Below, in pieces: positions 1 to 64,000 of a stretch of DNA of 64,000 nucleotides. A program made the position numbers and the translations under genes. Origin of the DNA: Ruminococcus sp. (GTDB taxonomy: Bacteria; Bacillota; Clostridia; Oscillospirales; Ruminococcaceae); contig JAIDCY010000148.1 in assembly GCA_029055625.1 (NCBI GenBank), forward strand, positions 49,856 to 113,855. The letters are read 5' to 3'. Numbering within the stretch: position 1 is the stretch's first letter; every line of letters begins with the position of its first letter. Below the pieces are notes generated by a model. It saw only the letters and a list, made by a program, of their open reading frames with translations. It had not been told where the DNA came from and ran no database searches.

Positions 1-1
1 G

Positions 2-1342
2 AATGTAGCACGTTTCAACTTCTCGCACGGAGATTACGAAACACATGAAAAACGTCTCAGAATGGTGGAGAAGTTACGTAAGGAACTTGATTTACCAGTA
101 GCAACACTTCTTGATACGAAAGGACCTGAAATACGTCTCGGAAAGTTTGTAGACGACAAACCGGTTGAGATATACGACGGCGATTTATACGTACTTACTA
201 CGGAAGACGTTCTGTGTGATAATAAGAGAGGTAGTATAAGTTTCAAGAAATTACCACGTGATGTAAGCATAGGTACACGCATACTCATTAATGATGGCGT
301 AATAGAACTTCTTGCGGAAAAGGTGACGAAAAATGAGATAATCTGCCGGGTAATACATGGTGGCACACTGTCGAATAATAAGGGAATAAACGTACCAGGT
401 GTTAAACTTTCGATGCCGTATCTGAGTGAGAGCGATATGAATGACCTTGAATTCGGAGCGAAAATGGGATTTGATTTCATAGCCGCAAGCTTTGTACGTA
501 CCGCCGCCGATATAAACTATTTAAGGAAATTCACGCATAGTCTGGGATGGTTTGATGTCCGGATAATCGCAAAGATAGAAAATACTGACGGTGTGGAGAA
601 TATTGACGAGATACTCGAAACCGCTGACGGTATAATGGTAGCACGTGGAGATATGGGCGTTGAGATACCGTTTGAACGTATACCGGCGATACAGAAAGAA
701 CTGATACACAAGGGATATAACGCCGGTAAACAGGTAATAACCGCCACGCAGATGCTTGAATCAATGATAACCAATCCACGTCCCACACGTGCGGAAATAA
801 CAGACGTTGCCAACGCTATTTATGACGGTACAAGTGCTATAATGCTATCCGGTGAAACCGCTGCCGGTGCGTATCCGGTAGAGGTAGTGAAGACAATGGC
901 GTTGATAGCGGAGACGACGGAAAACAATATAGATTATAAAGGTGAGTTCGCAATAAGACGTACGGAGCCTAACAGTAATATTGCGGAGGCTATCGCACAC
1001 GCTGTAGTTACTACCGCACACGATTTAAACGCAAGAGCCATTATTACCGTATCACTCGGCGGAGGTACTGCAAGACTTATTTCAAAATACAGACCGTCCT
1101 GTCCTATCATATGCTGTACTACCGGCGAAGTCGCACAGAGACAGATGAATATGAGCTGGGGCGTAATACCGCTGATAGTCGAGGAAAAAACGAGTACTGA
1201 CGAACTGTTTTCTACAGCAGTAGAAACAGCGGAATCTCACGGACTTGTACAGGACGGCGATATAGTAGCGATTACCGCCGGTGTGCCTATCGGTGTATCG
1301 GGTACTACAAATATGTTAAAAATCGCTAAAATAGGAAAATAA
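2..1342 (+). CDS. pyk: Pyruvate kinase, 5' truncated by window edge
   Basis: Frame is open to base 2 (NVARFNFSHGDYETHEKRLRMVEKLRKEL...); motifs DTKGPEIR, IAKIENTDGVENIDEI, MVARGDMGVEIP, TATQMLESM, GETAAGAYP. Confidence 0.97.
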   Translation, partial: NVARFNFSHGDYETHEKRLRMVEKLRKELDLPVATLLDTKGPEIRLGKFVDDKPVEIYDGDLYVLTTEDVLCDNKRGSISFKKLPRDVSIGTRILINDGVIELLAEKVTKNEIICRVIHGGTLSNNKGINVPGVKLSMPYLSESDMNDLEFGAKMGFDFIAASFVRTAADINYLRKFTHSLGWFDVRIIAKIENTDGVENIDEILETADGIMVARGDMGVEIPFERIPAIQKELIHKGYNAGKQVITATQMLESMITNPRPTRAEITDVANAIYDGTSAIMLSGETAAGAYPVEVVKTMALIAETTENNIDYKGEFAIRRTEPNSNIAEAIAHAVVTTAHDLNARAIITVSLGGGTARLISKYRPSCPIICCTTGEVAQRQMNMSWGVIPLIVEEKTSTDELFSTAVETAESHGLVQDGDIVAITAGVPIGVSGTTNMLKIAKIGK

Positions 1343-1343
1343 T

Positions 1344-1757
1344 ATGGAAACAGTCTTTTCATACAGTCTTAAAAATGAATGTTTTGATAATATATCAGAT
1401 ATAGAAGTTTATGATTCCGGAACGGTAAAATGTACTTATGAGGATTCAGAAACAACATATCAGATTTCCGACAGTGTGATTAAGGAAATTTACGGAATAA
1501 TAAACAGATTTCCCGAACTGATGCAGATGTACGATATTTTTGATATATTTTATCCGTATGCACTTGACGGATTCAGTAACAGGTTTATTTTCAGTAATGG
1601 TGAAAAGTCCAATATTATTATTGCAACTAATTTAGGATATTTTAAAGATAACGATTCAGTAGAAAACAAAACAGCGAATATTCTTATACAGGTATTTGAG
1701 GAAATAACCGGCTTGCTTGCGGAAAACGGCATAGACAGTAAATATCTTTCATTATGA
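1344..1757 (+). CDS. Hypothetical protein (137 aa)
   Basis: ORF starts 2 nt after the pyk stop and ends at a terminator. Confidence 0.6.
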   Translation: METVFSYSLKNECFDNISDIEVYDSGTVKCTYEDSETTYQISDSVIKEIYGIINRFPELMQMYDIFDIFYPYALDGFSNRFIFSNGEKSNIIIATNLGYFKDNDSVENKTANILIQVFEEITGLLAENGIDSKYLSL

Positions 1758-1760
1758 TAA

Positions 1761-1800
1761 AAAAACTCTCCCCGATAATGAGGAGAGTTTTATTTTTTTT
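1761..1800 (+). terminator. Intrinsic terminator, probably bidirectional
   Basis: aaaaaaCTCTCCcc gataat gaGGAGAGttttattttttt between convergent genes. Confidence 0.9.
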
Positions 1801-1821
1801 GCGTTTTGCCTGTGAGATTTT

Positions 1822-3039
1822 TTACAGACTGTTTACGGTGTACATATTATTACCGCCGTTACGCTTTACATTATGCATAACGTTATCCATTTTCAGGAGC
1901 AGGGAACTTACATTCAGGCAGTCGTTAGCGAGGTAGTGATATATACTTCCCGAAGCGGTACACTGTACCATTATTCCCTCTATGGTTACAGTTCCGTTGA
2001 TTGAAGCAAGTATTTTTTCCGCAGTACGTGGTATCTGACTATCCGGTATATCGTCATTGAAAATAAAACAGAACTCATTGCTTGTGATGTTGTAGATTTT
2101 AGCGTTTTCCCCGAACTCATCCGTAAGTCTTTCAGCTATTGCGGAAAGATATTCATCACCGAATTCGTAACCGTACATATCGTTTATCATACGGAAATTA
2201 TCAATATCGAATACCGCAATATTGAAATTGTCAGTTTCAAGACGTTCTGCTAAATCGTTTTCCAGTGCGTAACGGTTCGGCATATCGGTAAGTATATTTT
2301 TCATTGCTATGTCATACATCTTCTGCGTTGAGGTTTCCAGTTTACGTCCGGCGGCGGCAATCTGTCTTTCCTGCATTTCAATTTGCATCATACGGTGTTT
2401 TGTAGCCCTTGCGAGTGAGTGTACAATAAGTTCTGCCACTATCAGTACTATAAAAAGGAATATGAAACCCGTTCCGAAAAACATAAAATTCTGTTTCATA
2501 AGATTTTCCGCATCATTTTTACCGATTTCGAGGGTAGCCATAATCATTTCAACAGCGGCGGTCTGTGTGGGGTGAATTTCCTGTAAATAGATGTCTTTCA
2601 TCTGCTGGTCATCAAGATTTGCGAAAGAGTGTTCAAGGTTCAGGAGTTTGTTATCATACGATTCAACAAGCATTTTTGCGTGATTGTAACGTCTTGTTTC
2701 AAGTTCGGAGTGCTGGAGTTCTTCATACTCTTTCATTGCTTTACGTATTACGTCATAGGAATTATGTATGTTATTTACGCTTGACATAGGGCTTCCGATA
2801 CCGGAGACTATAATAAGTACCTCACGGTTTACATTTAACAGTTCTTCGCTTATAGTGGACATATGCTGTAAAGAGTTCATATTGCGGTCATAGACACGCC
2901 TGCCGTTAAGGAAAACTATTGAACTGTCAACGATATTGATAATCATTATTACAAGTATTACTATATACGCAACTGTAAAGTTTTTCTGCGTTTTCGAGCC
3001 GTTATATACGTTATTTCCGGTATTACTTTTTTTAGACAT
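1822..3039 (-). CDS. Membrane sensor with degenerate GGDEF domain
   Basis: Two TM segments flanking a helical extracellular region, then a GGDEF fold (DMPNRYALENDL, FDIDNFRMINDMYGYEFGDEYL) with the signature replaced by TSNEF. Confidence 0.8.
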   Translation of the reverse strand: MSKKSNTGNNVYNGSKTQKNFTVAYIVILVIMIINIVDSSIVFLNGRRVYDRNMNSLQHMSTISEELLNVNREVLIIVSGIGSPMSSVNNIHNSYDVIRKAMKEYEELQHSELETRRYNHAKMLVESYDNKLLNLEHSFANLDDQQMKDIYLQEIHPTQTAAVEMIMATLEIGKNDAENLMKQNFMFFGTGFIFLFIVLIVAELIVHSLARATKHRMMQIEMQERQIAAAGRKLETSTQKMYDIAMKNILTDMPNRYALENDLAERLETDNFNIAVFDIDNFRMINDMYGYEFGDEYLSAIAERLTDEFGENAKIYNITSNEFCFIFNDDIPDSQIPRTAEKILASINGTVTIEGIMVQCTASGSIYHYLANDCLNVSSLLLKMDNVMHNVKRNGGNNMYTVNSL

Positions 3040-3056
3040 TTTTTCTTTACCTCCTG

Positions 3057-4061
3057 TCAGTTCAGCATGGGGTTCATTATAAGTTTTACGTCGCTGTCGT
3101 GTATATTTTCCTTGGTAACGAGAGTTGCTCCGGTATCTATAGAATCGGCTATTGTCTGACCGTCAATGATGTCCTTTGCGTAACGCACACCAAGATAACC
3201 CATATTATACGGATTCTGTACTATAAAGCCGTCGAGTATGTCATCTTCCGTATATTCCTGTGCACTCTTATAACCGTCACCTTTACTGAAAGAGTCGAAA
3301 CCTACTATCTGTATGGTATCCGCTTTGCCGAGTTCTTCCACAGCCATACAAGCCCCGATAGTACCGCCCTGATTGGTAGCGAAAACCGCCTTTAAATCGG
3401 GATAATCGTTAATGAGTTTCAACGTCGCATCTTTTGACTGTTGTATATCACCGTCACCGTTTTCCGTTGCAACGACGTTAAGAACAGGTGCATCACTTTC
3501 TGAGTTGTACTCGTCGAGTTGTTTTATAAAACCGTTTTTGCGTTCGATAGCTGTTGCAGAAGTCGGGGCGTGTGTAATAATGCCTATATCGCCGTTATTA
3601 CCGATAAATTCGGATAATTTCCGTGCGGAAATAGCACCGCCGTAAGTATTGTTTGTGCTGATACACGATTCCCTTACGTCTTCCCTCATATCAGAATCTA
3701 TTATAATTACGCTGATGTTGTTGCTTTTAGCTTTTCTGAGAGCGTCGGCGAGTTCGTCGCTGTCCTGTACGGGAGCTATTACGATAACTTCCGCCTTGTT
3801 TGATATGGCGTTGTTGACATACTTTACCTGCTCTGTAACGTCTTCTTTTTCCGAGGCGTTGTAAGTTATCCTGATGCCCATTTCCTCTCCGGCATCTTCC
3901 GCCCCTTTTCTTGCGGATTGCCAGTATTCGTCACTGCTTTTGCATATTACCGCTATATGATGTTCCGTATTGTCTTTACCGCACCCACCTGTAAGGATAA
4001 GTGAAGCCGTCAGCGTACCGACAGCGATAAATTTTATCAGTTTATTTTTATTTTTTTTCAT
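3057..4061 (-). CDS. Sugar-binding (RbsB-like, Peripla_BP_4) lipoprotein
   Basis: Lipobox LTGGC; IAVICKSSDEYWQSARKGAEDAGEEMG, VIIIDSDM, VFATNQGGTIGACMAVEELG, IVGFDSF. Confidence 0.88.
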   Translation of the reverse strand: MKKNKNKLIKFIAVGTLTASLILTGGCGKDNTEHHIAVICKSSDEYWQSARKGAEDAGEEMGIRITYNASEKEDVTEQVKYVNNAISNKAEVIVIAPVQDSDELADALRKAKSNNISVIIIDSDMREDVRESCISTNNTYGGAISARKLSEFIGNNGDIGIITHAPTSATAIERKNGFIKQLDEYNSESDAPVLNVVATENGDGDIQQSKDATLKLINDYPDLKAVFATNQGGTIGACMAVEELGKADTIQIVGFDSFSKGDGYKSAQEYTEDDILDGFIVQNPYNMGYLGVRYAKDIIDGQTIADSIDTGATLVTKENIHDSDVKLIMNPMLN

Positions 4062-4257
4062 TTCCGTTAAAAACCTCCTTATAAAGTATCCTGACGTTAT
4101 TTATCAGTAATAATTATAGCATATGCAGTGCCGGATTTCAAGATAATTTTCAATAATTTATTTTAAAAAAATCTGTTTTTTTTGTGTTATGCATATACTA
4201 AACGGCTTATTTTTGTGACAAATATAAAAATTTGGTTAAAATCTTTGTTAAGACTTG

Positions 4258-4287
4258 ACTTTTTTGCGGATACGTGTTATACTTCAA
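4258..4287 (+). promoter_or_regulatory. Predicted sigma-A promoter for the LRR-kinase-VWA-PP2C cluster
   Basis: TTGACT - 17 nt - TATACT. Confidence 0.6.
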
Positions 4288-4436
4288 TAATGGGTGATAT
4301 TATATTCACTCTTATATGCAGAATTTTTAATTATATACAGATTCTGTAATAAGCCGGTGACTTACGGCGAAATGCTTTGATTATTATACTATACTGCAAA
4401 AAAAGATTATCCATAAATACATCAGGAGGATTTATT

Positions 4437-5525
4437 ATGTTTTGTGAAAGATGTAGAAATGAAGTCAGCCCTTATGCCGAAGTATGTTTAAAATGTGGAA
4501 CGCCGGTATCAAGAAATGTCGCCGGTTTTGAAAATACTGCTGATATAAAAAGAGCGTTGAAGTCAATGATTACCGAACACGGGCAGGATATAATAAAGGA
4601 TTCTAATAAGTTTGTATCATTACTGCGTGACTATATACCGGAATATGAAAAAGAATGCCGATTATTGCGGAATATGTTGCAGACGGGAATACTTGCCAAT
4701 ATGTTACGTGAGAGTGAACAGCAGGCGATATCGATTATGAAAGCAAGGGAATATATGACATCTGAAATGTTCCTTTCGGAAAATGCAACGGAATTTGTAA
4801 TAGTATGTTTCACGTATATGCTCGGCTGGGAGTATAAACCTAAACTTATTGAAAAACCTAAAAATTCTATGGGACAGTCCGGAAATATGGGTACAATGGG
4901 AGCAGGCGGAATGAACGCTCAGCAACCTAAACCTGTAAGAAAACCCGCACCTATGTTTGAAAAGGTATTCACAAAAGGTGACGCTGGCAAATACAGACTG
5001 AAAGGTACGGTAAGAATACCGGAGGGTTATAACAAACTGGATAGTTTCGCTTTCGACGGTTTCGGCTTCATGAAGAGTATTGAACTTCCTTCTACACTTA
5101 TAACTATAGGTGAATACGCATTTTCAGAATGTAAGAGGCTTAAAAGTGTTGATATACCGGCATCTGTACAGGTCATAAAACTGGGAGCGTTTCAGTCATG
5201 CGGAAAACTTACGGTAGTAAGACTGCCGGACGGTATGTTTGAGATAGAAGACAATACATTTTCTTTCTGTGGCAATCTTGAAATAATAGACGTTCCCGAA
5301 AGTGTAAGCAGTATAGGAAAAGAAGCGTTTTCCGGGTGCGAGAAGTTAAGGAAGCTGTTTCTTTCGGAAAACATAAAGTTTATAGATGACGGAGCTTTTG
5401 CAAACTGCAGGTCACTTGTAATAAAGTGTTATGAAAATTCATACGTACACCGTTACTGTATGGCAAATCATATGAAAGTGGAAACGGTTGCGAAAGGTAC
5501 GCCGTTCAGTAAAATAAATACGTAG
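4437..5525 (+). CDS. Zinc-ribbon + BspA-type leucine-rich-repeat protein
   Basis: N-terminal CERCRNEVSPYAEVCLKCG; LRR_5 repeats (FDGFGFMKSIELPSTLITIGEYAFSECKRLKSVDIPASVQVIKLGAFQSC). ATG at 4437 chosen over 4377 because of upstream aggagg. Confidence 0.85.
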   Translation: MFCERCRNEVSPYAEVCLKCGTPVSRNVAGFENTADIKRALKSMITEHGQDIIKDSNKFVSLLRDYIPEYEKECRLLRNMLQTGILANMLRESEQQAISIMKAREYMTSEMFLSENATEFVIVCFTYMLGWEYKPKLIEKPKNSMGQSGNMGTMGAGGMNAQQPKPVRKPAPMFEKVFTKGDAGKYRLKGTVRIPEGYNKLDSFAFDGFGFMKSIELPSTLITIGEYAFSECKRLKSVDIPASVQVIKLGAFQSCGKLTVVRLPDGMFEIEDNTFSFCGNLEIIDVPESVSSIGKEAFSGCEKLRKLFLSENIKFIDDGAFANCRSLVIKCYENSYVHRYCMANHMKVETVAKGTPFSKINT

Positions 5526-5555
5526 AAAAATAAATCAGGAAAGGAATGAAAATAA

Positions 5556-6899
5556 TTGATAGAATTAAAAATCGGCGAACAGGTTGAAATGGAGTACGGC
5601 GGTTATGCAACTGTCAAAAAGATTCTCGGCAGTGGCGGACAAGGTATAGTATATCTTGTGGACTTCAACGGTATCGACTATGCGTTGAAGTGGTATGACA
5701 TCGACAAGATAAAGAACGCCAGAGCATTCAGAAAGAATATCGAGAACAACATAAAAGACGGTGCACCAAGTGACAAGTTTTTATGGCCAAAGTATCTCAC
5801 GAGGGAAAACGGTACGGGTAACTTCGGATACATAATGGATTTACGCCCACAGGGTTATGATTCGTTTGTGGATATTCTGAATACATACCGTCTTGACATC
5901 GACGAACTGACAGGACGTGCTAATAAAGTATCGGTACAGTTTGCGAGTCTTTCGGCAATGGTTACGGCGGTAATAAACATAGTAAACGCATTCCGGCAGT
6001 TGCACAGAGCAGGTAAAAGCTATCAGGACTTAAACGACGGCGGATTCTTCATAAACGTAAATACCGGTGATATACTCGTATGCGACTGTGATAATATCGC
6101 TCCGGACGGAAGCAACTTCGGTATCGGCGGAAAACCCGGATACATGGCACCGGAAGTAGTAAGAGGTATCGCAAAGCCTAACGTTCAGACAGACAAATAT
6201 TCCCTTGCGGTAGTACTTTTCAAGTTGCTTTTCCGTGGAGACCCTATGGAAGGGGAAAAGGTTGTAAAAGATGTATGCCTTACGGAAACATCTGAATTAA
6301 AACATTACGGACAGCAGGCGGTGTTTGTTTATGACCCCGACGATACTTCAAACCGTCCCGTGCGTGGCATACACGATAACGTAATAAAGTTCTGGCGGAT
6401 ATATCCGGCATACGTGAGAGATGCGTTTATACGTTCGTTCACAACCGGTATCAGAGAACCTAACAAACGTATTATAGAAAACGAATGGCAGAAATTATTT
6501 ATAAGACTGCGTTCAGAGATACTGATTTGTACGTGTGGCAGGGCAAATTTCACGTCAATGTTTGAAAAGATAGGAGATACAATTTTCAGATGCCCGAAAT
6601 GTGGTTCAGAGTATGTAAGCCTTGCGTTCAGTAGCAGGGATTACAGAATACCATTATATGTAGGCAGTAAGTTTTATGAGTGCGAGATAAACCCACGTTC
6701 AGACGATTTTCAGACGGTAGCCGGTGAACTGGTAGAGAATAAGTTAAAGCCGGGTATGTTAGGAATAAAGAACAGTTCCGGCAGAACGTGGCGTGTAAAG
6801 ATGCCCGACGGTATTTTTTACGACATCGCACCCGGAAAAGGTTTCCCGTTATGGAAAGGTCTGAAAATTGATTTCGGTGATGTAAATGCACATATATAA
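5556..6899 (+). CDS. Protein-kinase-like protein with C-terminal zinc ribbon (TerY-P-type)
   Basis: Gly loop LGSGGQGIVYLV, ALKWY, YQDLNDGGFFIN, CDCDN, APEVVRG; C-terminal CTCG...CPKCGSEY. TTG start. Confidence 0.85.
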   Translation: MIELKIGEQVEMEYGGYATVKKILGSGGQGIVYLVDFNGIDYALKWYDIDKIKNARAFRKNIENNIKDGAPSDKFLWPKYLTRENGTGNFGYIMDLRPQGYDSFVDILNTYRLDIDELTGRANKVSVQFASLSAMVTAVINIVNAFRQLHRAGKSYQDLNDGGFFINVNTGDILVCDCDNIAPDGSNFGIGGKPGYMAPEVVRGIAKPNVQTDKYSLAVVLFKLLFRGDPMEGEKVVKDVCLTETSELKHYGQQAVFVYDPDDTSNRPVRGIHDNVIKFWRIYPAYVRDAFIRSFTTGIREPNKRIIENEWQKLFIRLRSEILICTCGRANFTSMFEKIGDTIFRCPKCGSEYVSLAFSSRDYRIPLYVGSKFYECEINPRSDDFQTVAGELVENKLKPGMLGIKNSSGRTWRVKMPDGIFYDIAPGKGFPLWKGLKIDFGDVNAHI

Positions 6900-6954
6900 A
6901 ACAGGAAATTTTAACAGGTGGTTCACAATGGAGAGGAAAGGGAGTATTTAATTT

Positions 6955-7740
6955 ATGAATGAAAATTTTGATAATATGCTTGATTTTGATGACGACGACC
7001 CGTTAAGTGCAACGAGTGTATCTAAAAAAAGCCTTGTGATATTTTTTCTTATAGATACGTCCGGAAGCATGAAGGGTACAAAAATGGGTGAATTGAATAC
7101 CGTTATGGAAGAGCTGATACCGGAGATACGCAGAGTGGGTGAAGCGGATACGGATGTAAAAATAGCCGTGCTTACGTTCTCAAACAGTGTAATGTGGATG
7201 TATTCCGAACCGGTTTCAATAGAAGATTTTGAATGGACACGTTTAAGAGCCGACGGCGTAACGAGTATGGGTGAGGCATTCAAGGAATTATCAATCAGAA
7301 TGTCAAGAAATAGTTTTCTCAGTTCACCGTCACTGTCATTTGCTCCGGTAATGTTCCTCATGACTGACGGCTACCCCTCCGACGACTACAAGGCAGGTCT
7401 TGAAGCGTTGCAGAAGAACAGCTGGTATAAGTTCGGACTTAAAGCGGCGTTAGGAATCGGCAAAGAAGCCAATGACGATATGCTGGCGGAATTCACCGGC
7501 ACGAAAGACACGGTGGTGCACGCATACTCCGGCGGACAGCTTGCACAGATGATAAAAGTTGTTGCGGTTACGTCTTCACAGATAGGAAGTAAGAGTATGA
7601 CCCTCGCCGACGATACAAGCCACGAACTCAGTGCACAGGACGTTTACGCAGCTAAACAGAAGATGCTGGGACAACAGATACAAGACCTTGTAAAATCGCA
7701 GGATTATCCGGATTCCGTACCTTTCGACTCAGGCTGGTAA
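6955..7740 (+). CDS. VWA domain protein (TerY-like)
   Basis: MIDAS FLIDTSGSMKGTKMGELN; VAVLTFSN-like IAVLTFSNSV, LMTDGYPSDDY. Confidence 0.9.
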   Translation: MNENFDNMLDFDDDDPLSATSVSKKSLVIFFLIDTSGSMKGTKMGELNTVMEELIPEIRRVGEADTDVKIAVLTFSNSVMWMYSEPVSIEDFEWTRLRADGVTSMGEAFKELSIRMSRNSFLSSPSLSFAPVMFLMTDGYPSDDYKAGLEALQKNSWYKFGLKAALGIGKEANDDMLAEFTGTKDTVVHAYSGGQLAQMIKVVAVTSSQIGSKSMTLADDTSHELSAQDVYAAKQKMLGQQIQDLVKSQDYPDSVPFDSGW

Positions 7741-7772
7741 TAAGTCTGCTGACCAAAAGGAGTTGCTTATAA

Positions 7773-8753
7773 ATGTTTAATGGTTTTTCGCATACCGTCA
7801 TAGGAGCAAGCCACATTACAAGCGGTACTGTCTGTCAGGATTCGTCAGTATTCAGGATATATGAAAATTACAGTATCGCTATAGTTGCAGACGGTCACGG
7901 AAGTAAGAAGCATTTCCGGAGTGATAAAGGCTCAGAAATGGCGGTAAAGGCGGCACTTGATGCGGTCAGTGCATTTTATAAGAATCCGGAAGCGTTCGAG
8001 GAAAGTTTTATGAATGACCCTGACGGAGTAATAAAGAAAATAGAGAAGAATATAATATCACGGTGGAACAGACTTGTAATACATCATTATATACGAAACC
8101 CCTATACTGATAAAGAAAGGTCAAAATTCACTGAAAAGGAGTTCCGGCGTATAAAAGTAGAAACGGTATACGGTACAACGTTGATAGTGGCGGTAATGGG
8201 CAGAAAGTTTACATTCGGTACGCAGATAGGCGACGGAAGTCTTGTAATAATATGTGAAGATGCATTTGCTGAAATGCCGATTGCATACGAGGAGAGCGCA
8301 CCGGCAAATATAACAGCTTCAATGTGTAACAGTCAGGCAATAAATCATTTTCACAGTTTTTACGCAATAGAGGATAAGCCTATAGCTGTATTTGTTTCAA
8401 CGGACGGTTTATATACATCATTCAGGAGTGATGAGGATTTTCTTGACTATCACAGTATACTTGCGAATCAGCTTGTAAAAATAGACGCATTCAGTCCGTC
8501 GATACGGAAAAACCTGTCTAAGAGGGCACAGAGCGGTACACAGGACGATACATCATTAGCGTGTGTGTTCGACTGCGAGATGTTGGCGGAGAAACTCGAA
8601 GACCTCACGGAGCAGGTAGAAGTAAACAAGATACACGCATCAATACGTAAGGCGGAGCATAAAGCACGTATGGAGAAACAAAGGCTTAAAAATTCCATGA
8701 ATATCTCACATTATGAGACAGAAGAAAATCTGTTCCGACAGGACAGTGAATAA
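7773..8753 (+). CDS. PP2C-family serine/threonine phosphatase
   Basis: IVADGHGSKKH, IGDGSLVII, STDGLYTSF, QDDTSLACVF. Confidence 0.9.
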   Translation: MFNGFSHTVIGASHITSGTVCQDSSVFRIYENYSIAIVADGHGSKKHFRSDKGSEMAVKAALDAVSAFYKNPEAFEESFMNDPDGVIKKIEKNIISRWNRLVIHHYIRNPYTDKERSKFTEKEFRRIKVETVYGTTLIVAVMGRKFTFGTQIGDGSLVIICEDAFAEMPIAYEESAPANITASMCNSQAINHFHSFYAIEDKPIAVFVSTDGLYTSFRSDEDFLDYHSILANQLVKIDAFSPSIRKNLSKRAQSGTQDDTSLACVFDCEMLAEKLEDLTEQVEVNKIHASIRKAEHKARMEKQRLKNSMNISHYETEENLFRQDSE

Positions 8754-8756
8754 ATA

Positions 8757-8843
8757 ATGGAAAACAAATCGAATAAGAAGAATATACCGGTTCTGATAGT
8801 TTGTGTGATACTGTTTATAATGGTATTCATACTGCAGAAATAG
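8757..8843 (+). CDS. Small single-span membrane peptide, 28 aa (not in supplied ORF track)
   Basis: MENKSNKKNIPVLIVCVILFIMVFILQK*, begins 3 nt after the PP2C stop; basic N-terminus then one hydrophobic helix. Confidence 0.5.
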   Translation: MENKSNKKNIPVLIVCVILFIMVFILQK

Positions 8844-8975
8844 TATCAAATATCCGGCTTACAGGCTTTACAGGTATACTCTCAAAGTTTCACGTAATGA
8901 TTTCTGTTATACTCATACTGACAAGCAGAAACGACAGAATGCATGATGAACTTATAGATAATATAAATATTAAGG

Positions 8976-9010
8976 TTTCACGTTTCCGGTAAGGAGGCGT
9001 GAAATTTTTT
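8976..9010 (+). terminator. Predicted terminator
   Basis: TTTCACGtttccggtaaggaggCGTGAAAtttttt. Confidence 0.7.
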
Positions 9011-9033
9011 ATGATATAAATATCAGATTATAG

Positions 9034-9062
9034 TTGACAAATCTTTTATAATGCAGTATAAT
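9034..9062 (+). promoter_or_regulatory. Predicted sigma-A promoter for deaminase-like gene
   Basis: TTGACA - 17 nt - TATAAT. Confidence 0.65.
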
Positions 9063-9151
9063 TATATACGGATAATACAGCAGAAAAAATTCTGTTGAAA
9101 ACAGGAGTTAAAAAAATTTCCCTAATACTTATGAAAGGATATTGATTTCAG

Positions 9152-10300
9152 GTGGAATTAGTTGAGTTGTACAACAAGGCACTTTTACTTGTTGAGGAAG
9201 TAAAGAATTTCAGAAGTCAGACCACAGAAAAAAATTCGACCCTCTGCATAGTAGTTACCAATACAGGCAATATTTATGCAGGTGTAACAGGAATAAGGAT
9301 AAGTAACGGAACAGTGACAGAAGCGTGTTCTGAATATAATGCGTTGATGTCGATGATATGCGACGGCATAGTATCTGTCAGACAGATGATGACGATATCA
9401 TGCAGTGATATGACGGTTTGCAAACCGTGTAGCGAGGGTATAGATATACTTTGCAGGATAAGTGAAGAAAATAATCAGTGTGAAGTAGCGGTATCTGTAA
9501 GCGAGGCGGTTCGGGTATGCGAACTTGACGGATATATTACAGAAGACGATAAAACCGCTGAACCGGAATATAAACCAACTGCCACATTTGAAGAAGTTCC
9601 TGCATTTTCTGAACAACCGGTAAGTGATACGTTCAGTTTTGAAGAGAAGTTCGGCTTTGATTTCGACGATATACCCGAAGAACCGGCAACACCTGTACAG
9701 ACTTTACCGGAAGAAAAACCTCAGGAAATGCCGTTCACAGAGCAGTCAGTAATGCCACAGGGTATGAATCCACCGTTTATACAACAGGATAACATACAGA
9801 ATAATCCGCCACAGTATCAGGGTTATCCATACCCACAACAGAATCCGTATCAGCAGAATAATATGAATCCGCAGTTTGTACAGCCGGATAACATACAGAA
9901 TTATCCGTCACAGAATTATCAGCAGTACGGACAGTCGGTAAATCAGGGAAGTTTTCCGTATAATCCTCAACCATATCCGCAGAACAGCTTACAAAGTCAG
10001 CCACTCAGTAACCTCTCACCGCACCAGTCCGCACCTTACGTATCGCATCACTATATGAGCAGTACCGGTTCAGTGCCGTTAGGTTCTGTACCTCTTTCAG
10101 GTGAAGGAAAATCGAAGTTCAGACAGCGTTTAAGTAAATTTATGGGTGAAGATAATCACGTTTCAACACCTGATCCGACGGTCAGACCAACTGAAGAAAG
10201 TCTGACAAAGGAAGAGTTGAAAAGAATGGCACGTGATAAAAAGAAAATGGCGAAAGTCAACGCAGAGTTTAAAAAGCGTATGAAAGACCTTGGATATTGA
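9152..10300 (+). CDS. Cytidine-deaminase-like domain with Q/N/P/Y-rich linker and basic C-terminus
   Basis: TEACSEYNALMSMI (CxE) and VCKPCSEGIDIL (CxxC) with CDA-like spacing; long low-complexity segment. GTG start. Confidence 0.6.
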   Translation: MELVELYNKALLLVEEVKNFRSQTTEKNSTLCIVVTNTGNIYAGVTGIRISNGTVTEACSEYNALMSMICDGIVSVRQMMTISCSDMTVCKPCSEGIDILCRISEENNQCEVAVSVSEAVRVCELDGYITEDDKTAEPEYKPTATFEEVPAFSEQPVSDTFSFEEKFGFDFDDIPEEPATPVQTLPEEKPQEMPFTEQSVMPQGMNPPFIQQDNIQNNPPQYQGYPYPQQNPYQQNNMNPQFVQPDNIQNYPSQNYQQYGQSVNQGSFPYNPQPYPQNSLQSQPLSNLSPHQSAPYVSHHYMSSTGSVPLGSVPLSGEGKSKFRQRLSKFMGEDNHVSTPDPTVRPTEESLTKEELKRMARDKKKMAKVNAEFKKRMKDLGY

Positions 10301-10301
10301 T

Positions 10302-10338
10302 AAAAAAACGCTCTCCGTTTCCGGACGGGGAGTTTTTT
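10302..10338 (+). terminator. Intrinsic terminator
   Basis: aaaaaaacgCTCTCCGtttccggaCGGGGAGttttttt. Confidence 0.85.
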
Positions 10339-10424
10339 TGCGGATTTTTTTTATAATAACTATTGGAATATCGGAAATTTTATGTTATAATAAATTTAAG
10401 TACGTTATGGGAGGTAAAAAATTT

Positions 10425-11084
10425 ATGAGAATAAGACATAAACCGTGGGCGAAACCTGAACTTGAAGCCTGTCCGTTTTATGTTTTCGATACGGCAGGTC
10501 AGAAAGGTCACTGGACGGAGTTATTCAGTGAACCCGATAAACCGTTGTACTTAGAGTTAGGGTGCGGAAAAGGTGGTTTCATATCGCAGATTGCACCGGC
10601 ACACCCTGAAATAAATTTTGTTGCAATGGATATAAAAAATGAAATGCTGGTACTTGCGAAACGAAAGATTGAAGAGGCTTACAAACCGGAAAGTAAACCG
10701 GTTGACAACGTATTTATAGCGATACAGAATATAGAACGTCTGGATTTAGCGTGGGACGAAAACGACAGAGCGGACAGGATATATATAAATTTCTGTAATC
10801 CGTGGGGTAAGGCGAAACATAAAAAACGTCGTCTGACCCATACCCGACAGCTTATGAATTACAGAAAATTCTTAAAAGGTGAAATATGGTTCAAGACCGA
10901 CGATGACGAACTTTTTGAAGAATCTTTTGAATATTTCCGTGAGGCAGGTTTTGTAATAAAATTCAGTACGTACGATTTACACAGCGAAACAGGTATAGAA
11001 AATTACGTCACGGAACACGAAAAAATGTTCACGGGAGAGGGGAAGAAGATAAAGTTTCTTATTGCCGAACCGGTCAGGGAGTGA
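10425..11084 (+). CDS. trmB: tRNA (guanine-N7-)-methyltransferase
   Basis: YLELGCGKGGFISQIAPAHPEINFVAMDIK, RIYINFCNPWGKAKHKKRRLTH. ATG at 10425 preceded by gggaggt. Confidence 0.95.
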   Translation: MRIRHKPWAKPELEACPFYVFDTAGQKGHWTELFSEPDKPLYLELGCGKGGFISQIAPAHPEINFVAMDIKNEMLVLAKRKIEEAYKPESKPVDNVFIAIQNIERLDLAWDENDRADRIYINFCNPWGKAKHKKRRLTHTRQLMNYRKFLKGEIWFKTDDDELFEESFEYFREAGFVIKFSTYDLHSETGIENYVTEHEKMFTGEGKKIKFLIAEPVRE

Positions 11085-11087
11085 CAT

Positions 11088-11303
11088 ATGGAGTACGTAA
11101 AAACAGGTAAAAAAATGACGTTCGGGGTAGGAACTGTCAGAACGGCAGGTATCGGGAAACTTTCCGACAGTAAAAAAATTACCGGTGGATATACCGCAAA
11201 GACAATCGCAGAAAGGGCAGTTTCAAGCGGTATACAGGCAATGATGATAACTGCTGTAATATTACTGAAATGTAGTCTTGATAACAGGAGTGATAAAAAT
11301 TGA
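11088..11303 (+). CDS. Hypothetical protein (71 aa)
   Basis: Short ORF overlapping the pyrC start by 4 nt. Confidence 0.4.
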   Translation: MEYVKTGKKMTFGVGTVRTAGIGKLSDSKKITGGYTAKTIAERAVSSGIQAMMITAVILLKCSLDNRSDKN

Positions 11304-12568
11304 ATAGCATACTGATAAAAAATATACGTGCGGTAGATACGGAAAAAGATATTGAGACGGATATTCTGATAGAGGACGGCAAAATTTCACGTATGGCGGA
11401 AAATATAGATGAATCCGCAGAAAGAATCATAGACGGTACGGGATTAGTGCTTATGCCGTCACTGTTCGATATGCACGTTCATTTCCGTGACCCGGGATTG
11501 ACCTACAAAGAGGATATATTAACAGGCTGTAAGTCTGCACTCGCCGGAGGTGTAACAGGAGTACTTGCTATGCCGAATACTAAGCCACCTTGCGACAATC
11601 CGGAGACGATACGTTATATAACAGAAAAGTCACGGAATACCGGCGTTGAAGTGTATCCGGTGGGCTGTATCACAAACGGTATGAGTGGCGACGGTCTGTG
11701 TGATTACGAGGCACTGAAAAATGCGGGTTGTATATGTATTTCAGACGACGGAAGACCTGTCGAAAATGCGGAAATGATGCGACAGGCTCTGAAGAAGTCC
11801 AACGAAAACGGTTTACTGGTAGCGTCGCACTGTGAGGATTTAAGTATAATAAACGGCGGTATCATGAATAACGGCGAAACTTCCCGGAAATTAGGCGTAA
11901 AAGGTATGGACAGGTCTTCAGAAGACTATATAACCGCACGTGAAATAATACTTGCATCGTCGGTAAATGCACGTATACATATATGTCACGTAAGCACCGA
12001 AGGAAGTTCCGCAATTATACGTTTTGCGAAATCAAGAGGAATAAAAGTTACCTGCGAAACCGCACCTCATTACTTTATGCTTACCGACAAGTTACTTGAA
12101 AAACATGATGCCGATTACCGTATGAATCCACCGTTGAGAACTCCGGAAGATGTAAGGGCGATAATAAAGGCGATAAAGGACGGTACAATTGACTGCATAA
12201 TCACTGACCATGCACCACACGCACCCGAAGAAAAAGCAGATTTTGAAAAAGCTCCTAACGGTGTAGTAGGTCTTGAAACATCATTGTCGGCAACCCTTAC
12301 CGCACTTTATCATACAGGGGAAATATCCCTGAATAAAGTTGTAGAGTTAATGTGTGCGAATCCGAGAAGAATATTAGGTCTTGAAGTACCGGAAATCTCC
12401 GTCGGAAAAACCGCAGATTTAATAGTTGTCGACGTAAATAAAAAGTGGACTGTCAGACCGGAAGAACTCCATTCAAAGTCAAGAAATACGGTCTTCAAAG
12501 GTATGGAACTCACCGGAAAAAATCTGATGACCATTTCACAAGGTGTCATAAGATACGAAAGTTTATAA
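11300..12568 (+). CDS. pyrC: Dihydroorotase
   Basis: FDMHVHFRDPGLTYKEDI, HICHVSTEGS, CETAPHYF, DCIITDHAPH; TTG start. Confidence 0.97.
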   Translation: MNSILIKNIRAVDTEKDIETDILIEDGKISRMAENIDESAERIIDGTGLVLMPSLFDMHVHFRDPGLTYKEDILTGCKSALAGGVTGVLAMPNTKPPCDNPETIRYITEKSRNTGVEVYPVGCITNGMSGDGLCDYEALKNAGCICISDDGRPVENAEMMRQALKKSNENGLLVASHCEDLSIINGGIMNNGETSRKLGVKGMDRSSEDYITAREIILASSVNARIHICHVSTEGSSAIIRFAKSRGIKVTCETAPHYFMLTDKLLEKHDADYRMNPPLRTPEDVRAIIKAIKDGTIDCIITDHAPHAPEEKADFEKAPNGVVGLETSLSATLTALYHTGEISLNKVVELMCANPRRILGLEVPEISVGKTADLIVVDVNKKWTVRPEELHSKSRNTVFKGMELTGKNLMTISQGVIRYESL

Positions 12569-12595
12569 TTTTTTTACGAAAGGAAAGATTTGATT

Positions 12596-13522
12596 ATGTC
12601 ATTCGACAGACTTATTGAAAAAATAATTGAAATGAAAAATCCTACAGTAGTAGGTCTCGACCCGAAACTTGAATACGTACCGGAATATATCCGGAGCAGG
12701 CACATACAGGAAACCGGCGAAACTCTTCTTTCAGCATCAAGGGCGGTACTCGATTTCAACAAAGCAATCATTGACGAAATTCACGATATAGTACCAGCTA
12801 TAAAACCGCAGTCGGCATACTATGAGATGTACGGTTATTACGGCGTACAGACCCTTGCGGAGACTATCAGTTATGCGAAAAGTAAGGGAATGTTTGTAAT
12901 CACCGACGGCAAACGTAATGACATAGGGGCTACCATGGAGGCGTATACAAATGCACATCTCGGTGAGGTAACGGTAGGCGAGACGGTCATAGAACCGTTT
13001 TCCGCAGATGCCCTTACAGTCAACGGCTATCTCGGTACGGACGGCATAGAACCGTTACTTAAAGTGTGTCGGGAAAAGGATAAGGGAATATACGTACTTG
13101 TCAAGACGTCGAATAAGTCAAGCGGTGAGTTACAGGACAGAAAACTTGATGACGGCACACCGATTTACGCACTTATGGGTGATATGTGCGAGAAGTGGGG
13201 AGCTGATACCGTCGGAAAATACGGATATTCTGCAGTAGGAGCGGTAGTAGGTGCGACGTATCCAGAAATGCTTACGGAGTTAAGACAGAGACTTCCGCAT
13301 ACAATGTTTTTAGTTCCTGGCTATGGAGCACAGGGAGGCGGTGCGGAAGGTCTTAAAGGCGGATTTGATGCCAACGGTCTCGGAGCTATCGTAAATTCAT
13401 CACGTGCGGTAATGTGTGCGTACAAGAAAGAGGGTTGCGACGAAAAAGACTTCGCAAAATCCGCACGCCGTGAGGTTATCCGAATGAGAGACGATATAAC
13501 GCAGTATATCAACCTTAAATGA
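12596..13522 (+). CDS. pyrF: Orotidine-5'-phosphate decarboxylase
   Basis: PTVVGLDPKLEYVPEYI, MFVITDGKRNDIGATMEAY, VPGYGAQGG, NSSRAVMCAYK. Confidence 0.96.
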   Translation: MSFDRLIEKIIEMKNPTVVGLDPKLEYVPEYIRSRHIQETGETLLSASRAVLDFNKAIIDEIHDIVPAIKPQSAYYEMYGYYGVQTLAETISYAKSKGMFVITDGKRNDIGATMEAYTNAHLGEVTVGETVIEPFSADALTVNGYLGTDGIEPLLKVCREKDKGIYVLVKTSNKSSGELQDRKLDDGTPIYALMGDMCEKWGADTVGKYGYSAVGAVVGATYPEMLTELRQRLPHTMFLVPGYGAQGGGAEGLKGGFDANGLGAIVNSSRAVMCAYKKEGCDEKDFAKSARREVIRMRDDITQYINLK

Positions 13523-13531
13523 GGTGATAGA

Positions 13532-13978
13532 ATGTACAGATTCAGAGTTTCCACCGACGAGGAAATAAAAGAAAATCCGGTAAAATGTGGCGAGTGGATT
13601 TACGGGCTTAACGCAGGTGATAAAGAATACGCCTTGTTTTTCGGAAAGATAAGAAATCGTTTCGGCGTGAACGACAGTATAAGTCCGGACTGGGAAATGA
13701 TGTATTCATATCATATCACCGTCGAGGACGATACCGGCAACAAGTTCTTTTTTGACGTATATCACGGAGCAGGTGGTTCGTCGATAGCCACACCATTGGA
13801 CAAACTCACACCGGATTACGAGCAGGCGGAAAAAGCATTGATTGAGTATATTGAGAGTGCAGAACCGACAGATTACGTATGGCAGGGCGTTTATGAAGAT
13901 ATTCCGGTAAATATTACGTATACCGTCAAGGACGGTAAGGCTGATATACAATCTGAATTTCCGGAAGATTTAATGTAA
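13532..13978 (+). CDS. Hypothetical protein inside the pyr operon
   Basis: gaggtg SD overlapping the pyrF stop; ORF followed by carA. Confidence 0.65.
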   Translation: MYRFRVSTDEEIKENPVKCGEWIYGLNAGDKEYALFFGKIRNRFGVNDSISPDWEMMYSYHITVEDDTGNKFFFDVYHGAGGSSIATPLDKLTPDYEQAEKALIEYIESAEPTDYVWQGVYEDIPVNITYTVKDGKADIQSEFPEDLM

Positions 13979-13994
13979 AAAAATATGTTTAACT

Positions 13995-14019
13995 CATAGC
14001 CACAAAGGCGTGGACTATG
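13995..14019 (+). promoter_or_regulatory. Hairpin in the 5' region of carA
   Basis: CATAGCCAC aaaggc GTGG(a)CTATG, one bulged A. Confidence 0.4.
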
Positions 14020-14057
14020 TTTTATAAATTTTCAGACTAATTGAAAGGGTTGATAAA

Positions 14058-15164
14058 ATGTCATTTTTTAATCAATCGGAAAAGGCTTATCTGATGCTTG
14101 CGAATGGGCAGGTATTCGAGGGGAAAAGCCTTGGTGCGAAAGGTACGGTAATAGGCGAGGTAGTTTTTACTACCGGTCTTACAGGCTATCAGGAAACGCT
14201 TACCGACCCGAGTTATTACGGTCAGATAGTAACGCAGACTTTCCCGCTTATCGGCAACTATGGAGTAAATCATGAGGATAACGAATCTGCACGCTCCTAT
14301 GTGACAGGGTATATTGTCAGGGAATCTTGTGATATGCCGTCAAATTTTCGTTGTGAGGGAAATATAAAGGATTTTCTGACAGAGAATAATATTATCGGTA
14401 TATCGGGAATCGATACAAGAAGTCTGACAAGAATTATCCGTGAAACAGGCGTTATGAACGGCATCATCACAACAGAAAATATTTATGACAAAAAAGAAGA
14501 ACTTCTTGAAAAGGTAAGGGCATTTGAGATAAAAAATGCTGTGGAATCCGTAACAAACAGCGAAATTCTCACATATTCCGGAGAAAATCCGAAATATAAG
14601 GTAGTACTTTTTGACTTCGGATATAAAAGGAATATCCGGCAGGAACTTGTAAAACGAGGCTGTGAAGTTATAGTAGTTCCGGCAGATACCACCGCAGAAC
14701 AGGTTAAAGCGATAAATCCGGACGGTATAATGTTCTCGAACGGTCCGGGGAATCCGGCGGAAAATGTACAGATTATCGAGAATATAAAGGAAATTCAGAA
14801 ACTCGGCATAGCTATTTTCGGAATCTGTTTAGGACACCAGTTAATGGCACTCGCAAACGGTGGCAGGACGGAAAAACTCAAATACGGACACAGGGGAGCT
14901 AATCAGCCGGTCATAGACCTTGAAAGCGGTCTGACATATGTTACCAGTCAGAATCACGGTTATGCGGTAATCGGCGATAGTATACCGGCAGAAATCGGTC
15001 ACGTATCGCACATAAACGCCAATGATAAAACCTGTGAGGGAATACGTTATACAGCGGTAAACGCATTTACAGTACAGTTTCACCCCGAAGCACACGGAGG
15101 ACCTCTTGACACTGCGTATCTGTTCGACGAGTTTATAAGTACTATGGAAAGTGAGGTAAAGTAA
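14058..15164 (+). CDS. carA: Carbamoyl-phosphate synthase small subunit
   Basis: GEVVFTTGLTGYQETLTDPSYYGQIVTQTFPLIGNYGVN; GICLGHQLMALANGG; QFHPEAHGGP. Confidence 0.98.
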   Translation: MSFFNQSEKAYLMLANGQVFEGKSLGAKGTVIGEVVFTTGLTGYQETLTDPSYYGQIVTQTFPLIGNYGVNHEDNESARSYVTGYIVRESCDMPSNFRCEGNIKDFLTENNIIGISGIDTRSLTRIIRETGVMNGIITTENIYDKKEELLEKVRAFEIKNAVESVTNSEILTYSGENPKYKVVLFDFGYKRNIRQELVKRGCEVIVVPADTTAEQVKAINPDGIMFSNGPGNPAENVQIIENIKEIQKLGIAIFGICLGHQLMALANGGRTEKLKYGHRGANQPVIDLESGLTYVTSQNHGYAVIGDSIPAEIGHVSHINANDKTCEGIRYTAVNAFTVQFHPEAHGGPLDTAYLFDEFISTMESEVK

Positions 15165-15166
15165 AT

Positions 15167-18100
15167 ATGCCACTCAGAAAGGATATAAAAAAAGTACTTG
15201 TTATCGGTTCAGGACCTATCGTTATAGGACAGGCTGCCGAGTTCGATTATGCCGGTACTCAGGCTTGCCGTGCGTTAAAACAGGAGGGTCTCGAAGTAGT
15301 TCTTATAAACTCGAATCCGGCAACTATCATGACCGATAAGGCAATGGCGGATAAAGTATATATTGAACCCCTCACCCTTGACGTCGTAAAGCGTATAATA
15401 GAAATCGAAAAACCAGATAGTATACTGTCCACGCTTGGCGGACAGACCGGACTTACTTTGTCAATGCAGTTAGCGGAGGAGGGTTTTTTAGAATCCCACG
15501 GCGTAAAGTTGCTTGGTGCGAATCCGGAAACAATCCACAAGGCAGAGGACAGACAGGCATTCAAGGATACCATGAAAAAAATAGGCGAACCTTGTATACC
15601 GTCAAAAGTGGTAGAAACTGTTGAGGATGCTATGGATTTTGCAGAAGTGATAGACTATCCGGTTATAGTGAGACCGGCATTCACATTAGGCGGTACTGGT
15701 GGCGGAATCGCACAGAATCCGGAAGAACTCCACGAGATAGCCACAAACGGTCTGCGACTTTCCCCGATAACACAGATACTTGTTGAAAAATGTATAAGCG
15801 GTTGGAAAGAGATTGAATTTGAAGTAATTCGGGATGCAAAGGGTAACGTTATAACCGTATGTTCCATGGAAAATTTTGACCCTGTCGGCGTACATACCGG
15901 CGACAGTATAGTTATCGCACCGGCAGTCACACTTACTGACAGGGAGTATCAGATGTTGAGAACGTCCGCAATAAACATTATAAAGGAACTCGGAGTTGAA
16001 GGCGGTTGTAATTGTCAGTTCGCACTGCACCCGACGAGTTTTGAATATGCGGTAATAGAAGTAAATCCCCGTGTATCACGTTCTTCCGCACTGGCTTCAA
16101 AAGCTACAGGCTACCCGATAGCGAAAGTTGCTACAAGAATAGCTGTCGGCTACACACTCGACGAGATAGTGAATCAGGTTACGGGAAAAACTTACGCCTG
16201 TTTTGAACCTGCTCTTGATTACGTTGTAGTAAAGTTTCCGAAGTGGGCGTTTGATAAATTTGTTTACGCAAAAAGAACACTCGGCACACAGATGAAAGCT
16301 ACCGGCGAAGTAATGGCAATCGGAACGAGTTTCGAGCAGGCTATTATGAAAGCCGTCCGCTCCGTCGAGTTAGGACTTGACACAATGAATCTGAAGAAAC
16401 TTGAAAAATATTCCACAGATGAAATACGTGAAAGGCTTCATATCGTAGATGATGAACGTTCTTTTACGGTCTTCGAGGCTCTGAAACGTGGTATCACACC
16501 GGAAGAAATTCATGATATAACCATGATTGATAACTGGTTTTTGTATAAACTGTTAAATCTTGTCGAGATTGAAAAATGGCTTGCAGACGGTCAGATTACG
16601 GAAGAAAAGTACGTTACCGCTAAAAAATACGGCTATCTTGACAGTACGATTGAAAGAATATCCGGTCAGAAGTGTCCGGTAAAGAAACACGCAGTCTATA
16701 AAATGGTAGATACCTGTGCAGGCGAATTCAAGGCGGAAACTCCATATTTTTACTCCACTTTCGACGACGAAAACGAAGCTCTCCAGTTCATAGAGCGTAA
16801 GAATACCGGCAAGAAAAAAGTTATAGTTTTCGGTTCAGGACCTATCAGAATCGGTCAGGGTATCGAGTTTGATTACTGTTCCGTACATTGTGTATGGACT
16901 TTGAAAGAGTTAGGATATGAGGCAGTAATCTGTAACAATAATCCGGAAACGGTTTCAACAGATTTTGACACCGGAGACCGTCTGTATTTTGACCCACTCA
17001 CAAAAGAAGATGTTGAATCAATTATCGAGACGGAAAAACCGTATGGTGTTGTGGTACAGTTCGGCGGACAGACCGCTATAAAATTAACCCGATACCTGTC
17101 GGATATGGGCGTAAACATACTTGGTACGTCTGCGGATATGATAGACGCTGCGGAGGACAGGGAACGTTTTGACGAGATACTGGAAAGATGCGGTATACCA
17201 CGTCCACAAGGTCATACGGTAATGACTACCGAAGAGGCGGTAAAATCTGCGGAAAGCCTCGGCTATCCGGTACTTCTCAGACCGTCATATGTCTTAGGCG
17301 GTCAGAATATGATTATCGCACATTCTAAGGCGGATGTTATCGAGTATATGGGAATTATCACAAGTCATATGATTGAAAATCCGGTACTTATTGATAAGTA
17401 CATGATGGGTACGGAAGTAGAAGTAGATGCGATATGCGACGGTGAAGATTTCCTGATACCTGGAATCATGGAACATATCGAGCGTGCAGGCGTACACTCC
17501 GGAGATTCTATTTCAATATATCCTGCTCAACATCTTTCCGACCGGATAAAGCGTATAATAGTAGAGTATACCCGGAAACTCGCAAAGGAATTAAACGTAA
17601 TCGGACTGGTAAATATTCAGTACGTCGTATATAATCACGAGGTGTACGTAATAGAAGTGAATCCTCGTTCCTCACGTACGGTACCGTATATCAGTAAAGT
17701 AACCGGAATCCCTATGGTGGACATCGCAACAAAAATAATGTTCGGAGCGAAGTTAAAGGATATGGGTTACGAGAGCGGACTTTATCCGGCAGGCGATTAT
17801 GTAGCGGTAAAAGTACCGGTATTCAGTTTTGAGAAGCTGACAGATGTTGATACAATGTTAGGACCTGAAATGAAGTCAACCGGTGAATGTCTCGGAATCG
17901 GCAGAAATCTTGAGGACGCACTCTTAAAAGGTCTGATAGGAGCAGGTTTTGACTTAAAACGTGAAGGTGGCGTACTTATTTCCGTGCGTGATACCGATAA
18001 GCAGGAAATATTACCGATTGCTGATAAATTCGAGCGTATGGGATTTGAACTCTTTGCAACGTCGGGAACACAAAGCGTACTGACAAGAAACATGATAGCT

Positions 18101-18358
18101 TCAAACCTTGTACGCAAAATTTCTGACGGTGAACCTAATGTTGTAACGCTACTGGAAAGCGGTAAGATAAATTACGTAATATCTACCTCCGCAAAAGGCA
18201 GACTTCCGGAACGTGACAGCGTTAAAATGCGTCGTAAGTCGATAGAGCGTTCAATATGTAGTCTCACAGCGATAGATACCGCAAAATCCCTTGCGAAAGT
18301 CCTCGAATCCGGACGGACTATTAACGACGTTGAACTTATTGACATTACAGAAATATAA
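15167..18358 (+). CDS. carB: Carbamoyl-phosphate synthase large subunit
   Basis: MPLRKDIKKVLVIGSGPIVIGQAAEFDYAGTQACRAL; duplicated ATP-grasp halves; 1063 aa. Confidence 0.99.
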   Translation: MPLRKDIKKVLVIGSGPIVIGQAAEFDYAGTQACRALKQEGLEVVLINSNPATIMTDKAMADKVYIEPLTLDVVKRIIEIEKPDSILSTLGGQTGLTLSMQLAEEGFLESHGVKLLGANPETIHKAEDRQAFKDTMKKIGEPCIPSKVVETVEDAMDFAEVIDYPVIVRPAFTLGGTGGGIAQNPEELHEIATNGLRLSPITQILVEKCISGWKEIEFEVIRDAKGNVITVCSMENFDPVGVHTGDSIVIAPAVTLTDREYQMLRTSAINIIKELGVEGGCNCQFALHPTSFEYAVIEVNPRVSRSSALASKATGYPIAKVATRIAVGYTLDEIVNQVTGKTYACFEPALDYVVVKFPKWAFDKFVYAKRTLGTQMKATGEVMAIGTSFEQAIMKAVRSVELGLDTMNLKKLEKYSTDEIRERLHIVDDERSFTVFEALKRGITPEEIHDITMIDNWFLYKLLNLVEIEKWLADGQITEEKYVTAKKYGYLDSTIERISGQKCPVKKHAVYKMVDTCAGEFKAETPYFYSTFDDENEALQFIERKNTGKKKVIVFGSGPIRIGQGIEFDYCSVHCVWTLKELGYEAVICNNNPETVSTDFDTGDRLYFDPLTKEDVESIIETEKPYGVVVQFGGQTAIKLTRYLSDMGVNILGTSADMIDAAEDRERFDEILERCGIPRPQGHTVMTTEEAVKSAESLGYPVLLRPSYVLGGQNMIIAHSKADVIEYMGIITSHMIENPVLIDKYMMGTEVEVDAICDGEDFLIPGIMEHIERAGVHSGDSISIYPAQHLSDRIKRIIVEYTRKLAKELNVIGLVNIQYVVYNHEVYVIEVNPRSSRTVPYISKVTGIPMVDIATKIMFGAKLKDMGYESGLYPAGDYVAVKVPVFSFEKLTDVDTMLGPEMKSTGECLGIGRNLEDALLKGLIGAGFDLKREGGVLISVRDTDKQEILPIADKFERMGFELFATSGTQSVLTRNMIASNLVRKISDGEPNVVTLLESGKINYVISTSAKGRLPERDSVKMRRKSIERSICSLTAIDTAKSLAKVLESGRTINDVELIDITEI

Positions 18359-18364
18359 ATCCAT

Positions 18365-18400
18365 ACTACCGGATATTTTAAGATGTCCGGTAGTTTTTTT
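18365..18400 (+). terminator. Intrinsic terminator
   Basis: ACTACCGGAtattttaagatgTCCGGTAGTttttttt. Confidence 0.9.
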
Positions 18401-18529
18401 ATGAAAAAACTGTAAAATTTATACAAAAAATATAATTTTCACCGGATTGACGAAATATTTTAATTGACGTAAGGCGGATATAATAGTATAATATAACTTA
18501 CAGACTAATAACAAGGAGATTTTAAAATT

Positions 18530-19330
18530 ATGAAAAATTTAACAAAATACGTAATATGTCTGCTTGCGTGCATGACTTTTACAACCGTAACCGCCTGTGA
18601 GAGTACGCCGGAAGAAGACGGTCAGGTTTCCGTAATTTCCGACATCACCACAACAGGCGAAGCAGTTCCGGAAAGTACAACCGTACCGGAAGATTTACCG
18701 ACAGAAGATTCTACAGAAAATACTACTCAGGATTCCGCAGGAGATGCGACGGAAAATTCTACTGAAGACGGTTCAACAGAAAATGCAACGGAAGAGAGTA
18801 CGGAAGATTCAGAAGAAAATTCTGTTGACTATATGTCAATATTAAGGGCGTATCATCAGGCGTACATTGACGGTAACGCAGATGCGGTATATGCTCTTTT
18901 CTGTCCGGAGGAAATAACAGCTTTTGATAATTATATGAAAGAGTACCTCAAAAATCAGGGAGAAGCGGACGATATTATAGAAAATATGATGTCTAAGGAA
19001 AATATAATGTCTGCACTGAAGGGGTCTATAGATAATATCAATGATATAATGGATAATTATAATCAGAGTGCTAATGATTCGTGGTCAATAATAATGAATG
19101 ACAATACAGTTGAACAGTATAAATCCGAAGAAATCGCACAGATTAATGCTGATTTAGGGCTGAACATCACCGACGGTTATATATGTGAAATACCGTTCTA
19201 CAGAAACGACGGTAATCAGGAAACATTTGTTGCAGAACCGGCTTCAGTTTTCGAGATTGACGGTAACTGGTATATCAGCTACAGTTTAGCGTGTGACAGA
19301 CTGATTGAATTTATGGACATAGATTTCTGA
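18530..19330 (+). CDS. Putative lipoprotein with S/T/E-rich linker
   Basis: Signal peptide with VTAC; low-complexity TEDSTENTTQDS... then folded C-terminal half. Confidence 0.75.
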   Translation: MKNLTKYVICLLACMTFTTVTACESTPEEDGQVSVISDITTTGEAVPESTTVPEDLPTEDSTENTTQDSAGDATENSTEDGSTENATEESTEDSEENSVDYMSILRAYHQAYIDGNADAVYALFCPEEITAFDNYMKEYLKNQGEADDIIENMMSKENIMSALKGSIDNINDIMDNYNQSANDSWSIIMNDNTVEQYKSEEIAQINADLGLNITDGYICEIPFYRNDGNQETFVAEPASVFEIDGNWYISYSLACDRLIEFMDIDF

Positions 19331-19339
19331 GGTTGAGAC

Positions 19340-21070
19340 ATGAAGAAGTTACTGAAATATTTAAGGAATTATAAAAAAGAACTCGTTTTCGGACCTTTTT
19401 TCAAGCTCCTTGAAGCTATTTTTGAACTTACCGTACCGCACGTTATGGCTATGATTATTGATATAGGCATAGAAAACAATGATACTAAATATATACTCCG
19501 TATGTCCGGACTTATCATACTACTCGGATTCTGTGGGCTTGGATTTGCGTTGACGTGTCAGTTACTCGCTTCCAGATGTGCTTACGGATTCGGTACGGAA
19601 TTAAGAACGGATCTGTATAAACATATAAATTCGCTGTCATATAGCAGTATAGATAAAGTAGGTACGGCATCACTGCTGAACCGTCTGACGAATGATTCAA
19701 ACACCGTGCAGAATGGCGTGAATATGTTCATAAGGCTTGCAACACGTTCACCGTTTCTTGTAATAGGTGCAATGGTCAGGGCAATGATGATTGATCTGAA
19801 ACTTTCACTGATATTTCTTGTAGTAGCGGTACTTACAACTATAGTTATAGTATCGGTAATGCATAAGACAGTACCAATGTACAAGACCACACAGAAAAAT
19901 CTTGACAGGGCATCACTGCTGACACGTGAAAATCTTGAGGGTGCAAGAGTAATAAGGGCATTTTCAAGACAGCAGGAGGAAATTGACGACTTCCGGAAAT
20001 CCGTTGACGATATTGCGGAAAGTTCTATAGCAGTCGGCAGAATATCATCAATACTGAATCCGTTTTCGTTTATGGTAATGAATTTAGGTATCGTATTTAT
20101 TTTGTGGTTCGGGGGCGTAAGGATTGATACGGGCTACCTCACACAAGGCGAACTCACCGAATTTACAAACTACATGACACAGATTTTACTTGCATTGATA
20201 GTCCTTGCAAATCTTATTGTTACGTTTACCAAGGCTTTCGCATCTGCAAACCGTATCAGTGAGGTTTTCGACATACAACCGGAAAAGTCAGGCGGTAACG
20301 AGATACCGGCGGATCACAAAGATTACGGAAACATTATCGAGTTCAGAAACGTGTCATTTTCATATGATACAGCCGGTGACCACTCGTTAAAAGATATATC
20401 TTTCACTCTCGAAAGGGGTAAGATGTTGGGAATTATCGGTGGTACTGGTAGCGGTAAATCTACACTTGCAAATCTGATACCATGTTTCTATCGTGCTACA
20501 GAGGGACAGATTTTAATATCCGGCGTCGACGTATACAACTACAATTTCGACGAATTAAGAAAAACTATCGGCATAGTACCGCAGAAAGCAGTACTTTTTA
20601 CCGGTACAGTCCGTGATAATATGAAGTGGCATAATCCGGATGCTACAGATACGGAAATCATATCCGCACTTAAAACCGCTCAGGCATGGGAATTTGTCGG
20701 GAAAATGCCGGATGGTCTTGATACGAAGATTTCACAGGGTGGTAAAAATCTTTCCGGTGGTCAGAAACAGAGAATTTCCATAGCCCGTGCGATTGTCGGA
20801 AATCCGGATATACTGATTCTTGACGATTCAACCAGTGCATTGGATTACGCCACAGACCTCGCACTCCGTAAATCTCTTAAAAATGATATGCCCGATACTA
20901 CAGTAATAATGATTTCACAGCGTACAACATCACTGAAAGATGCGGATAAAATAATAGTCATGGACGACGGCGAAGCGGTCGGCATGGGTACACACGACGA
21001 GTTACTGAAAACCTGCGAAATTTACAGTGAAATATATAAATCGCAGATGAACGAAAAGGAGGGCGTATAA
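19340..21070 (+). CDS. ABC exporter, TMD-NBD subunit 1
   Basis: GGTGSGKSTLANLI, LSGGQKQRISIARAI, ILILDDSTSALD. Confidence 0.95.
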   Translation: MKKLLKYLRNYKKELVFGPFFKLLEAIFELTVPHVMAMIIDIGIENNDTKYILRMSGLIILLGFCGLGFALTCQLLASRCAYGFGTELRTDLYKHINSLSYSSIDKVGTASLLNRLTNDSNTVQNGVNMFIRLATRSPFLVIGAMVRAMMIDLKLSLIFLVVAVLTTIVIVSVMHKTVPMYKTTQKNLDRASLLTRENLEGARVIRAFSRQQEEIDDFRKSVDDIAESSIAVGRISSILNPFSFMVMNLGIVFILWFGGVRIDTGYLTQGELTEFTNYMTQILLALIVLANLIVTFTKAFASANRISEVFDIQPEKSGGNEIPADHKDYGNIIEFRNVSFSYDTAGDHSLKDISFTLERGKMLGIIGGTGSGKSTLANLIPCFYRATEGQILISGVDVYNYNFDELRKTIGIVPQKAVLFTGTVRDNMKWHNPDATDTEIISALKTAQAWEFVGKMPDGLDTKISQGGKNLSGGQKQRISIARAIVGNPDILILDDSTSALDYATDLALRKSLKNDMPDTTVIMISQRTTSLKDADKIIVMDDGEAVGMGTHDELLKTCEIYSEIYKSQMNEKEGV

Positions 21071-22809
21071 TGTCTGATACTCTGAAAAGGGTCATTTCTT
21101 ATACAAGACCTTATATGGCTTATCTGATAAGTACCGTTATTTTCGCCGTCGCCGGAGTAGGTCTTTCACTTTTAGTACCGGTTTTCATAGGAGATGCGGT
21201 GGATTGTTGTATAACAAAAGGCAACGTTGATTTCAATGACTTAAAAAAAATAGTAACAGAACTTGCGGTAATGGTCACTGCGAGCGGTATTTTTCAGTGG
21301 ATTATGAGTTTGTGTACCAATAAACTCGCATTTCTTACGATACGTGATTTGCGTGCGGATATTTTCAATAAACTTGAGAGAGTACCGTTAAAATACATTG
21401 ACGGTCACACGAAAGGCGAACTCACAAGCCGGGTTATTAACGATATTGAAATAGTTTCAGACGGTCTTCTACAGGGTTTTACGCAGTTTTTCAGTAGCGT
21501 TATGACCATTTTAGGTACGCTCATTTTCATGATGTTCATAAATTACAGGATAGCAATTGTAGTAGTAATCATGACCCCGATTTCTTTTATAACCGCCTCG
21601 AAGATTACGAAAGCCTCACACGATTCTTACATGAAACAGTCAAAACTGCGTGGAGATATGGTAGGACTTTCCGAAGAAATGATAGGTAATCAGAAAATTT
21701 TAAAGGCTTTTGTTTACGAAAAAAGAGCTATGGAACGTTTCGACGTTATCAACAGGGATTACGGCAAAATAGGTACGAAAGCAACTTTTTTAAGTTCGAT
21801 AAATAACCCGGTTACAAGATTTGTCAATGGTATGATATACGCAGTTATCGGACTTCTCGGAGCGTTAGGAGTAACCGGTGCGGTAGGATTCATAGGCACT
21901 ATGACGGTAGGCAAGCTGACAAGTTTTCTGTCATTTGCGAACCAGTACACCAAACCTTTTAACGAAATATCCGGCGTATTCGCTGAACTTCAGAACGCCA
22001 TCGCCTCCGCACAACGTGTTTTCAGCGTACTTGAAGAGCAGGAAGTTCCGGATGATACCGATAAGGAAGTTATGACTTCTTCCGACGGTACGCTTGCATT
22101 TCAGAACGTGAGATTTTCATATAATCCGGAAATCGAACTGATAAGAAACTTTACACTTGATGTAAAATCCGGTCAGAAAGTGGCGATAGTAGGACAGACA
22201 GGTTGTGGTAAGTCTACAATAATAAATCTTCTGTTGCGTTTCTACGACATCGACAGCGGAAAAATAATTGTTTCCGGAAAAAATATCGATTCTATCACTC
22301 GTGACAGTCTCAGAAGTCAGTTCGGTATGGTTCTGCAGGATACGTGGATTTTTACCGGTACAGTAGCGGAAAATATATCTTACGGTATGCCAGAAGCAAG
22401 TCGGGAGCAGGTAATAGAAGCATCTAAGGCGGTATACGCCCACGGATTTATAAAGAGACTTCCAAACGGTTACGATACCGTGATAAGCGAAGACAGCGGA
22501 CTTTCACAAGGTCAGAAACAGTTAATATGTATCGCCCGTATAATGTTAATGAGTCCGCCTATGCTGATTCTCGACGAGGCAACAAGTTCCATTGACTTAC
22601 GCACGGAACACCGCATACAGAAAGCATTTACTAAACTTATGCAGGGACGTACAAGTTTCATAATCGCACACAGGTTATCTACTATTAAAAATTCTGACAT
22701 AATTCTTGTAATGAAAAACGGAAATATTATCGAGCAGGGCAATCATAACCAACTTATGCGGACAGGTGGTTACTACTCCGAATTATATAACAGTCAGTTC
22801 GCAACATGA
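21070..22809 (+). CDS. ABC exporter, TMD-NBD subunit 2
   Basis: GQTGCGKSTIINLLLRFYD, LSQGQKQLICIARIM, LILDEATSSIDLRTE; start overlaps upstream stop. Confidence 0.95.
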   Translation: MSDTLKRVISYTRPYMAYLISTVIFAVAGVGLSLLVPVFIGDAVDCCITKGNVDFNDLKKIVTELAVMVTASGIFQWIMSLCTNKLAFLTIRDLRADIFNKLERVPLKYIDGHTKGELTSRVINDIEIVSDGLLQGFTQFFSSVMTILGTLIFMMFINYRIAIVVVIMTPISFITASKITKASHDSYMKQSKLRGDMVGLSEEMIGNQKILKAFVYEKRAMERFDVINRDYGKIGTKATFLSSINNPVTRFVNGMIYAVIGLLGALGVTGAVGFIGTMTVGKLTSFLSFANQYTKPFNEISGVFAELQNAIASAQRVFSVLEEQEVPDDTDKEVMTSSDGTLAFQNVRFSYNPEIELIRNFTLDVKSGQKVAIVGQTGCGKSTIINLLLRFYDIDSGKIIVSGKNIDSITRDSLRSQFGMVLQDTWIFTGTVAENISYGMPEASREQVIEASKAVYAHGFIKRLPNGYDTVISEDSGLSQGQKQLICIARIMLMSPPMLILDEATSSIDLRTEHRIQKAFTKLMQGRTSFIIAHRLSTIKNSDIILVMKNGNIIEQGNHNQLMRTGGYYSELYNSQFAT

Positions 22810-22970
22810 ACAGTTTTCAACACCTTAAGTTGTCGGAACTTAATAAAATCATATCAATAATCACATCTGACGGAATAATATTTGTATAAAATGTCATAAT
22901 CCTATTGACTAAGATTGTTTAATATGATATAATGCTAAAATAAGTATAAATCAAAGGGGGATTGCACTAA

Positions 22971-24200
22971 ATGACATCCGATACAGCGGAAACGCTACTA
23001 CAGAAATACGGTCAGGAGCATATTATGACGTACTTTGACGAACTCGACGAATCCGACAGAAAAAAATTACTGAAACAGATTGAACTGATTGATTTTTCCG
23101 TACTGGAAAATATAAATATTGAAAACAGACATTCTTCAAAAAGAGGAAAATTTTCACCACTTGGTGCGGTGACTATCGGTGATATTGCAAAAAACCGGAA
23201 AAAATATCACGATATAGGAGCGGAAGCCATAAAGAACGGTAAAGTCGCAACCGTACTGCTTGCAGGCGGACAGGGTACGAGATTAGGATTTGAGAAGCCG
23301 AAAGGTATGTATGATATAGGGGTTACGAAAGAACTGTATATTTTCGAGTGCCTGATAAATAATATGCTGAAAGTTGTTGCAGATACGGGGGTATTCGTAC
23401 CGTTGTATATCATGACAAGCGAAAAAAATAACAATGATACGATAAAATTCTTTGAGGAAAAAAATTACTTCGGTTACGATAGAAATTATGTACGCTTTTT
23501 CATTCAGGATATGGCACCGTCAGTTGATTTTGACGGCAAAATATATATGGAAAGTAAATCGGATATATCCATATCACCTAACGGTAACGGCGGTTGGTTT
23601 TCGTCGATAGTCAGAGCAGGATTTCTCAATGATATAAAGGAAAACGGTATCGAGTGGATAAACGTTTTCGCAGTGGATAACGTACTACAACAGATTGCAG
23701 ACCCATGTTTTATAGGTGCGGTGATAGATTCAGGCAGTCAGTCGGGAAGTAAGGTAGTAAGTAAGGCGTCACCTGACGAACGAGTAGGCGTATTGTGTCT
23801 TGAAGACGGGAAACCGTCGATAGTGGAGTACTACGAGATGACGGAAGAAATGCGGGAACTCCGTACCGATGACGGCGAACTTGCGTATAAATATGGTGTT
23901 ATTCTTAACTATCTTTTCAGTGTGGACAGGCTTGAGGAAATCGTTTCCGAAAAAATGCCGGTACACGTCGTGAAGAAAAAAATACCGTATATGGACGATA
24001 ACGGCATTTTAGTAAATCCGACAGAACCAAACGGTTATAAATTTGAAACCCTTGTACTCGATATGGTACATCTGCAAAAAAGCTGTCTGCCTTACGAGGT
24101 GGAACGTTGCAGAGAGTTCGCACCGGTTAAAAATTCGGTGGGTGTGGATTCCGTCGATACCGCAAGGGAACTCCTTAAACTTAACGGCATTGAACTATAA
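22971..24200 (+). CDS. UDP-sugar / UDP-GlcNAc pyrophosphorylase (UDPGP family)
   Basis: VATVLLAGGQGTRLGFEKPKGMYDI, PLYIMTSEKNN, SPNGNGGWFSSI. Confidence 0.93.
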   Translation: MTSDTAETLLQKYGQEHIMTYFDELDESDRKKLLKQIELIDFSVLENINIENRHSSKRGKFSPLGAVTIGDIAKNRKKYHDIGAEAIKNGKVATVLLAGGQGTRLGFEKPKGMYDIGVTKELYIFECLINNMLKVVADTGVFVPLYIMTSEKNNNDTIKFFEEKNYFGYDRNYVRFFIQDMAPSVDFDGKIYMESKSDISISPNGNGGWFSSIVRAGFLNDIKENGIEWINVFAVDNVLQQIADPCFIGAVIDSGSQSGSKVVSKASPDERVGVLCLEDGKPSIVEYYEMTEEMRELRTDDGELAYKYGVILNYLFSVDRLEEIVSEKMPVHVVKKKIPYMDDNGILVNPTEPNGYKFETLVLDMVHLQKSCLPYEVERCREFAPVKNSVGVDSVDTARELLKLNGIEL

Positions 24201-24206
24201 ATTTTA

Positions 24207-24238
24207 AAGACTGTCAGAAATGACAGTCTTTTTTTTTT
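24207..24238 (+). terminator. Intrinsic terminator
   Basis: aaaGACTGTCAgaaaTGACAGTCtttttttttt. Confidence 0.92.
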
Positions 24239-24255
24239 GCGTTTCGCCTGTGAAT

Positions 24256-25017
24256 TTATCTGAAAATAAAGTAGTAGACTATACCGAACCATTCACGCAC
24301 CCAGTACGTCGGGACGATATACCAGCTTGTATATCCTGATATATTGTACGGTTCAATGCCCATATTTTTCGCTAACATTTCCGCTCTGCACTGGTGAAAC
24401 GCATCTGTGACGAGGGTTATTTTTTCCGGCAGACCTGCTCCTGTGATTATTTCCTGTGAGAATTTAAGGTTTTCCTTCGTATCTGTAGACTTATCTTCCA
24501 TGAAAATACGTTCCGGATTTATACCGTTTTCAATGAGATATTCCTTCATGCATTGTGCCTCACTTATAATTTCGTCGCTACCCTGTCCGCCGGATACTAT
24601 CACGCTTACGTTTTCGTGTTCGGAAAGGTATTCAAACGCACAGTCAAGCCGACGTTTTAACATTAAACTCGGTCTGCCGTTCTTTACCTTACAACCCAGT
24701 ACTACAAGTGTAGTATTTTCATCAGGTGGTGGGTCATCTGCTGATTTTACCATAAAAATACTTATCACAATTGCGAGTATAACGCATATACTTAAAATAA
24801 AAGTTATTATAGTAATAAAAATCTTACCGCCAGGATTATTATGCATTTTTTTTACAGATTCCGTGAACGGTTTCCAGAATACAGAAATTCCGGTCATGAT
24901 TACGGATACCAAAATTCCGGTAGCGTTTCCGATATTAAATATACCCATAGTCGCCGGAGCTACAAATATTAAAAGCAATCCGATTGAGATAATCAGCGGT
25001 ATTATTTTAACGTCCAT
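24256..25017 (-). CDS. YdcF/DUF218-family membrane protein
   Basis: TTLVVLGCKVKNGRPSLMLKRRLDCAFEYL, VIVSGGQGSDEIISEA, VTDAFHQCRAEMLA; several TM segments. Confidence 0.85.
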   Translation of the reverse strand: MDVKIIPLIISIGLLLIFVAPATMGIFNIGNATGILVSVIMTGISVFWKPFTESVKKMHNNPGGKIFITIITFILSICVILAIVISIFMVKSADDPPPDENTTLVVLGCKVKNGRPSLMLKRRLDCAFEYLSEHENVSVIVSGGQGSDEIISEAQCMKEYLIENGINPERIFMEDKSTDTKENLKFSQEIITGAGLPEKITLVTDAFHQCRAEMLAKNMGIEPYNISGYTSWYIVPTYWVREWFGIVYYFIFR

Positions 25018-25034
25018 TTTTTAAAAAAATTCTC

Positions 25035-25871
25035 CTATTTCATTTTTGCGGAAAGTTTAAGTATACGGTCGAGATTTTCCTTAGTGGTGGATTCTCTACC
25101 TAAATGTGTAGGTACGTTGTTGTAAAGTCCGTGGAAATCTGAACCGCCCGTTTGTATGAGGTTGTAACGCTCTGCGATAGCCGATAACTCTTTTCTGTAA
25201 CTCTCATCCGCTGACCAGTGATTTACTTCTACTCCGTCTATTTTACCTTTCTGTGCGAGTTCTTCGAGTAATTCTATACTGTCGTACAGAGCAGGATGTG
25301 CCATTACTGCTACACCTTTTGCGGTATGAATCAGGTCAATGACAAAATTTACATCCGGATATTCACGTTCCACGTAACAACTACCTGTTTTTCTGTTAAA
25401 TAGTTCACTGTCGAGACTGCCGTAAAATTCGAGAGCATAACCGTAATCAATCAACGCACGCATGATATGCTGTTTGAAAATGCTTTTGGATGCCGTTGTG
25501 TGTTTCAGGATACTTTCAAGAGTTATCGGGTATTTTTCCATAACTTTGGCAATCATTTCTTTTGAACATTCTTTCCGTATCTCGCACGACTTGAAACAAA
25601 GTACTTCAAGCCTGTCAGGTTTACGGGGTGCATAACATAGTATATGTACTTTTCTGCCACGTTTCTTGTCCCACGCCGATAACTCAACGCCTTTCAGTAT
25701 CTTTACTCCTGCTCTCTCACCTAATATGCTTGCCCTCGAAAATGATGCCATTGTGTCGTGGTCTGTAATCGAAAGCCATTCTATACCGGTACGCTTTGCC
25801 TGTGCGATAATATCCTCAATTCCCATAGAACCATCTGACAGCTTTGTATGACAATGTAAATCACAAATCAT
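25035..25871 (-). CDS. PHP-domain phosphoesterase
   Basis: MICDLHCHTKLSDGSMGIEDII, WLSITDHDT, VMAHPALY, GGSDFHG. Confidence 0.92.
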   Translation of the reverse strand: MICDLHCHTKLSDGSMGIEDIIAQAKRTGIEWLSITDHDTMASFSRASILGERAGVKILKGVELSAWDKKRGRKVHILCYAPRKPDRLEVLCFKSCEIRKECSKEMIAKVMEKYPITLESILKHTTASKSIFKQHIMRALIDYGYALEFYGSLDSELFNRKTGSCYVEREYPDVNFVIDLIHTAKGVAVMAHPALYDSIELLEELAQKGKIDGVEVNHWSADESYRKELSAIAERYNLIQTGGSDFHGLYNNVPTHLGRESTTKENLDRILKLSAKMK

Positions 25872-26001
25872 CTTGAAATCCTCCCTTTGTTTTTCTGATT
25901 TCAGTTTATCTATATTATATCATATTTTTATGAGGTTTTCAAGTATTTTATGCATTTTTCATCAATCTTACACTTTTTCCGTAATCTAAAAATTATAAGT
26001 T

Positions 26002-26829
26002 TTAATCATTACAGAATACGGAATACAATTCGCCTTTTCTGAAACCTGTTTCCTTTGCAATCGCTTTACACGCTTCCGTAGGTTTTTCACCCATTTCAAT
26101 CAGTTTCCTGACCTGTTCCACCGCACTTTGAAGAGTTATTTTTTCGTCGGATTTTGTCTTACCCTCCATGACCAATACAAATTCTCCACGGGGTTCGTTA
26201 ATGCTGTAGTAGTCTGATGCTTCGCCTAACGTCGTTCTGATTACCTCTTCGTGAATTTTCGTCAGTTCCCGACACAGTGATATTTTTCTGTCCTTACCGA
26301 AAAATTCCGCCAGTCCGGATAGTGTATTTCTTAATTTATGTGGGGCTTCATAAAATACTATCAGACCGGTTTCATCTTTCAGAAGTTCAAGACGTTCTGA
26401 ACGTTCTTTCCTGTTTACCGGCAAAAATCCCTCAAACATGAAGCGTCTTGTATCAAGTCCGGATACCGCCACCGCAGACACCACCGCACTCGCCCCCGGT
26501 ACAACTTTTACCTCTATACCGTTTTCCGCACATAATTTTACTAATACTTCCCCAGGGTCTGAAATACACGGCATACCGGCATCCGTCACGATACTGCAAC
26601 TTTCGCCGTTGAGCAGGCGGTCAATGATATGTTGTGCATCGGTGGGCGTACTGTGTTCATGAAAGCTGACGAGTTGTTTTTTTATGCCGTAATGATTAAG
26701 TATTTTAACAGTTACCCGTGTGTCCTCCGCACATATGAAATCAACATTTTTCAGAGTGTCAAGCTGTCTTATCGTTATATCGTCGAGGTTTCCAATCGGC
26801 GTACCTGTCACGTAAAATATCCCACTCAT
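26002..26829 (-). CDS. rsmI: 16S rRNA (cytidine-2'-O)-methyltransferase
   Basis: GIFYVTGTPIGNLDDITIRQLDTLKNVDFICAEDTRVT, IVTDAGMPCISDPGEVLV. Confidence 0.96.
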   Translation of the reverse strand: MSGIFYVTGTPIGNLDDITIRQLDTLKNVDFICAEDTRVTVKILNHYGIKKQLVSFHEHSTPTDAQHIIDRLLNGESCSIVTDAGMPCISDPGEVLVKLCAENGIEVKVVPGASAVVSAVAVSGLDTRRFMFEGFLPVNRKERSERLELLKDETGLIVFYEAPHKLRNTLSGLAEFFGKDRKISLCRELTKIHEEVIRTTLGEASDYYSINEPRGEFVLVMEGKTKSDEKITLQSAVEQVRKLIEMGEKPTEACKAIAKETGFRKGELYSVFCND

Positions 26830-26832
26830 AAA

Positions 26833-27552
26833 TTAATCCTTTCCCGTATCGTATATTTTTTGCAGTTCTTCGGAAAATCCATTTTCGTTACGTATGTATA
26901 ATTGCGTTTCAATCTGCATGAACGGTTTTGAACCCTTTTTCCCCTCTATCAGAAAAAGCCACGGTATAGAATCCGGATTTTTTGAAACAAATCGTATTCT
27001 TTTCGGTTCGATGTTGTTGTTACGCATTGCACATATCACATCTGCGAGACGTTCCGGACGGTTACACATACACAGTCTGCCCCCGAATTTAAGTAGTTTT
27101 TCAGCGGATTTGCATACGTCGTCTATATTACACATTATCTCGTGACGTGCTATTTTCTGAGCGGTCAGCTGACTTTCAAAACCTGCATTTACCGCCTTAT
27201 ATGGTGGATTACAGGTCACGAGGTCAAGCCGTCCGACAGGTGCATTATCCCATAGATTTTTTAAGTCCGCACAAATTGGTATTATGTTCTTGACCTCGCT
27301 TTTTTCAATACCGGCTTTTAACTGTTCGATAGCCCCCACCTGAATGTCGACGGCGTATATTATTTCCGGTGGTAATTTTTTCTGCATTATCAGCGGTATT
27401 ATTCCGCAACCTGTTCCGAGGTCACAGACTTTATCTTTCCGCCGATACTGCGAAAAATCTGCCAGTAAAAAAGCATCTGTACCGAATCGGTGTTCCGTAC
27501 TCGCACAGACATATATTTTTTCCGTCAGTTTTTCGTATTTATATTCCGTCAT
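26833..27552 (-). CDS. tRNA1(Val) (adenine37-N6)-methyltransferase-like
   Basis: FGTDAFLLADF, VCDLGTGCGIIPLIM, DLVTCNPPY. Confidence 0.9.
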   Translation of the reverse strand: MTEYKYEKLTEKIYVCASTEHRFGTDAFLLADFSQYRRKDKVCDLGTGCGIIPLIMQKKLPPEIIYAVDIQVGAIEQLKAGIEKSEVKNIIPICADLKNLWDNAPVGRLDLVTCNPPYKAVNAGFESQLTAQKIARHEIMCNIDDVCKSAEKLLKFGGRLCMCNRPERLADVICAMRNNNIEPKRIRFVSKNPDSIPWLFLIEGKKGSKPFMQIETQLYIRNENGFSEELQKIYDTGKD

Positions 27553-28625
27553 TTTATCGTACCTCCGCCGACTACCACATCATCATTATAGAAAACTACC
27601 GCCTGACCGCTTGTGATTGCTCTTTGCGGAGTGTCAAAATTTACGAGATACTCACCGTTTCCGAGGTATGAAACAGTAGCCGGTTGTTCTTTCTGACTGT
27701 ACCTTGTCTTTGCGGTAACTCTTAACGGTTCAGATATTTTCGGAATGGATATTAAATTTACGTCCTCCGCAATAAGAGAATCCGTATATAAATCCCTTTC
27801 ATCACCGAGTACAACGGAATTTGTCGCTATATCCTTACTTACCACATATGCCGGTCTGCCTAACGATATTCCAAGTCCTTTCCGCTGACCTATCGTATAA
27901 TTTATTATCCCTTTGTGCGTACCTAAAATTTTTCCTTCAGTATCGGTAAATTTTCCGGACGGGAATTTTTTACCGGTAAATTTTTCTATAAAGGAAACGT
28001 AATCGCTGTCGGGTACAAAACATATGTCCTGACTGTCGGGCTTACCGGAATTTACTAAACCTGCATTTTCCGCTATTTTCCGGACTTCCGATTTTTCAAG
28101 ATTTCCGAGTGGGAAAATAATATGTTTCAACTGCTCCTGCGTGAGCGAGTACAAAACGTAAGTCTGGTCTTTAGTGCGGTCTTTCGGACGTTTCAGTAAA
28201 TAACGTCCGGTTTTTTCGTCGAACTCGTTAATCGCATAGTGACCGGTTGCTATATAATCATAATCGAGTTCCAACGCACGCCGTAACATCTTGTCGAATT
28301 TGACGTGACGGTTACATTCTATACACGGATTCGGCGTACGTCCGGAAATGTAGGTACTGACAAAATTTTCCATGACATTTTTTTTAAAGCAGTCCTTGAA
28401 ATTGAATACGAGATGTTCAAACCCTAACCGATACGCCACACTCCTCGCATCTTCTACGTCCGATAACGCACAGCACGTTTTACCGTCCTTTTCCGCCTGT
28501 ACTATGTCCTCATCGCCGAAAAGTTTCAGCGTAACACCCATTACGTCGTAACCTTGTTCCCTTAAAATCAGTGCGGATACGGAACTATCCACGCCACCAC
28601 TCATACCTACCATAACTTTTTTCAT
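27549..28625 (-). CDS. mnmA: tRNA-specific 2-thiouridylase
   Basis: VMVGMSGGVDSSVSALIL, GRTPNPCIECNRHVKF, ATGHYA, DSQDICFVP, YTIGQRKGLGI. Confidence 0.97.
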   Translation of the reverse strand: MKKVMVGMSGGVDSSVSALILREQGYDVMGVTLKLFGDEDIVQAEKDGKTCCALSDVEDARSVAYRLGFEHLVFNFKDCFKKNVMENFVSTYISGRTPNPCIECNRHVKFDKMLRRALELDYDYIATGHYAINEFDEKTGRYLLKRPKDRTKDQTYVLYSLTQEQLKHIIFPLGNLEKSEVRKIAENAGLVNSGKPDSQDICFVPDSDYVSFIEKFTGKKFPSGKFTDTEGKILGTHKGIINYTIGQRKGLGISLGRPAYVVSKDIATNSVVLGDERDLYTDSLIAEDVNLISIPKISEPLRVTAKTRYSQKEQPATVSYLGNGEYLVNFDTPQRAITSGQAVVFYNDDVVVGGGTIK

Positions 28626-28669
28626 AATATATCACGTCCTTATATAAAATCAGGCGAACAGTGTCCGCC

Positions 28670-29317
28670 TTAAATAATACCTGTTATTTCAGATATTTCA
28701 TTGAAATAATAGTCTGAAATTTTTATAATATTTTCCCTGTCGTTGTGTGAAGAACGGTCATAAATACCGGCAGTCAGGAAACCTGTACTGAAAGCGGTCT
28801 GAATACAGTACAGGGAATCTTCCGCAATAAGTACATTTTCCGGTGATAATCCCATAATTTCCGCACATTTCAGGTACATATCCGGATTTTTCTTGCCTTG
28901 TGGGAAATCCGCAACGGTAAGCAGAAATTTAAGTCTGTCATATATTCCGTGACGTTTCAGGACAGCTTCCGCAAGATTTTTATATGTTACCGTCGCTATA
29001 CCGTACGGAATATTTCTGATGTCGAGAAAGTCGAGCAGTTCCGGAACACCGCTTTTTAACGGTATGTTAAAGAAATACTCATGACGTACTATCTCTTCTA
29101 TACGCTTTATTACGTACTCTACCGTACATTTCAGACCAAATTCATTTATAAAGAGTTCGGCGGACTTATCAACGGTCAGTTTCTTTACACGTTCTGAAAT
29201 ATCTTCCGGCGGATTATCTATACCGTTTTCCTGTAGAAAAATTCTGTCGGTTTTGTACCATACGTCCATAGAGTCTATAATAGTACCGTCGAGGTCAAAA
29301 ATCACGCCTTTAATCAT
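28670..29317 (-). CDS. HAD-family hydrolase (beta-phosphoglucomutase-like)
   Basis: MIKGVIFDLDGTIIDSMDVWYKTD; the longer ORF start (29491) is upstream junk overlapping the C39 gene. Confidence 0.9.
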   Translation of the reverse strand: MIKGVIFDLDGTIIDSMDVWYKTDRIFLQENGIDNPPEDISERVKKLTVDKSAELFINEFGLKCTVEYVIKRIEEIVRHEYFFNIPLKSGVPELLDFLDIRNIPYGIATVTYKNLAEAVLKRHGIYDRLKFLLTVADFPQGKKNPDMYLKCAEIMGLSPENVLIAEDSLYCIQTAFSTGFLTAGIYDRSSHNDRENIIKISDYYFNEISEITGII

Positions 29318-30593
29318 TATTTTCTTCCGTTTCCTGATGTTCTGTATCTGATTCTTCCGGAGCAGGTTCTTCTTCCGGCTGAGGTTCAGTTTCGGGTTCA
29401 GGTTCGGCGAAAGTTTCCGGCTGAGTTTCGGGTCCTGTAACCACTTCCGGCGGATTTTCGGGAGGTGTTTCAACTGCTGTTTCCGGTGCAATTACAGGGA
29501 CTGTTTCAGGGTCTGTAACCTGTTCCGGTACAGTTTCTGGTACAGTTTCGGGGATAGTTTCCGGTTCTGTAGTTGTTTCCGTGGTTTCTTCGGTAGTGGA
29601 TTCTGTAGTAGTTTCTTCTTCGGTAGTTGTTGTCTGCTCACCGGAACGTGTTACCGGTTTCGGCGAGGCATTCAGACCGTTTTCTGCATCACCGTATATT
29701 ATTACCGCCTGTTTTCCCAGTATATCGTAAATTTTTTCAAACTTTTCGAGCGAATATGTTGTATTTCCTACAAGCGGGTCTGCGACGTATACAAGACCGG
29801 CGTCAAGGTCATAACCATACAGAGTTAAACAGTGCTGATAGGTACAGAACCACATTTCCTCCCCGTTTTTTGCGGTATACTGATATTTAGGTTCTGTATT
29901 CATGAGGTACATTGTAGCCCATACTATAACCGGTCTTCCCTGGTCTACCTGATAGAATAAATCCTGAAAATCAGTTCCCGATAAGTCGACAGGGTAGCAG
30001 TCCGACTTCTCAACCCTGAAGTATCTTCTCGCCGATTTACATATTACCGGTGAACTGCATCCGTATCCTGTGGATGACTTCGGGTCACCGATATAACACT
30101 GATTCATTGTGTATTCGCCTTTCCAGTCGGTATTCATATACTTATCGCACATTGTCACCTTATCAACGTCAAAACCAAGGAAGTTAAGGGTCTGAGTAAG
30201 TGCGGTAATCTCGCAACCGGTAGGGAGTTCCGGATTCTGAAGAACCGTCTTGAAATCGTCTATCACCGCTTTGCGAGGCAGTTCGTAATCATATACAGGT
30301 TGTATGTTTATAGTAGTCGATTCCGTTTCCGGCTGAGTTGTTGACTGCGTTGTTGATTGAGTTGTAGTTTGTCCGGCAGATTTTCTGGTTATTTTCTTCT
30401 CAATGAGTTTTTCCGGTTCAATGGATTCCTGTTTTTTATATTCTTCTATCTCTACATAACTGCCGTCAGGTGAAATAGTTTCCGCATCGGCTTCCGTTGA
30501 ACTGTTCATAATACTTACCCTGTTTCCGCAAGATGTAAATAATATAGTCGCAATAATAGCGGTTGCTGTGGTTTTCAGAATTTTAATTAACAT
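29310..30593 (-). CDS. C39-like cysteine peptidase lipoprotein with P/E/T-rich C-terminal tail
   Basis: Lipobox FTSCG; LPTGCEITALTQTLNFLGFDVDK, GRPVIVWATM, QHCLTLYGYD; C-terminal PETVPETVPE... tail. Confidence 0.85.
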   Translation of the reverse strand: MLIKILKTTATAIIATILFTSCGNRVSIMNSSTEADAETISPDGSYVEIEEYKKQESIEPEKLIEKKITRKSAGQTTTQSTTQSTTQPETESTTINIQPVYDYELPRKAVIDDFKTVLQNPELPTGCEITALTQTLNFLGFDVDKVTMCDKYMNTDWKGEYTMNQCYIGDPKSSTGYGCSSPVICKSARRYFRVEKSDCYPVDLSGTDFQDLFYQVDQGRPVIVWATMYLMNTEPKYQYTAKNGEEMWFCTYQHCLTLYGYDLDAGLVYVADPLVGNTTYSLEKFEKIYDILGKQAVIIYGDAENGLNASPKPVTRSGEQTTTTEEETTTESTTEETTETTTEPETIPETVPETVPEQVTDPETVPVIAPETAVETPPENPPEVVTGPETQPETFAEPEPETEPQPEEEPAPEESDTEHQETEENND

Positions 30594-30596
30594 TTT

Positions 30597-31799
30597 TTAC
30601 TCCATATCTATCATAATTTTTGCCCTGTAATCCTTCTGGGCGGAAGTCACTGTTTCAAGAGAAAGTCCGTATACATCAGAAGCACGCATTTCAACCTCGG
30701 CGAAACGTCCGGCGGTTTCGCTGATACGTGAAAGTTTGGCTATAGATGCCGCATATGGTATAGCTGTTTTTCCTTTTGCCTGCGATAATATTTCCCGTCC
30801 CCTGTCATTGAAAGCAAGTATTCTGCCATAGGGTGGCAGATAACGCATATCTTCTTTTGTTATTCCGAGCAGTATAGAAAGTATAATCCTTCTGACTCTC
30901 GCCATTGTGTAACGCTTTGTCTTTATCATGAAGAAAAGTTCGTCAAGTGACCCCGACATTCTCGCACTGTATATACGGTGTTCGAGACCCTGTCCGACGT
31001 CGTTAATCATAGCGATTTCTTCAGGCGAGGAAGTCCGGAGTTTATAGAGTATGATTCTTTCAAGCCTTTCAATTGACGATATACCGCCGTTATGCATTGA
31101 ATCCGTAATGGCATCCGTCCAGACGGGTGGCATATACCGCCTTACAAGTCGCATACTGTTTTCGCTGACGATACGGCTTCTTATATCGGATGCACTTGTT
31201 ATATTACCTGATACAGCTGTTCCGTCGTGTGGAGTACCTGTTCTTTTTACGGTAAACGCTTTCATTTTCGAGGAAAAACGCACCATAGCGTTGAGATACT
31301 CGATAGCGAGCAGGTTATTAGGTTCGGCGATAATTGAAGCTGATTTAGGGTCAAAGCCGTTAAGTATGGAACTGACAGCCTTAGGGTAAGTATAACCCTT
31401 TTCCATTATATTTATTATCTCGGCGTGATGCGATTTTGCGACGGATTGCAGACTTTTCATAGCTCCGCACAACTGCATTATATCTCCACACTCGCTACCA
31501 AATGACAGTTCATTCACTACCCCGAGCGATTCAAGCAACCATACCGCACCTGATGCGAAATTTTCCGCAGAGGAAAGACAGTATTGTACCGGTAATTCTA
31601 TTACAAGGTCTACCCCTGAACGGACTGCCAGTTTAGCTCTTTCGAGCTTATCCATAATGGCGACGTCACCACGCTGTACAAAATTTCCGCTCATTACGGC
31701 GACTATATGTGTCGCCCCTCTCAGACGTGTTTCACGTATATGATGCAGATGTCCGTTGTGGAACGGGTTGTATTCGCATATTATACCGCTGATTTTCAT
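30597..31799 (-). CDS. tmcAL: tRNA(Met) cytidine acetate ligase (nucleotidyltransferase fold)
   Basis: MKISGIICEYNPFHNGHLHHI, VMSGNFVQRGDVAIMDK, LVIELPVQYCLSSAENFASGAV. Confidence 0.93.
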   Translation of the reverse strand: MKISGIICEYNPFHNGHLHHIRETRLRGATHIVAVMSGNFVQRGDVAIMDKLERAKLAVRSGVDLVIELPVQYCLSSAENFASGAVWLLESLGVVNELSFGSECGDIMQLCGAMKSLQSVAKSHHAEIINIMEKGYTYPKAVSSILNGFDPKSASIIAEPNNLLAIEYLNAMVRFSSKMKAFTVKRTGTPHDGTAVSGNITSASDIRSRIVSENSMRLVRRYMPPVWTDAITDSMHNGGISSIERLERIILYKLRTSSPEEIAMINDVGQGLEHRIYSARMSGSLDELFFMIKTKRYTMARVRRIILSILLGITKEDMRYLPPYGRILAFNDRGREILSQAKGKTAIPYAASIAKLSRISETAGRFAEVEMRASDVYGLSLETVTSAQKDYRAKIMIDME

Positions 31800-32005
31800 T
31801 TTACTACCTCTTTTCAGAAATTTCAATGATTACAGATAAATTTTCATTTATTGTACATAATATTTTTGGATTTTTCGTAATCATTTGTTTAATTTTTTCT
31901 TGTTTTATAAAATTAATATAAAAAACTTTCACAAAACCCCTTGCAATTTACGGAAAAAAGTATATAATTATATATGCAAACATTAAACGAAAGGAATGTT
32001 ATATA

Positions 32006-33205
32006 ATGATTATCTTAGTTGTAAACGCAGGAAGTTCATCATTGAAGTACCAGTTAATCGACATGAACGACGAAAGCGTTATTGCAAAGGGCAACTGCGA
32101 CAGAATCGGCATTGATGGTCACATCTCCCACAAGACCGGTGACGGCAGAGCCTTTGAAGCTGACTGTAATTTCCCGACTCATACGGAGGCTTTCATGAAG
32201 CTTGTCGAGGCACTGACTACCGGTGAAGCTAAAGTCATAGACAGTATGAATGCTATTTCCGCAGTAGGTCACAGAGTGGTACAGGGTGCGGATATTTTCG
32301 ATAAGTCGGTAATCGTCACAGATGAAATTATTGACAAAATCGACGAACTCCGTGAACTTGCACCGGTACATAATCACGCCCACGCCCTCGCCCTCCGTGC
32401 ATGCAAGAACGTTATTCCCGAAGGTGTACCGCAGGTTGCCGTATTCGATACCGCTTTCCACCAGACTATGCCACCTAAAGCGTATATGTTCGGCTTACCT
32501 TACGACGATTACGCCAATTTACACGTAAGAAAGTACGGTTTCCATGGAACGTCACACCGCTTCGTATCCTCCGCACTCGCCGACGCTATGGGCAAGGACA
32601 TCAAAGACCTTAAAATTGTATCCTGTCACCTCGGTAACGGTTCGTCGATAACTGCCGTTGACGGCGGAAAATCTGTAGATACTTCAATGGGCTTCACACC
32701 TCTTGACGGCGTTGTAATGGGTACTCGTACAGGTTCTGTTGACCCGTCCGCTGTAACATACGTTGCCGACAAACACGGCTTCACACCGGCTGAAATGAGT
32801 GATTACATGAACAAGAAATCGGGCTTCCTCGGAGTTTCCGGCGTTGGTTCTGACAACAGGGACATCACGAACGCTGCGGAACACGGTAACGACAGAGCTA
32901 AACTTGTTTCTGATATGCTCGTATACGAGATAAAAAAATATATAGGTTCTTATACTGCTGTAATGAACGGTCTTGATGCCGTGCTGTTTACCGGTGGTAT
33001 TGGTGAAAACGCATACGACGTAAGGGAAAAAGTCTGCGAAGATATGGAAATTTTCGGTATCAAACTTGACAAATCCGCTAATGACGGTCTGCGTGGACAG
33101 CTGAAGAAGATTTCCACAGAAGATTCAAAAGTTGAAGTGTGGGTTGTACCAACCAATGAAGAACTCCTTATCGCAAGAGATACCCTCGCACTCATTTCTG
33201 AATAA
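32006..33205 (+). CDS. ackA: Acetate kinase
   Basis: ILVVNAGSSSLKYQLID, GHRVVQGADIF, CHLGNGSSI, MGTRTGSVDPS, LFTGGIGENA. Confidence 0.99.
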   Translation: MIILVVNAGSSSLKYQLIDMNDESVIAKGNCDRIGIDGHISHKTGDGRAFEADCNFPTHTEAFMKLVEALTTGEAKVIDSMNAISAVGHRVVQGADIFDKSVIVTDEIIDKIDELRELAPVHNHAHALALRACKNVIPEGVPQVAVFDTAFHQTMPPKAYMFGLPYDDYANLHVRKYGFHGTSHRFVSSALADAMGKDIKDLKIVSCHLGNGSSITAVDGGKSVDTSMGFTPLDGVVMGTRTGSVDPSAVTYVADKHGFTPAEMSDYMNKKSGFLGVSGVGSDNRDITNAAEHGNDRAKLVSDMLVYEIKKYIGSYTAVMNGLDAVLFTGGIGENAYDVREKVCEDMEIFGIKLDKSANDGLRGQLKKISTEDSKVEVWVVPTNEELLIARDTLALISE

Positions 33206-33244
33206 TATTATACATTAATTAAATACAGAAATCAATCTTTTTTG

Positions 33245-33285
33245 AAAAATACGCTTTCTTAATGGTCAAGGGAGCGTATTTTTTC
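33245..33285 (+). terminator. Intrinsic terminator
   Basis: aaaaATACGCTttcttaatggtcaaggGAGCGTATtttttt. Confidence 0.85.
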
Positions 33286-33417
33286 ACCTGTATAACCTGA
33301 TATTTTGTGCGTATATGACAAAAATTTCTATAAATGCAGAATTTAAGTTTTTCCACTTGACAAAATCTGATAAATGATATATAATCAGTATAATATCTAA
33401 AAAAAGGAGTGTTTTTT

Positions 33418-33675
33418 ATGTTCAGAACTGTTGTTAAAATTGAGGGTATGATGTGTGGTATGTGCGAAAAGCACGTAAATAATGCCGTAAGCCGTGCATT
33501 TGTTACGGAAAATATCACATCTTCACACAAAAACGGTACAACGGAAATAATTTCAGAATCAGCACCAGATGAGGCTTTACTGCGTGAGGTAATCGAAAAG
33601 GAAGACTATAAAGTTTTGTCCGTCACCAGTGAGCCATACGAAAAAAAGAAATTCGGTTTATTCGGTAAAAAGTAA
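33418..33675 (+). CDS. Heavy-metal-associated (HMA) domain protein
   Basis: VVKIEGMMCGMCEKHVNNAVSRAF. Confidence 0.88.
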   Translation: MFRTVVKIEGMMCGMCEKHVNNAVSRAFVTENITSSHKNGTTEIISESAPDEALLREVIEKEDYKVLSVTSEPYEKKKFGLFGKK

Positions 33676-33691
33676 TAAGCCTGTATTTTTT

Positions 33692-33727
33692 TCTGCTGTA
33701 TTCTGTGAGTATGGCAGATTTTTTTTA
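33692..33727 (+). terminator. Intrinsic terminator
   Basis: TCTGCtgtattctgtgagtatgGCAGAttttttt. Confidence 0.75.
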
Positions 33728-33752
33728 TTTTCATGAAAGGATTTAGATAACA

Positions 33753-35084
33753 ATGCAAATTCAGATTTCAGAACATTTTACTACTAAAAAACTTTTAACA
33801 TTCTGTCTGCCGTCGATAATAATGATGGTTTTCACATCAGTTTACGGCGTTGTAGACGGTCTTTTTGTATCGAACTATGCCGGAGATACCGCATTTGCTT
33901 CGGTAAACTTCATAATGCCTTTGCTTATGGCGTTTGGTTCGCTGGGATTCATGTTCGGTACTGGTGGCAGTGCGATAGTTGCTAAAACTTTCGGGGAGGG
34001 TAAAAAAGAACTCGCTAACCAATACTTTACAATGATAGTATCTGCAAATATAATAGTAGGTGTTATACTTACAGTTATCGGGTTCGTTTTGCTTAAACCG
34101 GCGGTAATTCTTATGGGTGCATCGGATGAAATGCTTGATTACTGCCTGAAATACGGCAGGATTCTGATATGTGTCGTACCGTTTTTTATGTTACAGAATG
34201 TGTTTCAGAGTTTCTTTATTACTGCCGGTAAACCCGATACCGGACTGAAAATATCTATACTTTCCGGCGTAACTAATATGGTTTTCGATTTCCTGTTTAT
34301 AGGCGTATTCAAGTGGGGTGTGACAGGTGCGGCATTAGCTACCGCATTGTGTCAGATAGTCGGGGCAGTGATACCGCTTTTCTACTTTGCCCGTCAGAAT
34401 ACAAGCCTGCTCCGGTTTGTGAAGTTCAGGTTTAATAAAACCGTCATTTTCCGGACGTGTACGAATGGTTCTTCAGAACTCATGACAAATATTTCAATGT
34501 CGCTTGTAAATATGTTATATAACAGTCAGCTTATGAAGTACGCCGGTCAGGATGGCGTATCTGCGTACGGTGTAATAATGTACGTAAGTTTCATATTTGT
34601 GTCGATATTCATAGGTCTTTCGATAGGTTCAGCACCTATTGTAAGTTATAATTACGGTGCGAAAAATTCTGACGAACTCAAAAACATATTCCGGAAATGT
34701 CTTGTAATAATATCTTTTATAGCGGTTGCAATGGTTGTACTGTCACAGGCTATCGCCACACCATTAGCTAAAATATTCGTAGGTTACAAGCCGGAACTTT
34801 TTAATCTGACTGTCCACGCTTTCCGGATATACGCCATATCATTCCTGCTTGCCGGATTCAATATATACGGTTCGTCATTCTTTACCGCTCTGAATAACGG
34901 CGTTGTATCGGCGATAATCTCATTCCTCCGGACGCTTCTTTTCCAGATAGTCACCGTTACAATTATTCCGCTTATATTCGGTCTCAACGGTATATGGTCA
35001 TCTATAATTATTGCCGAACTTTTCGCCCTTATCGTGACGGTTTTCTTTATTTTCCGAAACAAGGAGAAATACGGTTATATGTAA
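33753..35084 (+). CDS. MATE-family efflux transporter
   Basis: 12-TM pattern; YGVVDGLFVSNYAG, PLLMAFGSLGFMFGTGGSAIVAK. Confidence 0.93.
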   Translation: MQIQISEHFTTKKLLTFCLPSIIMMVFTSVYGVVDGLFVSNYAGDTAFASVNFIMPLLMAFGSLGFMFGTGGSAIVAKTFGEGKKELANQYFTMIVSANIIVGVILTVIGFVLLKPAVILMGASDEMLDYCLKYGRILICVVPFFMLQNVFQSFFITAGKPDTGLKISILSGVTNMVFDFLFIGVFKWGVTGAALATALCQIVGAVIPLFYFARQNTSLLRFVKFRFNKTVIFRTCTNGSSELMTNISMSLVNMLYNSQLMKYAGQDGVSAYGVIMYVSFIFVSIFIGLSIGSAPIVSYNYGAKNSDELKNIFRKCLVIISFIAVAMVVLSQAIATPLAKIFVGYKPELFNLTVHAFRIYAISFLLAGFNIYGSSFFTALNNGVVSAIISFLRTLLFQIVTVTIIPLIFGLNGIWSSIIIAELFALIVTVFFIFRNKEKYGYM

Positions 35085-35168
35085 AAAATTTCATTTATTT
35101 ATCACATACCTTTAATTGAAAACGGAAAATATATATGCTATAATGTTATTTATCACAGTGAAAGGTGT

Positions 35169-37589
35169 GTGGAAATGAAAAGAAAAGACGAACAAATTAT
35201 TGAAAAACCTGTAGCTGTCCGGATAGATACACCCGTTGATACCGGACTTTCTACCGGACAGGTCGCACAGCGTATGGCGGAGGGTTTTTATAATAAACCG
35301 GTAGAATCGCCGTCAAAGACGATAAAAGAAATAGTATCGGAAAATGTTTTCACGTATTTCAACTTTATATTCCTGATACTTGCGATACTCCTTGCGGTTA
35401 CCGGCTCATACAGGGATATGACGTTTATGCCTATTATTATCGCAAATACGCTTATAGGTATCGTACAGGAATTGCGTTCAAAAAAGACCCTCGACAAGCT
35501 GACAATGTTGCACGCTCCTGTAACTTCGGTAATACGTGACGGTCAGGAATTTCAGGTAAAATCGAGTGAACTGGTTCTTGACGATATAGCTATTTTCCGG
35601 GCAGGTAATCAGATCAGTGCGGATGCGGTAATAATCGACGGTAGCGTATCCGTCAACGAATCGCTTCTTACCGGTGAGGCGGACGAGATAATAAAATCTG
35701 CCGGTGATACGTTAATGTCGGGAAGTTTCGTCGTATCCGGAGCGTGTCGGGCTAAACTCGAAAAAGTAGGCAGTGATTCGTATATATCACAGCTGACGTT
35801 AAAAGCGAAAGTTTCACGTAAAGGCGAACAGTCGGAAATGATACGTTCGCTGAACAGTATACTTAAAATAGCCGGAATCATAATAATCCCGATAGGAATA
35901 ATAATGTTCTATCAGCAGTATTTTTTAAATCACATTTCCATGAAAGACAGTATACAATCTATGGTTGCGGCGATAATCGGCATGATTCCGGAGGGACTTT
36001 TTCTGATAGCAAGTACTACTCTTGCGATAAGTGCAATGAGGCTTGCAATGCGTAAAGTACTGGTGCATGATATGAAGTGTATCGAAACCCTCGCACGTGT
36101 TGATGTTTTGTGTGTAGACAAAACCGGTACGATAACGGAAAACAGAATGTCAGTCGCAGATGTGATACCGGTTACAAAAGACGTTTCCGACGGTGAAATT
36201 CACGGACTTCTCAGCGATTTCTCTTCCGCACAGGATTCCGATAACGAAACTATGGCATCACTTAAAAATTACTTCCGAACTCCGGCAGGCAGAAATGTAA
36301 CCGGCAGGACAGGATTTTCTTCAAGATATAAATATAGTAGTGTGACTTTTGAAAGTGGTTCGTATGTTCTCGGAGCTCCGGAATTTGTCATGAAAGAGAT
36401 ACTACCGCAACACAGAAAAATTATCGACGAAAACAGCAGAAAAGGTCATAGAGTGCTTGTGTTCGGACGTTACGGAGCAGTCCCCGACGGTAAGGCATTG
36501 ACGGCAGATTTCATACCGGTATGTTTTATCCTGATTTCAAACCCGATACGTGAAAATGCACCGGAAACATTTAAATTTTTTGCGGAGCAGGGCGTTGAAA
36601 TAAAAGTAATATCCGGAGATAATCCGGTGACAGTTTTGGAGGTTGCGAAAAGTGCAGGTATAGCAGATGCGGAAAATTACGTAGATGCCACGACGTTGAC
36701 TAACGATACCGCCATATATAACGCCGTCCAGCAGTACACGGTATTCGGACGTGTAACGCCGGAACAGAAAAGAAAATTTGTAAAGGCTCTCAAACTACAG
36801 GGACGGACGGTTGCGATGACCGGTGACGGTGTAAATGACGTACTCGCCCTGAAAGATGCGGACTGTTCCGTAGCGATGGCATCCGGTAGCGAATCGGCGG
36901 TACAGGTTTCTCAACTCGTACTGCTTGAATCGGATTTCTCAAAAATGCCGGACGTTGTAATGGAGGGCAGACGAGTAGTAAACAATCTGGAACGTTCGGG
37001 AAGTCTGTTTCTCGTAAAGAATATATTTTCGCTGATAATGTCGATACTGACGTTATGTTTCGGTATAGCGTATCCGCTGAAACCGTCGCAGATTTCACTG
37101 ATAAGCCTTTTTACTATCGGATTACCTGCATTTATACTGTCGCAGATGCCCGATAAAGACATAATACGAGGCAAGTTCATGACAAACGTCTTACTGAAAG
37201 CGTGTCCGGCAGGGATAACGGATACTATAATAGTAGCATTTATGGTATTTTTCGGCAATGCCTATAACGTAAATCAGGTAGATATTACTACCGCCTCGAC
37301 GATACTTCTTTGTGTAGTCGGATTAATGATACTGTTTGAAATAAGCCGTCCCATGAACGTATATAAGATGTCACTATGGATAGTGTGCCTGATAGGTCTT
37401 GTATTCTGTATGATTTTCCTGAGCGAATTTTTCGGAATTGAAGGAATGTCTACAAAAGCGATACTTTTATGTCTGAACTTCTCGATAATTGCAGAACCTT
37501 TTATGCGTTATCTGACGTTACTTTTCAACAAGATTAAGGAACTGTTTACAAAAAGTTACGACAATACGAAAAAAGAAATAGAACTTTAA
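35169..37589 (+). CDS. P-type ATPase, HAD-IC family (cation-translocating, non-CPx)
   Basis: VNESLLTGE, IPEGL, LCVDKTGTITENRMS, MTGDGVNDVLALKDADCSVAM. Confidence 0.93.
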   Translation: MEMKRKDEQIIEKPVAVRIDTPVDTGLSTGQVAQRMAEGFYNKPVESPSKTIKEIVSENVFTYFNFIFLILAILLAVTGSYRDMTFMPIIIANTLIGIVQELRSKKTLDKLTMLHAPVTSVIRDGQEFQVKSSELVLDDIAIFRAGNQISADAVIIDGSVSVNESLLTGEADEIIKSAGDTLMSGSFVVSGACRAKLEKVGSDSYISQLTLKAKVSRKGEQSEMIRSLNSILKIAGIIIIPIGIIMFYQQYFLNHISMKDSIQSMVAAIIGMIPEGLFLIASTTLAISAMRLAMRKVLVHDMKCIETLARVDVLCVDKTGTITENRMSVADVIPVTKDVSDGEIHGLLSDFSSAQDSDNETMASLKNYFRTPAGRNVTGRTGFSSRYKYSSVTFESGSYVLGAPEFVMKEILPQHRKIIDENSRKGHRVLVFGRYGAVPDGKALTADFIPVCFILISNPIRENAPETFKFFAEQGVEIKVISGDNPVTVLEVAKSAGIADAENYVDATTLTNDTAIYNAVQQYTVFGRVTPEQKRKFVKALKLQGRTVAMTGDGVNDVLALKDADCSVAMASGSESAVQVSQLVLLESDFSKMPDVVMEGRRVVNNLERSGSLFLVKNIFSLIMSILTLCFGIAYPLKPSQISLISLFTIGLPAFILSQMPDKDIIRGKFMTNVLLKACPAGITDTIIVAFMVFFGNAYNVNQVDITTASTILLCVVGLMILFEISRPMNVYKMSLWIVCLIGLVFCMIFLSEFFGIEGMSTKAILLCLNFSIIAEPFMRYLTLLFNKIKELFTKSYDNTKKEIEL

Positions 37590-37610
37590 AAAATCTCACA
37601 CGCAAAACGC

Positions 37611-37646
37611 AAAAAAAAGAGACTTGTTTAACAGGTCTCTTTTTTT
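37611..37646 (-). terminator. Bidirectional terminator between convergent genes
   Basis: aaaaaaaaGAGACttgtttaacagGTCTCttttttt. Confidence 0.88.
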
Positions 37647-37990
37647 CCGCATATGTAAAACCATTGACAGTCTCCGCAAACCTCGTGAAGTCTGCCGGTA
37701 TTTATTATTTTTTCACGTACTGTTTTCTGTAAGTCTTTCCAGTGCATTTTACCGGATATTCCGCATATATCGATAACTTTTCCGTCGTAATAATCCGCTT
37801 TTTCCGCACAGCCTGTACACGGACATTTATTACATATTACGTCATGACCGGCAGTCAGTTCAATCAGCGGATTTTTCTGTAGATTTTCTATAATACGGGT
37901 CATATTTTCCGTAAATTCTTTACTGTAACCCTTTCCGACGTAAAAATTAATGCATAATATGTGATGCGGTCTGATTTTATATTCTGACAT
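37628..37990 (-). CDS. DUF1284-family protein
   Basis: YKIRPHHILCINFYVGKGYSKEFTENMTRI; Cys-rich C-terminal half. Confidence 0.85.
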   Translation of the reverse strand: MSEYKIRPHHILCINFYVGKGYSKEFTENMTRIIENLQKNPLIELTAGHDVICNKCPCTGCAEKADYYDGKVIDICGISGKMHWKDLQKTVREKIINTGRLHEVCGDCQWFYICGKKETC

Positions 37991-38522
37991 ATTTTTTCAC
38001 CCTTCCCGAAACGATTAACGCAAGAACCAGTTTCAGAGCGTCGAAAAGAAGGTACGGTACTACACAGGCGGTCAGTCCGTAAATAAACGTACTCTTTGTG
38101 ACGTACATAAACCATAACGTCCCACACAGATAGCATAATATCATACCGGTTATCAGGGATATTACCTGTACGGTAAAATTTTTACCTATAAAATTTTCCA
38201 CCGACCAGTAGACGAGAGCGAGTAAAATAAATCCCCATATATAGCCACCGGAATACGATGTCAGGGCGGATATTCCCGCACTGAATCCGGAAAATACAGG
38301 CATACCTACCGCTCCGAGCAGGATATATACGAGTATTGCAAAGAACCCCTTTTTACCGCCTAAGATGTTCATAGTAGCGAAAACGCCGAAAGTCTGTAAC
38401 GTAAAGGGAATGGAAGTAGGTACGGAAATCCACGAACACACTGCAAGTATCGCCGAAAACATGGCGATTATGACCATTTCCCGGATACTGAATTTTTTTC
38501 GTGATACAACATTTTCTGACAT
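37977..38522 (-). CDS. bioY: BioY-family biotin transporter S-component
   Basis: ISVPTSIPFTLQTFGVFATMNILGGKKGFFAILVYILLGAVGMPVFSGFSAGISAL...GGYIWGF. Confidence 0.95.
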   Translation of the reverse strand: MSENVVSRKKFSIREMVIIAMFSAILAVCSWISVPTSIPFTLQTFGVFATMNILGGKKGFFAILVYILLGAVGMPVFSGFSAGISALTSYSGGYIWGFILLALVYWSVENFIGKNFTVQVISLITGMILCYLCGTLWFMYVTKSTFIYGLTACVVPYLLFDALKLVLALIVSGRVKKYVRI

Positions 38523-38552
38523 TTTAACAACTCCTTTTGTTTTTATGAAAAC

Positions 38553-38581
38553 ATTATATCACAGAAATTTCTGCTTGTCAA
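38553..38581 (-). promoter_or_regulatory. bioY sigma-A promoter
   Basis: Minus strand TTGACA - 17 nt - TATAAT. Confidence 0.85.
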
Positions 38582-38606
38582 CTGATTTCCGAAAAATAGT
38601 TGACAA
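38575..38606 (-). promoter_or_regulatory. Candidate BirA biotin operator
   Basis: Perfect inverted repeat TTGTCAAC-N16-GTTGACAA overlapping the bioY -35 box. Confidence 0.75.
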
Positions 38607-39701
38607 TTATTTTCCGGAAAATTTCCGGTGACGGATACGGTTGATATTGCGTTCAAAATCTCCGCTGTTGATCCAGTCGGCGAGGAAGTATTGTTCAAGA
38701 ACTGGTACGGTACAGGAATAGAACCCTACTTTTTCCCTGTACATCGGGAGCAGGCATTGAGGAAGTAACATATATCCGGCACGTATCGAGGGTGCGATAG
38801 TCTTTGAGAACGTATTTATATAAATCACTTTGCCTTCAGGACACATTGAGAAAAGAGTTTCCGGAGCTGTACCGGTCAGGATAAATTCGGAATCGTAATC
38901 GTCTTCTATTATGTAAGCGTTTCTGATTTCCGCCCACTCTATATATTTTTTGCGACGTCCGGCGGAAGTAGTAATGTTGCTCGGAAAGCTGTTGAAGGGC
39001 GTAACGTGCAGTACGGTAGCCGGAGTGCGTGCGAGTTCGTCCGGAATAATACCCTCGCTGTCCATGGAAAGCATATCGCATACCGCACCGTTGGCGTTAT
39101 ATACGGCTTTTATCTTCTCGTAAGACGGATTTTCAAGGGCTATAATGCGTTCACGTCCTAACATCTGTATGCATATTCCGTAAAGATATTCCGCCCCCGA
39201 ACCTATTATAACCTGCTCCGGAGTGACGTTAATGTTTCTGCTCCGTAAGAGGTACAGACTTATTGCCTCCCGGAGTTCCGGACAGCCGTTGTATTCAGAT
39301 TTCATAAGTACCCTCTCGCCGTAATCTGACAGCACTTTCCGCATACGTCCGGCGAAAGCGGTAAAAGAAACGTCCGGTTTTACTGATACACTTTCCGTAC
39401 TTTTTACCGTATATTTTCCGGTACTCATACCCGACGGAAAATTTCTTTCCGGACTGTATGTTACATAATGTCCGCTTCGTTCTCGTGATTCGCAGTAATC
39501 CTCATCACACAGTACTGAATAGGCGTGTTCTATCGTAACGGTACTTACTCCGCAATCGAGGGCAAGCGAACGTTTTGACGGTAATTTTGTACCATACGGA
39601 AACGCTCCGGAAATAATCCTGTTTCTGAGCGTATTGTAAATCTGCATATATACAGGTTCGGGACTTTTGAAATCAATCGGGATATTCATAAAAAAAATCA
39701 C
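38607..39701 (-). CDS. MocR-family (GntR-HTH + aminotransferase-like) regulator, apparently C-terminally truncated
   Basis: wHTH (PSKRSLALDCGVSTVTIEHAYSVL) + PLP fold (AYIIEDDYDSEF, YINTFSKTIAPSIRAGYM); ends at NINRIRHRKFSGK*. Confidence 0.88.
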   Translation of the reverse strand: MIFFMNIPIDFKSPEPVYMQIYNTLRNRIISGAFPYGTKLPSKRSLALDCGVSTVTIEHAYSVLCDEDYCESRERSGHYVTYSPERNFPSGMSTGKYTVKSTESVSVKPDVSFTAFAGRMRKVLSDYGERVLMKSEYNGCPELREAISLYLLRSRNINVTPEQVIIGSGAEYLYGICIQMLGRERIIALENPSYEKIKAVYNANGAVCDMLSMDSEGIIPDELARTPATVLHVTPFNSFPSNITTSAGRRKKYIEWAEIRNAYIIEDDYDSEFILTGTAPETLFSMCPEGKVIYINTFSKTIAPSIRAGYMLLPQCLLPMYREKVGFYSCTVPVLEQYFLADWINSGDFERNINRIRHRKFSGK

Positions 39702-39750
39702 TCCTTACGGATATTTTAACATATATTTATTATTATGTCAAATCAAATAT

Positions 39751-39777
39751 CTCCCTGTAAAGTTATTTCACAGGGAG
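39751..39777 (-). terminator. Predicted hairpin/terminator downstream of the 39816..41264 gene
   Basis: CTCCCTGTaaagttatttcACAGGGAG. Confidence 0.6.
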
Positions 39778-39815
39778 ACTTTATAAGGAGGTTGAATATT
39801 GAAGATTTCTTTATA

Positions 39816-41264
39816 TCAGATACTGTAAAAGTGTTCCGTCACGCCGTTTGCCCATACGAAGTCAAACACCGATATTAAGGACTTACCGTTTACAGTTGCT
39901 TTTGCCGTTTCTCCGTTATCGAAGAAGAACATAATATCATTACCGTCCCGGTCGTAAGTGAACGTCACTTCCGGACTGTCGGCGATTTCGTAACTTCCGC
40001 TCCGTGTATTTTCGTGGAAAGTATATATTTTTTCATTATCCGTTCCGGAAGTCCGCCATATGCCCTCTATAGATACTTCAGGTTCTGCGAATACCGGCGT
40101 TTCCGTACTGAAAGTGTAAGTACCTTCAGGGAAAATTACGGCGAAATTTCCGGTATCAGTACTTCCGGAGACTGTACCTGTTTTCCAGCCGGTTTCATTG
40201 CCTGCATCACCATAAGAGAAATTGTTTTCCGTAAATGCATAACCCATAATTTTTTCCGTACCGGTTACAACGTTTCCGTATTTGTCGAAAGCGTATTCAG
40301 TAAGTGTGCCGTCGGGTCTGAACTCGAAGCCCATGTAATCGCCTGTACCGGCAATTTCCGCATAACGCATACCGTTTATATAAGTTTTCGGCGGTTCTGT
40401 AGTAACAGTAGTTGTTACCGGTAATGCTTCGGTAGAAGTTGTAGTGGTGGTTGTTGTAACCGAGGTAGTTGTAGTGGTTGTAGTGGTGGTGGTAGTTGTA
40501 GTGGTGGTTGTAGTCGTTGTCGTGATAGGTGGTTCAGTAACTTCTGTCTGTATTTCTTCGGGTTCGTTTTCAACCGTCTGTGCGTCGTCATATATAGTAG
40601 TTTCGGTAGTCGTGAAGATTTCCGTTACAGGCTGTATGGTAGTAGTGGTAGTAAGTACAGTTTCCGCTATAATTTCCTGTGATGCGGTGGTGGTGGTAGT
40701 CGTCATGCCGTATTGTATCGAGCCTTCATAGCCGTTCACGTTTGCATAGTCGAAACCACCGGCACGGTAGCCCTTATCTATATATGAACCCGATATTATT
40801 TCCGTAATCTGTTCAGGTTCTTCATATGAAGTTTCTATAAACTGCGGTGCGGATATATCAAAATCGCTGTCGTCATTCATGTTACGGTGTAGCAGTACAA
40901 CGCTTGATATACCTACAACCGCTATAAGCAGTACGGCTACTGAACCGGCGTATTTATGCCATGTAATACCTTTTTTGTAAGGTTCTGTACCGGAGACGGA
41001 TATTTCATCATTTGTTTCCGGATTCTGCGGAAATTCCGTATCTTCTTCCTCTTCTTCTCCGTAATCTTCCGGCAGTTCGTCGTAATCCTGTATGGGTTCA
41101 GCTTCTATGTCGTCGTCAGGAAATCCGCTTTTTCTCAGGGACTGTTTCAGAATACGTTTTTTGGAATTTTCGTCAAGAGCTTTATATTTTTCCGCTATTT
41201 CCTCAACGGTTTCATCGTCGAGACCGGTGAGATGTTCCATAAAATCTTTTTCGTTATCATTCAT
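39816..41264 (-). CDS. Membrane partner of ECF sigma factor with poly-Thr linker
   Basis: Starts 4 nt inside the sigma gene; cytoplasmic N-terminus, one TM (YAGSVAVLLIAVVGISSVVLL), Thr-rich linker, C-terminal beta-rich region. Confidence 0.75.
   Translation of the reverse strand: MNDNEKDFMEHLTGLDDETVEEIAEKYKALDENSKKRILKQSLRKSGFPDDDIEAEPIQDYDELPEDYGEEEEEDTEFPQNPETNDEISVSGTEPYKKGITWHKYAGSVAVLLIAVVGISSVVLLHRNMNDDSDFDISAPQFIETSYEEPEQITEIISGSYIDKGYRAGGFDYANVNGYEGSIQYGMTTTTTTASQEIIAETVLTTTTTIQPVTEIFTTTETTIYDDAQTVENEPEEIQTEVTEPPITTTTTTTTTTTTTTTTTTTTSVTTTTTTTSTEALPVTTTVTTEPPKTYINGMRYAEIAGTGDYMGFEFRPDGTLTEYAFDKYGNVVTGTEKIMGYAFTENNFSYGDAGNETGWKTGTVSGSTDTGNFAVIFPEGTYTFSTETPVFAEPEVSIEGIWRTSGTDNEKIYTFHENTRSGSYEIADSPEVTFTYDRDGNDIMFFFDNGETAKATVNGKSLISVFDFVWANGVTEHFYSI
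40430..40530 (-). repeat. Low-complexity Thr-codon tract
   Basis: Plus strand gttgtagtggtggttgtagtggt... encodes ~19 consecutive Thr on the minus strand. Confidence 0.9.
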
Positions 41265-41824
41265 AAATATTCACCATTTTTTTCAAGTATTGCCTTTATT
41301 TTTTTTCTGGCACGTATGCTTCTTTTCTGTACCGCTCCTGCTGTCATACCAAGTCGACCGGCAACCTCGCTGACTTTCTGATTATAGAAATACTGATATA
41401 TCAATATAGAACTGTCAGGCTCACCGAGTGAGCGGACTATTTCCCATAATTTTCTGTGAAAGATGTTTTTTTCCGCATCTTCTTCAGTGTTTCCGGCGGA
41501 AATAAGAGTAATATTTTCCTCGTCGGTATCAAGTGAAATGTTATTATGATGTGCAAGCCGTCTGAAAGCGTCGATAGCCCTGTATTTCGCAATGGTACTT
41601 ATGTAAGTTTTCAGACTTCCGTTTTCTGCGGAGAATTTACCGGCATTCCGGATAAACTCAACCATAATATCGCTTATACAGTCTTCAATGTCCTCACGTG
41701 TACCGATACCGCTAAGCTTGTTGAGAACTATAGCATATACGAGGTTACCGTAATTTTCAATAAGATATTCATAAGCATCTCTCGGAGAACTTGACAATAA
41801 CTGTTCCCATTCGGAATCGCTCAT
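41261..41824 (-). CDS. ECF-type RNA polymerase sigma factor
   Basis: sigma2 (DIEDCISDIMVEFIRNAGKF...AKYRAIDAFRRL) and sigma4 (YQYFYNQKVSEVAGRLGMTAGAVQKRSIRARKKIK). Confidence 0.93.
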   Translation of the reverse strand: MSDSEWEQLLSSSPRDAYEYLIENYGNLVYAIVLNKLSGIGTREDIEDCISDIMVEFIRNAGKFSAENGSLKTYISTIAKYRAIDAFRRLAHHNNISLDTDEENITLISAGNTEEDAEKNIFHRKLWEIVRSLGEPDSSILIYQYFYNQKVSEVAGRLGMTAGAVQKRSIRARKKIKAILEKNGEYL

Positions 41825-42073
41825 TGCTTCACCCCTGTAAATTTTTTCATATTCCGTATTTTTATATATACATTCGTTGTACTAATCAAAAAAAGGACAT
41901 ACAAAAAATAATTTTATTTTTTTTATTTTCTGACCTGTATATTATTCTACCATGTTTTCGGGTATCATGACAACATAAAACAATAAGTTTACAAAAAGTT
42001 CATAATTTAACCGTCACAAATTGACCGGAGCAGGTGTTATATTATACAGGACGTCCGAAAGAGGTGAAGTTAT

Positions 42074-42610
42074 ATGACACAGGAAGATAATGACAAGATA
42101 AAACTACTTTATGAGATATACGAGCAACCTATGTATCGTATCGCATATGCGGTACTGAAAAATTCCGGACTGGCGGAAGATGCGGTATCAGATGCATTTG
42201 TGCGGATAATCGGCAGGCTGAACCGTATAAAAGACCCATACAGTGAGAAGACAAAGGCGTATATAGTTAAAATAATAAAAAGTACGTCTGTGAACATCTA
42301 CAGGAAAAACAAGCGGATTATAAACCGTGAGACCGTGATAGACGATAAAGTATTGCAGATTTCCGATGTTTCGCAGAATACGGAAGAGAATGTAATAGAA
42401 CGCATAGAGAATCAGAACAGAAGAAATTTATTCAATAAACTCGACAATACAGACCGTACTATAATAAATCTGCGGTACGGTAATGACATGACGTGGAAAG
42501 AAGTTGCGGAACGCACGGATATGACGGAATCGACAGTACGCAAGAGATTTGAACGTGCGAAGAAGAAATTACTAAGTATGAAAGGGGATATGTCTGATGA
42601 AAAATCATAG
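42074..42610 (+). CDS. ECF-type RNA polymerase sigma factor
   Basis: LAEDAVSDAFVRIIGRLNRI; MTWKEVAERTDMTESTVRKRFERAKKKLL. Confidence 0.93.
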   Translation: MTQEDNDKIKLLYEIYEQPMYRIAYAVLKNSGLAEDAVSDAFVRIIGRLNRIKDPYSEKTKAYIVKIIKSTSVNIYRKNKRIINRETVIDDKVLQISDVSQNTEENVIERIENQNRRNLFNKLDNTDRTIINLRYGNDMTWKEVAERTDMTESTVRKRFERAKKKLLSMKGDMSDEKS

Positions 42611-45023
42611 ACTTCCGGATAAAGACGAGTGGGACAGAATAGTAAAAGAGGCGTTTTCGTCAGACGAGATACACACATTCTCCGGAGAATACAACATGAA
42701 AAAGTACCAGAATTTTCAGGTACGGAAAGGATTTACCATGAAAAGAAACAATCTGCTTATGAATCTGACGGTCATTGCAACGGCACTGGCAGTAGTAGCA
42801 GTCCCGACGGGGTTATACGTCGCCGGAAATATGACCGCTACAAAATCGAATACACAGTACGCACAGGGTGAGCAGGCGGAAAACGAACCGGCTTCACCGG
42901 TATCAGATGACAAAATCTATGATATTGAATACGGCTGGATACCGGACTATCTGAAACGTAATACAAACAACGAAACATATTTTTGTACTTTTGATAACGT
43001 CAACAGCCATATAAACAGTAATATAACTGTTAATTTTTATAAGAATACTAATGGTAAAGAAATTGAAATAGAAAGTGAAGCACCTATACGTGACACTTAC
43101 GAGACCGAAGACAAGACCATTAAAGTAGGATATTATGATAATTATATTGAAAATTCAACGGATACAAACCATGCAAATGATGGACGTAAGGCATCAGTAT
43201 GTTTTAAAAACAGTTCGTACCAGCTTATAGTATGGGCTACCGATGACATTACAAAGGACGATTTCCGGAAATTTCTTGAAAATATAAAACTTGTGCCGAC
43301 AGATACTGAAAAAGCATGGTTATATCCGGAAACAGATACCGGTGAGCAGGCAGAAGAAGATAATAACGTTTCAATTTCCGGTCATAATATTTATGATGTT
43401 GAATATGGCTGGTTGCCGGAGGGTATGGAATATCAGCCTGATGACCCCGATGGAAGAAAATTCAATGACAATGACGGCAAAAACAGACACCTTACACCTG
43501 AACTTATAAGAGTACCTTCTGGGGATATGTCTTTTGTTGAAGAATATCTTGTTACTCAAAATGACATAAATTTCACTGAAAAGACTACAGAATATCAGAC
43601 AGATGACAAGGATATTACTATAAGATACCGTGAAGACTATGAAGAAAATACAGATAATAATAATTTCGGACGTGTCGCAATAGTACATTTTAAAAATACT
43701 GAATGTGTGCTTATATTGTGGTGTACTGACAATATCACACAGGACGATTTAAGAAAAATTACGGAAAACGTTAAACTTGTTGAAAGCGATACCGGTGAGC
43801 AGGTTACGGAATCCGAATTTACCATATCCGACGGCAATGACGACGGACAAGTAAACGAGGGCATACAAGAATTTAAAGAGACAGACAGCAAACCGGCAGA
43901 AAATTACGACGGTACAATTTATGACGTTGAATACGGCTGGTTGCCGGAGGGTCTGGAATATCAGGACGAAGACAGCCCATACGGTGGAAAATTCCATAAC
44001 TGGATTACTAATGACGGTATGACACCGCAGTTTATCAAAGTCCCGGAGGGTATGACATTTTATGAAGATACCGGCAATCCGGAAATAGGAAATATAAAGA
44101 CTGAATTTCCTGCTTATGGGAAAACCGTAGCAATTTATGTCAGAGACACTTATAATCCTAATAATCCGGAACTTAATTTCGGACGTATAGCTTTCATCTA
44201 TTTTGACAATACGCCGTATGTTCTTACACTTTACGTAACCGACGGCATTTCAGAAGAAGATTTCAGAAAGATTATCACTGACGTTAAACTTGTACCGTCA
44301 GATACCGAAACGGCAAGTATATATAGTGGCAAGCCGGAGCAGGAAACGATAGAATTTGAATCAGGTTCTTATGAAGATTACGGCATAAAGGTAAATGCAA
44401 GTGAGATAGTACAGATTGACGAGGCAGTCGGCGAACAATTCCCTGATTTAGTGGGAAATATTTCAACTAAGATAAAAAGCGTAAGTTTCGGCGATAATTT
44501 CAACGGACTTAACACTGACTGTATAGGCGAACCGGCAGATTTCAGCCAGTATCTCAACGAAGACGGCAAACTTATTGAAAATGTACGTGAGTTCTATACC
44601 ACTAAAAACGGCAAGGAAGAAACAATCTGTTCTGACGATACAACAGTAAGCGTAATGACGGTAACAATCACCTACACAAACAACGACGATAAGCCGACTG
44701 CTGACGGTGGCTATTGCGTATTCCCGACTTTACAGACCATACATGACGGTTATTTCTATAATCCACACTTCTATAATATAATTGAAAAAGAAGCTATGCT
44801 TGAAGAAACAATTACGGATTATAAGGATAATTACTATAGAATCGCAGATTGTGCAGGATTTTCATTCAGCAGTCCGAATCAGGAACGCAGAAACGAAATT
44901 CATCTTGATGCCGGAGAATCTGCGGAAGTAACACTTGCATTTATCGTTGAAGATAATCTCCGTGACAATCTCTATCTCAGACTGAATGATAACGGTTTTG
45001 TTGATTTATCCAATTTAAAATAA
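42597..45023 (+). CDS. Sigma-associated membrane protein with three DUF4367-like repeats
   Basis: TM near N-terminus; repeats start YDIEYGWIPDYL, YDVEYGWLPEGMEYQ, YDVEYGWLPEGLEYQ. Confidence 0.82.
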   Translation: MKNHRLPDKDEWDRIVKEAFSSDEIHTFSGEYNMKKYQNFQVRKGFTMKRNNLLMNLTVIATALAVVAVPTGLYVAGNMTATKSNTQYAQGEQAENEPASPVSDDKIYDIEYGWIPDYLKRNTNNETYFCTFDNVNSHINSNITVNFYKNTNGKEIEIESEAPIRDTYETEDKTIKVGYYDNYIENSTDTNHANDGRKASVCFKNSSYQLIVWATDDITKDDFRKFLENIKLVPTDTEKAWLYPETDTGEQAEEDNNVSISGHNIYDVEYGWLPEGMEYQPDDPDGRKFNDNDGKNRHLTPELIRVPSGDMSFVEEYLVTQNDINFTEKTTEYQTDDKDITIRYREDYEENTDNNNFGRVAIVHFKNTECVLILWCTDNITQDDLRKITENVKLVESDTGEQVTESEFTISDGNDDGQVNEGIQEFKETDSKPAENYDGTIYDVEYGWLPEGLEYQDEDSPYGGKFHNWITNDGMTPQFIKVPEGMTFYEDTGNPEIGNIKTEFPAYGKTVAIYVRDTYNPNNPELNFGRIAFIYFDNTPYVLTLYVTDGISEEDFRKIITDVKLVPSDTETASIYSGKPEQETIEFESGSYEDYGIKVNASEIVQIDEAVGEQFPDLVGNISTKIKSVSFGDNFNGLNTDCIGEPADFSQYLNEDGKLIENVREFYTTKNGKEETICSDDTTVSVMTVTITYTNNDDKPTADGGYCVFPTLQTIHDGYFYNPHFYNIIEKEAMLEETITDYKDNYYRIADCAGFSFSSPNQERRNEIHLDAGESAEVTLAFIVEDNLRDNLYLRLNDNGFVDLSNLK

Positions 45024-45032
45024 CCTCCTTAT

Positions 45033-45070
45033 AAAAAAAGAAGCTCCCCGTAAAAAGGGAGTTTTCTTTT
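45033..45070 (-). terminator. Terminator between convergent genes
   Basis: aaaaaaagaaGCTCCCCgtaaaaaGGGAGttttctttt. Confidence 0.85.
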
Positions 45071-46412
45071 ATACTTTTAACTGTTTACGTGATACTTTTT
45101 TAACACACGAAACGCAAATTATCACACAGTAAGTTGTTGCGACAACCCACGCCACCTGGTCAGTATAGCATATAGCACCGAATCTGTATATCGGGACGAA
45201 TTTCCGGCTTACGATTATACGGGCGAACATCTCAAGAACGCCGGAAAATATAGCCAGTCCGGAGAAGCCTATACCCTGTACGCTCATACGGCACGCAAAG
45301 AGGATACCTAAAACCCAGTAGAAATAACCGACGCATTTCATATAGACACCGCACGCATCAAGTACCGCAGTTTCCGAACTGTCAAGGAACATCATTGACA
45401 AAGTACGTCCGCCGAAAATAAGCACGATACCGATTAAAATTCCGTAAACCGCATTTATTACCGTTCCCTGTACGATACCTTTTCTGACACGGTCTGTCTT
45501 TCCTGCTCCGAGGTTCTGACCGCAGAAAACCGATATACCAGTTGCCACCGCCTCAAACGGACACATTGCGAGCTGTTTTAGTTTGGAGGTTACCGCAAAC
45601 GCCGATATATAGACATCTTCAAGCGAATTGTTAGCGGACTGCATAACCATACTTCCGATAGCGGTAATCGAAAACTGTAAGCCCATAGGTACGCCCATAA
45701 TGAGAAGTTCTCTGAGTGCGTGTACGTTGAATCTGCAGATTTCCTTGTTCATACGGAGCAGGGGATATTTTTTCTGAATCACGATAAAGCACGCAATACC
45801 GCTACAAGCCTGCGCCATAACCGTTGCGATACCTGCACCCATACACCCTAACGGTATAACCATTATGAATACTAAATCGAGAATCACGTTAAGTACCGCA
45901 GAAACCGCAAGGAATATGAAAGGCGTTTTGCTGTCGCCGATAGCACGTAACATACTGGAAAGCAGATTATAGAAAAATGTGAAAGGTATTCCGGCGAGTA
46001 TCACGAAAAGATAATTATACGCATCTTTGTAGATGTTTCCGGAAATACTCAGAATATCGATAATTTTTCCGCACATCAGGCACGTAACGGTAGTAAGTAT
46101 GACGGAAAAAATCACGGACAGCAGATATGAATGAAAAATGGTACTCCGTAATCTTTCGGGCTGTTCCGCACCGAAGTACTTAGCCATAGGGATTCCGAAT
46201 CCTGAACACGTACCGATACAGAAACCGAGTACCAGAAACTGCACACTGCTTGAAGCCCCGACAGCTCCTAACGCATCCGCACCGAGTACACGACCTACTA
46301 TAGTAGCATCAATCAGATTGTAAGCCTGTTGTAAGAGACTTCCGAGCAGTAACGGCAACGAAAATCCCAGTATCAGTTTAACCGGATTTCCTGAAGTCAT
46401 GGATTTTGTCAT
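45069..46412 (-). CDS. MATE-family efflux transporter
   Basis: SLPLLLGSLLQQAYNLIDATIVGRVLGADALGAVGASSSVQFLVLGF. Confidence 0.95.
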   Translation of the reverse strand: MTKSMTSGNPVKLILGFSLPLLLGSLLQQAYNLIDATIVGRVLGADALGAVGASSSVQFLVLGFCIGTCSGFGIPMAKYFGAEQPERLRSTIFHSYLLSVIFSVILTTVTCLMCGKIIDILSISGNIYKDAYNYLFVILAGIPFTFFYNLLSSMLRAIGDSKTPFIFLAVSAVLNVILDLVFIMVIPLGCMGAGIATVMAQACSGIACFIVIQKKYPLLRMNKEICRFNVHALRELLIMGVPMGLQFSITAIGSMVMQSANNSLEDVYISAFAVTSKLKQLAMCPFEAVATGISVFCGQNLGAGKTDRVRKGIVQGTVINAVYGILIGIVLIFGGRTLSMMFLDSSETAVLDACGVYMKCVGYFYWVLGILFACRMSVQGIGFSGLAIFSGVLEMFARIIVSRKFVPIYRFGAICYTDQVAWVVATTYCVIICVSCVKKVSRKQLKV

Positions 46413-46489
46413 GATAAATCACTCCTTTGCGATTAGCATTCTATCACTTTTTTCAGGAGATGTCAATAATTTTCTGGAAAAATTTCCGA

Positions 46490-46522
46490 CAAAAAAAGGA
46501 CTGTTTAAAGTCCCTTTTTTTA
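46490..46522 (-). terminator. Intrinsic terminator
   Basis: aaaaaaaGGACtgtttaaaGTCCctttttt. Confidence 0.8.
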
Positions 46523-46540
46523 TGTAAAATATTGTATAGT

Positions 46541-46796
46541 CCGGTGACGGATAAAAATTTATAGGTCACCTCTGATTTTGACGATATATAGCCACAAAAC
46601 GCCGTTTTCACTTTTGAAGGTGACCTATATGACCTGTTTTATAAAACCTTTTTTAAATTTTTTATTCTATACGAAAGGAATTTATAATAGCTGATTATAG
46701 GTCACCTTTATCGGGGATAAAGTGAATTTTTTACGATATATAGCCACAAACTGCCGGTGACGGATAAAAATTTATGAGTCACCATCCGTCACCTGA
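46541..46796. repeat. Cluster of GGTGAC/GTCACC dyads with two duplicated boxes
   Basis: 30-nt box CCGGTGACGGATAAAAATTTATRRGTCACC at 46541-46570 and 46754-46783 (28/30); 18-nt ACGATATATAGCCACAAA at 46581-46598 and 46733-46750 (identical). Confidence 0.9.
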
Positions 46797-46802
46797 AAGT
46801 AA

Positions 46803-47756
46803 TTAAAGATTGAGACCGTTGAAGCTGTCGTCAAGAATAGTTTTAGAGTTCTGGAATTTTTCCTTTTCCTCGTTGGTAAGCGAGAGTTCGACAATTTCCT
46901 TTACACCGTTTCTGCCTATGATGCACGGTACACCGATAAATACATTTTTACTGTCGTATTCACCGCAGAGTTTGGCGGATACGGTAAGTACGCTGTTTTC
47001 GTCGCCGAGAATAGCCTTGATGATACGGGTTATAGCCATACCGATACCGTAATAAGTGGCACGTTTTGCCTTGATAATCTTGTATGCAGATGTTCTGACC
47101 TGTTCTTCGATTGACTGCATATCTTCGATTTTGTAATCATTTTTTTCATCTGCGAGAATTTCCGATACAGATTTTGTTGCAAGCATAACCTGAGAGAACG
47201 GCACAAATTCACTGTCACCATGTTCACCGATTACGTATGCGTGAATGTTTTTCGGGTCAACGGTGAAGTAGTCGCCGAGTAAGTAACGGAGACGTGCGGT
47301 ATCAAGAGATGTACCAGTACCGATAACCCTTGACGCTCCGAAGCGTGAGAGTTCGTAAGTAACACGTGTCATAATATCGACGGGATTAGTTGCGACAAGG
47401 AAAATGCCGTCAAAACCGGACTTTACAACCGGTGAGATGATAGAGCGGAAAACTTCCGTATTACGCTGGAGCAGGTCAAGACGGGTTTCGCCCTCACGCT
47501 GTGCGACACCTGCCGCTATTACTACTATGTCGGCATCTTTACAGTCTTTGTAATCTCCGGCGTATATCCGCATATTCGACTTTGCAAATGCGAGACCATG
47601 GTTTAAGTCCATAGCCTCACCGTTAGCACGTTCTTTGTTTACGTCGATAAGAACGAGTTCGTTACAGATACCGCCCTGATTTACGAGGGCATAGGCGAAA
47701 CTCATACCAACCATACCAGTACCGATAAGAACGACTTTTCTTTTATCAGTATTCAT
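46803..47756 (-). CDS. ldh: L-lactate dehydrogenase
   Basis: RKVVLIGTGMVGMSFAYALVNQG, VIGTGTSLDTARLRYLL, GEHGDSEFVPFS. Confidence 0.97.
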   Translation of the reverse strand: MNTDKRKVVLIGTGMVGMSFAYALVNQGGICNELVLIDVNKERANGEAMDLNHGLAFAKSNMRIYAGDYKDCKDADIVVIAAGVAQREGETRLDLLQRNTEVFRSIISPVVKSGFDGIFLVATNPVDIMTRVTYELSRFGASRVIGTGTSLDTARLRYLLGDYFTVDPKNIHAYVIGEHGDSEFVPFSQVMLATKSVSEILADEKNDYKIEDMQSIEEQVRTSAYKIIKAKRATYYGIGMAITRIIKAILGDENSVLTVSAKLCGEYDSKNVFIGVPCIIGRNGVKEIVELSLTNEEKEKFQNSKTILDDSFNGLNL

Positions 47757-47818
47757 AAAAAAACCTCCGGTCATATAGATAATTAAGAATTAAGAATGCA
47801 TAATTAAGAATTAATTCA

Positions 47819-47871
47819 ATTATACAGTATAAATTTTACTTTGTCAAGAGGTTTTTTCAATTAATAATTAT
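47819..47871 (-). promoter_or_regulatory. ldh promoter with A-tract upstream block shared with the asd promoter
   Basis: Minus strand TAATTATTAATTGAAAAAACCTCTTGACA-N17-TATAAT. Confidence 0.8.
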
Positions 47872-48460
47872 GTTCCATTCTTGCCCTGATGTAGTTTTCG
47901 AGATAGTCAACAGTGCCGTCAATTCCTAAGCGTGTACTGTTAATGCAGAGGTCGTAAAGTCTCGAATCTCCCCAGTGTCCTGAGCAGTGATAGTTGTGAT
48001 AGCGTTTACGTTTCTTGTCTTTTTTCCGGATAAATTCCCTTGCATCTTCTTCCGGAAGTTCATATACTTTCATGACACGTTTAATTTTAGCATCCGGATC
48101 TGCAAGTATAAACAGCGATACGAGAGCAGGATTATTTTTAAGACGTGTTTCAGAACATCTTCCGACTACTACGAAAGATTCGCCACTTTCCGACTTTTCT
48201 TTCAGAAAATTGAACTGCATTTCCGCTATGTTGTCTTCAATGGAATTACTGTAACCCCTTACACGTCTTGAAATGAGTTTCTTTTTCGGATTTTCGTTGT
48301 ATTTTTCTATTTCTTCCGGAGTAAGTCCGGTACGTTCAGCGATTTCGGTGATAAGATGCCGGTCGTAAATCGGTATGCCGAACCTTTCAGCGAGTGCTTC
48401 CGCTATAACCCTTCCGCCACTGCCGAACTCTCTTCCGACTGATATAATAAGTTGTGACAT
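47861..48460 (-). CDS. Cytidylate kinase-like family protein
   Basis: LIISVGREFGSGGRVIAEALAERFGIPIYDRHLI. Confidence 0.9.
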   Translation of the reverse strand: MSQLIISVGREFGSGGRVIAEALAERFGIPIYDRHLITEIAERTGLTPEEIEKYNENPKKKLISRRVRGYSNSIEDNIAEMQFNFLKEKSESGESFVVVGRCSETRLKNNPALVSLFILADPDAKIKRVMKVYELPEEDAREFIRKKDKKRKRYHNYHCSGHWGDSRLYDLCINSTRLGIDGTVDYLENYIRARMEHNY

Positions 48461-48476
48461 AAGAAATCCTCCTTTA

Positions 48477-49829
48477 TTATAAGTATCTCATGAAAATGTA
48501 AGCCGTCGATATTGCGAGTACTATTACAGTAGCCGGTGCGAGTTTCTGACAATATTTTCCCCAGCCTATCGGGTAACCGTTTTTTGCGGAAATTGAAGTA
48601 CCTACAACGTTTGCGGAAGCACCTATCGGGGTAGCACTACCGCCTATATCCGTACCGATTGAGAGCGTCCACGCAAGAGTTGGTAATGCAACGCCGGAAG
48701 TTGTGGCGAGGCTCTGGATAACGGGAACCATAGTTGCGGCAAACGGTATGTTATCAACGAACGCACTCGCCAGAGCGGACACCCACAGGATTATAACTAT
48801 CATGAGTCTGATATTACCACCGCTTATTTTTTCGATAAAATCGGCGATAATTTCAAGTATACCGGTTTCCTCCAGACCGCCGACCACTATAAAAAGTCCT
48901 ATGAAGAATACAACCGTTTTGTAGTCAACTTTTTTAAGTAATTCAAGGGCATCTTTAGCAAATGCGATAAGGGTCACGATAGCTATGAAAAGCCCGATAG
49001 TTGCGACGGTAAGATGTGTCATTGAGTGTGTAACGAGCAGGATTACCGCACAGCCGAAAATCACACTGCTTGCGATAAAGTCACGCTTGTTTGTGATAGC
49101 TTCCGACGGTTTCGGTAATTTGGAAATATCGACGCTCTCACCGTTTCCGGAAACAAGTTCTTTTCTGAATGCGAAGTAGAAGAAAATAATCGATACTATC
49201 AGCGATATTCCGGCGACAAGTCCGGTATTCATGAGGAAATCACCGAAAGAATAGCCGAGTGAAGTACCTACTATAATATTCGGAGGGTCACCGCACATAG
49301 TAGCAGAACCGCCGAGATTTGCACAGAAAATTTCCGATAAAATCATAGGAACGGGATTGAATTTCAGAAGCTGTGAAAGTTCGATAGTAACCGCCGCAAG
49401 AAACATTATAACGGTTATGCTGTCGATAAACATAGAGAGTACCGCCGATATAATCATGAAAGTAACGAATACCGGTATAGTCTTACACTTTACGAGAAAC
49501 GCTATTTTCATGCATAACCACCGGAAAAATCCGGCTTTCGCCATACCCTCCACCATAACCATCATACCGGCTATGAAAAGAATAGTTGCCCAGTTGATAC
49601 CTTTGCTTTCGCTCTCCGTGACCTGATACCAGAAGTCTTTGGTAGCGAATCCCTTGAAAGCGAGGGTATCCCATATTGCCGAACCGCTCCGCATACAGAT
49701 ACCGAATACTACCACAAGCGTTAGTATTCCACTGCCGAGCGTTACGTAATGCCGTTCGATTTTATCCATGACGATTAATACGAACATCGCCACGAATATT
49801 ATAACGGCAAAGATTTGTGATGCTGTCAT
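48477..49829 (-). CDS. SLC13/ArsB-NhaD-type ion transporter
   Basis: ATMCGDPPNIIVGTSLGYSFGDF, FVDNIPFAATMVPVI, GGSATPIGASANVVG; ATG at 49829 with aggaggt SD. Confidence 0.9.
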   Translation of the reverse strand: MTASQIFAVIIFVAMFVLIVMDKIERHYVTLGSGILTLVVVFGICMRSGSAIWDTLAFKGFATKDFWYQVTESESKGINWATILFIAGMMVMVEGMAKAGFFRWLCMKIAFLVKCKTIPVFVTFMIISAVLSMFIDSITVIMFLAAVTIELSQLLKFNPVPMILSEIFCANLGGSATMCGDPPNIIVGTSLGYSFGDFLMNTGLVAGISLIVSIIFFYFAFRKELVSGNGESVDISKLPKPSEAITNKRDFIASSVIFGCAVILLVTHSMTHLTVATIGLFIAIVTLIAFAKDALELLKKVDYKTVVFFIGLFIVVGGLEETGILEIIADFIEKISGGNIRLMIVIILWVSALASAFVDNIPFAATMVPVIQSLATTSGVALPTLAWTLSIGTDIGGSATPIGASANVVGTSISAKNGYPIGWGKYCQKLAPATVIVLAISTAYIFMRYL

Positions 49830-49991
49830 AATATAACCTCCTGTATGTATTTTTTGCACCTTTGGAATTATAGCACATTGTGAAAATTTTTTCAAGATTA
49901 ATTTATATTTTATGACAGCTTTTTCAGTTTTCATGCAAAATGCGGTTATTAATTATAAAAATTCTGTAAAAAATTGTAGTAAGAGAAGAGT

Positions 49992-50207
49992 TTAACGTGA
50001 TTCATCAGGTGTCTGGAGGTCTTCGACGTGACAGCCGAAAAATTTAGCAAGTCTCCAGTAAGTTTCTTTAGAGGTCACGCCCCTGTCTATCGCACCGTAC
50101 AGACATTCACACGTGATACCGCTTTCCTTGCTCAGCTGGCGTATAGTCTGAATACCGAACTCGTCCATAAAATCGTAAAAAGCGGTCATATTGAGAATTA
50201 TTTTCAC
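49992..50207 (-). CDS. Small helix-turn-helix protein
   Basis: TIRQLSKESGITCECLYGAIDRGVTSKETYWRLAKFFGC. Confidence 0.75.
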   Translation of the reverse strand: MKIILNMTAFYDFMDEFGIQTIRQLSKESGITCECLYGAIDRGVTSKETYWRLAKFFGCHVEDLQTPDESR

Positions 50208-50210
50208 GGT

Positions 50211-51134
50211 TCATACCTCCATATCCATAAAGTCAGCCATTGCGACAAGTCCGGCGTATGTGAAATTTTCGTTATCGTAAGCGTTGGAGAAAAGATTTAC
50301 CGCCCCTCTTAAAGCCTGCGGAGTATGTGCGATTTTCAGCAGGTAATCAATTTCAGCGTTCATGTTGTTTTTTTCGAGTACGGGAAATATACGGCAGATG
50401 TCCTCACGCTTTATATCGGTACTGCGGTATATTTTCCGCTGACGTGTCCGGTTAGAAATCTGTGCGAACTCCGCTTTACGGTTGCCCATAGCGGAAACGG
50501 TATTGAGATTCCCGATAAAGCAGATACCTAACGTCTGACCTTTATTACTGAAGTAATCGGAAAAACTCCGGAGTACCTCAATAGTTTTCAACGTAAGATG
50601 TTGTGCTTCGTCAAAAATTATAACAGTACCGTCGGAAATCTTATTGACTATCGAAAACCACATATCACTGATATTTTTTTCCTGACCTGCTCCGGTAGAG
50701 TCGGCGATTATTTTCAACAGATTGCGTATACCGGTTATGCAGGGATTTATAGTAATCATGAGGCTGTCCGCCGGATTATCGGAAACAAATTTCTGTGCGG
50801 ATTTGGTTTTACCGATACCGGCATCACCGCATACCACCGCAAGACCTCCACGGCTCTGACAGTTAGCGATAACACGGTAAATATTTCCGGAAATGGTAGT
50901 CTCAACGTAATCGGTTTCAGAGTATGCGGAATCTGTAGCAGTATCCTGACTGAAATAATTTTCTATAATATCAAAGATTTTCTGCGGATTTGATTTATAT
51001 TTACCGCTCCGGAGCTGAGAAAGTGCAGTACCCGATACGCCGATTATTTTTCCTAATGTATTCTGACTTATATTCCGTTCGTTCATGAGGTTCTCCACCT
51101 TATCGAGCAGGAGTTGTTGTTTATCGGTATACAT
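50211..51134 (-). CDS. MuB-like AAA ATPase with N-terminal HTH
   Basis: GLAVVCGDAGIGKTKSAQKF (Walker A), GTVIIFDEAQHL (Walker B). Confidence 0.92.
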   Translation of the reverse strand: MYTDKQQLLLDKVENLMNERNISQNTLGKIIGVSGTALSQLRSGKYKSNPQKIFDIIENYFSQDTATDSAYSETDYVETTISGNIYRVIANCQSRGGLAVVCGDAGIGKTKSAQKFVSDNPADSLMITINPCITGIRNLLKIIADSTGAGQEKNISDMWFSIVNKISDGTVIIFDEAQHLTLKTIEVLRSFSDYFSNKGQTLGICFIGNLNTVSAMGNRKAEFAQISNRTRQRKIYRSTDIKREDICRIFPVLEKNNMNAEIDYLLKIAHTPQALRGAVNLFSNAYDNENFTYAGLVAMADFMDMEV

Positions 51135-53094
51135 CAGATTTTTTTCTCCTTTCCGAATTTTTAGTCATCTTGTCTAAATCGATAGTTACATTTTCCGAAC
51201 CTGCCACCATAAGTTCCTGATACTCTTCATTTATTATTACGGGTATAATCTTGTTAGGATGTTGTATGTTGAAATGATTATCTTTTCTGTACTGTGCTTT
51301 TCTGACAGTCATATCAAGAAGTGTAAGACGTTGTTTGTTGGAGAGTTTCGCCTGTTCACGGACGAATTTTTTAGTCTGACGTATAATGGTATTGGCATCG
51401 GCGAGGGTATCAATATTCTCTTCGAGATAGTCCACCATAAGAGAATCTGCGATACCCCACGTAAAAAGATACCTGTCAGTGACGGCGTCGTAAATGCGGA
51501 CGTTGCGTAAATCTGCCGGATTGTAGCGGACGTATACTTCTTTATCGATATTCATTATAGTTTTTTCCGGTTCTGTAAACCATAACTTCTCACCGCATAC
51601 CGTAACGTATACGCCGTTTCGTTTTATTTTCTGCTTGCGTGTAGTACGCATAAGCATTAAATTAAGTGCGGATTCCGGAGCTTTTCTTATTTCACGGATG
51701 GTTTTGTTCCATACGTCAAGCCGTGACATTCCTTTGAAACATATTTCCGAACCGCCGTATTGTTGCAGATTATATACGCCGTCAATCCAGTTTTCAAATA
51801 CTTCTCTTATTTCATAGTCGCAGGGTAATTTACCGTCTTTTATCCGCCGTTTAAGACTTTCCGGCTTTTCAAGAACAGTACCGCCACAGAATCCGGAAAA
51901 AAGTTTTGAAAACTGATTTTTGATAGTGTAGAAAGTGCGTTCAATAGGTTTCGCCCTGGCGTTGCGGACTATAGCGTTACGCATTTCTATGCCGAGATTT
52001 TCAAAGATAGTAGGTGGAAAATTTTCCGCTGAAACCTTACCGCCTTTACGGTGACCACGTCCGCCTATGTCATAAGTGAGGAACTCCCTGCCGTTATCGA
52101 CGTATACACATTCAGGAATACCGAAACGCATAATTCCGTGACGTAATGCAAGTATGGTTGACTGCGAATCTGGCGTTTCCGTAATATTCCAGCCGGTAAG
52201 CACTCCGGATTTAGCATCAAGAAAAGCGGTCAGGTATAACCTGTGTATTTTGTTTTCGTCGTCGTATGACTGTATGTCAAAAGTGTGATTATCCGCAATC
52301 CAGCACGAATTAGCGGAAAGTTTATCATACATCCGCATTATGTAGGGTACGCACCTGTCATTGAACGCCTTTTCACCGTCACGGAGCAGGGTTTTCACGG
52401 ATACGGAAATATCTTTTTCGATACGTCGGCGGAAAGTCATTACAGTGGGGATTTTATCGAGAAGTTCGGGATAAAATTCAGCTGTCCAGTCGATAGTATT
52501 TCTGTAGCACATTGCAACCGAGGGTTTGTTTTCGTCAAGCCAGTTGTAAAGAAAATTTTCCCATACAACTTCAGGAATCGAACTTCTGCCATTGTTCCAT
52601 GGTGAGTGCCTGCCGATAATACCGTAAAAATCGTTGTTTTTATAGGCGGAAAGTTTTCTGTAAAGTATATCCGTACTGATTCTGATATCCGGATATTTCA
52701 GACGACATTCACCGATAAAATCACGGTCAAAATCGCATTTACTTACGTATTGACAACGTCGTGACTGCCATTCCTTAAGAAGTCCGCACCAGAAATATAA
52801 TTCTGAACGTTCATTTTCGGAAAGTTCTTCAATAGTAGGCAACTTTTCAGGTTTACCGGATTTTCTGGTTTTATCTTTACGTACCGGAGCAGGGGGGATA
52901 TTTTTTGCTTTACCATAATATATAGCCTGCAGGTCTTCCGGCAGTTCACAGACCGGTATCATATAGCAGGGTTTTTTGTTCTGTGGGTGTGGCTGAATTT
53001 CAGTCTTCAGCCTGCCGGTACTGCAAAGCTGTCTGATATATCGGACAGAACATTTTTTAAGTTCAGCGGTCTGACGTATTGTTATGTATTCCAT
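51121..53094 (-). CDS. MuA-like DDE transposase
   Basis: Mu-type N-terminal HTH; ADNHTFD ... VDNGREF ... RAKPIERTFYTIKNQFSKLF; Mu C-terminal-like domain. Confidence 0.94.
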   Translation of the reverse strand: MEYITIRQTAELKKCSVRYIRQLCSTGRLKTEIQPHPQNKKPCYMIPVCELPEDLQAIYYGKAKNIPPAPVRKDKTRKSGKPEKLPTIEELSENERSELYFWCGLLKEWQSRRCQYVSKCDFDRDFIGECRLKYPDIRISTDILYRKLSAYKNNDFYGIIGRHSPWNNGRSSIPEVVWENFLYNWLDENKPSVAMCYRNTIDWTAEFYPELLDKIPTVMTFRRRIEKDISVSVKTLLRDGEKAFNDRCVPYIMRMYDKLSANSCWIADNHTFDIQSYDDENKIHRLYLTAFLDAKSGVLTGWNITETPDSQSTILALRHGIMRFGIPECVYVDNGREFLTYDIGGRGHRKGGKVSAENFPPTIFENLGIEMRNAIVRNARAKPIERTFYTIKNQFSKLFSGFCGGTVLEKPESLKRRIKDGKLPCDYEIREVFENWIDGVYNLQQYGGSEICFKGMSRLDVWNKTIREIRKAPESALNLMLMRTTRKQKIKRNGVYVTVCGEKLWFTEPEKTIMNIDKEVYVRYNPADLRNVRIYDAVTDRYLFTWGIADSLMVDYLEENIDTLADANTIIRQTKKFVREQAKLSNKQRLTLLDMTVRKAQYRKDNHFNIQHPNKIIPVIINEEYQELMVAGSENVTIDLDKMTKNSERRKKSDVYR

Positions 53095-53318
53095 TAGTTA
53101 CCGCTCCTTTCGGGATAACCCGTTTCATCAAGCAACAGATAATCAACGCTTATAAGTAATGCGGTAGAAATTTTAATAATCATGTTCATTGAAGGGTTAA
53201 AGTGTCCACGTTCGAGCCGTGAGACATAAGGTTGAGTAGTATGAACCTTTTTAGCAAGTTCCGCCTGAGTGTATCCGAGTTCTTCACGTCTGTATTTTAT
53301 CTTCTGACCGAATTTCAT
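53094..53318 (-). CDS. XRE-family HTH regulator
   Basis: IKYRREELGYTQAELAKKVHTTQPYVSRLERGHFNPSMN. Confidence 0.9.
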   Translation of the reverse strand: MKFGQKIKYRREELGYTQAELAKKVHTTQPYVSRLERGHFNPSMNMIIKISTALLISVDYLLLDETGYPERSGN

Positions 53319-53394
53319 AAAAAAAATCTTTCCTTTCTGTTTACATTTTGCGTTTCTTGTGTTAAAATAATATATAGAATATAACCTTTATTAT

Positions 53395-53425
53395 ATTATA
53401 GTACTAATTCTGGAACTTGTCAAGT
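53395..53425 (-). promoter_or_regulatory. Promoter/operator of the transposition operon
   Basis: Minus strand TTGACA-N17-TATAAT; palindrome ACTTGTCAAGT (53415-53425) over -35. Confidence 0.7.
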
Positions 53426-53497
53426 GATTTTGGTATCAGAAGTAGAATTTTGTCGTTTTGTATAATTTTATTTTTTTAAAACCAATATAAGAGGTGA

Positions 53498-53965
53498 TTG
53501 AAAATGTTAAAAAGATTAAAGAAATCAGAGGAATATCATTTCATATTCAATAACATCATAGACCTTTGCGACGCTAAAAAGATAACTGTTAGTAATATAG
53601 TCAGCAGTTTCGCAACAAGCAAAAGTGCTATGACGGCATGGAAAAAAGGTAACATTCCGCCGGATACGCTTGTAAAGCTTGCCGACTATTTCGGAGTATC
53701 GCTGGAGTATCTCGTTACCGGTAATGACACAAACAAAATCACGACGGATAACGAACAGGAATTAATGGATATTTTCCGCAATCTCGACAGCCGGGAGCAG
53801 TTAAAGCTGATAGGCAGAATACAGGAAATGTACGGTATCGAGATAAGCGGAAAAGTTGCAGGTATCAAGGTAGCACGTACTACGGATAAAGTTCCGGTAA
53901 GGGAAAACGTTACAGCAGATGAATTAAAAATGATAAGGAATCTGCCGGAGGAAACGGATTTCTGA
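53498..53965 (+). CDS. XRE-family repressor-like protein
   Basis: KKITVSNIVSSFATSKSAMTAWKKGNIPPDTLVKLADYFGVSLEYLVTG. Confidence 0.88.
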   Translation: MKMLKRLKKSEEYHFIFNNIIDLCDAKKITVSNIVSSFATSKSAMTAWKKGNIPPDTLVKLADYFGVSLEYLVTGNDTNKITTDNEQELMDIFRNLDSREQLKLIGRIQEMYGIEISGKVAGIKVARTTDKVPVRENVTADELKMIRNLPEETDF

Positions 53966-54019
53966 AATATAGTAAAAGCACGTCCAAGTAGTTAAAATAA
54001 CTCTTGGAGGTGCTTTTTT

Positions 54020-54553
54020 TTGTATAATATTTATAGAAATTCAAGAGATGCGGGGTGGAAATTTCTGATTGAATACGGCATTTCAAGCCTTCCGCTTGAC
54101 TTAAAAAAGATAGTTTCGCAGATGGGAATTACAGTACGTCGGGACGATGCAGGAGTACTCAAACCTAACGAACTTGGAATAACAGTCAATGCACAAGGAA
54201 ATTTCCATATTATAGTAAGAGACACGCCGATACAGCAGAAACGTTATACGATAGCCCACGAGATAGGACATATAGTACTCGGACATACAGAAACATCCGG
54301 AAATCCTTACATAGACGAGTATGAAGCGGAGAGGTTCGCCACCGGAATACTTTCACCGGCGTGCGTACTGTGGGGACTGGATATACATAAAGCTGAAGAT
54401 ATAGCGGAATTGTGCAATATATCGATAACTTCCGCAAGGATAAGGGCAAGACGTATGGCGGTTCTTTATAAGCGTGACAAGTTTCTTACTTCACCGCTTG
54501 AAAGGGAAGTATACGAACAGTTTTCAGACTTCATAAAGTGTTACAGAAAATAA
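54020..54553 (+). CDS. ImmA/IrrE-family metallopeptidase
   Basis: RYTIAHEIGHIVLGH; DEYEAERFATGILSPACVLW. Confidence 0.93.
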   Translation: MYNIYRNSRDAGWKFLIEYGISSLPLDLKKIVSQMGITVRRDDAGVLKPNELGITVNAQGNFHIIVRDTPIQQKRYTIAHEIGHIVLGHTETSGNPYIDEYEAERFATGILSPACVLWGLDIHKAEDIAELCNISITSARIRARRMAVLYKRDKFLTSPLEREVYEQFSDFIKCYRK

Positions 54554-54641
54554 GTTAAAAAAATTAAGTTATATAAAATTTTGCAGGAGTAACGAATTTC
54601 TGATAAATATTAAAACATTTAATCTGTATAGAATAATTAAT

Positions 54642-54684
54642 AAAAAAATCCCCATGAAAAGAAGTCAGGGGGAAATTTTTTTTA
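54642..54684 (-). terminator. Probable bidirectional terminator
   Basis: aaaaaaaTCCCCatgaaaagaagtcaGGGGGAaattttttt. Confidence 0.7.
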
Positions 54685-54695
54685 AAAATTATTAA

Positions 54696-56657
54696 TTATT
54701 TAATCAGTTCACGACGGGAATTTTTCCGTAGTTTTTTCACCTCATACATTTTTTCGTCCGCCTGTTTTATGACGCTGTAAAGGGTAGTATCTGCATTTGT
54801 GGTAACAATAACGCTACCGATACTTGCGGAGAGTGTATAAGGTTTTCTGATGATATTGTTCATAGCGTCTATTTTGGAATTGAAACGGCGGATAAAAGCC
54901 TCGTCGTCACCGTCGACAACACCGGCGGTAAAGACTATAAATTCGTCACCACCGAATCTCGCACAGATACCGTTCATGCAACTGTCCTGAATCACACCGG
55001 CGAGACGTTGTATAGCAAAATCGCCCTCATTGTGACCGTAATTGTCATTTATAAATTTAAGACCGTCCATGTCAATAAAAGTAATCATGATAGTATCGTG
55101 ACGCTCCGCACACTCTTTGAATCTGACGTCAACAAGATTAATAAAACCGTTGCGATTGTAAATATTGCACATAGGGTCGATAACGTACAGACGGTTGAGT
55201 TCATCCATAGCCTTGTTGAGATGTATAAGTTTCCGGACGTTTTCGAGTGAGTTACTCAGATTCATTGTAAGACTGTGACATAAAAGGCTGTAAATCGGGA
55301 AATCGCTGTTAGTGATGATGTAGTAGCCGAGACAGCGTTCACGGAAATGCAGGGGCAGGAAGTAATTTATGTTACCGCCTTTTTTAATAGGTTCGGGGAA
55401 CATTTTCCTGCTCGGGAAATATCCGCAGGAACGTCTCTGACCTTTTTCCCAGATAAGCGGAGCGGTCATATAGCTTGAATATTTTGTATCCTGATTGATA
55501 AGCGGAGTATCATCAACAACAGAATCCTGCCAGTTTTCAGTAAGACAGAGACAGAATTTATCACAACCGAGTTCTTCAATAAATTTACTTAGTATGTCCA
55601 TAGTTTCGGCGACCTGTTCAGTTTCAGCGAGACCGGCGATAAGCCTGTTAAGCATACCGATACCGGAGTTGAAATTTTCAATTTTCTTGTAGGTACTTTT
55701 CTTGTACTTCATGAGGTCTTCGGAGTTATGAGTATGACAACCGCAACTTTCAGCGAAAACGGGTTGAGAATCGAGTTTGATATGTTTTGAGGGTTTACCA
55801 CCTTTAAGGATTTCCATGATGATTTCAACTGATTTATAACCCATTTCTTCAAGGGGTCTGTCAACGGAAGTCAGAACGGGTGTAAAATTGCGGGCGTTGT
55901 AGATGTTGTCGAAACCTGTGACGATTACATCATCGGGAACTTTGTAACCGGCTTTTTCGAGAGCGGAAACAGCGGTAAGAGCCATAGCATCATTGGCACA
56001 TATGAAAGCATCAGGAAGTGAGAGACCGGACTGTAAAAATTCCTCAATAGCCTGTCTGCCGTCCTGCGTTCTGAACTCACCGAAGAAAATGCGTTCTTTT
56101 TCGACGGGAAGATTATGTTTATTCATAACGTCGATAAAAGCATTGTAACGGTCAGTAGCCTCCGGATTGGACAGCGGACCGGAGATAAAATTGATAGTCT
56201 TTGCGTTATGTACTTCTATTACGTGATTTACGATTTCCGACATAGCGGAAGTGTTATTGATACTGATATTGCAAAGTTCGGGATAGTCGGAACAGTCGAA
56301 GACCACGGCAGGAATACCGGAATCGGTAACACGGGATATAATATTTTTTTTGGTTTCCGTATCGCAGATAGTGTTTGTCATGAGGACAGCACCATCAAAG
56401 GCGTTGAAGTTTATGAGGTTGTAGATGCTGTATTCGCCGGTATCGAAACGCTTGCTTTTGAGCATACCACCATGTGCGGCGAAGCATGAAACCTCTATAC
56501 TACCGGAAAATTCATTGTTCACGTAGGAAGCGAAACAGGAAATATTTACGTTATATTCGTGCGTGTACTTGTTAATGCCGGTGATGATATTATTCTGATA
56601 TTCTTCATCAATTCCGGCTGCAATGACTGCGATATGTATAATTTTTTCGTTTTTCAT
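54696..56657 (-). CDS. LacI/GalR-type sugar-binding domain fused to GGDEF diguanylate cyclase
   Basis: IHIAVIAAGIDEEYQNNIITGINKY, VIVTGFDNIYNARNFTPVLTSVDRPLEEMG; canonical ARFGGDEFIVF; no N-terminal HTH. ATG at 56657 behind gaggtg. Confidence 0.9.
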   Translation of the reverse strand: MKNEKIIHIAVIAAGIDEEYQNNIITGINKYTHEYNVNISCFASYVNNEFSGSIEVSCFAAHGGMLKSKRFDTGEYSIYNLINFNAFDGAVLMTNTICDTETKKNIISRVTDSGIPAVVFDCSDYPELCNISINNTSAMSEIVNHVIEVHNAKTINFISGPLSNPEATDRYNAFIDVMNKHNLPVEKERIFFGEFRTQDGRQAIEEFLQSGLSLPDAFICANDAMALTAVSALEKAGYKVPDDVIVTGFDNIYNARNFTPVLTSVDRPLEEMGYKSVEIIMEILKGGKPSKHIKLDSQPVFAESCGCHTHNSEDLMKYKKSTYKKIENFNSGIGMLNRLIAGLAETEQVAETMDILSKFIEELGCDKFCLCLTENWQDSVVDDTPLINQDTKYSSYMTAPLIWEKGQRRSCGYFPSRKMFPEPIKKGGNINYFLPLHFRERCLGYYIITNSDFPIYSLLCHSLTMNLSNSLENVRKLIHLNKAMDELNRLYVIDPMCNIYNRNGFINLVDVRFKECAERHDTIMITFIDMDGLKFINDNYGHNEGDFAIQRLAGVIQDSCMNGICARFGGDEFIVFTAGVVDGDDEAFIRRFNSKIDAMNNIIRKPYTLSASIGSVIVTTNADTTLYSVIKQADEKMYEVKKLRKNSRRELIK

Positions 56658-56842
56658 CGGATTCACCTCAAATTTATTTAAATATATTTTAGCACTATCC
56701 GGAAAGAAATTAAAGTATATTCTTAAAAAATCGTCAATACGTACAATAAGGATATGTTAAGTTTGTACATTATGCCGAATTTTAAAAAAATATCGTCTTT
56801 TTGAGGTTCTGAAATCACTTGTATGTAAAAGGAGGTCATAGC

Positions 56843-59221
56843 ATGAAAAGAGTAGTATTAATGGCAATGCTTTTACTGTGTGCGGTATCGTGCAGTAACA
56901 AGCAGGTGAACGAATCAGCACCCGATACGATACCGGAGACTGTAATGGAAAGTCCGAAGACGTACACCACCGAGAGATTAAGCGGTATAGCGTATAAGAA
57001 AGAGATAGTAAAACTGCCGGAGGGTATGAATCAGATTTACAGTTTCAGAAGTTACGATGCCGGAAATAATAATCTGATACTCGGAGCAGGTGCGAAAGTT
57101 CCGGAGTTCTGGATAGCTGACCGTTCATTAACGGACATTAAGGAATTAGAGATACCGGAATTTGATATAGGGGTATCGTATAATATGGATGTTGCGGAAA
57201 ATGGTACGATAGCGGAATTTTTAGTGTATGCGGATTACGGCGATTTACCTGCTCCCGACCCGTATTCCGAGGATTACAACGAAGCGTTATATGATTCCGT
57301 GGCAGAATATAGCTTTAAAATAAATACGTATACCGCAGACGGTAAACTGATTGCGTCGGAGACGGTCAAGGGAGAATTTCCGGAAACGCCTGATAAGTAC
57401 GCAACCATTACGGAATTAGCATCTGACGGAAATTTACTGATTGCGAGCGTGAACGGAAGTTATTACGTATTCCGGACGGACGGTACATATATAGGCGAAC
57501 TCACCGCCGAGGCGATAGGGCATAACAGGGACGGCTCACTTGTATGTGCTGTCATTACGGAAGATGATAAAATGCAGATACTCCCGATAGATTCCGACGG
57601 AAAAACCGGTAAATCCTCGGTGACGTACGATTTCAGCGAGAGCATACAGGATAACATAACCGCCGGTACTGGTGATTACTCAATGTTCATACGTTCGATG
57701 AGTACGATATACGGCATACGTGCGGATAATGCGGAGATAGAAGCGTTGTTCAGTATAAACTATGCCGGACTGAGTACGAATAACGTGAAAGGTTACGTAA
57801 TGGGTGAGGACGGCAGATTTTCGGTAATAGATAACAATTACATTGACAGGGTAAAGATACGGACGTATACGCAATGCAGTAAGGAAGAGTACGAGAGCAT
57901 CCCACGTATGACGGTAGGTTCGAAGTACGAAGATTATTTACTGAAAAACTACGTCAGCACTTTCAACGATACACACGACGATATGCAGATTGACATTAAG
58001 TTATACGAGGACGAAAAGGGCAATGAGACTTTCGCAAAGGATATGCTTGACGGTAACCTTCCGGACGTTCTTTTAACAGAGGATTCAAGCGGAAATTTCG
58101 GGAATGCAAACCTGTATAAACAGGGGATAATCTGCAATCTGTACGACTTCATAGACAGTGACGAAAATATTTCCCGTGAAAGTTTTGTACCTAACGTAAT
58201 TGAAGCCCTTGAAATTGATAACGGACTTTATGCGATACCAAGTTATTTTTCACTTTGGTTGCGTTACACAGCAAAGGAAAAGTTTGTCAAGGATATTGAA
58301 ACGTGGGATTTCAACGCATATATGGATGTTATCGAAAATCTCCCCGAAAATATGGGCATTGACAGGTGGAAAGATTTAACTGATGATAAATACGATACAA
58401 AATTAAGGCGTTCAAACTGTTATAGCTATACTGAATGGGCGGATTTGGAAAATAATACGTGTGATTACGATAACGCCGATTTCATACGGTATCTGAATTA
58501 CTGTAACGGTGCGGAAATTATTGATAATATACCCGAAACCGTCGACAATGACAACTGGACACCTCCGACGGAAGAGGAAATGAATTATAATGGCAGAATG
58601 CAACAAAGACAGTACATTGATGACCTTGCGATGTTCAATAATGCATCTTTAGGGAGTTACGCATCATATCTTGACCTTACACAAGGCGAATTTGCCGGAG
58701 AACCTATAAGAACTCTCGGTGAAATCGGAAATAACGGAACGCCGGTAAATCTGGAGTTCGGGGGAATGAATCACTATTCAATAGCTACTACTTCCGATAA
58801 AAAAGACCTTGCATGGAATTTCATAAAAAATATGATTAGCGACGAATACTACAGCGAAAACCATAATTACGGATTTCCAGTAACTGAGAGCGGTCTGAAG
58901 ATACAGGCGGAACTTGACAAACGACCGCAGGAACATAATTTAATAGGTATGGAAGCATATAAAGATTATACCGGTTATTTATATTATTTAGATAACAGTA
59001 ATTATGTAGAAATAGGCTACGTTGACGACGATATTATTAATACGGTAAACGGACTGATTGAGCAGGCAGTACCGCAGAAAACCGGAGTATATCCAAGTGG
59101 AGATTTTTATATAATCGTCGAGGAAGAACTTGGCAGATTTTTCAACGGTCAGACGACAGCAGAACAGTGTGCGGAGACGATACAGAACAGACTTTCGATA
59201 TATCTTGCGGAGAACGAATAA
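56843..59221 (+). CDS. Large (~790 aa) lipoprotein with C-terminal solute-binding-protein-like half
   Basis: Signal/lipobox LLLCAVSC; YAIPSYFSLWLRYTAKEKFVKDIETWDFNAYMDVIE... resembles the extracellular solute-binding family. Confidence 0.75.
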   Translation: MKRVVLMAMLLLCAVSCSNKQVNESAPDTIPETVMESPKTYTTERLSGIAYKKEIVKLPEGMNQIYSFRSYDAGNNNLILGAGAKVPEFWIADRSLTDIKELEIPEFDIGVSYNMDVAENGTIAEFLVYADYGDLPAPDPYSEDYNEALYDSVAEYSFKINTYTADGKLIASETVKGEFPETPDKYATITELASDGNLLIASVNGSYYVFRTDGTYIGELTAEAIGHNRDGSLVCAVITEDDKMQILPIDSDGKTGKSSVTYDFSESIQDNITAGTGDYSMFIRSMSTIYGIRADNAEIEALFSINYAGLSTNNVKGYVMGEDGRFSVIDNNYIDRVKIRTYTQCSKEEYESIPRMTVGSKYEDYLLKNYVSTFNDTHDDMQIDIKLYEDEKGNETFAKDMLDGNLPDVLLTEDSSGNFGNANLYKQGIICNLYDFIDSDENISRESFVPNVIEALEIDNGLYAIPSYFSLWLRYTAKEKFVKDIETWDFNAYMDVIENLPENMGIDRWKDLTDDKYDTKLRRSNCYSYTEWADLENNTCDYDNADFIRYLNYCNGAEIIDNIPETVDNDNWTPPTEEEMNYNGRMQQRQYIDDLAMFNNASLGSYASYLDLTQGEFAGEPIRTLGEIGNNGTPVNLEFGGMNHYSIATTSDKKDLAWNFIKNMISDEYYSENHNYGFPVTESGLKIQAELDKRPQEHNLIGMEAYKDYTGYLYYLDNSNYVEIGYVDDDIINTVNGLIEQAVPQKTGVYPSGDFYIIVEEELGRFFNGQTTAEQCAETIQNRLSIYLAENE

Positions 59222-59263
59222 AAAACAAAAGGGACGCTTTAAAAACGTCCCTTGATATTTTTT
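59222..59263 (+). terminator. Intrinsic terminator
   Basis: aaaaGGGACGctttaaaaaCGTCCCttgatatttttt. Confidence 0.88.
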
Positions 59264-59285
59264 GCGTTTCGCTTGTGACAAAACA

Positions 59286-59681
59286 TTAACGCTTGTGAAA
59301 TCCGATAATTTTTACCATTGCGACAGGATTTTCGAGGTCATCTGTAACGCTGACATTGTAACAGCAGGTAGAACGTCCATTCTTGACAAGTTGAGTTTCG
59401 GCAATAATCCTGTCAGATTTCGGCACGCCTATAAAAGAAATATCGGAATTTATGGATACAGTACCGGCAATCTGCCAGTTAGAAGCTACTGCGAAAGCGA
59501 AATCAGCGAGGGTAAAATATACGCCACCCATTACACCGCCAACCGCATTTTTATGATGTTCTGTTATCGTGAGACTTACTTTGGCGTAATGGTCATCAAT
59601 TTCGTCGATAACCGCACCGGATTCAGTAGCATAACGGTCATTGCGGAACATCTCACGGACTTTATCAATATCGCACATCAT
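59286..59681 (-). CDS. PaaI-like hotdog thioesterase
   Basis: HYAKVSLTITEHHKNAVGGVMGGVYFTLADFAFAVASN. Confidence 0.88.
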   Translation of the reverse strand: MMCDIDKVREMFRNDRYATESGAVIDEIDDHYAKVSLTITEHHKNAVGGVMGGVYFTLADFAFAVASNWQIAGTVSINSDISFIGVPKSDRIIAETQLVKNGRSTCCYNVSVTDDLENPVAMVKIIGFHKR

Positions 59682-60427
59682 ATCAGCATACTCATATCGT
59701 ACAGACCGGCTGGCTGGTCTTTAAGGAAAATACCGGCATTTATCGAACCCTCTGCGAAAACTGTTTTAGAGGTTGCGGAGTGTGAGAGGGTGATGACTTC
59801 GTCGTGACCGGCAAAAATAACATCATGTTCGCCTACGATAGTACCGCCTCTGATAGCGTGCATACCTATTTCAGATTTATCACGTTTCTGACGGCGTGAA
59901 TGACGGTCATATACATAATGTTTAGAGTTGTCGAGTGTTTCGTTGATAGCGTTGGCGAGCATTATGGCAGTACCTGAAGGTGCATCAATTTTCTGATTAT
60001 GATGTTTTTCAACAATTTCAATATCAAACTGATTTCCGAGTACTTTAGTAGCTTTTTTCGCCAGTTCGACGAGCAGGTTTATACCGAGCGACATATTGAA
60101 AGTAAAGAAAACGGGAATCTGTTGAGAAGCGGATTTAATTTTCTGAATCTGTTCGTCGCTGTAACCGGTAGATGCGACAACAATCGGCGTACCGGTATTG
60201 AGACAGTATTCAAGAAGACCGTCGAGGGAAGCGGGATTAGAGAAGTCAATGATAACGTCGGGTCTGACAGGGAGTTCCGCCGGTGTGGGAACTATCGGAA
60301 AATCTGCGTACTGTTCGGTGTAGAGGTCAATACCTGCAACAACTTTACAGTCTTCACGGTTCTGAACGCAGTTGTAAATGGTCTTACCCATTTTACCGTT
60401 AGCACCGCATATAGCAATATTGGTCAT
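59678..60427 (-). CDS. dapB: 4-hydroxy-tetrahydrodipicolinate reductase
   Basis: IAICGANGKMGKTIYNCV, VIIDFSNPASL, EIVEKHHNQKIDAPSGTA; ATG at 60427 with aggag SD. Confidence 0.97.
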   Translation of the reverse strand: MTNIAICGANGKMGKTIYNCVQNREDCKVVAGIDLYTEQYADFPIVPTPAELPVRPDVIIDFSNPASLDGLLEYCLNTGTPIVVASTGYSDEQIQKIKSASQQIPVFFTFNMSLGINLLVELAKKATKVLGNQFDIEIVEKHHNQKIDAPSGTAIMLANAINETLDNSKHYVYDRHSRRQKRDKSEIGMHAIRGGTIVGEHDVIFAGHDEVITLSHSATSKTVFAEGSINAGIFLKDQPAGLYDMSMLI

Positions 60428-60432
60428 TTTTT

Positions 60433-61221
60433 TCAACTCCTGATTAAATTTTTAACTTTTTGATTTTTCTTGTCAATGAAAGCGATTACTGCCGAGACGG
60501 TCAGCAATACGCAGGGGATTACATAAATAAAAGTTTTTTCGTCCATGAAAAACAGTACGGCAAACGGAAAAAGCAGAATCGCCGAAACAGTGTACAGACC
60601 GGCATTACATTTTTTCACTCTGAAAAGTGCGGAAATGGTAAAAAGATATACAAAAGGTAGAATTGCATATACAAAATCCATGATTGAACCAACACCGGAA
60701 TTACCTTCATGACGTTCAATAAAGCCGAATCTTAAAAGAAAGTCACGTTGAAAACCACTGTTGAAAATAACGTAGAAAACTGGTACAAGAATTGCCGACA
60801 GAGCGGTAATTTTAGAAATAGTCATTAACCTTGTTTTCTGCATACTCTCATAATTTCCGCTTCGATTTCTGTCAATATTGGCGATTACTCCCGAAACTGC
60901 AAGTAATATACAGGGTACGGCAAGGAATAAAAAGTAACCGTAATCAATAGTAGATATAACCAATGCAGAGGGAAGAAGTACCGTCGCCGACAGAAAATAA
61001 AATAAAGGATTGTTTTTCCTGATTCCTAAAAACGCAAAGAAATATTCAAACGGAATACAGAAGAAAAACATAGAATCTAAAAAAATCATAGGGAAAAAAC
61101 CGTCACCGTACTGGGAAAAAACGAAAATATCTTTTATAGCCGTCCTGATTGATTCATTAAAAATTGCGGTAAAAAGCTGAATAACCAGTGCGATACATGA
61201 AATTATTTTAGCAGTCCGCAT
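60433..61221 (-). CDS. Hypothetical multi-pass membrane protein
   Basis: Two similar hydrophobic halves (MRTAKIISCIALVIQLF... / TKISAL-type); start placed after the dapA stop. Confidence 0.65.
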   Translation of the reverse strand: MRTAKIISCIALVIQLFTAIFNESIRTAIKDIFVFSQYGDGFFPMIFLDSMFFFCIPFEYFFAFLGIRKNNPLFYFLSATVLLPSALVISTIDYGYFLFLAVPCILLAVSGVIANIDRNRSGNYESMQKTRLMTISKITALSAILVPVFYVIFNSGFQRDFLLRFGFIERHEGNSGVGSIMDFVYAILPFVYLFTISALFRVKKCNAGLYTVSAILLFPFAVLFFMDEKTFIYVIPCVLLTVSAVIAFIDKKNQKVKNLIRS

Positions 61222-61232
61222 ATAATTCCTGA

Positions 61233-62126
61233 TTACAAATTTATAAGACCGTGTTTTTCGAGAGTTTTTCTTAAAACTGCCTTGTGTTCTTTGGACATAT
61301 CGCATAAAGGCATACGGCACGAACCTACATTAACGCCGGTCATATTAACGGCTTCCTTGACTGGTATCGGATTGACTTCAATGAAGAGAGCGTTTATTAA
61401 GTCGAGGTATTCAAGCTGAAGTTTGGTAGCTTCTGCAAAATTGTTATCAACGCAATACTGTACCATATCGTGAACCTGTTTCGGTATAACGTGTGATGCA
61501 ACGGAAATAACACCCTTAGCACCGAGTGACATTAACGGAACAATCATATCGTCGTTACCGCTGTAAACGTCGATAACGTCACCACATTCGGCGAGGAGTT
61601 TAGCACAGTAACTGATATTACCGCTTGCCTCCTTGACGGCGACAATGTTCTTATGTTCAGCGAGTTTCTTTATAGTGGAGACCTCAAAGCCCATACCGGT
61701 ACGACCTGGTATATTATAAAGTACTATCGGGATATTAACGGCATCTGCAATAGCGGTGAAGTGCATAATGAGACCTTTTTGTGTAGTCTTGTTGTAGTAG
61801 GGAGTTACGAGCAGTAACGCATCTGCACCGACAGCCTCCGCTTCTTTCGAGAGTTCAACGGCATATTTTGTATCGTTGCTACCTGTACCGGCAATAACCG
61901 GAACTCTTCCGGCGGTTTTTTTTACGGCATAGCGGATACATTCAAGATGTTCTTCGTCCGTCATGGTAGACGCTTCACCGGTAGTACCGCATATAATGAT
62001 AGCATCTGTATGATTTTCAATCTGATAGTCAATCATCTCACCGAGGCGGTCATAATTTACAGAGCCGTCCTTATTGAACGGTGTAATAATAGCGATACCA
62101 GCACCGGTAAAAATAGTATTCTTCAT
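61233..62126 (-). CDS. dapA: 4-hydroxy-tetrahydrodipicolinate synthase
   Basis: GAGIAIITPFNKDGSVNYDRL, ICGTTGEASTMT, LYNIPGRTGMGF, AVKEASGNI. Confidence 0.98.
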   Translation of the reverse strand: MKNTIFTGAGIAIITPFNKDGSVNYDRLGEMIDYQIENHTDAIIICGTTGEASTMTDEEHLECIRYAVKKTAGRVPVIAGTGSNDTKYAVELSKEAEAVGADALLLVTPYYNKTTQKGLIMHFTAIADAVNIPIVLYNIPGRTGMGFEVSTIKKLAEHKNIVAVKEASGNISYCAKLLAECGDVIDVYSGNDDMIVPLMSLGAKGVISVASHVIPKQVHDMVQYCVDNNFAEATKLQLEYLDLINALFIEVNPIPVKEAVNMTGVNVGSCRMPLCDMSKEHKAVLRKTLEKHGLINL

Positions 62127-62141
62127 AGAAACGCTCCTTTT

Positions 62142-62585
62142 TTAAATATTCAAAGTATAGACAATCCATTCCGTATCAGGTTTCAGCCCATGGGATTCGT
62201 AAAATCCGGCAGATTTTTTATTCCATTCCGCACACTTCAACTCAATCTGTACGCAATCGGCAGATACAGCTATTTCCCTGGCTTTTTCGATAAATTTCCC
62301 ACCGATTCCGTGACCTCTGAAACTTTCAGATATATATAAATCTTCGATATAGAAAATCTTACGTCCGGAGAAAGTAGTGTATTTATAGAAAGCATTCATA
62401 ACGCCGACGGGGATATTATCAGCATATGCGATAAAACTGATAAGCGTACCGGATTCAATAAGTTCACGGAAACGCATACTTGTCATAGTGAAAATATCGA
62501 GTGCGTTATGATGTTCCATAAGTTCACGGGTGAGACCGTATGCGGTATCCGTTTCTGAAAGCGAAGTAGCTTTTATATCAATCAT
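62142..62585 (-). CDS. GNAT-family N-acetyltransferase
   Basis: FYIEDLYISESFRGHGIGGKFIEKAREIA, WNKKSAGFYESHG. Confidence 0.93.
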   Translation of the reverse strand: MIDIKATSLSETDTAYGLTRELMEHHNALDIFTMTSMRFRELIESGTLISFIAYADNIPVGVMNAFYKYTTFSGRKIFYIEDLYISESFRGHGIGGKFIEKAREIAVSADCVQIELKCAEWNKKSAGFYESHGLKPDTEWIVYTLNI

Positions 62586-63664
62586 CAGTCAAAATAGCCC
62601 TTTGAAGCGAGGAGTTCCGCAAGGAGTACAGCACCACCGGCAGCACCTCTGAGAGTATTATGTGAGAGACAAACAAATTTATAATCATACTGAGTATCTT
62701 CACGAAGTCTGCCTGTAGAAACTGCCATACCGTTTTCAAGATTTCTGTCGAGTTTCGCCTGCGGTCTGTTGTCGTCCTCGAAGTAGTGGATAAACTGTTT
62801 CGGAGCGGAAGGTAATTCAAGTTCCTGCGGAACACCTTTGAAATCCGACCATAATTCAAGAATTTCTTCCTTAGTAGGTTTCTGTTCAAAACTTACGAAT
62901 ACGGCGGCGGTGTGACCGTCTGAAACGGGTACACGCAGACACTGTGTAGTAATTGACGGAGAATCAGTTTTAACAATTTCTTTTCCCTGAATAGTACCCC
63001 ATACCTTAAGAGGTTCTTGTTCGGATTTTTCTTCCTCTCCGCCGATGTATGGGATAAGATTATCAACCATTTCCGGCCATGTCTCGAAGTTTTTGCCTGC
63101 TCCGGAAATAGCCTGATACGTGCAGGCGAGGACGTTTTTAAGACCAAACTTTCTGAGCGGGTGGAGAGCAGGAACATAACTCTGAATAGAGCAGTTAGAC
63201 TTTACAGCAATAAAGCCTCTTTTCGTACCGAGACGTTCACGCTGTGCTTTGATTATTTCGATATGTTCAGGGTTTATTTCCGGTACAACCATAGGGACAT
63301 CCGGCGTAAAACGGTGTGCGGAGTTGTTGGAGACTATCGGACATTCTGCTTTTGCGTAAGCTTCTTCAAGAGCCTTTATTTCATCTTTTTTCATATCTAC
63401 CGCACAGAAGCAGAAATCCACCATACCGGCTATTTTTTCGATATCGGAAGTTGCGTCAAGAAGAATCATATCTTTCATGGATTCCGGCATAGGAACAGCC
63501 ATTTTCCAGCGGTTGCCGACAGCTTCCTGATAAGTTTTACCGGCACTTCTCGGTGATGCGGAAAGAACTTTCACATTAAACCATGGGTGATTTTCAAGCA
63601 GAGTTGCGAACCTCTGACCCACCATACCGGTAGCACCTATGATACCGACGTTATATTGTTTCAT
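62585..63664 (-). CDS. asd: Aspartate-semialdehyde dehydrogenase
   Basis: NVGIIGATGMVGQRFATLLENHPWF, VSNNSAHR, NCSIQSYVPALHPL. Confidence 0.97.
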   Translation of the reverse strand: MKQYNVGIIGATGMVGQRFATLLENHPWFNVKVLSASPRSAGKTYQEAVGNRWKMAVPMPESMKDMILLDATSDIEKIAGMVDFCFCAVDMKKDEIKALEEAYAKAECPIVSNNSAHRFTPDVPMVVPEINPEHIEIIKAQRERLGTKRGFIAVKSNCSIQSYVPALHPLRKFGLKNVLACTYQAISGAGKNFETWPEMVDNLIPYIGGEEEKSEQEPLKVWGTIQGKEIVKTDSPSITTQCLRVPVSDGHTAAVFVSFEQKPTKEEILELWSDFKGVPQELELPSAPKQFIHYFEDDNRPQAKLDRNLENGMAVSTGRLREDTQYDYKFVCLSHNTLRGAAGGAVLLAELLASKGYFD

Positions 63665-63689
63665 AAAAAAAACAACTCCTTTTTAAAAA

Positions 63690-63724
63690 ATATAAAAATA
63701 ATAAAAACCTGTTGCAAACAGGTT
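63690..63724 (-). terminator. Expression-platform terminator of the lysine riboswitch
   Basis: Minus strand AACCTGTTTGCAACAGGTTtttattattttt. Confidence 0.85.
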
Positions 63725-63764
63725 CACCATATGATATAATAGAAATACTGGCATACAGAAATAT

Positions 63765-63928
63765 GCGATAGCACTCCATCATTATATGATGACAGTCAAA
63801 GACCTGTTAAGTCAGTGACCAGAACTGAATTTACCGGAAACAGTTCTTCGGCGGTTTCACCTTTCGCTGAACATCATGGGACTGGTTATCCGATATTCAG
63901 GTAATTATTTCAACCGCACCTCTACCTT
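63765..63928 (-). promoter_or_regulatory. Lysine riboswitch (L box) upstream of asd
   Basis: Minus strand AAGGTAGAGGTGCGG...AGCGAAAGGTGAAACCGCCGAAG...GGTCACTGACT...TGGAGTGCTATCGC matches the lysine riboswitch core. Confidence 0.96.
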
Positions 63929-63935
63929 GAATATA

Positions 63936-64000
63936 ATAATATCACGATAAAATAATTATGTCAAGAGGTTTTTTACAATTTATAATTAATAATTAATAAT
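63936..64000 (-). promoter_or_regulatory. asd operon promoter with upstream block shared with ldh
   Basis: Minus strand TAATTATAAATTGTAAAAAACCTCTTGACA-N17-TATTAT. Confidence 0.75.

Follow-up and report, generated by a model that had tools for sequence, protein, structure and literature searches.

A TerY-P-type phosphorylation operon with a candidate LRR sensor carried on an all-helical domain in Ruminococcus

Introduction

Sequence analysis brought TerY-P switches to light more than ten years ago, but no input to them is known to us. A Ruminococcus operon in which a leucine-rich repeat (LRR) gene precedes a kinase, a VWA protein, and a PP2C phosphatase raises the question of whether the LRR protein is a true component of such a switch and what it would do there. 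The operon was analysed in the window, which is the whole 64,000-nucleotide stretch of DNA. The preferred reading, given a probability of roughly 55%, is that the operon specifies a reversible phosphorylation switch of the TerY-P type together with a dedicated LRR sensor or adaptor, docked by an all-helical domain here called hel, and that it would more likely serve physiological or envelope stress.

Operon organization and the TerY-P triad

Five co-oriented adjacent frames occupy exactly 4437-8843, as an earlier note on this DNA had reported, with gaps of 30, 55, 32, and 3 nt between them and a ribosome-binding-like sequence ahead of most of the starts. The four domain calls made in that note (LRR, kinase, VWA, and PP2C) all have significant Pfam scores. 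The features of the operon are as follows.

4255..4283, + strand: putative promoter, TTGACT-17-TATACT with an extended -10 (consensus scan 10/12, pattern match only)
4437..5525, + strand: hel-LRR protein P0001, 362 aa, with zinc ribbon, hel, linker, and BspA-type LRRs
4527..4832, + strand: hel domain of P0001, ~100 aa, predicted all-helical (alignment of 53 members)
5034..5417, + strand: BspA-type LRR region of P0001 (Pfam LRR_5, aa 200-327)
5556..6899, + strand: TerY-P-type Ser/Thr kinase P0002, 447 aa; its C-terminal part comprises a zinc ribbon and a beta domain
6528..6602, + strand: zinc ribbon of P0002 (C325, C327, C346, C349; Cys conservation)
6603..6896, + strand: C-terminal beta-strand-rich domain of P0002 (strands in the AF2 model)
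6955..7740, + strand: TerY-like VWA protein P0003 (Pfam VWA 6.1e-9)
7773..8753, + strand: PP2C phosphatase P0004 (Pfam PP2C_2 1.4e-32)

The published definition of TerY-P (PMC11090510) brings together a VWA protein resembling TerY, an enzyme of the PP2C-like kind, and a Ser/Thr kinase that carries a zinc ribbon at its C-terminus, and all three defining components are found at the window locus. The order of the genes differs, being VWA-PP2C-kinase in the TerY-P triad and kinase-VWA-PP2C in the window operon. A tblastn search with the P0002 kinase matched more than 1,700 plasmid records, mainly from Klebsiella, Escherichia, and Salmonella; in the one IncHI2 plasmid that was inspected, the kinase match lies within the ter operon beside terW, TerD-family, VWA, and PP2C genes. 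Profiles built from the window family matched the IncHI2 ter-operon proteins with E-values of 2e-42 for the kinase, 1.7e-32 for the VWA protein (TerY), and 1e-16 for PP2C. The TerY-P type proposed earlier for the three genes is borne out by this composition and by these matches. Because all three proteins are homologous to TerY-P genes of the IncHI2 ter plasmid, sequence comparison supports assigning the window triad to TerY-P, broadly defined, a defence-system subtype not being claimed.

The PADLOC check that had been proposed for TerY-P gave a negative result. The locus is not called, P0003 and P0004 match none of the PADLOC models, a library that does contain a TerY model, and P0002 matches generic kinase models only. 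As a disproof of TerY-P this result was set aside, since the direct comparison with the ter plasmid is positive, and the miss is attributed to a limit of the PADLOC models. TerD, McrBC, and restriction genes are absent from the window locus; linkage to ter or DNA-processing genes was treated as a common association that lies outside the triad definition. Six TerD genes are located on other contigs, one of which adjoins a kinase and PP2C paralogue. The closest known systems are the defence-form TerY-P of Gao et al. 2020 and the triad of Anantharaman et al. 2012. Compared with ter-operon TerY-P, the window operon has an extra hel-LRR gene in first place and neither ter nor DNA-processing genes at the locus.

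The kinase, VWA, and PP2C proteins

P0002 starts with a TTG codon at 5556 and is called as a kinase by Pfam (Pkinase 3.1e-10), and its AF2 model (pLDDT 93) has kinase-fold matches in the PDB. The protein retains the LGSGGQG loop, a VAIK-like Lys45, Asp158 (YQDLN), D177-C-D179-N, and APE. Two of the motifs read earlier, LGSGGQG and DCDN, therefore stand, but the third, "QDL...N", does not, since the Mg-binding Asn of the HRDxxxxN loop is replaced by Gly163 in YQDLNDGGFF, as it is in 39 of 102 relatives. Because this Asn is absent, P0002 could be a weak kinase or a pseudokinase. The zinc ribbon ascribed to the kinase is present with C325, C327, C346, and C349 all found; C346 is conserved in 88/102 relatives and the other three positions are Cys in 102/102. 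The beta domain that follows found no match in a PDB sequence search, and its FHA-like look by eye is unsupported by a PDB profile search or by Pfam.

The MIDAS of P0003 is complete, as had been claimed from its DTSGS motif, with DTSGS at aa 34, Thr103, and the Asp of MTDG at 136 all in place. P0004 carries ADGHGS, GDG, STDG, and QDDTS motifs, and the metal-binding Asp motifs are there.

The hel-LRR protein and the hel domain

P0001 features a CxxC-10-CxxC zinc ribbon at aa 3-20, which falls below the Pfam threshold, and LRRs that match LRR_5 with an E-value of 7.6e-34. The first reading of this gene as a zinc ribbon joined to a BspA-type LRR is thus correct, and it overlooked the hel domain, which sits between the two at aa ~31-131. 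P0001 has LRR_5 repeats in common with BspA-family LRR proteins. The BspA proteins are secreted surface proteins, whereas P0001 features a zinc ribbon and a helical N-terminus, and no signal peptide is visible in its sequence, which opens with the zinc ribbon.

The AF2 model of hel consists of seven helices with a pLDDT of 95; hel is, as modelled, a confidently predicted, non-enzymatic, all-helical domain. A search with 53 members found no Pfam family, PDB sequences gave no match, and comparison with PDB folds and viral folds returned nothing below E=1. XerA recombinase was rejected as the hel fold, the best TM-score of 0.5 not being significant. A text search that left out the 2012 TerY-P paper found no earlier mention of hel in the literature.

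An iterated hel profile search located related domains in 87 ORFs near kinase loci, and hel proteins adjoin triads in Bacillota, Spirochaetota, and Bacteroidota. About one third of the hel proteins have a CxxC..CxxC pair within the first 60 residues. The C-terminal modules vary from locus to locus, and the modules fused to hel include LRR_5, WG, Sel1, TPR, MORN, RCC1-like, ankyrin, FGE-sulfatase-like, and DEAD helicase. Helicase-hel fusions occur in some relatives (loci L010 and L172). LRR, WG, Sel1, and TPR repeats are typical binding scaffolds. The occurrence of hel proteins beside switches in several phyla, with varied recognition modules, suggests a plug-in sensor design.

Linkage of hel to TerY-P-type kinases

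The linkage of hel to the kinase was determined at three scales. Within the genus, the kinase is present in 51 of 60 genomes; hel is found in 50 of those 51 and in none of the other nine. It lies 662-743 nt 5' of 46 of the 49 kinase copies (at least 67% identity), and the exceptions are three copies, one of which is at a contig end. A survey of 80 kinase loci, which were fetched independently, revealed hel ORFs in 57 of them (81 ORFs in all). The hel gene is directly 5' of the kinase in 26 loci and directly 3' of PP2C in 27, with one or the other arrangement in 49/79. For the remaining 23 of the 80, the flank that was fetched contains no hel gene; some of these loci lie at the end of a contig or represent the paralogue type. 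An evenly drawn phylum sample of 349 genomes was searched with the kinase and hel profiles. All four genomes that have the kinase also have hel, which there shares an operon with the triad, and hel is present in 1 of the 345 others. A Fisher p of 8e-9, or 6e-7 without the genome of the window, was obtained for this co-occurrence and is indicative, because some of the sampled genomes may have fed the profiles. Among other genomes of the same family within the order sample, the kinase was found in 0/13.

Chance adjacency of the LRR gene is ruled out by the genus, survey, and 349-genome linkage. The idea that the LRR gene is a true added component holds up, as hel-LRR recurs beside the kinase in the genus and hel is found at many loci. 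In a kinase tree from a short search, with SH-aLRT as the sole support measure, the hel-LRR state must have changed four times or more along branches with good support, which implies that the recognition module was gained or lost repeatedly. The hel domain is also found away from the triad, in Sel1-hel proteins (L154/L156) and in ALGX-like proteins (L149, L150-L152, and L173), so docking may not be specific to TerY-P.

The same linkage also fits with hel proteins being substrates or effectors. A reading on these lines, which is judged unlikely, makes hel-LRR the output of the switch, a phosphorylated substrate or effector that acts on the envelope or on proteins, with the triad sensing metal or stress via the zinc ribbon. 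The linkage data agree with this output too, several hel proteins have enzyme-like or helicase C-termini (FGE-sulfatase-like, RecQ-, and UvrD-like), and a metal-sensing switch was proposed for TerY-P (Anantharaman 2012, cited in PMC11090510). The C-terminal modules are, however, mostly binding repeats and not enzymes, and an output that acts on the envelope is unlikely because P0001 has no visible signal peptide.

Comparison with known conflict systems

The reading of hel-LRR as a docked sensor has an analogy in the effector-associated domains (EADs), which are small, mostly helical, non-enzymatic domains found on many partners near a core signalling system (PMC7159879). Like the EADs described there, hel is small, non-enzymatic, and helical, with many partners and several copies per locus. 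The hallmark of EADs is a copy on a core component, whereas hel was not detected on the kinase, VWA, and PP2C proteins in the surveyed loci. No EAD families are present among the Pfam matches of the 53 hel members, and an EAD1 search gave no match in this genome and none in the control genomes either. By analogy hel resembles EADs in its working; membership is not claimed because there is neither a copy on a core component nor an EAD sequence match.

The GAP1-N2 GTPase-centric conflict systems (Kaur et al. 2020, PMC7159879) use the same kinase, PP2C, and vWA partners, and their kinase-zinc ribbon-beta domain architecture is that of P0002. These sets are restricted to actinobacteria (PMC7159879), whereas the window operon belongs to a different phylum, and no GTPase or GAP1 genes were noticed beside the window locus. 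CoCoNuT types II and III-A carry TerY-P triads, and some extended loci include LRR or Hsp70-like proteins (PMC11090510). CoCoNuT needs CnuB/CnuC (McrB/McrC), and types II and III also need CnuH/CnuE. Reading of the flanking ORFs, in which the closest flanks were identified, revealed none of these and no McrBC-type or HEPN gene.

Flanking genes and locus stability

The operon is bounded by the following features.

1822..3039, - strand: membrane GGDEF protein, divergent conserved neighbour (Pfam GGDEF 2.7e-21)
3057..4061, - strand: periplasmic binding lipoprotein, divergent conserved neighbour (Pfam Peripla_BP_4)
8757..8992, + strand: decayed TM-GGDEF gene remnant (tblastn to the intact orthologue L013:13226-14146)
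9152..10300, + strand: P0006, conserved neighbour with a cytidine-deaminase-like N-terminus and a Pro/Gln-rich tail

The tiny membrane peptide that had been taken as the last gene of the operon is the broken start of a TM-GGDEF gene that is intact in relatives. In sister species PP2C is followed by an intact TM-GGDEF protein of ~306 aa (Pfam GGDEF 2.1e-37), which opens nearly as the 28-residue peptide of the window does (MENKSNKKNIPVLIVCVILF...). In the window the frame at 8757-8843 ends after the first membrane segment and is followed by frame-shifted, internally deleted fragments to about 8992. A separate component is ruled out by the intact orthologues and the fragment alignment; the peptide is a remnant and therefore no component of the module.

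The GGDEF genes could also be read as part of a c-di-GMP-linked circuit in which they, the periplasmic binding protein, and the triad would sense a surface or nutrient. The divergent membrane GGDEF gene and the binding lipoprotein are conserved neighbours, and relatives have the second TM-GGDEF after PP2C. Against this, only a broken form of the second GGDEF gene is found in the window, and several relatives either do not have the gene or carry it in altered form. The GGDEF motifs have also degenerated, reading SNEF in the window copy and TGDEF or SGDEF in relatives, and no GGDEF partner was seen outside the genus. Such a circuit is therefore very improbable.

The cytidine-deaminase-like call for P0006 is based on PF00383 (2.8e-5 on an orthologue) and on 1r5t (E=0.026). 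A pattern scan located a consensus promoter at 9034-9062 ahead of P0006, which is probably its own transcription unit. The upstream binding protein and GGDEF genes and the downstream P0006 recur at most of the genus loci examined, and in the closest species trmB, pyrC, pyrF, and carA (names read from translations) also lie downstream. Conservation is strong for the kinase and VWA, moderate for PP2C and the LRRs, and weak for the P0001 linker and P0006. The operon is mostly in one chromosomal neighbourhood in the genus and not in a variable island, and judging from these sequences the module appears to be maintained by vertical descent. A kinase and PP2C paralogue at L008 has lost the catalytic Asp and is near TerD, AIM24-like, and sigma-factor genes; no VWA gene was found at that locus, and on the kinase tree the paralogue lies inside the genus's hel-LRR clade.

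Stability of the locus bears on an antiviral role, which is possible by analogy. As an anti-phage TerY-P variant, the operon would sense a phage component with the LRR, and the switch would trigger shutdown or a distant effector. TerY-P systems protect against T7-like phages (Gao 2020, as reported in PMC7699616), and TerY-P accompanies CoCoNuT type II/III-A loci (PMC11090510). Another VWA-PP2C-kinase triad in the same genome (L009) adjoins type I restriction-modification genes, and the helicase-hel fusions of relatives point the same way. Among 2.9 million viral contigs, five carry kinase relatives, one of which also carries hel, and one phage record has a VWA match alone. The window locus, however, has no nuclease or restriction gene and no PADLOC call, it is flanked by metabolic genes, a similar position is kept in many species, and sequence and gene order are too conserved for a defence gene of fast turnover. 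The case for defence draws on published TerY-P work and on the helicase-hel relatives, with nothing at the window locus itself, and is considered doubtful. A role in physiological or envelope stress is likelier than that of a mobile defence island because the locus is mostly fixed in the chromosome of the genus.

Proposed mechanism and significance

For the preferred TerY-P-type switch with a hel-docked LRR sensor, the observations are the gene content, TerY-P homology, the hel-triad linkage, and the swapping of the C-terminal module between loci. The kinase P0002 and the phosphatase P0004 would control how far partner proteins are phosphorylated, and P0003 would act as a Mg-dependent (MIDAS) peptide-binding scaffold. 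P0001 would be a cytosolic adaptor whose LRR face recognises a protein or a cell-surface-derived cue, and we infer that hel docks it onto the kinase/VWA/PP2C core. Ligand binding would then shift the kinase/phosphatase balance, where sensing, the direction of the signal, and the stress cue are what we infer. In other bacteria, hel would connect this core with other modules, namely WG, Sel1, TPR, MORN, RCC1, ankyrin, and FGE, or with helicases. A broader proposal, which is tentative and put at somewhat less than even odds, is that hel represents a class of docking domains that had no name before. TerY-P triads would then serve bacteria as a general plug-in receptor platform, in which exchangeable cytosolic recognition proteins (LRR, WG, Sel1, TPR, MORN, RCC1, ankyrin) join a single conserved kinase/VWA/phosphatase core by way of hel.

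If the preferred reading is true, hel, by linking repeat proteins to the switch, would be a candidate for the input arm of TerY-P. The domain would additionally provide a sequence handle for finding such loci, and the question of what TerY-P senses would become directly testable, module by module.

Gene downstream of the operon

The gene 3' of the operon, P0006 (window 9152-10300), is kept in this position in the genus. Its N-terminus is cytidine-deaminase-like, and because the window copy has PCSEG where its relatives have the PCxxC of a CxE ... PCxxC motif, the zinc site of the window protein looks degraded from its sequence. A promoter candidate precedes the gene, and a riboswitch lies elsewhere in the window:

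9034-9062, 5' of P0006: putative promoter, perfect consensus match (consensus scan)
63761-63932, minus strand: lysine riboswitch aptamer (Rfam RF00168, 3e-25)

The hel domain at other loci

The ~100-aa all-helical domain (hel) of P0001, the hel-LRR protein, is also found at other loci. A relative of the kinase-VWA-PP2C triad from another family (L011:3776-17340) is followed 3' by several hel proteins, one of which joins hel to Sel1-like repeats. On its 5' side lie genes for an FtsK/EssC-like ATPase and two small proteins of WXG100-like type, together with one whose product is possibly cysteine-protease-like; all names at this locus were read from the sequence. The Prevotella plasmid pE2-28 carries a triad relative in the order TerY-C protein, kinase, VWA, PP2C, followed by two hel-domain ORFs, the second of which is annotated as a formylglycine-generating-enzyme-like protein. 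In the same genus as the window, hel is joined to Sel1-like repeats with no triad nearby (L154:9027-10685 and L156:9032-10606), and both ORFs lie 3' of a gene for a zinc-ribbon LRR_5-type protein.

Related genes in the same genome

Contig C106 of the genome containing the window encodes a kinase paralogue, with Gly in place of the catalytic Asp, and a PP2C (L008), which share a gene run with ManA-like, TerD (2e-51), AIM24, and ECF sigma genes; a Pnkp/Hen1 RNA-repair pair is divergent from this run. A third VWA-PP2C-kinase triad on contig C104 (L009) adjoins type I restriction and methylation subunits. Contigs C67 and C25 hold five more TerD genes in two clusters, and thus the genome has ter-type genes elsewhere.
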